In this document: one piece after another, positions 1 through 32,647 of the stretch
Layout: every line of letters begins with the position of its first letter
Numbering within the stretch: position 1 is the first letter of the stretch
NCBI GenBank assembly: GCA_029941865.1
Contig: JAPYTO010000052.1
Coordinates: forward strand, 1 to 32,647
Source of the DNA: Fuerstiella sp.
Lineage (GTDB): Bacteria > Planctomycetota > Planctomycetia > Planctomycetales > Planctomycetaceae
Reading direction: 5' to 3'
DNA length: 32,647 nt
Notes under the pieces: model-generated
What the model was told of the DNA's origin: nothing
Databases searched by the model: none
What the model saw: only the letters and a program-made list of their open reading frames with translations
Translations under genes and position numbers: made by a program

Positions 1-2
1 TG

Positions 3-1346
3 TTCATGGGAGCTCGTTCGAAAGACGAATTGCGGTCGGCCGAACTGATTCCGATATTGTCAAAGGCTGCCGCTGCACAACCCGGCGTTATTCCGATTGT
101 CAGCCAGGCCAGCCTGTTCGACAGCGCTCTGAGCGGGGGCCGCACAATCGACATTGAAATCACCGGCCCCGATCTTGAAGTTCTGGTGATGGAGGCTCAA
201 AAGGCATTCGGCATGTGCATGCAGGAATTTCCGATGACGGCTGGAAACCAGCTGCGTCCGATTCCCGGCCTGGACCTGTCCAGTCCCGAACTGCACGTTG
301 TGCCTCGGCTGGAAAAGGCGTCCGAACTTGGGATCTCTGCTTCGTCCATCGGCTATGCCGTCAATGCACTTGTCGACGGAGCTTTCGCGGGAGACTACTG
401 GCACGAAGGCCGTCGCATCGACCTGGTGATTTACGGCGACGATGCCTACGCCGATGAAAGTCAGGACCTGGAAAACCTGCCGATCAGCACGCCCCGTGGT
501 GGCAACGTGTTGCTGTCCACGGTTGCCGATGTGGTTCTCAGCCGCGGACCTGAACAGGTGAATCACATCGAACGACTGCGTTCCATCACCATTCAGCTGA
601 AGCCTGCCAGTGGCATCGCTCTGGAAGCAGCACTGCGGACTGTGGAAGAAAAAATCCGCAGGCCGCTGATGCAGTCGCCAAATTTTCAGTCGGGGCTGTA
701 TCAGGTTCGACTGGCGGGCACGGCCGACAAACTGGCCGACACATGGTACGAACTGAAGTGGAATCTTGTCCTGGCGGTGGTGCTGACTTACCTGCTGATG
801 TCGGCCCTGTTCGAATCGTTTCTCTATCCTCTGGTGATCATGACCAGCGTTGCGCTGGCTCTTGTGGGTGGGCTGATCGGACTGACCGTTCTGAATTGGT
901 TTTCGTTTCAAACGCTGGACATGCTCACAATGCTGGGCTTTGTTATTCTGATTGGTACCGTGGTGAATAACGCGATTCTGATCGTGCATCAATCTCTGAA
1001 TCTGATTCGCGATGCCGGAATGAGTTCGAATGACGCCGTCTGCGAAAGTGTCCGCACCAGAATTCGTCCCATCTTCATGAGTACCCTGACAACGGTTCTG
1101 GGTATGCTGCCGCTGGTCGTGCCCGTTCCGTCGCTTGTGGAAGGTCATCTGGTCTGGATTTCCGGAGCTGGCAGCGAACTTTACCGAGGCCTCGGCAGTG
1201 TCGTGCTGGGCGGACTGATTTTGTCCACCGCCTTCACCCTGATCCTGGTCCCCGCCGGCTTCAGTCTGGTCATGGACGCGCAAACGGGGCTGTCCCGCTT
1301 GACGGCATCAATCCGAAACCCGTTCCGCAAACGGCGCACGGTCTGA
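3..1346 (+). CDS. RND efflux transporter, C-terminal part (5' cut by window edge)
   Basis: This is the C-terminal ~447 residues of an inner-membrane RND (AcrB/CzcA superfamily) pump, which exports substrates from the periplasm or membrane using proton motive force together with a membrane-fusion protein and an outer-membrane channel. The frame is open to the window edge and family members are about 1000-1050 residues, so roughly the first half lies upstream. Residues ~20-240 are the second periplasmic porter/docking region. From ~250 a run of TM helices starts (YELKWNLVLAVVLTYLLM, then LYPLVIMTSVALALVGG). The family signatures GTVVNNAILIVH and RTRIRPIFMSTLTTVLGML follow at ~315-370. The TM4 Asp pair that carries protons belongs to the missing half. 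Substrate (drug or metal) cannot be decided. No other pump component follows; a hairpin-rich repeat spacer does. Confidence 0.93.
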   Translation, partial: FMGARSKDELRSAELIPILSKAAAAQPGVIPIVSQASLFDSALSGGRTIDIEITGPDLEVLVMEAQKAFGMCMQEFPMTAGNQLRPIPGLDLSSPELHVVPRLEKASELGISASSIGYAVNALVDGAFAGDYWHEGRRIDLVIYGDDAYADESQDLENLPISTPRGGNVLLSTVADVVLSRGPEQVNHIERLRSITIQLKPASGIALEAALRTVEEKIRRPLMQSPNFQSGLYQVRLAGTADKLADTWYELKWNLVLAVVLTYLLMSALFESFLYPLVIMTSVALALVGGLIGLTVLNWFSFQTLDMLTMLGFVILIGTVVNNAILIVHQSLNLIRDAGMSSNDAVCESVRTRIRPIFMSTLTTVLGMLPLVVPVPSLVEGHLVWISGAGSELYRGLGSVVLGGLILSTAFTLILVPAGFSLVMDAQTGLSRLTASIRNPFRKRRTV

Positions 1347-1372
1347 CGTTGAGTATGGCGCCGACAGACTTC

Positions 1373-1391
1373 ACCCTCCTTCCGGGAGGGT
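1373..1391. terminator. GC-rich hairpin after the RND gene
   Basis: A 7-bp perfect stem, ACCCTCC / GGAGGGT with a 5-nt loop, begins 26 nt after the RND stop codon. There is no T-tract, so it could be a terminator of the kind common in GC-rich genomes or the edge of the repeat that follows. The phrase GGGAGGGTCG plus AGCGGGGAG recurs at 14941-14970. Confidence 0.35.
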
Positions 1392-1400
1392 CGAGCGGGG

Positions 1401-1605
1401 AGTTGCGTAGGTCAGGACCAGTCCTGACGCGCCCATTATCGCCAGGATAGACCCCGTCTATGGAACTTGAACAGGAGGGCGCAGAGGAAGCAGAGAAAAC
1501 CTGATTCGTGAACTCTGTTCTCTTTGGTGCCTTCTGTTCATGATTTGCCCAGTGATCCCACAGAATGGGACCGATTCTCTTGCCACAAAAAGCACGAAAA
1601 GACAG
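1401..1605. repeat. Dispersed ~200-bp intergenic repeat, copy 1
   Basis: This non-coding block matches 14684-14887 in the same orientation along almost its whole length. Shared landmarks in order are a palindrome GTCAGGAC-NN-GTCCTGAC (1411-1428 here), CGCCCATTATCGCCAG, ACTTGAACAGGAGGGCGCAG, GATTCGTGAAC, CCTTCTGTTCA, and CTTGCCACAAAAAGCACG. Differences are point substitutions and small indels. A minus-strand open frame crosses both copies with a similar translation, but it shows no domain and looks like a by-product of the repeat. After the repeat, 1606-1741 holds nothing I recognise. Confidence 0.85.
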
Positions 1606-1830
1606 TGATGTTTCGTAGTCCATTCATTGTCGTCTCAATGACCACCGGAACACGGGAACTCGCAACTTCAAGGACGCTGGTTTGGGGCCGATAATTTCGT
1701 GAGCGGTGTAGTCGCCCCTTGTTCTGTGTATAAACGATGTCATGCGGGATTTCATTGGTCGAATATCGAAATGCAGATCACCCATGTGTCGGCTACGGGC
1801 GCAGTTATCGAATGGTTGTAACCCTGGAAA

Positions 1831-1925
1831 GGGTGGCCGGGGTTGGAGCGAGGTACGAGTGAAACCCCGAGGCCGGCAGTGCCGGTTTGATTCTCCTTCG
1901 CAAGCTCAGTCCAGCCCCACCCACC
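1831..1925 (-). repeat. Dispersed ~95-bp palindromic element, copy 1 (minus orientation)
   Basis: This is the reverse complement of the elements at 9162-9259 and 27966-28059. The most conserved part reads, on the minus strand, GGACTGAGCTTGCGAAGGAG followed by AATCAAACCGGCACTGCCGG. The ends form an imperfect inverted repeat (GGGTGGCCGGGGTTGGA against TCCAGCCCCACCC). It lies just before the gene starting at 1970 and happens to be open in that gene's frame, which gives a false N-terminal extension. Confidence 0.8.
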
Positions 1926-1969
1926 GGTCCCAAACCACGAACCGTTACTGCACCCGTCAGCTAGTGCGA

Positions 1970-3787
1970 ATGGGGGCAGTGTTGTGTATTGTCCTTTTCC
2001 TGTCGGTCGCCGCTTCCGCGCATCCCGTGTCAGTGTCTCGTTCGCTGGTGTACGTTGCTGGCGACGAAGTTCGCGTTACCGTCGAAGTCTTTCTGGAAGA
2101 CCTGTTTCTGTTTCACGACCTGCAGCCCAACGTGGCGGACTATTTGGATGCGGACACCATTCAACAGGGAATCGAACTGCATCGCGTGTTCGTTGTCGAC
2201 CGCTTTGTTATCCAGAATGTTGACGGCCACCGACTGCAGGTCAGGCAGCCCGTCGACGTGACTTTTGACATTCCGGACGGTGGTGTAGCGCTGGCCGAAT
2301 TGATGTCGCACAAGTTGACGTTCCAGCTGCGATACCTGCTGGAAGCAGCGCCCGAGTTTCTGACGTTCAGTCAGCGATTTTCCGGTGACGATGGAGTTCT
2401 GCCCGCAGAAATGCAGCTGACGGTGAAACAGGAAGGCGGTGATGTGCTGCATGACAAAGCACTTGTGACCGGTGTTCCCGTCACGTTGCGGTTTACGTGG
2501 GACGGACCGGCGCTTTCTGACAAGTCATCCGATAAGGAACGAGCGGTGTGGCTGGCGCAGGAACAGCAGAAGACTCTGGGTCTTACCAGCTACAGCTCTG
2601 TGTATTCGTTTCTATATGTCGAAGACTTTGAAGTACGCCACGAAATTCTGATACCGCTGCTGACTCTGCAGCAAATCATCACATTGCCCCACGATGGCGA
2701 TGAATTCTTCAGCCTTGCAGAGCAGCACGCGGCAGCACCGCTGATTGCTGATCATTTTCGTACTGGTAACCCCGTCCTGATCGACGGCGTGGAATCGGAA
2801 GCGGTCGTGAGCCGTTGTGACTTCTATGGTCTGGACTTCCGGGATCTGGCCCGTCGTGCAGAACCACAACAAGTGTCGCTGTCCAGTGCTCGGGTGGGCA
2901 TCATCCTGTCGTATCCCCTTCAACAGGCAGCCTCACACGTGCGGTTGCAGTGGGATCGATTCGCGAAGATGTTGTGGTCTGTCAACGTCGTGGTATTTGA
3001 CGGTACCGGCGGTTTTCGAAAAACGCTGACCAGAGTTGGAGGAAACGACACCGTTGAATGGAATTCGGGAGTGCGAAAAAGTCTGCCGCACGTGCAGGTG
3101 GTTCCTGCGCAACCTGCGCGGCGACCGGCGTTCGATATTTCGGCGATTTCTGTGGGCCTGCTGCTGCTTACGATGGTCGTGGTGGGACGTAAGGTTGCGA
3201 AAGTCGGCAGGGGTCGACGAACGGCAGTGGCCGTTGTGGTTTTGCTGGGATGTGCGTGGGGCTGCCGGGACACCGACGTTGGAAAGTTAACCGTGCCCAC
3301 CGGCCCGCGACCGTCCATCACAGATGATGCCGCGGCTGCCGTCTTCGCAACTCTGCACGCCAACATCTACACGGCGTTTCGATTTCGAACAGAAAGCGAC
3401 ATTTACGATGCGCTGGCCTTTAGCGCCAGCGGCGACGTGCTGCAGGACACTTACCTGACAATCGTCGAGGGCTTGAAAATGGAGGAGCAGGGCGGTGCGG
3501 TGGCGCGAGTGCGACAGGTGGATATTCTGAACGGCCATCGCAGCGACCTTTCCGACCAGTCACGTTCTGATCAGCTGCCTGAGGGCTTCGCATATCGATG
3601 TCGCTGGAATGTTGCCGGCACGGTGGAACACTGGGGACACATCCATGAGCGTACAAATCAGTTTGCAGCCGATTTCCGTGTCGAGTCGGTCGGGGGAAAC
3701 TGGAAAGTAACGCACATCGATATTGTCGACAATCGCCGCCTGCACTTTTCGACAGGCCTGCGTGAACTGTTGGGACCGGTGGATTGA
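1970..3787 (+). CDS. Secreted/membrane-anchored protein of unknown function, first gene of the ExbB/ExbD-like cluster
   Basis: I do not recognise the family. From ATG 1970 the protein is 605 residues and begins with a clear signal peptide (MGAVLCIVLFLSVAASAHP), so residues ~20-390 should be outside the cytoplasm. That part is rich in predicted beta strands (LVYVAGDEVRVTVEVFLEDLF). Two hydrophobic segments follow (about 400-420, ISAISVGLLLLTMVVVG, and 432-450, TAVAVVVLLGCAWGC). A C-terminal domain (~470-605) contains HWGHIHERTNQFAADF and GGNWKVTHIDIVDNR and has the feel of an NTF2-like or other small alpha/beta fold. The frame is open upstream to 1742, but that stretch contains a dispersed repeat and no family-like sequence, so 1970 (or GTG 1964) is preferred. 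It is co-directional with the channel genes, 391 bp upstream, so shared function is an inference from position. Confidence 0.8.
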   Translation: MGAVLCIVLFLSVAASAHPVSVSRSLVYVAGDEVRVTVEVFLEDLFLFHDLQPNVADYLDADTIQQGIELHRVFVVDRFVIQNVDGHRLQVRQPVDVTFDIPDGGVALAELMSHKLTFQLRYLLEAAPEFLTFSQRFSGDDGVLPAEMQLTVKQEGGDVLHDKALVTGVPVTLRFTWDGPALSDKSSDKERAVWLAQEQQKTLGLTSYSSVYSFLYVEDFEVRHEILIPLLTLQQIITLPHDGDEFFSLAEQHAAAPLIADHFRTGNPVLIDGVESEAVVSRCDFYGLDFRDLARRAEPQQVSLSSARVGIILSYPLQQAASHVRLQWDRFAKMLWSVNVVVFDGTGGFRKTLTRVGGNDTVEWNSGVRKSLPHVQVVPAQPARRPAFDISAISVGLLLLTMVVVGRKVAKVGRGRRTAVAVVVLLGCAWGCRDTDVGKLTVPTGPRPSITDDAAAAVFATLHANIYTAFRFRTESDIYDALAFSASGDVLQDTYLTIVEGLKMEEQGGAVARVRQVDILNGHRSDLSDQSRSDQLPEGFAYRCRWNVAGTVEHWGHIHERTNQFAADFRVESVGGNWKVTHIDIVDNRRLHFSTGLRELLGPVD

Positions 3788-4178
3788 CGATCGGTCGTTG
3801 TCGTGAATTGTGTCACCTGTTGCCGGCGCCGGGGCAGGACGAGACAGAACGCGTGCCCAATACTGCGTGTGGCTCGTGACGCAGTTCGACCGTCGCCGAC
3901 TTCGATTGTGTCCCTCCATTCCTCGGTCATCGGCGATTTATGCCGCAGTTATTTGTGGCAGCAACGTGGCACCGGGGCGATGTGGCTGCTGCCCTGGTGT
4001 TTCCAGCGATTCCGGGCGATCCATCTCAACAAGCTGTATCGATTGTGACGATCATTCAGCATGTCACGTCGTCCGGGGGGCTCGACGTGTCCTGCGTTGC
4101 GTTATGCGGAGACCTGTATCTGAGGTCTGACCATTGCGATGCACTGTCGCTTGATCGACGTCGTGCCCCTGCCATTCC
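3788..4178. other. Spacer without a recognisable gene
   Basis: In 391 bp between two co-directional genes I see no domain-bearing frame and no good terminator. Short open frames exist (for example 3940-4197, which runs into the next gene in another frame), but none has a ribosome binding site or a recognisable sequence. A promoter for the next gene may lie here, but no convincing -35/-10 pair is visible. Confidence 0.5.
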
Positions 4179-5492
4179 ATGCGGGGCAAATCGGTGACGG
4201 AAAAGCGAAACACGGCTTCTGGCAGTCTTAGAACCGCGTGTCTGGCGACGATTGCTACAGTGCTGTTTTACGCCGTCGCACCGCACGTGCCAGGCATCTC
4301 TGAGTTCGTAACTCGGTATTTCTGCAGCCACCCGCTGGAGTACATCAGCACGGCCATGTTCTTCACGGGGCTGACAGTTCTGGCGCAAAAACAGGCTCGT
4401 CTGCGCCGCGAACGCAGAATTCTGACGGCGGCTCAATCTCTGCCGCGTCCGTCTCAGGCTGGAATTGATGCACCGTCCACGGGGCACGCCGTCCTGACGG
4501 AGTGGTGTTCTCAGCAGGCGACAACGCTGCACGCAACACATTTATTCTCCAGGATTCGGGAGACGCTGAATTATCTGAAAAGTTCGCACTCCGATGGCCT
4601 GGAGGAACATCTGCGGTACCTTGCGGAACTGGCCAGTGAGCGACTGCACCAGTCCTTTGCTACCATTCGAACCATCACATGGGCCATCCCGATTCTTGGA
4701 TTTCTGGGGACCGTGATCGGAATCACGTTGGCGATCGCGAATGTGACACCAGATCAGCTGGACTCATCGCTGAGCGAAGTCACTGGCGGGCTGGCGGTTG
4801 CTTTCGATACGACGGCTCTGGCACTGGGCATGTCCATCGTTCTGGTGTTTTCGTCGTTTGCGGTTGAACAGTGTGAGCAGACCGTTCTGAATGATGTGGA
4901 ACGTTTCGGCATCGAAGCAATGCTGCCCCATTTCAGCAACGGCGAGTCCGGTGTCGAAAACGCGGAAAATTCCAACGAAGAACTTCTGAAGACACTCGTC
5001 AGGCAGCAGTCCGAAGTCTGGGACGAACAACTGGCGGCATTCCGAAACACGTGGGCCGGACTACTGGATCATCACGCCGACGGACTCCGCCACGCCCTCG
5101 ATGCAGACCTTGACGAGACCTTGACGTTGCACCGAAACGATGCGGCCGACACGCGTGATGCGTACGCTGCAGCACTTCAGGACAGCAGTCAGTCGCTCGT
5201 TGATCGCACGGAACAGCTGTTGGATTCGTTCGAAGATCGTATGTCCAGTTGGCAGGACGCGATCTGCGTGAGTTCGCAGTCAGCCGTTGGGCAGACAGAG
5301 GCCATTCATGAACTGGGAGCCACAATGTTGCGAATGGGCGAATCCGAAGAACGGCTTGTCCGGCTGCAGCAACAGCTCAACGAGAATCTGCAGTCCATCA
5401 ACCTTGTGGACACGATGGAACAAACAGCCAGCAGTCTGACCGCCGCCGTGCATGTTCTGACGGCCAAAACGTCACAACGGAAAGCAGCCTAG
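4179..5492 (+). CDS. MotA/TolQ/ExbB-like proton-channel subunit with long C-terminal tail
   Basis: This is a likely ion-channel subunit of a proton-driven stator in the inner membrane. It is 437 residues with hydrophobic segments at ~17-38, ~54-70, ~167-190 (WAIPILGFLGTVIGITLAIA) and ~203-228 (GLAVAFDTTALALGMSIVLV). The last two are the signature of the MotA/TolQ/ExbB superfamily, including the GFLGTV and AFDTTALAL segments that line the ion path. Residues ~230-437 are a long, largely helical acidic/Gln-rich tail, unlike TolQ/ExbB (about 230-245 residues) and reminiscent of tailed MotA-like proteins such as ZorA. GTG 4194, with GGGG just upstream, is an alternative start. The stop is 9 nt before the next gene, whose product has an ExbD-like anchor, so an operon is likely. 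Its role and the cargo it works on are unknown. Confidence 0.85.
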   Translation: MRGKSVTEKRNTASGSLRTACLATIATVLFYAVAPHVPGISEFVTRYFCSHPLEYISTAMFFTGLTVLAQKQARLRRERRILTAAQSLPRPSQAGIDAPSTGHAVLTEWCSQQATTLHATHLFSRIRETLNYLKSSHSDGLEEHLRYLAELASERLHQSFATIRTITWAIPILGFLGTVIGITLAIANVTPDQLDSSLSEVTGGLAVAFDTTALALGMSIVLVFSSFAVEQCEQTVLNDVERFGIEAMLPHFSNGESGVENAENSNEELLKTLVRQQSEVWDEQLAAFRNTWAGLLDHHADGLRHALDADLDETLTLHRNDAADTRDAYAAALQDSSQSLVDRTEQLLDSFEDRMSSWQDAICVSSQSAVGQTEAIHELGATMLRMGESEERLVRLQQQLNENLQSINLVDTMEQTASSLTAAVHVLTAKTSQRKAA

Positions 5493-5501
5493 TTAACAAA
5501 C

Positions 5502-7910
5502 ATGGCTCGGCGAAGACATCAAAACGCAATTTCGTTGTTTCCCTTTCTTGCAGTCCTGGTCTGCACGATGGGAGCGTTGATCCTGTTGCTGTTGGCGACC
5601 ACCAGACGAATTCGTAACGATCAGCGGCATGCTCAGCTTGTTCAAGTCGATCAACGCCCGTCACAGCCGTCCGGGTTCGCAACGCCGTTGTCGTCCGATT
5701 CCGGTGATGATCTCGAGGCGATTGGCCTGACTCCGTTTGCTGATGAATCTCTGTTCGACAGAGACGGATCTCTGGTCACTCCGCAGACCGTCATCACCAG
5801 CCCGAAGATTCCCGGCGTGAATCGCGATCATTTCGCCGCCGCGGCTCAGCAAACAAAGATCGAAGGTCTTCAGGATTCGTTGGCAGACGAATCGGAGCGT
5901 CACCGGTTGTTGCGACGTCAGGTGGACAGTGCCAAAGGCGAACTGAAGACTTACTCGCCTGAGCAGGATGACGATCAGGCGGGAATGGGGGAACTTAACG
6001 CGTTGCGCACGCAGAAGATCAGGCTGACAGAGGAACTGAGTCGCAGAAACCAGGATCTGTCTCAACTGCAATCGGCACTCGAAACGAGTTCGGAAAAGGC
6101 CGAACAGGCCGAGAACATTCTGTCGTCGCGCGAGTCCGCTTTGATCAGCCTGCGGCAAATTGCCAAACAGACTGAACAGCGGGCACACGATGTGGGCACT
6201 GACCAGACCATTGTTGAATTCACAAACAGTACCGGAACTCGGCGCTCCCCTATTCTGATCGACGTGACAAAAAACGGTTTCGAATTCCAGCCAGCCGGAA
6301 TAACGGTGACAGCAGCGGATATGCAGGGCTTTCCCAGCAACGACAACCCGTTGATATCAGGAATTCTGGGCCTGCACGAATGGCGGCATGGCGGTTCTCT
6401 GTCAGTGAAACCCTACGTTCTGTTGCTGGTGCGATCGGACGGCAGCCTTCCGTTCTATGCCGCCCAGCGATTTCTGACGCAGGCGGGCATACATTTTGGT
6501 TACGAGCTGCTTGAGCAGGGCAAACATATTTCGGCAGGCCAATTGGATACTGATGAACGGAACGCTGTACGCGACGCGGTGCTGTCGTCTTTGACGCGTC
6601 GACAGCATCTGTACGGTGGCGTGGTGAGCAGAATTCAAATGCGACCTGATCCACGGACGACGTCGAAGTCACGGCAGGCGCGAGTCCTGCCGGATGGGCG
6701 AGTGCTGTTCGGCGATGAACTCAATAATGTCACTGACGGCCGGTTCTATGCTGGCGGCGAAGCACCTCCTGCACGGCGTCGGTTTGCTGCAACACCACCG
6801 AACGAACGTGTTGACCCGAACAGATTTCCTGGCAGTCGCGACGATACCGTTGCAAATTCCGGCCGAGCAACTGACGAATGGTCATCAGGTTTTCGCGCTG
6901 ACGACAGCCAACCAGTGGATGCTCAGTCACATCTGCCTCGCGCGGAGGAGCATGACAACCATGACGTTGTGATTGTGCCACGAGCGACTGTTGATGACGG
7001 TCATGGCAATGCGTCAGGCACTGCGGAATTCGAAGTGGCCGAACGTGACGTGCGACAGTCTCTGTCGAAACAGCGCCTTCTTTCAGGTGACGCGGAAATT
7101 AGTGATGACGCCTCCGTTGCACCGCCGAAAGGCAGTCTAGCCAGCAACGACCCGCAACGATTCAATGCGGTTGATCCTTCAGCCCAGTCCGGCTGGCCGA
7201 CATCCGAGTACGCACACTCCGAGTCGGCAACCCGCACAGCCGGACCGGCTGGGGATCCCGCTTCGTCAGACGTCGCCAACATGATGCCCGGCGCCGTTGT
7301 TGGCAGCACTCCCGGGAGTCCTTCCGAGGTGATGCGGCGTTTTGGAACGCCAGCGACCGAGATGGGGGCCTTCGGAACACCGCAGCAGACCTCCGACTTC
7401 CGGGCCCAACCTGATCCTTTCCTGCGGGCCATGTTGAACGACGGCCGGGGGAAGGCACCTGCGGGACTGATCAGTCGCGTACCCGTCACCGTATTTGTCG
7501 ATGCGACAGCCTTGACGGTCGGTGCTGCAGAAACCATTAACACAGCAGGTTGGGACATCGATCGAATCCTGGCAGCAACACTGCAGGGGTTGTCGCAGGA
7601 GATGAAGTTCGCACCGAGCATCAGCGACGGATATTCGCTGCCCATGGTCCGTTTTGTCGTTGGCCCGGGTGCCAGTTTGACGCAGCTGCAACTGGCAGGA
7701 CAACTGAACCAGGCCGGTATTCCCTGTACGGCGGTGACGGTCGACAGGTCGTATTCACAGGAACGAGTGTTGTTTGAAGGACGACTCGATGCCTGGGAAA
7801 AGGATTCCCAGCCGAAGCCAGAAGTGGACGACAGAGCGGAACCAGCCGAGCCTGTTCCACCATCGGGAATTCTCCGTCCCCCACGTCGCGATCGGAGGCT
7901 TGCCATATGA
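5502..7910 (+). CDS. Large ExbD/MotB-like single-TM coiled-coil protein, subunit lacking the TM Asp
   Basis: The 802-residue protein has a short basic N-terminus (MARRRHQ), one TM helix at ~12-33 (FPFLAVLVCTMGALILLLLA) and then a large presumably periplasmic part. That part has a coiled coil at ~113-230 and a folded domain at ~235-375 (SVKPYVLLLVRSDGSLPFYA, QAGIHFGYELLEQ). A low-complexity Ser/Pro/Asp-rich linker follows at ~380-640, then a second folded domain at ~645-790 (VPVTVFVDATALTV, MVRFVVGPGASLTQLQL). The layout is that of ExbD/MotB-type stator partners, but the place where ExbD has its protonatable Asp (PFIDVM) reads PFLAVL. It starts 9 nt after the channel gene and overlaps the next gene by the ATGA quadruplet, so the three are tightly coupled. 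Function is inferred from layout and context; I do not recognise the domains by name. Confidence 0.8.
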   Translation: MARRRHQNAISLFPFLAVLVCTMGALILLLLATTRRIRNDQRHAQLVQVDQRPSQPSGFATPLSSDSGDDLEAIGLTPFADESLFDRDGSLVTPQTVITSPKIPGVNRDHFAAAAQQTKIEGLQDSLADESERHRLLRRQVDSAKGELKTYSPEQDDDQAGMGELNALRTQKIRLTEELSRRNQDLSQLQSALETSSEKAEQAENILSSRESALISLRQIAKQTEQRAHDVGTDQTIVEFTNSTGTRRSPILIDVTKNGFEFQPAGITVTAADMQGFPSNDNPLISGILGLHEWRHGGSLSVKPYVLLLVRSDGSLPFYAAQRFLTQAGIHFGYELLEQGKHISAGQLDTDERNAVRDAVLSSLTRRQHLYGGVVSRIQMRPDPRTTSKSRQARVLPDGRVLFGDELNNVTDGRFYAGGEAPPARRRFAATPPNERVDPNRFPGSRDDTVANSGRATDEWSSGFRADDSQPVDAQSHLPRAEEHDNHDVVIVPRATVDDGHGNASGTAEFEVAERDVRQSLSKQRLLSGDAEISDDASVAPPKGSLASNDPQRFNAVDPSAQSGWPTSEYAHSESATRTAGPAGDPASSDVANMMPGAVVGSTPGSPSEVMRRFGTPATEMGAFGTPQQTSDFRAQPDPFLRAMLNDGRGKAPAGLISRVPVTVFVDATALTVGAAETINTAGWDIDRILAATLQGLSQEMKFAPSISDGYSLPMVRFVVGPGASLTQLQLAGQLNQAGIPCTAVTVDRSYSQERVLFEGRLDAWEKDSQPKPEVDDRAEPAEPVPPSGILRPPRRDRRLAI
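7894..7898 (+). promoter_or_regulatory. Ribosome binding site GGAGG for the 7907 gene
   Basis: GGAGG lies 8 nt before ATG 7907, inside the end of the preceding gene. It is one of the few canonical Shine-Dalgarno sequences in this window and, with the ATGA overlap, supports the start and translational coupling of the two partner subunits. Confidence 0.7.
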
Positions 7911-9118
7911 CTCGTCGCAGAAGCAATGGCGATCAGGAATTCGGTTCCGATTCGTTTCTTGACATCATTGCCAACATCGTTGGCATTCTGATCATTCTGA
8001 TCGTCGTGGTTGGCCTGCGTGTGGCCCGGCAGCCGGCAGTTGCGGGACCGGCCGAATCAGTCGGCGTTGCTGCTGCGGTCGACGCCGAGATAGCTGCACC
8101 TGCTCCGTCTGATGTGGTCTCGATCGCAGACAACGAGCCGGTCACGTTGGCCTTGAATCCGGCGGTCCTGAACGAACCCCAACCATCAGGCATCGACACA
8201 GCTGCCTTTGACAAACAAATCGAAGACCTGTCGCTGGAATTAACGACTGCCACGGTGAACACCGCCACATCAGAGGCGGAACTGCAGCAACTGCTTGCCG
8301 TATTGGAACAGCAACGCGGCAACGAACAGCTTCAACAGACTCGACGAACAGGTATGAGTCAACAGAAGGCGTTGCTGACCGCGTCAATTTCAGAACTCAA
8401 CGAGTCCGTCGGAGCCACCGAGGCAAAGGCCACAGCATTCGCATCCACATTGTCGTCCCTGAGTAATCGTCAGACGTATATCACGAGTGCTCTGAAACAG
8501 ATCGGCCGGGAAACTCAGCGATTGAGCGAGGTCCTCGAAGCCGTTGAAGAACAGCAGCCAGTCGGGGACCGTCTGCGTCATCGATTGTCGCCGGTCGGTA
8601 GTTCGGTCACGGAAGGTGAAGTCCATTTTCGCCTCAGCAGTGGTCGCATCGCCCACATACCTCTTGAGTCGCTGCTGGATCGATTGAAGGCACAGGTTTC
8701 GGCACGTCGCAGTGTCGTTATGAAATTTCATCGCTACGAGGGCGTGATCGGACCAATTGGCGGATTCCACATGCGGTACACCGTTGAACGACAAACCGTT
8801 TCGCCTCTGCAGGCGCTGCAGTACGGGCAGGGTGCTTACCGCGTGAGCGTTTCGCGTTGGTCGATTCTACCGGCGGAAACACTGGAGGCGGAACCGATGG
8901 AGGCGGCCCTGCGAGTTGGTTCGCGGATGCGTCAGATTATGGAATCGACCGACCCGGACACAGTGATTACGGTGTGGCTGTATCCCAACGACTTCAAGCA
9001 CTTTGGCAGGGTCCGTGAATTCGCCCACGGCCTCAATCTTCGAGTCGCAGCGCGTCCATTACCGAACGGGACGCCCATTGCCGGATCCCCCAACGGCAGT
9101 CGCTCCACGTCGCAGTGA
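7907..9118 (+). CDS. ExbD/MotB-like single-TM coiled-coil protein, subunit keeping the TM Asp
   Basis: The 403-residue protein has a hydrophilic N-terminus and one TM helix at ~17-38 (SFLDIIANIVGILIILIVVV). A linker (~40-95) precedes a coiled coil rich in Glu/Gln/Thr (~100-225), and a C-terminal alpha/beta domain (~235-380) contains VHFRLSSGRIAHIPLESLL and DTVITVWLYPNDFKHF. The Asp at the start of the TM helix aligns with the proton-carrying Asp of ExbD (PFIDVM), so this is the likely protonatable B-type subunit for the channel protein at 4179. It is coupled to the preceding gene by ATGA. I see no OmpA-like peptidoglycan-binding signature, so how it would be anchored is open. It is the last gene of the cluster and is followed by 441 bp of repeats. 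Confidence 0.82.
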   Translation: MTRRRSNGDQEFGSDSFLDIIANIVGILIILIVVVGLRVARQPAVAGPAESVGVAAAVDAEIAAPAPSDVVSIADNEPVTLALNPAVLNEPQPSGIDTAAFDKQIEDLSLELTTATVNTATSEAELQQLLAVLEQQRGNEQLQQTRRTGMSQQKALLTASISELNESVGATEAKATAFASTLSSLSNRQTYITSALKQIGRETQRLSEVLEAVEEQQPVGDRLRHRLSPVGSSVTEGEVHFRLSSGRIAHIPLESLLDRLKAQVSARRSVVMKFHRYEGVIGPIGGFHMRYTVERQTVSPLQALQYGQGAYRVSVSRWSILPAETLEAEPMEAALRVGSRMRQIMESTDPDTVITVWLYPNDFKHFGRVREFAHGLNLRVAARPLPNGTPIAGSPNGSRSTSQ

Positions 9119-9161
9119 TGTGCAACGGTTAAGGCAGATCACCGGCAATCGCAGTTCAACC

Positions 9162-9259
9162 GGGTGGCCGGCGGCTGGACTGAGCCTGCGAAGGAGAATC
9201 AAACCGGCACTGCCGGCCCCGGGGTTTCGCGCGTGCCTCGCAGCAACCACCGGCTACCC
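9162..9259 (+). repeat. Dispersed ~95-bp palindromic element, copy 2
   Basis: This is the same element as 27966-28059 and the reverse complement of 1831-1925. The core GGCTGGACTGAG, CTGCGAAGGAGAATC and AAACCGGCACTGCCGG is nearly identical among copies. Both ends carry GGGTGGCCGG-like inverted sequence. It starts 43 bp after the stop of the preceding gene. Confidence 0.8.
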
Positions 9260-9316
9260 ATCCGGTTTCACAACATTCTGTTGCTGCACCGGACGTCGTC
9301 GGTCATTCCACGGCGA

Positions 9317-9434
9317 CTCAGTTTTTGAAGTTGCGTAGTTCTCGGCGTGAGCGGCACGGCGCTAGCCGCCGGTAATTCCCAAACGAACCCGCGGCTAGCG
9401 CCTTGCGGCTCACCTCCCAGTTTGAAAAACTGAG
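9317..9434. repeat. Nested inverted repeat (REP-like, GCTAGCGCCTTGCGGCTCA type)
   Basis: An inner pair of 22-bp arms (9347-9368 and 9392-9413, two mismatches) encloses 23 nt. The arms contain GGCGCTAGCCG and CGGCTAGCGCC. An outer perfect 10-bp pair CTCAGTTTTT / AAAAACTGAG (9317-9326, 9425-9434) wraps the whole. It would fold into a long hairpin between the stator cluster and the ABC permease gene. The inner sequence resembles short palindromes that are frequent in Rhodopirellula-type genomes (from general knowledge). It may act as a terminator or be a mobile REP/MITE-like unit. Confidence 0.75.
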
Positions 9435-9460
9435 TTGTCGTGTCGGTCGCTGATGCGTGA

Positions 9461-9490
9461 CTGACATGATGTGCCTGCTCGTGATAAGAT
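9461..9490 (+). promoter_or_regulatory. Candidate sigma-70-type promoter for the ABC permease gene
   Basis: CTGACA (9461-9466) and TAAGAT (9485-9490) are separated by 18 nt and sit about 70 nt before ATG 9560, just after the nested hairpin. The match is moderate and rests on sequence only. Confidence 0.35.
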
Positions 9491-9559
9491 ACCGGTGACG
9501 TTTCCTGCGTCGTCAGAATGCTGAATTGGCCGGGGACGAAAGTAATGAGCCATTGACAG

Positions 9560-10381
9560 ATGTATCACCTCCGCGTTTTTTCCACCTTCTTCCGCAACGC
9601 TTTGATTCGCGAGATGATGTTTCAGGGGAACTTCCTGATTCAGATCATCACGCGAGCGTTCTGGTTTTTTGCACAGATTGCCCTGTTTGAGATCATTTTC
9701 TCGAAGGTGCCTGAGATCAACGCTTGGGAAAAAGATCAGTACTTCGCCTTCATGGCAACGGGCATGTTGATCAATGGAATCGTGGAAACGTTCTTCATGC
9801 CGAATTGCGCCAACCTAAGTGAACAGATCCGGACCGGGCGTCTGGATTTTGTTCTGGTCAAACCTGTTGACAGTCAGTTTCTGGTATCACTGGAACGCAT
9901 CAATCTGGCAATGCTAAGCCAGGTGGTGCTGGCATTGGGACTGCTGACACGCTCACTGTGGAGAATCCCCGACCTCTCACTGAGCGTTCTTCAGGTCAGC
10001 GTCTTTCTGTTTTATATTGCACTGGGAGTGATGTTCTTTTACTCGTTGATGATCGTTACGGCGTGTTCCAGTATTTTTCTGGGACGGAATCAGGGGCTGT
10101 ACGACTTCTGGTTCTACATCACGGTCTTTGCCAGATATCCTCGCAGTATCTACGACGGGCAGGATAACGAGCGTTTCGAGGCTGGCGAGATTCTGCAGAC
10201 TGGCTTCTCTTATGTCATGCCGATCCTGCTGGTGGTGACCGTGCCCGCTCGAGTCATCGTGGGCACTCTCACAGAAAAGCACTGGGCGGTTGTGTCCCTG
10301 CTGGCTGCTGTTGTGGGAATGGTGATTGCGCGAGTGGTGTTCCGCTGGTCTCTGAATCATTATCGCAGCGCAAGCAGTTGA
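9560..10381 (+). CDS. ABC-2 family permease (PF06182/COG3694 type)
   Basis: The 273-residue inner-membrane protein has six hydrophobic stretches and the sequence style of the ABC2_membrane_6 permeases: an N-terminal amphipathic segment, FFMPNCANLSEQIRTGRLDF and FVLVKPVDSQFLVS (the characteristic 'LVKPVD' after the second TM), then SSIFLGRNQGLYDFWFYI and RYPRSIYDG. Such permeases normally work in pairs with a separate ATPase in uncharacterised export systems; neither partner is visible within 10 kb on this strand. The start ATG 9560 is preceded in the same frame by a tiny ORF (ATG 9545, three codons and TGA). The TGA rules out an earlier start. The substrate cannot be predicted. Confidence 0.9.
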   Translation: MYHLRVFSTFFRNALIREMMFQGNFLIQIITRAFWFFAQIALFEIIFSKVPEINAWEKDQYFAFMATGMLINGIVETFFMPNCANLSEQIRTGRLDFVLVKPVDSQFLVSLERINLAMLSQVVLALGLLTRSLWRIPDLSLSVLQVSVFLFYIALGVMFFYSLMIVTACSSIFLGRNQGLYDFWFYITVFARYPRSIYDGQDNERFEAGEILQTGFSYVMPILLVVTVPARVIVGTLTEKHWAVVSLLAAVVGMVIARVVFRWSLNHYRSASS

Positions 10382-10733
10382 CGCACTTCGGAGATGTGCC
10401 CTTGCCGAGCAGGACCTGTATCGTTGGATTCTGCCGGACCGCGCATCACCTATTCGGCAAAAACCGCCGTCGCTTGCGCAGATGCCGCCGACGCATCCGC
10501 ACTACAGTGATACGCCGACCCACGTGAGGACTGATTCAACGCCTGCGCTTGTGATCTGGTCTGCCGCGACACTCACGACGGGGCTATGTTTCCAGCGGAC
10601 AATGGTCAGGCAGGCCGAATTTCGTCTGCTGGCCATCAACATTCCCAGGCATTAAGTCTTCCTGGCGATTGCCACATCGGTGATCACATGCAGTGCGCCC
10701 GGAAAGCTCAGTTTCATATCCAAGGAATTCCAC
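10382..10733. other. Spacer without a recognisable gene
   Basis: These 352 bp separate the ABC permease from the epimerase gene. The frame of the downstream gene is open back to ATG 10680, but that extension has no ribosome binding site and no family resemblance. I see no strong hairpin and none of the dispersed repeat families here. Confidence 0.45.
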
Positions 10734-10739
10734 GTGGAA
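10728..10739. repeat. parS-like palindrome, copy 1
   Basis: The perfect 12-bp palindrome TTCCACGTGGAA overlaps the proposed GTG start of the following gene. The same core recurs at 24279-24290 and 25260-25271. It resembles bacterial parS (TGTTNCACGTGAAACA) with symmetric changes. Confidence 0.5.
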
Positions 10740-12338
10740 CGGCGAATCTCCGTCAAACAGGATTCCCTCATCAGCGCATTTCGCTTTCGACTGTTCGGTT
10801 CGGCCGGATGGACGGCGGTTGCGTCTCGGATGAGTGTTGACTTTACGATTGCAAATCTCGCCTTGATCGCGGCGTCACTGTGTCGACTGTTTACCAGTCA
10901 CCAACTGTCGTCAGCGGACCCCATCGGCGCTGTTGCCGAGCGAGTCAACTCAACCTACCTGATGAACGCCGTGTGGTTCTGTCTGACGGCCATTGCCCTG
11001 CTGGCACTCACCGGTGTCTATCGCCCCATGCCCAGCGGTCGATTGCCGGACAGACTGATTGCCACCGCCAAATCCTGTGTGGCCGGTTTTTTCCTGCACT
11101 TCTGCTTCGGAAGTCTCGTTCTGGGACGTCCATTGCCGGCATTGGAACTCGGAATCGCTGCGTGGTCGATGCTGTTTGCGGGCGTCGCTTTGGTACGAGT
11201 TTCACGCTATTCGATCTCGTCGTGGTTTCACCTGATTCCGAAGTCGGAATCGCGTGGAGTGGCTCATATCGAATCTGTTCTGGTTGTCGGTGGAGCCGGT
11301 TACGTCGGCTCAGAACTTGTGCGGCAGCTTTTGGATTCGGGCTACCGGGTGCGCGTGCTGGACCTGCAGTTGTTCGGACTGGATCCGTTGCACGATCTGC
11401 TCACCAACAAACGCCTGCAGGTTCAAAAGGGAGACTTCCGCAACATCGAGCACGTGACCAAAGCGTTGCGAGACATGGATGCGGTCGTGCATCTGGCGGC
11501 GATCGTTGGCGATCCGGCGTGTGCGATTGATGAAGACACGACAATCGCGGTCAACTATCAAGCCGCCAGAATGATGGCTCAACTGGCTCGAGCCAACGGC
11601 ATTTCTCGTTTTGTCTTTGCGTCCACATGCAGTGTCTACGGAGCATCCGATGGCATGGGAGAAATCAGTGAAAATGGAACTCTGAATCCGGTATCACTGT
11701 ACGCCACAACAAAGATCGATGCCGAACAGGCGCTGATGGAAACGGCCGACGAATGTTTTCAGCCGACGATGCTGCGATTCGGGACGGCCTACGGTCTGTC
11801 GCATCGACCGCGTTTTGATCTCGTCGCCAACCTGTTCAGTGCAAAAGCAGTGACCGATGGCGAGATCTGTGTCTTCAACGGACACTATGCTCGTCCCTTT
11901 ATCCACGTGCGAGACATGGCTCGCGCCTGTCACGCCTGTCTGGAGGCTCCCCTGCATCGTGTGGGCAGCGAGATCTTTAATGTCGGGGACGAAAGCCAGA
12001 ACTACACCATCAGCGAACTCAGCCGGATGGTTGCCAGTCACGTGCCTGGCACAACGATCAAAGAGGAATGCGACGACAGCGATCCCCGCAGCTACCGGGT
12101 TTCGTTTGCGAAGATCCGTTCGACTCTGGGCTTTGAGGCCAGCATCGACGTGTCTGAAGGCGTGCGAGAGATGGTGGAAGCCGTACGGAACGGACGAATC
12201 GGCGACTGGCACGACCCGATCTACAGCAATCAAATGCAGATGCAGGAGTACGGTTTGCAGGTGCTGAAGTTCCCTGTGCCCCGTCCGTCTGATATCGACA
12301 TGCCCGCCACGTCAGAATTCCTCCGCCGCGCTGCGTGA
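10734..12338 (+). CDS. Membrane-anchored NAD-dependent sugar epimerase/dehydratase (extended SDR)
   Basis: It is a probable nucleotide-sugar modifying enzyme for surface polysaccharide. Residues ~30-165 hold about four TM helices (FTIANLALIAASLCRLF, VWFCLTAIALLALTGVY, SCVAGFFLHFCFG, GIAAWSMLFAGVALVRV), an arrangement known from the membrane part of CapD/WbpM-like proteins. From ~182 an extended short-chain dehydrogenase follows: NAD-binding GGAGYVGSELV, then VVHLAAIVGDPA, FASTCSVYGAS and the YATTK catalytic Tyr/Lys near 322-327. RPFIHVRDMARACHACL and NVGDESQNYTISEL are typical of UDP/dTDP-sugar epimerases. GTG 10734 is chosen because AAGGA (10722-10726) sits 7 nt upstream; ATG 10680 has no such site. 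The gene stands alone, 17 bp from the convergent cytidine deaminase gene. The exact sugar is unknown. Confidence 0.85.
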   Translation: MERRISVKQDSLISAFRFRLFGSAGWTAVASRMSVDFTIANLALIAASLCRLFTSHQLSSADPIGAVAERVNSTYLMNAVWFCLTAIALLALTGVYRPMPSGRLPDRLIATAKSCVAGFFLHFCFGSLVLGRPLPALELGIAAWSMLFAGVALVRVSRYSISSWFHLIPKSESRGVAHIESVLVVGGAGYVGSELVRQLLDSGYRVRVLDLQLFGLDPLHDLLTNKRLQVQKGDFRNIEHVTKALRDMDAVVHLAAIVGDPACAIDEDTTIAVNYQAARMMAQLARANGISRFVFASTCSVYGASDGMGEISENGTLNPVSLYATTKIDAEQALMETADECFQPTMLRFGTAYGLSHRPRFDLVANLFSAKAVTDGEICVFNGHYARPFIHVRDMARACHACLEAPLHRVGSEIFNVGDESQNYTISELSRMVASHVPGTTIKEECDDSDPRSYRVSFAKIRSTLGFEASIDVSEGVREMVEAVRNGRIGDWHDPIYSNQMQMQEYGLQVLKFPVPRPSDIDMPATSEFLRRAA

Positions 12339-12355
12339 CATTACTGTCGATGGAA

Positions 12356-12778
12356 TCAGCGTTCCAGTCGAAATCCGCGAGGCAGCAGATCCCACAGCAG
12401 CACACATTCCGGTTCGGTGTCGGCAGGGGTCTCGGGATTGTCCAGCAGCACTGACATTGACGGGTTGAATTCGTGCAGGAACTGTCGACACGCGCCGCAC
12501 GGCACGGGAGTTCCTGTCAGCGAAATGCAAACTGCCACAAGATCCTGCTGCCCGGCTGCAATCGCCGCACAGGCTGCGGTACGCTCGGCACAGATCGTCA
12601 GTCCGTACGAAGCGTTCTCGACGTTACAGCCAGCGAAAATGTCACCTGCTTCCGTCAGCACGGCCGCACCAACGGTGAAATCTGAGTACGGCGCATAGGC
12701 ATGAGACCGGGCGCGGCGCGCTGCCGCGATGAGGTTCTTCCATGCCGAGGGAAGGGCTGCGTTGGAGACGTCTCGCAT
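12356..12778 (-). CDS. cdd: Cytidine deaminase
   Basis: This is a pyrimidine-salvage enzyme converting cytidine and deoxycytidine to uridine and deoxyuridine with a catalytic zinc. It is 140 residues, the usual length of the small tetrameric type. The family sequence is clear: YAPYSDFTVGAAV (28-40), GCNVENASYG (50-59), CAERTA with zinc ligand Cys63 and proton-shuttle Glu65, and PCGACRQ with zinc ligands Cys94 and Cys97. The frame stays open 60 codons further upstream, but that part is translated from an inverted repeat (12814-12915), so ATG 12778 is the start. It is divergent from the DUF5009 gene and convergent with the epimerase gene, with no nucleotide-metabolism neighbour. Confidence 0.95.
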   Translation of the reverse strand: MRDVSNAALPSAWKNLIAAARRARSHAYAPYSDFTVGAAVLTEAGDIFAGCNVENASYGLTICAERTAACAAIAAGQQDLVAVCISLTGTPVPCGACRQFLHEFNPSMSVLLDNPETPADTEPECVLLWDLLPRGFRLER

Positions 12779-12813
12779 TGAACTCTGTCCGTCATGTGTT
12801 TTGTCATTTTGAG

Positions 12814-12915
12814 GTCCACAGATTACACAGATGACACCGATTTTGCGCGGACGTGGGACCAGGGATACCTTGCGATTCTTTCCCGCAATCTGTGAAATCT
12901 GCGTAATCTGTGGAC
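12814..12915. repeat. Long inverted repeat upstream of cytidine deaminase
   Basis: The 19-nt arms GTCCACAGATTACACAGAT (12814-12832) and its near-complement at 12897-12915 (one mismatch) enclose about 64 nt that includes CCCGCAATCTGTGAAATC. The shared word AATCTGTG also occurs inside the loop. It lies in the divergent spacer with the DUF5009 gene, so it could affect either promoter. Confidence 0.7.
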
Positions 12916-13035
12916 AAAGATCCGGTGATCGTCTCAGCTTTAGTTCGTGACAGGACATCGTTCACGGTACGATAGCATGCCATTGGCACTCGTTCTCACC
13001 GCTGCCTTTTTACATCCCAACAGATCGCATTTACC

Positions 13036-14523
13036 GTGGCCGAAACTTACCGTTTGCAGAAATCCGCCAAACCCACGGCAGCTCCACCGGTCGCCGGGCC
13101 GACTTCCACCGGGAAAGTCAATACTCCTGCGCCGCCCAAACGACTGGTGTCACTGGATGCATACCGCGGTTTTATTATGACGATGCTGGCCGCGAGTGGC
13201 TTTGGCATCTTCCGCTTTGCACAGTTGGACCCCGATAATTCTGTCTGGCAGATCTGGGACTACGAAACGTTTCAGCAATTGAAACCTCACTTTACCCATC
13301 CACCATGGGAAAGCATTACGGGGTGGGTGGGAGTTTCATTCTGGGATCTGATTCAGCCAGCGTTCATGTTTATGGTCGGTGTCGCGATGCCGTTTTCGTA
13401 CGCTCGACGCGGCGCCATGGGCAGTTCAAATAGTCGACGCCTGTTTCATGCCGTGTTTCGAGCCATTATCCTTATTTTGATGGGCGTGTTTCTGGCATCG
13501 CTGAATTCCGTTTCGACCAAATGGATCTTCACCAACGTACTGGCGCAGATTGGGCTAGGTTATGTTTTTGCCTACCTGCTGCTGGGCCGGTCGACTTCAG
13601 TTCAGCTGGGGGCACTGGCGATGATTTTGGTGGGGTACTGGGGATTCTTTGTCTGGAATCCCCCACCCGCTGACTATGACTACGCGGCCGTCAAGGCATC
13701 CCTCGAAGATCGTGAGATCTACGAAGGCGACCAGGAGAAATTTGCGGCCTGGTCAAAGAATGCGAACGCCGCGTACTTTTTCGACAAGTGGTTTCTGAAC
13801 GTACTGCGAACTCCTGAGGATCCACCATTGCCCGCAGCGGGTGAATCGTCCGAACCTGCGGCATCCTCCAATTCCCGCGCCGAGGATACTGGCGAAAACG
13901 GGGACGCCGCCACAACGATTTCAGTGGCGACTGAACAGGGACTGCTCCGACGGTGGCTGTTTTCCAATCCGGAACGGTACACGTTCAGCTCGGGAGGCTA
14001 CGTCACGCTCAACTTCATTCCGTCGATCGCGACAACGTTGCTGGGCATTCTTTGCGGTCAGTTGTTGATGGGGCAATTCAGCACAGGCAAGAAGCTGGCG
14101 ACGTTGATTCTGGCAGCAGCGATCTGCTTTGGCCTTGGGATCCTCGCCCACCACACGGTCTGTCCGATTGTAAAACGCATCTGGACGCCCAGTTGGGTGC
14201 TGTTCAGCGGCGGCTATGTGATGTGGATGTTGGCCGCGTTCTATCTGGTTTTCGACATTCTGCCGCTGCGAAAACTTGCGTTCCCGCTGGTCGTGGTGGG
14301 AATGAATTCCATCGTCATGTACATGCTGGGGCAGATGCTGCGTTCGTGGACGGGGCAACACATTGTCCGAACACATTTTGCGGGTCTGTTGTCGGCGTTC
14401 TTTGGCGAAGGTTGTCTGGAACTCAATGGCATCGGCGCAATGCTGGCTCCGACAGCGACGTTTGTTGTGTTCTGGCTGATTGCGTTCTGGATGTACCGAA
14501 ATCGTTACTTTGTGCGAGTCTGA
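13036..14523 (+). CDS. DUF5009 / heparan-alpha-glucosaminide N-acetyltransferase-like membrane protein
   Basis: It is a polytopic membrane protein of 495 residues from GTG 13036. After a Pro/Ala-rich cytoplasmic N-terminus (~1-35) comes the family hallmark RLVSLDAYRGFIMTMLAASG (~36-55). PAFMFMVGVAMPFSYARR (~112-130) and many TM helices to the C-terminus follow (GMNSIVMYMLGQMLRSW, FWLIAFWMYRNRYFVRV). Relatives (COG4299, HGSNAT/YeiB-like) move acyl groups across the membrane to sugars; the eukaryotic member acetylates terminal glucosamine of heparan sulfate. The substrate here is unknown. An extra hydrophilic loop at ~257-300 (SSEPAASSNSRAEDTGENG) looks disordered. No strong ribosome binding site precedes the GTG. 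It may be transcribed with the microprotein that begins 14 nt after its stop. Confidence 0.9.
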   Translation: MAETYRLQKSAKPTAAPPVAGPTSTGKVNTPAPPKRLVSLDAYRGFIMTMLAASGFGIFRFAQLDPDNSVWQIWDYETFQQLKPHFTHPPWESITGWVGVSFWDLIQPAFMFMVGVAMPFSYARRGAMGSSNSRRLFHAVFRAIILILMGVFLASLNSVSTKWIFTNVLAQIGLGYVFAYLLLGRSTSVQLGALAMILVGYWGFFVWNPPPADYDYAAVKASLEDREIYEGDQEKFAAWSKNANAAYFFDKWFLNVLRTPEDPPLPAAGESSEPAASSNSRAEDTGENGDAATTISVATEQGLLRRWLFSNPERYTFSSGGYVTLNFIPSIATTLLGILCGQLLMGQFSTGKKLATLILAAAICFGLGILAHHTVCPIVKRIWTPSWVLFSGGYVMWMLAAFYLVFDILPLRKLAFPLVVVGMNSIVMYMLGQMLRSWTGQHIVRTHFAGLLSAFFGEGCLELNGIGAMLAPTATFVVFWLIAFWMYRNRYFVRV

Positions 14524-14537
14524 AAGTCAGGTGTGAA

Positions 14538-14624
14538 ATGTTTCTGCCAGGACCACAAGAGTGTCTGGTACTTCTCGTGATCCTACTTTTGATCGTGTAC
14601 GGCATCGTGAAAGATCGGATGTAG
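14538..14624 (+). CDS. 28-residue single-TM microprotein (TatA-N-terminus-like)
   Basis: A short reading frame, MFLPGPQECLVLLVILLLIV then YGIVKDRM, begins 14 nt after the DUF5009 stop, with AGGTG (14529-14533) 4 nt before the ATG. It starts with a GPQE turn and one hydrophobic helix and ends with a charged tail, much like the first 25 residues of TatA/TatE (LGPxELLVI...). It lacks the amphipathic helix needed for a full TatA. The stop codon forms the first bases of a perfect 21-bp hairpin, which would end the transcript exactly at the gene. It could be a real regulatory or structural membrane peptide, or a chance frame; position and ribosome binding site favour a gene. Confidence 0.5.
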   Translation: MFLPGPQECLVLLVILLLIVYGIVKDRM

Positions 14625-14677
14625 GGCCGGTTCCTACCGGCCGCGCGGTGCGATTTGGCCGGTAGGAACCGGCCCTA
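14622..14677. terminator. Perfect 21-bp hairpin
   Basis: The arm TAGGGCCGGTTCCTACCGGCC (14622-14642) is exactly complementary to 14657-14677, with a 14-nt loop. It starts at the stop codon of the microprotein. It lacks a U-tract, so it may be a terminator or mRNA 3'-end stabiliser, or a mobile REP-like repeat placed there. Confidence 0.6.
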
Positions 14678-14683
14678 CGAGAG

Positions 14684-14887
14684 TCGCGTAGGTCAGGACC
14701 TGTCCTGACGCGCCCATTATCGCCAGAACAGACCCCGGCCTACGCAACTTGAACAGGAGGGCGCAGAGGAAGTAGACAAACCATGATTCGTGAACGCTGT
14801 TCTCTCTGTTGCCTTCTGTTCAGGATTGGCCCAGCGATCCCAGGGAATGGGACCGAATCTCTTGCCACAAAAAGCACGAAAAGACGC
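14684..14887. repeat. Dispersed ~200-bp intergenic repeat, copy 2
   Basis: This is the same element and orientation as 1401-1605, including the palindrome GTCAGGAC-CT-GTCCTGAC (14692-14709) and the final CTTGCCACAAAAAGCACG. The word that follows copy 1 (GTGATGTTTCGTAGTCC) reappears here only at 15140-15156, about 250 bp further on, as if other sequence had been inserted. Confidence 0.85.
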
Positions 14888-15184
14888 AAAAACTCGCACA
14901 CATAAACCGACTCGGATGTGTGGTACAGTGAGGTCTTTACGGGAGGGTCGCGAGGAACGAGCGGGGAGGGTCATTGAACGTTGAGGCGCGAATGTATGGT
15001 TGCGGTTAGTGCAAACCCTCTCCGGGCCTGATAGCCCGACTCTCCCGCCAGCAGGAGAGTAAATACGTCAATCGATCTGCACGCTGACGCTTCGATCGCA
15101 GTCTTCAGATTTGGGTAGATACCTAGGCCCGAAGGGAGAGTGATATTTCGTAGTCCGTGTTCACATCGTTTCGGCCGGTTGTGC
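14888..15184. other. Spacer with tandem hairpins, no gene
   Basis: After the repeat come GGGAGGGTCG plus GCGGGGAGGG (14941-14970) and two adjacent hairpins: CGGGC-6-GCCCG (15023-15038) and ACTCTCC-8-GGAGAGT (15039-15060). They lie beyond the 3' end of the leftward CxxCH protein gene and could terminate that transcript. No coding frame with recognisable sequence was seen. Confidence 0.5.
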
Positions 15185-18100
15185 TCACCTGGCTTTCGAT
15201 ACCTTGATGGATTTGACGAAGGCAATCACGTCCGCCAGGTCCTGAGGTTTCAGATCTTTTTCCAGGCCTTCCGGCATCAGCGAGACGCCGCTGGCGATCA
15301 GCTCTTCGATGTTGCTGCGAAGCACAACGTCCTGCTTCGCTTCGGCTCGTTTCAATGTAATGCTGTTGGCCGTTTCTGCGGCGATGATGCCGTTGAATGA
15401 GCGGCCCTGTTCCGTCACAACCGTGTAGGTATTGAAATTGGGCTGAGCCTCGCGATTGGGGTCCAGAATCGCCAGCAGCAGATCAGCCTCGGACTTGTTT
15501 TTCACGGAGGCCAGGTCCGGAGCGACCTGATGTCCTACGTCGCCCACTTTATGGCAGGCGGAGCAGATTTTCTTGAAGATCTGTTGTCCGTTGTCGACGT
15601 GTCCCTGCAGTGTCAGGACGTGTTGGTGGTCGGCCACGACTTTCGAACGGTTGGTGACGATCTCCGAACCAAACAGCTTGCTGCTTCTGGATTTAATTTC
15701 ACTGTTGCGGTGAGACAGCAGCACTTGTTTGTGATCCCGTCCGATGTCCCCTCGTTTGACCTTACCAGCTTCCACTGCGTTCAGCAGTGCCCGTGTTCGA
15801 GGAGTCGTCGATATCATCGCGTCAACCACGTCCCGACGGATCTCCGGGCTGTAGCTTCGCCAGCCGGCCAGCAGCAGAGTGGGCACACGATCGGATTCGT
15901 GCAACGCCAGCGCATTCACCGCCGCTTTCTGCAGTTTCTGAGGTGTGCGCGAAGAAAGGTAATTCGGCAGGTGTTGCGCGGCCGTAGCGAAATCAGCGAA
16001 TGCAAGTAATCCAGTGGCCAGCTGACGATCCGCTGCAGTCTGTTTGACATCGGCGGCTGACGCGGCAGCTCGTTCGAAGAGCTGCTGCACCTGTTCTCTT
16101 AGTTTCAGCGACGCTGAGTCATCAGCGAGCAGCGAGGTGACCGATTTTCCTCGCCGACCGAGACCTTCCCCGAGCGCTGACAGCAGGAGTTGCTGTGTTG
16201 CCAGTGAGTGCGCCCTGCCGGTGACAGTTGCCAGGAACGTCAAGGACTGAGCGGCATCCGGGTTGGCCCCGATAATCAGTCCCAGTTCGGAAATGATGCT
16301 GCGGAGGTGGTTTTGCATTGTTGTTGTCTCCGGATCTGACAGCAACTCAGCGGCCAGCTGGTCGGCCGTGTCGCCAATCGACGACAGCAACGCGGTTCTG
16401 ATTTCGCGACCGTTTCGCGGATCCCTGGCCAACAGAGCAAGAGCTTTAACCGCAGCGGGGTCTGATGATTCGCCGAGCGAGAATGCCAACTGAAATCGAA
16501 CGTGTTCGCTGTCGTCATCGCACAGCGGAAGCAACGCCTCAAGCAGCTGGGGTGATTCACGCAGGAAGCGTTCAGACAAACGCACGGCATGAGTTCGAAC
16601 GCGGGGATGGGTGTCAGTCAGTCCCGTTCGAATGTGCTGCGGCTTCAACGCGTTCATGGCGTCCAGGGTACACAGACAATGCATTCGTCCCTGCGGTGTC
16701 TGTGCGTCAGCCAGCAATGATTCGACCAGAGGGATTGTCTTCGGGTTCTGCCGCTCCCACAACAGTCGTTGAGCCGTGTCGCGGTTCCAGCTGTTGTCAG
16801 AATCCAGTTGTTCGACCAGATCTCGGTCGCTCATCGTTCCGATATTTGCTGGACGAATTCGTTTCATGTCGGGACTGACCAGCCGATAAATCCGGCCTCG
16901 GTCATGGCCGCTGGTCAGATGCAGGAACTTCTTGATCTCCTCAGGAATCGAATACGGATGTTCGACGGTCTCGCGGTACATGTCCAGGACGTACAACGTT
17001 CCGTCGGGGGCGTTGACAAAGTTGACGGGGCGAAACCAGTTGTCCGAACACGCCAGGAATTCCTGTCCCCTGTCGGCGCGTTCCGCCCGGTACACGATGC
17101 TGTCTGTGTGCACGATCTTGCGATGAACCAGATTCCCGCCAACGTCGCCGACGAAAGCGTTACCTTGGTACTTTTCCGGATACGCGTTGCCTCGATAGAT
17201 CGTGATGCCGGTTGCCGAGGTGAAATACCCCTCCGGATATTCCGTGGGCACCGCACCTTTCTTCTTTGTGGGGTCCAGCGGAATGAATTCCCAGCCGCCG
17301 TCGCTGTTGATGATCAGTTTGTAGCCCTTGTCGGCGGCTCGCCATTTCTGGCGAACGATGCGCCATGGTTCCGGCGGGCTGATTCTGAAAACCTGTGCGC
17401 TGGCACCATCGGCGGCGATACTGCGAATCAGACCGGACGCAACGAGATACGGATTGCGAGTCAGATAGCCCTGAGGAAAAATGACCTGTTGAATATGGTT
17501 ACTGTTGCTGCAGACGAAACGAGTGCCCCAGTCATCCATCGAGTGACCAAACTGCAGTCCCCCCGTGACCGAATCAAACGTTTCGGTTTTGGGGTCAAAT
17601 CGCAGATCAACGCCGCCGCTGACGGGCAGCAATTTGCCCCGATGTCGCAGAGTTTTGGGATTTCGACCGGCCGCGAAATAGATTCGATTGTCAAGCCCCC
17701 ACTGCAGACCGTTTGTGACGGCCTGGACGTTATCGCGTCCGAAGCCGGACAGCACGACCTCACGAACGTCGGCCCTGTTGTCTCCGTCAGTGTCCTTCAG
17801 GTAATACAGATACTGCGGAGCGATCACAAAAACGCCACCGTTGTAGCAGCAGATCGATGTGGGCCAGCTGATCCCTGCGGCAAAGACAACGCTGTCATCC
17901 ATTCGCCCGTCGCCATTGGTGTCTTCCAGCAGGCGAATGATACCCGCGTCCTTTTTACCACCCCCGTTCGGATTCAGTTTCGTCGGTTCCTGCGAGAATG
18001 GGTAGCCGTGCATCTCCGCGACGTACATCCGACCAAACTCGTCAAAGCAGGCGGCCACGGGGTCACCGACCAGCGGTTCGGCCGCCACCAGTTCAAGACC

Positions 18101-18307
18101 AAAGTCCTCGGCCAGGCGAAAGGTCTGTAGCGCAGCGGTGGCGTCGGTATGAGGAATCCGGGGCATGTCTGCGGCGGTGACCGTGCGACTGATTTCATCG
18201 CCGGATGCATCAGGCAACACAGCCATGACGCAGGCACAACATGCGACCAGGATCGCGAATGTTGATTGGTACGAACGGAGTTGGCGTGACCGAAGGCTCG
18301 GGGGCAT
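15185..18307 (-). CDS. PVC-type dehydrogenase / HEAT repeat / CxxCH cytochrome protein
   Basis: This is a large exported protein of 1040 residues, typical of planctomycetes and often linked to oxidation of sugars or other organics, though substrates are mostly undefined. A signal peptide (AILVACCACVMAVLPDASG, ~18-36) leads to a beta-propeller dehydrogenase-like domain (~60-480). That domain carries the acidic loops DTNGDGRMDD and DTDGDNRADV, suited to calcium, and ends in TLYVLDMYRETVEHPYSIP. HEAT-like helical repeats fill ~500-860. The C-terminal cytochrome c-like module (~895-1040) has a single heme site, CSACH, and later a Met-containing segment (GVSLMPEGLEKDLKPQDLAD), where the Met may be the axial ligand. 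The domain order matches the paired TIGR02604/TIGR02603 families. It is the last gene of a leftward set, 71 nt after the Minf_1886-type gene. Confidence 0.95.
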   Translation of the reverse strand: MPPSLRSRQLRSYQSTFAILVACCACVMAVLPDASGDEISRTVTAADMPRIPHTDATAALQTFRLAEDFGLELVAAEPLVGDPVAACFDEFGRMYVAEMHGYPFSQEPTKLNPNGGGKKDAGIIRLLEDTNGDGRMDDSVVFAAGISWPTSICCYNGGVFVIAPQYLYYLKDTDGDNRADVREVVLSGFGRDNVQAVTNGLQWGLDNRIYFAAGRNPKTLRHRGKLLPVSGGVDLRFDPKTETFDSVTGGLQFGHSMDDWGTRFVCSNSNHIQQVIFPQGYLTRNPYLVASGLIRSIAADGASAQVFRISPPEPWRIVRQKWRAADKGYKLIINSDGGWEFIPLDPTKKKGAVPTEYPEGYFTSATGITIYRGNAYPEKYQGNAFVGDVGGNLVHRKIVHTDSIVYRAERADRGQEFLACSDNWFRPVNFVNAPDGTLYVLDMYRETVEHPYSIPEEIKKFLHLTSGHDRGRIYRLVSPDMKRIRPANIGTMSDRDLVEQLDSDNSWNRDTAQRLLWERQNPKTIPLVESLLADAQTPQGRMHCLCTLDAMNALKPQHIRTGLTDTHPRVRTHAVRLSERFLRESPQLLEALLPLCDDDSEHVRFQLAFSLGESSDPAAVKALALLARDPRNGREIRTALLSSIGDTADQLAAELLSDPETTTMQNHLRSIISELGLIIGANPDAAQSLTFLATVTGRAHSLATQQLLLSALGEGLGRRGKSVTSLLADDSASLKLREQVQQLFERAAASAADVKQTAADRQLATGLLAFADFATAAQHLPNYLSSRTPQKLQKAAVNALALHESDRVPTLLLAGWRSYSPEIRRDVVDAMISTTPRTRALLNAVEAGKVKRGDIGRDHKQVLLSHRNSEIKSRSSKLFGSEIVTNRSKVVADHQHVLTLQGHVDNGQQIFKKICSACHKVGDVGHQVAPDLASVKNKSEADLLLAILDPNREAQPNFNTYTVVTEQGRSFNGIIAAETANSITLKRAEAKQDVVLRSNIEELIASGVSLMPEGLEKDLKPQDLADVIAFVKSIKVSKAR

Positions 18308-18378
18308 GGCGATGCATTTCTCTGACGGGGCGGGCGCAGACCTGGCCGATGCTTAGCGTGTCCTGGCGGCGATGGAAA

Positions 18379-18768
18379 TCAGTTGCGGCTGAAGGCCCGG
18401 GCGGTGTCGATTTCGTAGTCGTCCACGAAGGCTTTTTGGAAGTCGTAGACGTCGACGAAGTCTTCCAGGTGGTCGTCGTCCGTTCTCCGCATCTCGCCCG
18501 CCTCAATCAGTTCAAAGACAATCTTGCCGAAGTCTTCGGTGGCGGTAATGCCCCAGTCCGTAAAGACAGCAACGGTCATCAGACCGAAGTGTTCCTGAGC
18601 AAGTTCCTGAACGCCGTTCAGAAGTTCGTGCGCAGAGACGTGTCCGGTGTTTTCGTTGCTGCGATCCCGGCCCAGATTTTCCTGCGCATGACGGAGAGCG
18701 GAAAACACGAACTGATAAGCATTCGCGTGATAAGTGCGTCGTTGTGATGACTTGTGGACAAGCGTCAT
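18379..18768 (-). CDS. Minf_1886 family protein (Planctomycetes/Verrucomicrobia-restricted)
   Basis: A 129-residue soluble protein whose sequence matches my memory of the PVC-restricted Minf_1886 family (TIGR04138): NAYQFVFSALRHAQENLGR near 16-34, HVSAHELLNGVQELAQEHFG at ~43-62, FTDWGITATEDFGKIVFELI at ~69-88, and a C-terminal DFVDVYDFQKAF. Length is normal for the family and function is unknown. It lies between the PSP1-domain gene and the CxxCH gene on the same strand, with 94 and 71 nt gaps, so co-transcription is plausible. No Shine-Dalgarno sequence is visible before the ATG. Confidence 0.9.
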   Translation of the reverse strand: MTLVHKSSQRRTYHANAYQFVFSALRHAQENLGRDRSNENTGHVSAHELLNGVQELAQEHFGLMTVAVFTDWGITATEDFGKIVFELIEAGEMRRTDDDHLEDFVDVYDFQKAFVDDYEIDTARAFSRN

Positions 18769-18862
18769 GAACAGGATCTCGTGACAACCTGGTAAGTTAA
18801 GCGGCGAGGGCGAAAATGTACAACGCGTGATAATACAATCTCGGACCGGTCGACAGAAGCCC

Positions 18863-19777
18863 CTATTCCGAATTTTGCTCGGGTTCGGGCTGCGGTTGAC
18901 TTTTCGTGCCGTGATTTCCGCGAGATACGACTGTAACGATATCGGACTGATCCATCATTACGCGCCGACCATCCTCCAAACTAATCAAAAGTTTCCGAAC
19001 AAGCAACTCCTGGGCCAAAACCCTTCCCTGGCCCTCACGGGTGACCACAGTTGCGCCAACCTTCGGCAATTCCTTGCGGTGAGCTTCATACGTATCGAAT
19101 TCATAACGCAGACAGCACTTCAGACGCCCACATCGACCTGAGATTTTGTTGGGATCAAGGGTCGCCTTCTGCATCTTTGCCATCTTCATGGACACCGGAG
19201 GCATTTCCCGCAGATGCGTGTTACAACAAACCGGCTTTCCGCAGTCCCCGTAATCCGCAAGAAGTCGCGCTTCGTCACGAACGCCAATCTGCCGCATTTC
19301 GATGCGAGTGTTAAAGTTCCGGGCCATCGATTTGACGAGTTCTCGAAAGTCCACCCGCTTTTCGGCAAGGTAGTAGAAGACGATTCGTTCGCCGCCGAAA
19401 ACCTGCTCGACATCGACAAGCTGCATCTGCAGCCTGTCGTCGTTGATCATCTGCTGCCCGTCGGCGAAGAACGTTTTTTCCTTTGCCGCCACTTCTTCCT
19501 GTGAACGCCGATCCTCATCTGTAGGCAGCCGCAGAATTCTCCCGGTGATTACGTTTCTGCCGAGCCATTCCGTGGTGTTTTCATTGGCATCGCACAGGAC
19601 TGTTCCCCATTCCACACCACGATTGGACCTCACGATGACGTCGTCGCCACGGTGAATCGTGTGCTGTCGCTTTGACGAGAATTCGCCCAGGTGCCGCATC
19701 GTGCCGTAACGCACCACGTATGAGGGCGGCTCGGTAGACGGTCTCGGCGCTGATTGTTTCTTGATATCAGTGGACAT
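18863..19777 (-). CDS. PSP1 domain protein (RicT/YaaT-like)
   Basis: The 304-residue cytoplasmic protein carries the PSP1 C-terminal region at ~20-245: VVRYGTMRHLGEFSS, VIVRSNRGVEWGTVLCD, ERIVFYYLAEKRVDFRELVK, and the two Cys motifs GDCGKPVCCNTHL and GRCGRLKCCLRYE. In Bacillus the homologue RicT works with RicA/RicF in a complex that binds [4Fe-4S] clusters and influences RNase Y-dependent mRNA maturation; those Cys are retained here. A C-terminal KOW-like stretch (VGATVVTREGQGRVL) precedes a Pro/Glu/Gln tail. ATG 19777 is preferred to an extension of 38 codons that is Cys/Trp-rich and unlike the family. It heads the leftward group. Confidence 0.92.
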   Translation of the reverse strand: MSTDIKKQSAPRPSTEPPSYVVRYGTMRHLGEFSSKRQHTIHRGDDVIVRSNRGVEWGTVLCDANENTTEWLGRNVITGRILRLPTDEDRRSQEEVAAKEKTFFADGQQMINDDRLQMQLVDVEQVFGGERIVFYYLAEKRVDFRELVKSMARNFNTRIEMRQIGVRDEARLLADYGDCGKPVCCNTHLREMPPVSMKMAKMQKATLDPNKISGRCGRLKCCLRYEFDTYEAHRKELPKVGATVVTREGQGRVLAQELLVRKLLISLEDGRRVMMDQSDIVTVVSRGNHGTKSQPQPEPEQNSE

Positions 19778-20189
19778 GGAACGGGCAAGTCTGAAGAAGG
19801 GGCAGCAGTAATACCAAGTATAGCCGTCCGAACGGTCGCTTGAACAGGCAGCAGGGATTAAGCACCAAAGAGATGTCTGCAACCAACACATTGACCGTCC
19901 AGCAGAACGACGCAGGGTAACCCGCTAATTGCGCAGGCTGAGGCCGAAATGCCGACGCGCGCTGTGTGCCGTGCAACTGTTCTTTGGCGTGATTATTCCT
20001 GTCGAAGGGGCGTCGACCGATATTCTGCATTCCAGCCGGGCTCTGTCCCGATTTCGGAAACAGGCCATCAGGTTCTGCCTGCGCGGGCCAGCGCAGATAT
20101 CAAACCATCGAACATGATGTTCGATGGTGATCCTGGTTTTGTGTTCCGGAGGTGCGCGCATTCCGGGAAGCGAGTAAGGAGACTGCTGT
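19778..20189. other. Divergent spacer between the PSP1 and TpsB-like genes
   Basis: In 412 bp I see no gene. It must contain the leftward promoter for the PSP1 group and the rightward promoter for the TpsB-like gene, but no clear -35/-10 pair stands out. Its main feature is the 25-bp palindrome at 20104-20128. A good ribosome binding site, TAAGGAGA (20175-20182), precedes ATG 20190. Confidence 0.5.
20104..20128. promoter_or_regulatory. Near-perfect 25-bp palindrome upstream of the TpsB-like gene
   Basis: Two 12-nt arms ACCATCGAACAT / ATGTTCGATGGT flank a single central G, 62 nt before ATG 20190. The size and symmetry suit a dimeric regulator's operator, or a tight hairpin in the leader. No T-tract follows. 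Confidence 0.45.
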
Positions 20190-21965
20190 ATGGATGGCCG
20201 CCGATTGACATGTGGGGGACGGTGGCGACGACTTCGAACACTTCTGGTTGTTGTGTCTCTCTTCACGACGTTGTCCGGCTCAACCCTGTTGGCTCAGGAT
20301 CCTGGACGGTATCGGCCAAAGTCGCCGATTGCACGGGCCATGACTTTCCGACTGGCGGATCCTCCGTACCAGCCCCTGGAAGATTCCACCGACGTGCTGG
20401 TCGAGGAACTGAGGGGCATCATGATCCTTGACTGCGCCAGCCGTGTGCAGGACCTGATTGCACCGTTCGACGGTGTTCGCACCGATCCCCTTGCGAATCT
20501 GACCGTCGCTCGAGAAGTCTGTTTCACGGGAACTATAACTCCGTATCTTGGTCGGCCGATCAGTCCGCGATCGCTGAGCGAGATGGCCCGTAACATCGTG
20601 TATCTGTATCGCGACCGCGGACAGCCCGCCGTCGATGTCAGTATGCCGCCAGGCCAGGACATTACGGATGGTGTCGTGCAGGTTGTTATCACCGAATCAA
20701 CGGTCGGCTGCGTCCGGTTCGATTGTAATTGCCGGTTCGACGACTGCGTTCTGCAGCAACAGAGCTGGCTGCGATCCGGGCAACACATTTACGCACCGTG
20801 CCTTGAACAGGAATTGATCTGGTACAACCGGAATCCGTTCCGCGACGTAAGTGTTGACCTGCAACCGGGAATTCAACCCTGCACGACCGACATCGTCTAC
20901 AAAGTGCGTGACAAAAAGACTGTTCGCTGGTACGCCGGATATGAAGACAGTGGTACTCGCCTCACATCAATTGAGCGACTTGTTTTTGGATTCAATCTGG
21001 GGAATGCCTGGGGCAAAGACCGGCAGCTGAGCTATCAGTACACGACAGATGCGGAATTGGACGGAACGATCGGCGTGCATTCAGTGATCTATCAGGTGCC
21101 GATTTTTGAAAACCGCGATACGTGGACCGTGTTCGGCAGTTGGGCCAACATCGATGCTGACCTGGTCGGCCCCAACATCCCCGGCGAAGGATGGCAAATA
21201 TCCGGTCGATACCGTCACACTCTGTGCCAGACACGCTGCCAGGTCGACGAATTGCAGTTTGGGTTCGACACCAAGGGCACCAACAACGACCTCGACTTCG
21301 GCGGCAGTACTGTGTTGAGTCAGAATGCAGAAATCGTGAATTTCATGGTGGGCGTGAACAGTCAGCAGCAGTACAACGACGGTACCACGAATTACGCTCT
21401 GGACATCTTCGGCAGCCCAGGATATCTGCTCGGACGCAACACCAATAGCGCGCTGAGCATGTTGCGTCCCGGTGCCAAAGCAACGTACGCTTACGGTCGT
21501 GCGTCAGTGGAACGAGTGTACAACATCGATTGCCGCCGCGATTTTGTGGTGCGTGCCGCAGGGCAACTGTCAACGGATAAACTGTTGCCCACGGAACAGC
21601 TGGGCTTCGGCGGATACGACACACTTCGTGGCTACGACATGCGTACCGTCAACGGTGATGCCGGCTACTTTGTCAATTTTGAATACCGCACAAAGCCGGT
21701 TTCCGGCTGCTGTAACGGAAAACCAACGTCGTTGACGTTGCTGGCGTTCAGTGACCTTGGTCAGCAATTCAATTATGGAAACAACGCCGGCGAGGCCGAC
21801 GGCGAATTCCTTGCCAGCGCGGGCATTGGCTTCCGCTATCTGGTTGATCCGAACTGCACCATTCGCTTTGACTACGGCGTTCCGCTGACTCGCCTGGGTC
21901 CGCTGACGACTGCTCGCGACAACAGCGCGGGCCGCGTTCATGTGGGAGCAGTTATCGCTTACTGA
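20190..21965 (+). CDS. Outer-membrane POTRA/beta-barrel protein, TpsB (ShlB/FhaC/HecB) family, Cys-rich
   Basis: This is a likely outer-membrane transporter of the two-partner secretion/Omp85 superfamily. It is 591 residues with a signal peptide (LRTLLVVVSLFTTLSGSTLLAQ, ~12-34). A POTRA_2-like domain lies at ~110-175 (ISPRSLSEMARNIVYLYRDR, DITDGVVQVVITES) and a second at ~175-245 (NRNPFRDVSVDLQPG, TTDIVYKVRDK). From ~250 alternating strands make a barrel, with the L6-loop motif LRGYDM at ~475 and a C-terminal strand ending in VHVGAVIAY. Unusually, it has about 17 Cys, spread over POTRA and barrel (VGCVRFDCNCRFDDC, LCQTRCQVDE, SGCCNGK). The ATG has a good TAAGGAGA site. No TpsA-type exoprotein gene is nearby. 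Confidence 0.85.
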   Translation: MDGRRLTCGGRWRRLRTLLVVVSLFTTLSGSTLLAQDPGRYRPKSPIARAMTFRLADPPYQPLEDSTDVLVEELRGIMILDCASRVQDLIAPFDGVRTDPLANLTVAREVCFTGTITPYLGRPISPRSLSEMARNIVYLYRDRGQPAVDVSMPPGQDITDGVVQVVITESTVGCVRFDCNCRFDDCVLQQQSWLRSGQHIYAPCLEQELIWYNRNPFRDVSVDLQPGIQPCTTDIVYKVRDKKTVRWYAGYEDSGTRLTSIERLVFGFNLGNAWGKDRQLSYQYTTDAELDGTIGVHSVIYQVPIFENRDTWTVFGSWANIDADLVGPNIPGEGWQISGRYRHTLCQTRCQVDELQFGFDTKGTNNDLDFGGSTVLSQNAEIVNFMVGVNSQQQYNDGTTNYALDIFGSPGYLLGRNTNSALSMLRPGAKATYAYGRASVERVYNIDCRRDFVVRAAGQLSTDKLLPTEQLGFGGYDTLRGYDMRTVNGDAGYFVNFEYRTKPVSGCCNGKPTSLTLLAFSDLGQQFNYGNNAGEADGEFLASAGIGFRYLVDPNCTIRFDYGVPLTRLGPLTTARDNSAGRVHVGAVIAY

Positions 21966-22028
21966 CAGAACGCCGAGTCGTTCGTGGCGGTGTGGTTCAG
22001 CGTCAGTGGGCGTCGAATCGAACGTTGA

Positions 22029-22733
22029 CTATTCTCCGAGCGCCGCGTCTGCTTCGATGATCACGTGATACGCATCGACACTGTTTTCTGCAGCTCGCAG
22101 ATCGTCCAGAAAACCGGGCGTTTGAAACAGACGACCCAGTCGCGCAAGAATCTTCAGATGAGTGTTGCTGTCTCGAGACAACACAAGAAAGAACATGTCG
22201 GTCAGCTGCCGCCCAGGACCACCGAATGGGATGCCGGAGACCGTTCGGCCGAACGCAATCAGTGGCTCGCCCAAAGCGTCCGGCATGCGGCTCTGCGGAT
22301 GAGGCACTGCGATGCCGCCGTCGAACCCCGTTGAACAGAAGTCCTCGCGCTGTCGGACCGCCTGCAGAATGGCGGACGAATCAAACACCTGCCATGTGCG
22401 GCCGGCGGTTTCCACCAACTGCTTCAGCACAGACGGTTTTGTTCCCGCGTCCAGAGGTACGGCCACAAGATCCGGATGCAGCAGGCTGCTGACCGGCGAA
22501 TGCGACGCAACTTCTGTCGAATGCTGAGAGCGTTCCAGCACGGCGAGATCGGCCTGGTTGAACTGAGGGATTTCCTGTTCCAGCCAGTTTGTGATTTCCG
22601 TCTTATTGAACCGCCATTCGCCGGCCACGCGTCGACCCGGAATGTGGCCGCGACTGACCTGCTTTTCGACAACACGCCGTTCTTTGCCAAGCTGACGAGT
22701 CAGCTCTTCTATTGTGTAGTAGTCTCGAGACAT
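22029..22733 (-). CDS. HTH domain fused to PTS EIIA (fructose/nitrogen type)
   Basis: The 234-residue protein combines an N-terminal excisionase/MerR-like DNA-binding domain (~1-55: YYTIEELTRQLGKERRVVEK, GRRVAGEWRFNKTEITNWL) with a C-terminal PTS_EIIA_2 domain (~85-230). The EIIA phospho-acceptor His is in GGIAVPHPQ (~150-160), and TDMFFLVLSRDSNTHLKILARL follows as in PtsN/FruA EIIA. EIIA domains of this type accept phosphate from HPr; with a DNA-binding domain attached it probably links PTS or nitrogen status to transcription. ATG 22733 is chosen because GGAGGG lies 9 nt upstream; the longer frame to 22865 adds nothing family-like. It is convergent with the TpsB-like gene, with no sugar permease adjacent. 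Confidence 0.88.
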   Translation of the reverse strand: MSRDYYTIEELTRQLGKERRVVEKQVSRGHIPGRRVAGEWRFNKTEITNWLEQEIPQFNQADLAVLERSQHSTEVASHSPVSSLLHPDLVAVPLDAGTKPSVLKQLVETAGRTWQVFDSSAILQAVRQREDFCSTGFDGGIAVPHPQSRMPDALGEPLIAFGRTVSGIPFGGPGRQLTDMFFLVLSRDSNTHLKILARLGRLFQTPGFLDDLRAAENSVDAYHVIIEADAALGE

Positions 22734-23113
22734 GATTTGTGACCCTCCATCACGGAGGTGCTGCACAGTCGGAGTCGGGTCAAAAACACAGGCAAAGCAC
22801 TTTGCAGACTGCAATTCAGGATGACCGTTGGAACTGTTCAGGAATATGGTGAGCACCGACGCCACAACGGGACGTCAGCAAAATAGGGGGGCGTACATGC
22901 CGGGGAGACGTGGGACAGCCATTAAGCCACTTCGGTCACAGGCAGGACCACCCACTCTAACGCTGAATATCGTCCGTCCTAACACAGATTCGTTAAGAAT
23001 AGGCAGATTTTGCTGATTAATCGCACGGATCCAGGCGGCCTGCAGCTGGCCGGTTTTCTGCTGCCTCTACACCGGCGCCACGAATAACGCGCTGTTCACC
23101 GGCCGACATGGCT
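22734..23113. other. Spacer between the EIIA and glycosyltransferase genes
   Basis: 380 bp, including the false 44-codon extension of the EIIA gene (22734-22865). I see no gene, no dispersed repeat family and no strong terminator. The leftward promoter of the EIIA gene should be here but is not obvious. Confidence 0.4.
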
Positions 23114-25180
23114 TTACTTCAGCCGATACAGCTCAAGCTTTTGCACTCGGCATTCGGGGTGTTGGCCGACCCACTCAGCAGAGAATAAGTTGTAAAGTAC
23201 AACTTCGCTGGGAATGAAATGGAAATCCGCGACGTGCTGAAATCGATATTGTTTGTCGGCCCAGTCATTCAACATGCCGGGCGTGCGAAGTGCGTTGGGG
23301 CCAACGATCAGATACGTCGGGATCTCTTCACGGTCGAGTGACGCCGCAGGAAAGCCGACGTCCTGAACCGGACCTACGTTCAATCCGGCTGCAAACAGAT
23401 GCCCAAGGACCCCGGGTTCGCCGTAGGCATAGACAACACATGTTGGCTGAGACACGTCTGCCAGCGGCACGGTGGTGTCGAATGGTGACACGACCTTCTG
23501 TTCCAGCAAATCCAGACTGGTCGCGTCTGCGTCGTATTCGTCGCTGATATCGTCCTGCGGGTTCGGACTGATGATCGTGTTTGAGGGAACTGCAATCTGC
23601 GGATTGATGCGTTCATATTTCCCGTCGACATCCTGCAGGACGGCGCTTGCGATATGCCACGATGCATCCCGCAGTGAGGTTCGGTTCTGCCACACCAGTG
23701 GGCGTCGAAGTTCGCCAGCCCCTGTGACTGTGATGGCGACGGCGATCAGGACCATTCCCATGACAAGGCGTTTCATGACTGCCTGCTGCCTGGTGACGGC
23801 AACTGCGTCGCCACGTCTGGCCACGTTGATGGTGGCTTCCATCCACCAGGTAACACCGCCCGCCGCAGCCAGCCAGATGGACGCCAGCAGTGGCAGTGCC
23901 AGCCGCGGGAAGGGATAATACATCGGCGTCGTCAGCAGCATTCCGCTGAACCATGCCACCAGAATACAACTGCTGAGCGCCGGGTCGATGCTGGCGGCGC
24001 TGTTCAGATCGGCGTTGTAATATGGTGCGGCTCTCGCGACCGCAGGGGACCGATCGTCGCTCACACTGCGGCGGTGAAGCTCATGCAGCGCGGGCCACAG
24101 AAACATTCCCGCGATGCCGCCGATGGCCAGGCACGTGAGCAGTCCGGCAGACCCGATTCCTGCTGCGACGACCGCCAGCACAATGGCCGCCACCACAAAC
24201 CGAACCAGTATTGCCGGAGACGGAAATGCTGCCACCGCGGCATGGTTCCTGCCACCTGCAGCAGGGGCGGACGATGCGTTCCACGTGGAACGCTTCAATT
24301 CCATCCAGCGGCGGGTTCCTGCTGCCAGAAGTCCGAGTCCGATGGATGCAGGGCCAAGCCAGCTGTCGAATCGAAAGTGGTAGAGCATGTGGTCAGCCAG
24401 GCGATCCTGCCATCCGCTGAAGCCGATCAGGTACGCCTTATGGTTCGCCGCGACAGCCGCATAACCGCCGACATCATTCAGCACCAGATACCACGGCAGC
24501 ATCAGATACCACGGCAGCCATACCAGAACTGCAACTGCCACTGTGCTGCCCAGCAACTTCACCAATTGCACCGCGGACATTTCTCGACGACCTGTCAGAA
24601 TCCACCAGAACCCTGTACCGCTCAATAGAATGGCCAGTGCCAGCCAGCCGGTATACTTGGTCCACCATGCGATGCCCGCGCACAATCCGGCCAGTGCCAT
24701 CGTCCGCACGGATCGGGATTGAAGCCCTTTCATTCCGATTCCCACCGCCACAGAGATCCAGAACAGCGCTGGAACATCCGTCATCGCCATCCGAGAAAAC
24801 AGGATGTGAAAATCGCTGAGTCCCACAACATAAACAAGCAGCAGTCCTGCTGACTGGCCAAACATGGAACGGCCCAGCCACCACAGCAGCAGGATTGTCA
24901 GACTGCCCAGCACCATTGACGGCAGGAACGGTGCCACTGACGACAGGCCCGGGATCGCAGAAAGAATCTGAATGGTCTTCGGCAGCAGCGGAGGAGCATA
25001 CAGATGACGCATCGGCCATGGCTGCCCGGCCTGACTGTCGTACCACGTGGAGGAGGCATAGACGCCTTCGTCGAAGTGTTCAATTGCCAGCTGATCAGCA
25101 TGCAGACCGCGAAACGCAACTCCCAGCAGCAGCGCCATTCCTACCAGCAGCAATTCCTGTTTTGAATAACGTGGGGGCAT
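23114..25180 (-). CDS. PMT/ArnT-like GT-C glycosyltransferase, polytopic membrane protein
   Basis: Probable glycosyltransferase of the dolichyl/undecaprenyl-phosphate sugar-using GT-C class acting at the outer face of the inner membrane. From ATG 25180 it has 688 residues. The first TM helix (LLLVGMALLLGVAFRGL) leads into a loop with the catalytic-type acidic motif HFDEGVYASSTWY. SRMAMTDVPALFW and AWWTKYTGWLALAILL, both usual in this family, follow; about 12 TM helices run to ~560, then a soluble C-terminal domain (~565-688). The longer frame to 25390 reads through an upstream palindrome and is unlikely. Oddities: a short tandem duplication giving LPWYLMLPWYLVL (24486-24518), and a parS-like palindrome inside the coding region at 24276. 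It follows the small two-TM gene by 94 nt. The acceptor is unknown. Confidence 0.87.
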   Translation of the reverse strand: MPPRYSKQELLLVGMALLLGVAFRGLHADQLAIEHFDEGVYASSTWYDSQAGQPWPMRHLYAPPLLPKTIQILSAIPGLSSVAPFLPSMVLGSLTILLLWWLGRSMFGQSAGLLLVYVVGLSDFHILFSRMAMTDVPALFWISVAVGIGMKGLQSRSVRTMALAGLCAGIAWWTKYTGWLALAILLSGTGFWWILTGRREMSAVQLVKLLGSTVAVAVLVWLPWYLMLPWYLVLNDVGGYAAVAANHKAYLIGFSGWQDRLADHMLYHFRFDSWLGPASIGLGLLAAGTRRWMELKRSTWNASSAPAAGGRNHAAVAAFPSPAILVRFVVAAIVLAVVAAGIGSAGLLTCLAIGGIAGMFLWPALHELHRRSVSDDRSPAVARAAPYYNADLNSAASIDPALSSCILVAWFSGMLLTTPMYYPFPRLALPLLASIWLAAAGGVTWWMEATINVARRGDAVAVTRQQAVMKRLVMGMVLIAVAITVTGAGELRRPLVWQNRTSLRDASWHIASAVLQDVDGKYERINPQIAVPSNTIISPNPQDDISDEYDADATSLDLLEQKVVSPFDTTVPLADVSQPTCVVYAYGEPGVLGHLFAAGLNVGPVQDVGFPAASLDREEIPTYLIVGPNALRTPGMLNDWADKQYRFQHVADFHFIPSEVVLYNLFSAEWVGQHPECRVQKLELYRLK
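24276..24293. repeat. parS-like palindrome, copy 2
   Basis: GCGTTCCACGTGGAACGC is an 18-bp perfect palindrome inside the glycosyltransferase coding region (encoding RSTWNA on the minus strand). The same 16-bp core is repeated at 25258-25273. Confidence 0.6.
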
Positions 25181-25257
25181 TGAAAGCAGTGCGGTTTGTG
25201 ATTGATGAAGCGGGGATCCTGGACGATGTGGCCGCGAAATTCCAGTGGCATCGATTA

Positions 25258-25273
25258 CGTTCCACGTGGAACG
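25258..25273. repeat. parS-like palindrome, copy 3
   Basis: CGTTCCACGTGGAACG, a 16-bp perfect palindrome, lies directly after the stop codon of the small two-TM gene (on the minus strand) and before the glycosyltransferase gene. Confidence 0.6.
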
Positions 25274-25274
25274 C

Positions 25275-25577
25275 TCATGCCCCCTGGTCTGGCTCGCCTT
25301 CTTTGGCTTGCTTTGCCGCCTCGGATTCCTGCTCTTTGCGGACGACGTAGGCATACAGCCATTTGCCCCACACAAAATACTGCGCGACAAACAGCAGGCC
25401 CAGGACTGCCAGTGTCAGACCCAGCAGTCCGGCACCAGGGAACACCATCCCCAGCAATCCAAAGAATCCGCCGCCACAAGCGATGGTCAAAAACAGGGCC
25501 GCTGAAACCGTAGGTGGCTGGGTCGCGGCGGGCCGTTTCTGTGGAAGACGAGGAGTCATGGATCTGCCCACCGTCAT
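25275..25577 (-). CDS. Small two-TM membrane protein of unknown function
   Basis: 100 residues: a basic/Pro-rich N-terminus (~1-24), two closely spaced TM helices (~26-48, AALFLTIACGGGFFGLLGMV; ~50-68, LGLTLAVLGLLFVAQYFVW) and a charged C-terminal tail (RKEQESEAAKQAKEGEPDQG). No family recognised. The start ATG 25577 overlaps the stop of the SRPBCC gene as ATGA, which supports both the start and translational coupling; ATG 25559 is the alternative. It belongs to a leftward set with the glycosyltransferase. Confidence 0.75.
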   Translation of the reverse strand: MTVGRSMTPRLPQKRPAATQPPTVSAALFLTIACGGGFFGLLGMVFPGAGLLGLTLAVLGLLFVAQYFVWGKWLYAYVVRKEQESEAAKQAKEGEPDQGA

Positions 25578-26029
25578 TCACCGGAGGTTTCAAGGAACCC
25601 GCGTAGTGCTTCGTAGCGAAACTGCATTCCATCTTCCAGCGATTGACGAATGCTGGCCTCAGTCAATACGAATCCCATCATGCCTCCGGGAGGTTCAAAT
25701 TCGACAAGGTCGGTCAACAAACAGGTGCCGTCGTCGTTGAGGACAATCGACTGGCGATGGACCCACATCCGCGTCGGCCCCTCGACCTGTTCGGCCAAGA
25801 TTTCGGTTTCCCCGACTTCGACGTATCGGTGCTGGATTCGCTGTTTGAAGCCGAAGGCCGTAATCCGGAATTCAATAATGGCGTCAGCCGTTACCTGCTC
25901 CGGGGCCTCAAGTACCTCCAGCTCCAGATCCGGATCGCTGATCGATGGGATATTTGCGGTTGCCCCGAGATATTGTCGTAACGCTGCGGCGGAGCACCTG
26001 AGCGTTGTCGAGGCCTTGAATTCTGGCAT
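25574..26029 (-). CDS. SRPBCC (START-like) family protein
   Basis: 151 residues with the usual layout of small SRPBCC ligand-binding proteins of the COG4276 kind: an N-terminal strand and helix (FKASTTLRCSAAALRQYLG), a central run of strands (ADAIIEFRITAFGFKQRIQH, RMWVHRQSIVLNDDG, CLLTDLVEFEPPGG) and a long C-terminal helix (EDGMQFRYEALRGFLE). Such proteins bind hydrophobic ligands; the ligand here is unknown. ATG 26029 is chosen because the family-like sequence starts there; 23 further codons upstream are possible. It is the first gene of the leftward trio and coupled by ATGA to the next one. Confidence 0.82.
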   Translation of the reverse strand: MPEFKASTTLRCSAAALRQYLGATANIPSISDPDLELEVLEAPEQVTADAIIEFRITAFGFKQRIQHRYVEVGETEILAEQVEGPTRMWVHRQSIVLNDDGTCLLTDLVEFEPPGGMMGFVLTEASIRQSLEDGMQFRYEALRGFLETSGE

Positions 26030-26149
26030 GAACGTTAACCGGGAAAGTGTGTGACGGACCAGTAGATGATACCAGTGTACCGGATCGTCGACGCCCAAAG
26101 AAGTCCGTCAGATCGTTGTTCGATCGCAACTCCGCCCACTGCGTGCGGT

Positions 26150-26199
26150 GGCTGTCCGGAGTTGGACTGAGCGGAGCGAGGCAAATCCCGGGGCAGCTG
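26150..26199 (+). repeat. ~48-bp dispersed repeat unit, copy 1
   Basis: Reads GTCCGGAGTTGGACTGAGCG then GAGCGAGGCAAATCCCGGGG and CAGCTG; it matches 26338-26385 closely. It shares the word TTGGACTGAGC with the ~95-bp element family (GGCTGGACTGAGC). Confidence 0.75.
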
Positions 26200-26337
26200 C
26201 AACTCACACTACCACGCCGGCAATGGCGTGAAACATCACGTGTGACTTTGACTCGAAATCTTCTTCGCACTCTCAGACGGACCCGTTTCCGGGGCTCAGT
26301 CCAGCCCTCGGCCACCCGTTTGTTCACGTCCACGAGG

Positions 26338-26385
26338 GTGTCCGGGGTTGGACTGAGCGGAGCGAGGGAAACCCCGGTGCAGCTG
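26338..26385 (+). repeat. ~48-bp dispersed repeat unit, copy 2
   Basis: Reads GTCCGGGGTTGGACTGAGCG then GAGCGAGGGAAACCCCGGTG and CAGCTG. It abuts the 3' end of the ceramidase-like gene (stop at 26387-26389). The CCGGGGTT/AACCCCGG pair can form an 8-bp stem, so it may serve as that gene's terminator. Confidence 0.75.
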
Positions 26386-26386
26386 T

Positions 26387-27841
26387 CTACGGCTTAGGCG
26401 ATGCGACGATTTCCTGTTGCATCTGCAGCAGCGTTTCTGTGATCTTTCGCGACGCCGGCAGCTCAACATAATTTGTGCCCAGCCATGTCTCGTAGCCGCC
26501 GAGTTCATGCTGTTCGGGAGTGGGCAGGTATCCGTATGACCCGTTGGCCAGTTCAATGGTGAACGTGCGCGTGAACGGGCTGCGGTCCTTCAGCTCCAGA
26601 CCGATCTCAACAAAGGTCTCAAACGGGATCGCGGATATTCCCAGATCGCCGATGCGAAACACCTGCAGCGCCACGTCGATGGTGTCCGGAGCGTTCTGCA
26701 GTTTGGCGATGCGGTCTGCGTAGATCAGTTCACGTCGGTGGCTGGTCGCGGTATCCGCCTTCGCCGCCTTGATCTTTGCGAAGTGATCGATGATCTGCTG
26801 AGTTGGCTTGCGAACCTGCAGAGTCAGATCTCTGTGCTGTGCCCCCAGAGATACCCACGACTGAAATGTGATCGACTGATGAGCATCGTACACGCGGTCG
26901 GCCACCTTCTGTGCGACCTCCTGCATCTTCTGATAGCGTTCTTTTCGCGGGGTGTTCTTCTTAGTGAAGTTGATGTTGTTGATGTCACCACTCGTTCCGT
27001 TGGACATGATGCCCACGAACGGAATGGTCTGGTCAGCTGCTCCCAGCTTGTCCTGGATGAACTTCGAAAAGTACCCGAAGTAATCGCCCGACACCTCGCC
27101 GGAGACTACTCCGCCGACGTAGTGCAGCGAGTAGTTCGCCAGCAAAGCGATGGGCCGACCGTCTGTGCTTTGCACAGAAATGAAGCTGACTTCCGGATCA
27201 ATTGGCCCGGCGGGACGCACCAACGCTGCATTGCCACGAGGCGGATTCATCCGAACTGTGTCCACGCCGCCAAACGGATTGGTCCGCATGGCCGGGTCCG
27301 TGACGTGCCACCGCCGATTGAAAACTTCCGACGGTTCGTCCACCGACCCCCAGCCGATCTGCGCCGGTTCCAGCTGATTCAGCGCGCGACGCACTCCGTC
27401 CGATATTCGGTTGGCAAGGAACGTCTGATAGTCCGTCAGTTCATCTTCCCAGATCACTTTGCTGGGGCCCCGTGCCGTGGTTGCGGAGTGAGTATGAGTC
27501 GACGCCATCAGCAGGTGCGAAGCCGGCAGGCCGGTGGCGGCATGGACCTGCTGCTTTGCCGCGTCGAACACTTCACGTGGAATGCCGACGTTGTCGCACA
27601 GCACGATCGCCAGCTTTGTGGTGCCATCATCCAGCACCAGACAGCGGGCAAACAGTTCGTCGTGAATATGCTTCGCCGGGATGGGAGTCCATCCGCCCAC
27701 GACCAACTCCCCCAGTGGTGGCGTGATGTTACTGGTAGCCGCACCAGCGCGGAACACTTTTTCCTGCGGCTCTGCAAAAACAGTATTCCGGCAGGCAGCA
27801 CTTACCAGAACCAGACAGACGACGGGCAATAGCTTTCGCAC
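26387..27841 (-). CDS. Neutral/alkaline ceramidase-like exported hydrolase
   Basis: This is an exported protein of 484 residues matching the N-terminal catalytic domain of neutral/alkaline non-lysosomal ceramidase (PF04734), enzymes that cut the amide of ceramides with a zinc. Signal peptide: VRKLLPVVCLVLVSAACRNT. Family features are FRAGAATSNITPPLG (~30), GWTPIPAKHIHDELFARCLV, the zinc-site ASTHTHSATTARG (~112-124), LANYSLHYVGG (~235) and GIMSNGTSGDINNINF. The separate C-terminal Ig-like domain of full-length ceramidases is absent; in planctomycetes such single-domain paralogues are common and may act on other amides. GTG 27841, with GGAG 6 nt upstream, puts the signal peptide at the start; ATG 27889 would add 16 residues. 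It stands alone between two repeat-rich spacers. Confidence 0.87.
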   Translation of the reverse strand: MRKLLPVVCLVLVSAACRNTVFAEPQEKVFRAGAATSNITPPLGELVVGGWTPIPAKHIHDELFARCLVLDDGTTKLAIVLCDNVGIPREVFDAAKQQVHAATGLPASHLLMASTHTHSATTARGPSKVIWEDELTDYQTFLANRISDGVRRALNQLEPAQIGWGSVDEPSEVFNRRWHVTDPAMRTNPFGGVDTVRMNPPRGNAALVRPAGPIDPEVSFISVQSTDGRPIALLANYSLHYVGGVVSGEVSGDYFGYFSKFIQDKLGAADQTIPFVGIMSNGTSGDINNINFTKKNTPRKERYQKMQEVAQKVADRVYDAHQSITFQSWVSLGAQHRDLTLQVRKPTQQIIDHFAKIKAAKADTATSHRRELIYADRIAKLQNAPDTIDVALQVFRIGDLGISAIPFETFVEIGLELKDRSPFTRTFTIELANGSYGYLPTPEQHELGGYETWLGTNYVELPASRKITETLLQMQQEIVASPKP

Positions 27842-27965
27842 ATGATGCTCCAGGCGATGAAACGCGAACGTGAATTTAACGCGTCGCATTGTCCTGGACC
27901 CAGCGTGCGTTTTGCAACCGTAGCGGATTGTATTGGGAACGACGCCGGATCGTGATTGCGGACCA

Positions 27966-28059
27966 GTGGGTGGCCGGAGGCTGGACTGAGTTTGCGAAGG
28001 AAAATTAAACCGGCACTGCCGGCGCCGGGGGTTTTAAGCGTTTCTCGCTCCAGCCACCC
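27966..28059 (+). repeat. Dispersed ~95-bp palindromic element, copy 3
   Basis: Same orientation as 9162-9259. Core words are GTGGGTGGCCGG, GGCTGGACTGAG, TTTGCGAAGGAAAATTAAAC and CGGCACTGCCGGCGCCGGGG, ending in CTCCAGCCACCC, which pairs with the beginning. It lies in the spacer between the ceramidase-like and SUMF1-fragment genes. Confidence 0.8.
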
Positions 28060-28105
28060 TTTGCAGTCGGAATTACTGCCGGGCACCGAAAGGTGCGTCG
28101 GCCAG

Positions 28106-29041
28106 TCACGGAGCGTCGGTGAACGCCTTTTCCACACCATCGCTGGACGATCGTTCTTCGGAACTCTCCGACGCCAGGGCCTCCATCACTGCATCAACGG
28201 TCAATGACATTCGAAAGCCGGTCCAGCGTATTCGGTGCATTCGCCCTTGCGTCGGTCGGACGGCGGATCGACACAGAACAGCGGGGTCGTTCCAGTCTCC
28301 GCCTCGAAGGGTGCGTTGTTCATTGGTGGAATCTCGAATGATCGGATCTGTGGCCAATGGGCCAGTCCTGTGTAGGTAGGCGTTCATTCCGGAACGGTCA
28401 TGGACCCATTCCCAGACGTTGCCGTGAACGTCGTGCAGCCCGAACGGATTCGCCTGCAGCTCGCCGATGGCATGCGTTCGCTGTTCATTGTTCACGTCGA
28501 ACCAACCGGCGCGAAGCAGATCTTCGTTCGTATTTCCGGACCAAAAACGCGTCGTCGTTCCTGCTTGGCATGAGAACTCCCAGCGAGCCTCCGTCGGCAG
28601 TCGGTAGCCGGTGCCACGCAGTGTCACGGTGTCCCCAACACCGGGGTGTGGCTGTCTTGCGTCGTAGTCGTTCTGAAGACCTGAATCGACTTCGACAGGA
28701 CCTTCTTCACGCACGTAGGCAACGTCGAGTCCTTCCCGTTCGCTGAGTTGGTTGCAAAAATCGATGGCGTCGTCCCAACTGACCATTTCCACCGGAAATT
28801 TGTCCGTGGAAAGTCCAGCGACATTCACTTCGCCGGTTGCCCCGGTCGCAAACCACGATGGGTTGGTCCCGGTCACCTCGCGATAGACATCCTGACTAAC
28901 CTCGTGAACACCCATGTAAAATGGCTGTGTGAGCACAACCGCGTGCTGAGGCTGCTCACCCTTCATCAGTCCTTCGTAGTAACCGCTGGTGGCGAACGGC
29001 AGGGACTCTTCAATCTCCGTCGAATCACCTGCTCCCATCAT
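28106..29041 (-). pseudogene. Second SUMF1 (FGE-sulfatase) module, cut off from the kinase gene by a frameshift
   Basis: The 311-residue frame is an FGE-sulfatase domain without its first strand. It starts MMGAGDSTEI, which corresponds to the LMGSTNEDI point inside the module of the upstream gene, and the missing start of the domain (AWAKHLGVPVEYVNSIGLKF) is found at the end of that upstream frame. The domain continues with HAVVLTQPFYMGVHEVSQDV, FPVEMVSWDDAIDFCNQLSE, YRLPTEARWEFSCQAGTTTR, FGLHDVHGNVWEWVHDRSG, and LRGGDWNDPAVLCRSAVRP to GFRM. Only one of the two FGE active-site Cys is present (in VLCRSA), so formylglycine-generating activity is unlikely. It could still be translated, because its ATG overlaps the upstream TGA as ATGA. 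I read it as the C-terminal part of a once single protein. Confidence 0.82.
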
Positions 29042-32000
29042 GAACTCGCCAGGTGGAACAGCCGAAACTTCAGGCCGATACTGTTGACGTACTCGACTGG
29101 CACGCCCAGATGCTTTGCCCAGGCCTGTTCGGCGCCGAAAGGTGCAACGGCTGGCGATGGAGGTTCAATAGGAATTACGGCTGTCACGCGAAATCCAATT
29201 GACGTATTTCGATGGTTGGGCTCACTCCAATAGCGGACCGCTGCACGGCAGAACTGGGGAGTGAAGAACCATCCACCACCTCGATAGACTCGATCGGTAC
29301 CATCTACAGATCCCTGCGGATCAACGCTGGGGCTTTGCCCGTAATACTCTGCATCGAACGGATCGGCACACCATTCCCAAACGTTGCCGTGCATGTCGCG
29401 AAGGTTCCACGGATTTGGGGACAACTGACCGATGGGATTCGTCTGTGGATCGTTGCTGCTGTCCAGCCACGCGAACTCATGAAGTCCGTCCGGGCTGTCT
29501 CCACAGTGCCATGGCGTTGTGGAACCGGCACGGCACGCGTATTCCCACTGTGCCTCAGTTGGCAGGCGATATGTGATGCCTTCTTTCGTTGATAGCCACT
29601 CGCAGAAGGCGACCGCATCATTCCATGATACGTTCATCACCGGATGATTGTCTGTATGCGCGAACCCGGTACCGGAATTCCAGAGGAACGCGGGGTCCTG
29701 AACCAGCTGTGTACCCTGCAGACCGAATCCGCCCTGGCCGTCTTTCTGAGCATCCGTGACATACCCGGTGTCGTCCACGAAGGACCGAAACTGGCCCTGT
29801 GTGACCTCGCAAGTGCCCATCTGAAACGGTTGCGTAATGACGACTCGATGCTGAGGACCTTCGTTCTGCCAGAGGCGGGCGTTATCATCTGATCCTGCAA
29901 CCATCTGCTGGATGTCTTCGTTGGTTGAGCCCATCAAAAACTCACCTGGCGGGATCAGGGCCAACTTCATTCCGATGGAGTTTTCTGTTTCGATCGGTAC
30001 GCCCAGGCGCTTGGCCCAGGCCTGTTGATGGGTTTCGGCTTCTGCTGAAGTGAACGGTGCGATCGCCGATGGGGGGGCAGGAGGGATTGGCGTGTCAATT
30101 TGTTTCGACGTGGCCGAGGCTGGCAGCTCATTGTACGGCTCTCCCTTGGCCAGTCGCTCCTCCAGGGTCGGCAGGCCCTCGGCGGACCAGATGGTGAAGC
30201 TCTTGAACTCGGCTCTAACGGCATCGATAGTGGTGGCGACCGCGCCGAGAGCAAAGCGCCCCGGCGGTGCAAATTCCTCCAGAACAATCGGATCGCAAAT
30301 GGCCACGTCGTTCGCGAAGATCTCGATCCGATTGCCGATGGCCACGACCAGAAGCTTGTTGAACTCTGCGCCTTTCTTCAGCGCGTTATGCCTGATTGTT
30401 TTGGCGTTCCGCGGCGGGCCGTCGTTCAGGATGGCCAGCTGCAAACCCTGCAGGCCGTTCAGATGGAAGCGGACGGAGACCTGGTTGGTCAAGGACGTGT
30501 AGTCGAGGAACCATTGGCAGCCCTTCGACTGGACACTGCCAACCACCTGGCAGGCGAAGTTCGCGTACGTCTTGTCATCGATCCATGCGGCCCGCACAAG
30601 ACCGGGATCGGCGCTGATGAAACACGCGTCTAGTTCACGGCCAAACTCAAAGGCAGCCCCCTTGGCGGTTGGCCAGGTGTTGGCAAAGTCATGGCGGTAC
30701 AGTTCCTTCGCCTGGCTCAAATCCGGCGCCGCGATCTCTCCCTGCCACAAAGCCTCCTCGGGCCAGGCAAACGTTTTCTCTGCGTCGCCTGCCTTCGCCT
30801 GTAGCGTGACCGTCGACTGTTCGGTGGCCGCTGATGGATCCTTGCCGGCCACGACCGCGGGCTCGAACTCCACCGTCACCGTTCTTTGGTCTTGGCCGCT
30901 CTGGATCTCGAACTTGTTCGTGGAGAGTTTCAGGCCGTTCTTCCCCTTGACCAGTTCAATCGTATACTCGCCGACCTTAAGCGATATTTCTTTCTTTTGC
31001 CTGGGGAAGAATAACGCCACTTCCGTACCGCCCGACTTAACAGAGATTTGCACGTCCGGATCGTCCGTCTTGATGATGAGCGTCCCGTGGGGGGTCTCCA
31101 CCCGAAACACGATCTGCGCAATCCCGAGACCGACGAGAGCAATCATCAACAGGGCGACTGCGAATAGCCGCTTGCGAATTAACCGGGGTGCTGCCGACGT
31201 CGACGGTGCGATTCCGTTCTGCAAGTCGTGTTCATGACGAGCGAGTACTTCGGCCACTTCGGAGGCGGTTTGAAATCGGTTGTCCGGCGACTTCGACATC
31301 AGCTTTTCGATGACGGCAACCAGCCAGCCGGGCGTCTCGGGACTTATTTCGCTCAGTGAGGGGGCGGGTACGTCCGCTACCTGCCGCAGAATGGCAACGG
31401 CAGATTCTGCCGAAAACGCTGCCTGACCGGCACACATCGCGTACATCACACTGCCCAGACTGAACAGGTCAGACCGCACGTCAAGTTCCCGGCCGCTGGC
31501 CTGTTCGGGCGACATATACTGCGGTGTGCCTGCAATCACACCGGGACTGGTCAGCTGTGACGTGGCAGCTACTCGGGCCAGCCCGAAGTCTGTGATTTTT
31601 ACATGCCATGTCGACAGTGGCCGCACGCCGCTTTCCTGGTCGTCGATCTTTTCCAGCAGGATATTCGCCGGTTTGATGTCGCGGTGAACCAGCCCCTGTT
31701 TGTGAGCGGCGACCAGTCCCAGAGCGATCTGGCAGGAAATACTGACGACTTCGGCCGCGGACGGTTTATCACGACCCCGCAAATACTCCTCCAGCGTTAT
31801 GCCATCAACCAATTCCATCGCCAGGAATGGAATCCCGTCGATTTCTTCGACGCCGAAGATTCTAACCACGTTTTCGTGCTGAATTCCCGCGACCGCCTGA
31901 GCCTCACGCAGGAAGCGTTTGTGCGCATTGGCATCGTGAGACAGGTCGCAGGACAGGACTTTGAGTGCCACGTCCCGCCCGAGTCTGGTGTCGTGTGCTC

Positions 32001-32514
32001 GCACGACCACTCCCATGCCGCCTCGACCGATGACGCACTGCAGTTGATAATGTCCCAGCACTCCGTCAGCCGGAAAATCGGCCAGCGGTCGCCCCGAGGT
32101 GGACTCACGCCATTCGTCCGCCCAGCTTTCGCGCGGTGCGATCTTGCCCGTCCACGTGTCGGACAATGACGACTGGTGTACAGTTTCGGTCTCTGCTGCG
32201 ACGGCGGCAGCACGATCGAAATCTTCGATGGTCTGTATGACCAGTGAACGTAAGTCCTCAGCCCACTGCGGAAATCGTCGGGCATATTCTTCGGCCGTCG
32301 GGACCTGGCCACGAGCGTGCCGTCGTTCGACTTGCAGTTGCGCAAGCTCAAGCACCAGCAGCCGTTGCTGCGATTCAGGCACATCGGCGACGAAATCTTC
32401 GATGCGAGTTTCGGCATCCAGAGCCAGCGCCTGTTCGAAACGATCACACAGGGCGTCAAGCTGATGCAGCTCGGCCACCGGCAGATCATCCCAATCTCGA
32501 TCGAATTCCACCAC
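29038..32514 (-). CDS. Membrane Ser/Thr protein kinase with DUF1080-like and SUMF1 modules (C-terminus truncated by frameshift)
   Basis: 1158 residues from GTG 32514. Residues ~1-105 form the N-terminal helical region common in planctomycete kinases (VPTAEEYARRFPQWAEDL). The kinase domain (~150-425) is complete: GRGGMG loop, VALKV Lys, HRDIKPANILL (~275) and DFGLARV (~308), followed by GTPQYMSPEQASG. One TM helix at ~447-468 (LFAVALLMIALVGLGIAQIV) places the rest outside the cytoplasm: RVETPHGTLIIKTDDPDVQI, a DUF1080/concanavalin-like domain (~600-790), and a full SUMF1 module (~830-1120, with HGNVWEWCADPF and PQFCRAAVRYW). SUMF1 here lacks one FGE active-site Cys. The last ~30 residues begin a second SUMF1 module, then leave frame. 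Probably a signalling receptor; ligand and targets unknown. Confidence 0.92.
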   Translation of the reverse strand: MVEFDRDWDDLPVAELHQLDALCDRFEQALALDAETRIEDFVADVPESQQRLLVLELAQLQVERRHARGQVPTAEEYARRFPQWAEDLRSLVIQTIEDFDRAAAVAAETETVHQSSLSDTWTGKIAPRESWADEWRESTSGRPLADFPADGVLGHYQLQCVIGRGGMGVVVRAHDTRLGRDVALKVLSCDLSHDANAHKRFLREAQAVAGIQHENVVRIFGVEEIDGIPFLAMELVDGITLEEYLRGRDKPSAAEVVSISCQIALGLVAAHKQGLVHRDIKPANILLEKIDDQESGVRPLSTWHVKITDFGLARVAATSQLTSPGVIAGTPQYMSPEQASGRELDVRSDLFSLGSVMYAMCAGQAAFSAESAVAILRQVADVPAPSLSEISPETPGWLVAVIEKLMSKSPDNRFQTASEVAEVLARHEHDLQNGIAPSTSAAPRLIRKRLFAVALLMIALVGLGIAQIVFRVETPHGTLIIKTDDPDVQISVKSGGTEVALFFPRQKKEISLKVGEYTIELVKGKNGLKLSTNKFEIQSGQDQRTVTVEFEPAVVAGKDPSAATEQSTVTLQAKAGDAEKTFAWPEEALWQGEIAAPDLSQAKELYRHDFANTWPTAKGAAFEFGRELDACFISADPGLVRAAWIDDKTYANFACQVVGSVQSKGCQWFLDYTSLTNQVSVRFHLNGLQGLQLAILNDGPPRNAKTIRHNALKKGAEFNKLLVVAIGNRIEIFANDVAICDPIVLEEFAPPGRFALGAVATTIDAVRAEFKSFTIWSAEGLPTLEERLAKGEPYNELPASATSKQIDTPIPPAPPSAIAPFTSAEAETHQQAWAKRLGVPIETENSIGMKLALIPPGEFLMGSTNEDIQQMVAGSDDNARLWQNEGPQHRVVITQPFQMGTCEVTQGQFRSFVDDTGYVTDAQKDGQGGFGLQGTQLVQDPAFLWNSGTGFAHTDNHPVMNVSWNDAVAFCEWLSTKEGITYRLPTEAQWEYACRAGSTTPWHCGDSPDGLHEFAWLDSSNDPQTNPIGQLSPNPWNLRDMHGNVWEWCADPFDAEYYGQSPSVDPQGSVDGTDRVYRGGGWFFTPQFCRAAVRYWSEPNHRNTSIGFRVTAVIPIEPPSPAVAPFGAEQAWAKHLGVPVEYVNSIGLKFRLFHLASS

Positions 32515-32606
32515 TGAGTGTTCCGTGTGCTAATAACTACTGATCGCGTACCACCAGCTATGCTAATGAGCACTCATGAGGCTCTGCCGTCTCTGATAAG
32601 CGGGTA

Positions 32607-32629
32607 AGGGAGTGGCGAGTCCACTCCCT
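32607..32629. terminator. 9-bp hairpin at the window end
   Basis: AGGGAGTGG / CCACTCCCT with a 5-nt loop (CGAGT) is perfect. It lies upstream of the leftward kinase gene, so it probably belongs to a gene beyond the window edge or to a repeat. Confidence 0.4.
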
Positions 32630-32647
32630 CCCCGTAATCGCGATGAG

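Follow-up and report, generated by a model that had tools for sequence, protein, structure and literature searches.

A planctomycete operon with one MotA/TolQ/ExbB-type gene and two unlike B-type genes: a possible asymmetric 5:2-motor variant

Results

Three genes lie in tandem in a Fuerstiella genome

We analyzed a 32,647-nucleotide stretch of DNA from Fuerstiella sp. (assembly GCA_029941865.1, contig JAPYTO010000052.1; hereafter, the window). It contains three closely spaced ORFs on the + strand, on which all features described below also lie: gene A (4179..5492; 437 aa), encoding a MotA/TolQ/ExbB-type subunit; gene B1 (5502..7910; 802 aa), encoding an Asp-less ExbD/MotB-type subunit; and gene B2 (7907..9118; 403 aa), encoding an Asp-bearing ExbD/MotB-type subunit. 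A and B1 are separated by 9 nt, and B1 and B2 overlap by 4 nt. An earlier, sequence-only reading of this DNA had described a MotA/TolQ/ExbB-like gene followed by two B-type genes for proteins with a transmembrane (TM) helix and a coiled coil. That description was borne out by the ORFs, by a Pfam match for A, and by alignments and AlphaFold models for B1 and B2.

The product of gene A matched the Pfam MotA_ExbB model PF01618 at 53.4 bits (cut-off 22.9; E 2.8e-14) and, by this match, is a member of the MotA/TolQ/ExbB family. Its TM3-TM4 pore segment (residues 164-226; 4668..4856) contains the motifs GFLGTVIGIT and VAFDTTALAL. Among 115 readable operon A genes, T178, G181 and T212 were each conserved in 114, and D210 in 112, the exceptions being two Asn and one Gly. 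At the position of Asp210 (codon 4806..4808), seven of the eight other MotA/ExbB proteins in the Fuerstiella genome were compared, and these have L, F, V or I. The C-terminal tail of about 200 residues that had been noted from the sequence was confirmed (residues 231-437; 4869..5489): in an alignment of 11 sequences its end is conserved, with L400, N403, L404, E414, L420, A422 and L427 invariant.

B1 and B2 are both built from a TM helix, a coiled-coil stalk and one or two periplasmic domains

The TM sequences of B1 and B2 are SLFPFLAVLVCTMGALILLLL and DSFLDIIANIVGILIILIVV, respectively. In the AlphaFold model of B2 (mean pLDDT 84.6), a TM helix (residues 14-41) is followed by a long helix, the putative periplasmic coiled-coil stalk (residues 98-214; 8198..8548; block pLDDT mostly 93-97), and by a predicted globular periplasmic domain (from about residue 225 to 403; 8579..9115) with the conserved C-terminal motif RPLP.G.PI.GS..GS.S. 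The model of B1 (mean pLDDT 65.1) begins similarly, with a TM helix (residues 13-50) and stalk helices (residues 108-230; 5823..6191), confirming the long coiled coils that had been read in both proteins. B1 continues with a predicted periplasmic domain 1 of strands and helices (residues 251-337; 6252..6512; block pLDDT 86-97), a putatively disordered linker of very low confidence over most of its length (residues 411-632; 6732..7397; pLDDT below 50 almost throughout) and a second periplasmic domain (residues 658-746; 7473..7739). By hhalign, domain 2 aligned with domain 1 (E 2.5e-5, probability 75%), which identifies it as a divergent copy of domain 1; the spacing between the anchors of the two domains ranged from 191 to 696 residues in 99 loci.

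We found that the order of strands and helices in the periplasmic domains of B1 and B2, as modeled, is compatible with an ExbD-like fold. Neither protein matched PF02472 (ExbD/TolR), and searches of Pfam, NCBIfam and PADLOC gave no ExbD, TolR or MotB match for either at E<=1. In a Pfam scan of 57 B1 and 69 B2 sequences, the families listed were mainly coiled-coil families, and ExbD was absent from the 25 listed of 80 (B1) and of 153 (B2). Foldseek searches of the PDB with the two models gave no match at E<=0.001; an ExbD entry appeared among the 50 rows listed for B2 (E 2.0), and none among those listed for B1. Many of the rows listed for B1 were coiled coils. Comparison by hhalign with the ExbD periplasmic domain was not significant for B1 domain 1 (E 0.15), B1 domain 2 (E 0.037) or the B2 domain (E 0.041), each at a probability of 1% or less, nor was B1 domain 1 significantly similar to the B2 domain (E 0.25). 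The TM helices of B1 and B2 aligned with that of ExbD neither significantly nor in the expected Asp register. As a control, all nine Pfam ExbD proteins found in the Fuerstiella genome retain the TM Asp.

The operon is common within a single planctomycete class

The order A-B1-B2 is not a chance arrangement: it recurred in 10 of 198 other genomes in a phylum sample. Within the class, the B1 profile matched 134 of 148 genomes at E<=0.001, and the B2 profile matched the same number; strong matches (E<=1e-12) numbered 122 for B1 and 119 for B2, the remaining matches being weak and doubtful. Strong matches to both genes were present in 118 of the 148 genomes, to B1 alone in four and to B2 alone in one, and in all five of these last genomes the single B gene sits at a contig end. 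B1 and B2 were adjacent and on the same strand in all 163 loci having both. Thus, the independent occurrence of the two B genes, which the sequence-only reading had named as evidence against itself, was not seen. Of 166 loci examined (80 from a scan of named genomes and 86 from a class survey and a first fetch), 117 have A ahead of B1 in the same orientation; the other 49 comprise 22 loci of a family without the motor gene (f81, below) and others, most of which are cut near B1. No recurring neighbor gene family was present in more than nine of 48 loci. The operon did not appear in the literature listings consulted, which covered papers outside subscription journals and preprint servers.

B2 always carries the TM Asp; B1 usually does not

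Aligned by hhalign, the TM helices of B1 and B2 were similar (E 1.3e-4, probability 53%) and lay in register, FLAVL over FLDIV, so that Ala17 of B1 (codon 5550..5552) falls over Asp19 of B2 (codon 7961..7963), the putative proton-binding residue. The claim that one B chain has a TM Asp and the other lacks it therefore holds in the window, and it holds in most other loci as well. The Asp of B2 is constant: it was present in all 143 readable motor-type loci (L232 lacks B2) and in all 81 alignment rows. The B1 residue was Ala in 117, Asp in nine, Thr in four and Ser in two of 132 readable loci, the 166 less 11 without the B1 TM in the available DNA, one without B1 and the 22 of f81; because the 86 survey loci were hand-picked from the B1 table to cover families, these proportions do not describe a random sample, and because some genomes entered by two routes (e.g., L066/L103, L069/L130), the 132 and the 143 loci are not all independent. 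Visual inspection supplied the residues at L187, L213, L215 and L174; at L236, a spurious pattern match was discarded.

An invariant Ala in B1 is thus rejected, given Asp in 9 and Thr or Ser in 6 of the 132 loci, and B1 homologues with Asp at the same place, which had been named in advance as counting against the proposal, do exist. On a tree of 135 rows, from which near-identical rows of the same state had been removed (104 readable, six with Asp), the B1 Asp corresponded to four changes. The appearance of Asp at exactly this position speaks for a B1 helix inside the channel and fits one that faces the pore.

Two possible rules for the B1 residue found no general support. The first linked an Asp in B1 to the replacement of A by A-prime, a variant with His for Gly181 and Asn for Asp210. 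B1 has Asp in three A-prime lineages (the L109 group, L228 and L229) and Ala in three (the L115 group, L176 and L212), and among operon-A lineages it has Asp only in L141; an independent-pair test fell short of significance (median p 0.5), its 5 pairs being too few to reach it. The second was that the axle Asp of B1 had moved to Asp210 of A, an attractive idea because 112 of 115 operon A proteins have Asp210 and the seven other A-type proteins of the Fuerstiella genome that were compared do not. It is not supported as a rule: some distantly related planctomycete motors combine the motif AF(D/E)TT with an Asp in the B chain, and B1 is still Ala in the loci where A has Asn210 (L153, L188) or Gly210 (L177).

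The B1 and B2 stalks covary in length

We measured stalk length as the plain spacing from TM helix to domain, a measure adopted after one based on helix propensity had failed (rho 0.31, weak; contrast r 0.03 after correction for kinship). The medians were 200 residues for B1 and 198 for B2. The two lengths were correlated (rho 0.87; 102 rows), also by independent contrasts, which correct for kinship (r 0.80, slope 0.94, n=101), and after removal of the 10 largest contrasts (r 0.57). Eight control comparisons involving the A tail, the A cytoplasmic region, the B1 linker and the B2 domain length gave contrast r values of -0.05 to 0.18; before correction, rho was 0.29 for the B2 stalk and B1 linker, and 0.22 for the B1 stalk with either the A tail or the A cytoplasmic region. 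The length differences between B1 and B2 stalks followed no clear heptad pattern. This covariation is new evidence, drawn from sequence comparison, for a B1-B2 heterodimer.

The sequence-only reading had suggested a heterodimer with a single protonatable site. Its heterodimer is favored by the unequal pair, the register of the TM helices, the constant gene pairing and the stalk covariation; its single site is not a fixed feature, given the nine loci with Asp in both chains.

Family f81 has B1 and B2 without the motor gene

In none of the 22 f81 loci was A found near B1; two of these loci begin less than 750 bases from B1. The TM motifs were missing in all 22 B1 and all 21 readable B2 proteins. 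With the A profile, the best matches in 18 f81 genomes had E values of 4e-15 to 5e-26; in the same search, 12 other genomes gave 3e-41 or better. The f81 stalks correlated at 0.81 by rank and 0.62 by contrasts, but at 0.26 without the 10 largest of 19 contrasts. As judged from these profiles and motifs, f81 has kept B1-B2 and lost both A and the two TM motifs. It may thus represent an evolutionary endpoint, in which the axle has outlived the engine.

Discussion

In our proposed reading, to which we assign a probability of roughly 0.6, the product of the operon is an asymmetric 5:2-motor variant: a B1-B2 axle would sit in an A5 ring, the axle would have a single proton site in most lineages, and B1 would serve as the output arm. 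The 5:1:1 stoichiometry, rotation, proton coupling, step size and use of B1 as a transducer are features that we infer. Five A subunits would form the ring, and one B1 and one B2 chain the axle, their TM helices side by side in the pore and their coiled coils pairing in parallel as a heterodimeric stalk whose two chains match in length. In the Fuerstiella genome and most relatives, only B2 has the putative proton-binding Asp, so that a full turn of the axle against the ring would take about 5 protons in steps of 72 degrees rather than 10 in steps of 36 degrees. B1 would be the specialized output chain: a long disordered linker could carry its second domain copy across the cell wall, and this arm would do the work of a separate TonB or TolA protein. 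A search of the Fuerstiella genome (90.5% complete) for a TonB_C domain found no match, while the control search was positive in three of 14 genomes; this result and the lack of a neighbor family in more than nine of 48 loci mean that a separate transducer is not evident.

The single TM helix, long disordered linker and C-terminal domain of B1 resemble the architecture of TonB, and would also suit a machine in which a B2 homodimer with two Asp residues occupies the ring and B1 is a TonB/TolA-like transducer with its TM helix on the outside. According to PMC12204202, TonB and TolA attach at the periphery of the motors they serve, and in 123 of 132 loci B1 has a residue other than Asp at this position. 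We nevertheless consider this arrangement unlikely: the B1 TM helix aligns in register with that of B2, Asp appears in B1 at this position with four changes on the tree, which would be needless for a helix on the outside of the ring, and stalk co-scaling of about 1:1 is not predicted for a B2 homodimer beside B1. Somewhat less probable still is that there is no force-producing motor, and that B1 and B2 form a heterodimeric periplasmic scaffold or sensor that A only gates or anchors, its basic function proceeding without proton flow. The retention of B1-B2 by f81 speaks for such a scaffold, but loci with operon A show next to no variation at the pore Thr positions of A or at the Asp of B2. Least probable are alternative B1 and B2 homodimers in separate A rings, a possibility also raised for AglQ/AglS, for which PMC9389320 leaves heterodimers versus homodimers undecided: a B1 homodimer would lack the axle Asp in most lineages, and the 1:1 stalk scaling and constant gene pairing favor mixing.

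Building on the asymmetric B1-B2 motor, we more tentatively suggest, at somewhat less than even odds, that it is a natural one-site rotary motor using 5 protons per turn, that a few lineages gained a second site, and that f81 kept the axle and lost the engine. With a single proton site on a B1-B2 axle, an alternating two-site turnstile cycle could not run.

Comparison with known systems

Like the 5:2 motors ExbB-ExbD, TolQ-TolR and MotA-MotB, the operon has an A subunit of the PF01618 family and single-pass B chains, and the TM helix of B2 has an Asp close to its beginning. A single-pass B chain with a TM Asp is found for B2 in 143 of 143 readable motor-type loci, but for B1 in only nine of 132. 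Unlike these motors, the operon has two dissimilar B chains, one usually without the Asp and both unmatched by PF02472, stalks of about 200 residues between TM helix and domain, and an A subunit with a conserved 200-residue tail. Absence of a TonB_C match in the 90.5% complete genome also sets it apart from the Ton system, where TonB is the partner.

In the gliding motor AglRQS of Myxococcus xanthus, too, a single A-type gene precedes two B-type genes that differ from each other. However, passages of PMC9389320 and PMC3169522 describe AglQ and AglS as having the conserved Asp and matching Pfam ExbD, whereas B1 has Ala17 in the window, and usually elsewhere, with long stalks and tandem domains, and neither B1 nor B2 matches ExbD; we therefore do not place the operon with AglRQS. 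A tolQ-like gene with two unlike tolR-like genes is likewise described, in PMC12204202, for the TPR-tolQ-tolR-tolR-vWA system of the PVC group; the section on that system makes no mention of a missing Asp. The operon does not belong to this system either, as judged from a domain scan of the window's three nearest flanking genes, which found no TPR or vWA domain, and from a comparison of neighbors by gene family, in which no family recurred in more than nine of 48 loci.

ZorA of the Zorya system (ZorAB) too has a long tail after its last TM helix, and A matched ZorA profiles (best PADLOC E 1.6e-11). Its NCBIfam scores were far below the cut-offs (ZorA2, 18.3 bits against 700; ZorA_4, 14.7 against 500), B1 and B2 had no ZorB match in PADLOC, and the operon has two B genes, unlike ZorAB; we conclude that it is not a Zorya system. 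GldLM of Bacteroidota gliding and type IX secretion shows that a 5:2 motor can do without a proton site on its B-type chains: according to PMC8986121, this site is E49 of the A-type subunit GldL. GldLM, however, has a single B-type chain, GldM, and the operon keeps the Asp on B2.

In the cycle proposed for 5:2 motors, two equivalent proton sites swap roles every 36 degrees and 10 ions pass per turn. A motor with a mismatched axle could test how such motors turn. If our reading is correct, the few lineages with a second site mean that this machine exists in nature in both a one-site and a two-site form; comparing the two forms, and changing single residues, could then test the two-site cycle. 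The operon would also be a case in which a single protein may serve as both axle and output arm.

Organization of the operon and predicted proteins

Three open reading frames lie on the forward strand: A, the MotA/TolQ/ExbB-type gene (4179-5492), and two unlike ExbD/MotB-type genes, B1 (5502-7910) and B2 (7907-9118). A 9-nt gap separates A from B1, and B1 overlaps B2 by 4 nt, an arrangement described in the sequence-only reading and borne out by our reading of the frames. The A product matched PF01618 (E 2.8e-14), identifying it as a MotA/TolQ/ExbB protein, and, as previously proposed, it carries about 200 extra residues C-terminal of its last transmembrane (TM) helix; an alignment of 11 sequences shows good conservation at the end of this tail. 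No ExbD, TolR or MotB model matched B1 or B2. AlphaFold models, computed from alignments that combined the window's sequences with those of named genomes (69 for B2, 57 for B1; mean pLDDT 84.6 and 65.1, respectively), nevertheless gave each chain the build that had been claimed for it: a single TM helix on the N-terminal side, a long helical stalk and a periplasmic part, here with alpha/beta structure. Confidence is low in the stretch between TM helix and stalk. In B1, the periplasmic part comprises two domains separated by about 220 very-low-confidence residues, and the two look like divergent copies of each other (hhalign E 2.5e-5, probability 75%). Upstream of A, a 681-aa ORF (1742-3787) had no Pfam match above cut-off and no NCBIfam match.

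B1 and B2 occur together

We scanned one genome per species and took the best 80 of 234 matches. B1 adjoins B2 in 79 of these 80 loci; the contig of the remaining locus starts about 100 bases before B2. In a sample of 148 genomes from the window's class, 134 matched the B1 profile and 134 the B2 profile at E<=0.001, and strong matches (E<=1e-12) were found in 122 and 119 genomes, respectively, by the author's count, with 118 containing both. Strong matches to B1 only (G271, G272, G274, G304) or B2 only (G330) sat at a contig end in all five genomes, a position that would cut off the partner. Some pairs in the survey were split over two contigs, and those looked up were also at contig ends. Wherever both genes occupy separate frames (163 of 163 loci), the order is B1 then B2 on one strand, and the frames are never more than 303 bases apart. 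Our check for either gene occurring independently, which would have told against a shared complex, thus found no case.

The stalks of B1 and B2 vary in length together

We took stalk length as the number of residues separating the TM motif from the strand that opens the first periplasmic domain. Values span about 150 to 300 residues, and those of B1 and B2 vary together (rho 0.87, 102 rows). This relationship held in independent contrasts (r 0.80, slope 0.94, 101 contrasts) and, at r 0.57, after removal of the 10 largest contrasts. Eight control comparisons, of either stalk with the length of the A tail, the A cytoplasmic region, the B1 linker or the B2 domain, gave contrast r values of -0.05 to 0.18, although some were weakly correlated before correction for kinship (rho up to 0.29). 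Because the two proteins keep equal stalks, a parallel B1-B2 heterodimer is the simplest explanation. This covariation is our main new result, and it stands apart from the argument based on the TM aspartate.

The TM aspartate is constant in B2 and usually absent from B1

Profile alignment of the TM helices places B2 Asp19, the putative proton-binding residue, opposite B1 Ala17 (E 1.3e-4, probability 53%). The window's own genome yielded 9 Pfam ExbD proteins, and since every one of them keeps the Asp, its absence from B1 is no habit of this organism. We collected 166 loci, 80 from the species scan and 86 chosen by the author (first fetch and class survey), and counted residues where motor motifs were present and the TM region was readable. 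All 143 such loci for B2 show Asp, and the 132 for B1 comprise 117 with Ala, 9 with Asp, 4 with Thr and 2 with Ser. The proposed contrast between the two chains therefore stands for B2, but the Asp-less state of B1 is not invariant. The B1 state changes four times (the L109 group, L141, L228 and L229) on a quick tree built without the TM region, which has many weak branches and cannot alone separate gain from loss; the scatter of Asp among Ala suggests gains.

An alternative A-type gene, A-prime, lies downstream of B2 in six loci of the L109 group and elsewhere in the genome in G289, G297, G323, G338, G339 and G208. In every copy read, leaving out G208, Gly181 is replaced by His and Asp210 by Asn. 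Four of the 148 class-sample genomes contain A-prime (at least 477 bits; every other match at most 276): three have no A beside B1-B2, and the fourth, G208, has an operon A with an unusual pore (GLLGSALLTA and ALDPT). L109, L114 and L161 have an upstream neighbour in common with L121 and L138, which are A-B1(Ala)-B2 loci, and L109 and L161 also share a downstream neighbour with L138, indicating an exchange of the two states at a single site in the chromosome. Of the A-prime lineages, three have Asp in B1 and three do not, numbers too small for a test. Orphan or displaced A-prime copies where the operon A is missing (L242, L243, L244, L245, L247, and L109 at 9158-10432) carry the pore motifs GTVxH or GTVxHF plus AFN(T/S).

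A family with the pair and no motor subunit found

In family f81 (22 loci: L189-L206, L234-L236 and L241), no A was found near B1; 20 loci are informative, the sequence examined for L234 and L235 beginning within 750 bases of B1. The 21 loci with both genes all have them side by side. The TM motifs are lost from both chains, and the helices remain as plain hydrophobic anchors, an axle without an engine. Best matches to the A profile in 18 f81 genomes reached E 4e-15 to 5e-26, versus 3e-41 or better in 12 other genomes in the same search. The f81 rows form a single clade (20 rows, support 99). The family thus shows that B1-B2 can persist with no engine and that the pore motifs go with the engine.

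Other three-gene motors in Planctomycetota

Strong B2-profile matches (E<=1e-60) among 199 phylum genomes occurred only in the window's class, in 11 of its 12 genomes; the next best match outside it was E 2.4e-9. Further motors of three-gene build exist beside this family. In a second, A has a zinc ribbon; B1, about 270 residues long, carries Ser in place of the Asp in all 8 aligned sequences; and B2 has Asp wherever B2 was read, (L/M)DSLLD. Its loci are L072-L076, L081, L237, L238, L240 and L246; the B1 motif is FPFLS, and the zinc-ribbon-like stretch is N-terminal in loci where the A start is present. A third (L078, L037, L249) combines AFETT in A with an Asp in each B chain, the motifs being F.FQD and LELLLD. 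The Asp-less type of putative axle chain therefore extends beyond the window's family without being general. Separately, at L250 and L251, an A-type gene with GFIGTVEG and AFDST adjoins a B-like chain, DSFVAVVVTKLTGALLF, which has Ala instead of Asp after SFV.

Proposed mechanism and comparison with known systems

By homology, A would form a pentameric ring. The axle would consist of one B1 and one B2, because the stalks co-scale, the TM helices are similar and the pairing is constant. These observations favour the heterodimer put forward in the sequence-only reading. Its single protonatable site would apply to most lineages, but the loci with Asp in B1 count against a single site throughout. 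With one proton site, the axle would have to move on by 72 degrees for each proton, and the B1 helix, lacking the Asp, would serve as a passive bearing. No TonB domain was found in the window's genome, families of neighbouring genes recur in at most 9 of 48 loci, and the second B1 domain sits on a long tether; B1 is thus a candidate output arm.

We found no description of an A-B1-B2 operon in the literature searched. The non-flagellar relatives form a single broad group in a 2025 survey of MotAB homologues (PMC12505986). In GldLM, the essential site is reported on the A-type subunit (PMC8986121). A PVC system combines two unlike tolR-like genes with TPR and vWA genes, and the section describing it does not mention an Asp-less chain (PMC12204202). 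AglRQS resembles the operon studied here in encoding two B chains beside a single A, and one account leaves open whether the B chains mix (PMC9389320); unlike B1, which usually lacks the residue, both AglRQS B chains are described with Asp (PMC9389320; PMC3169522).
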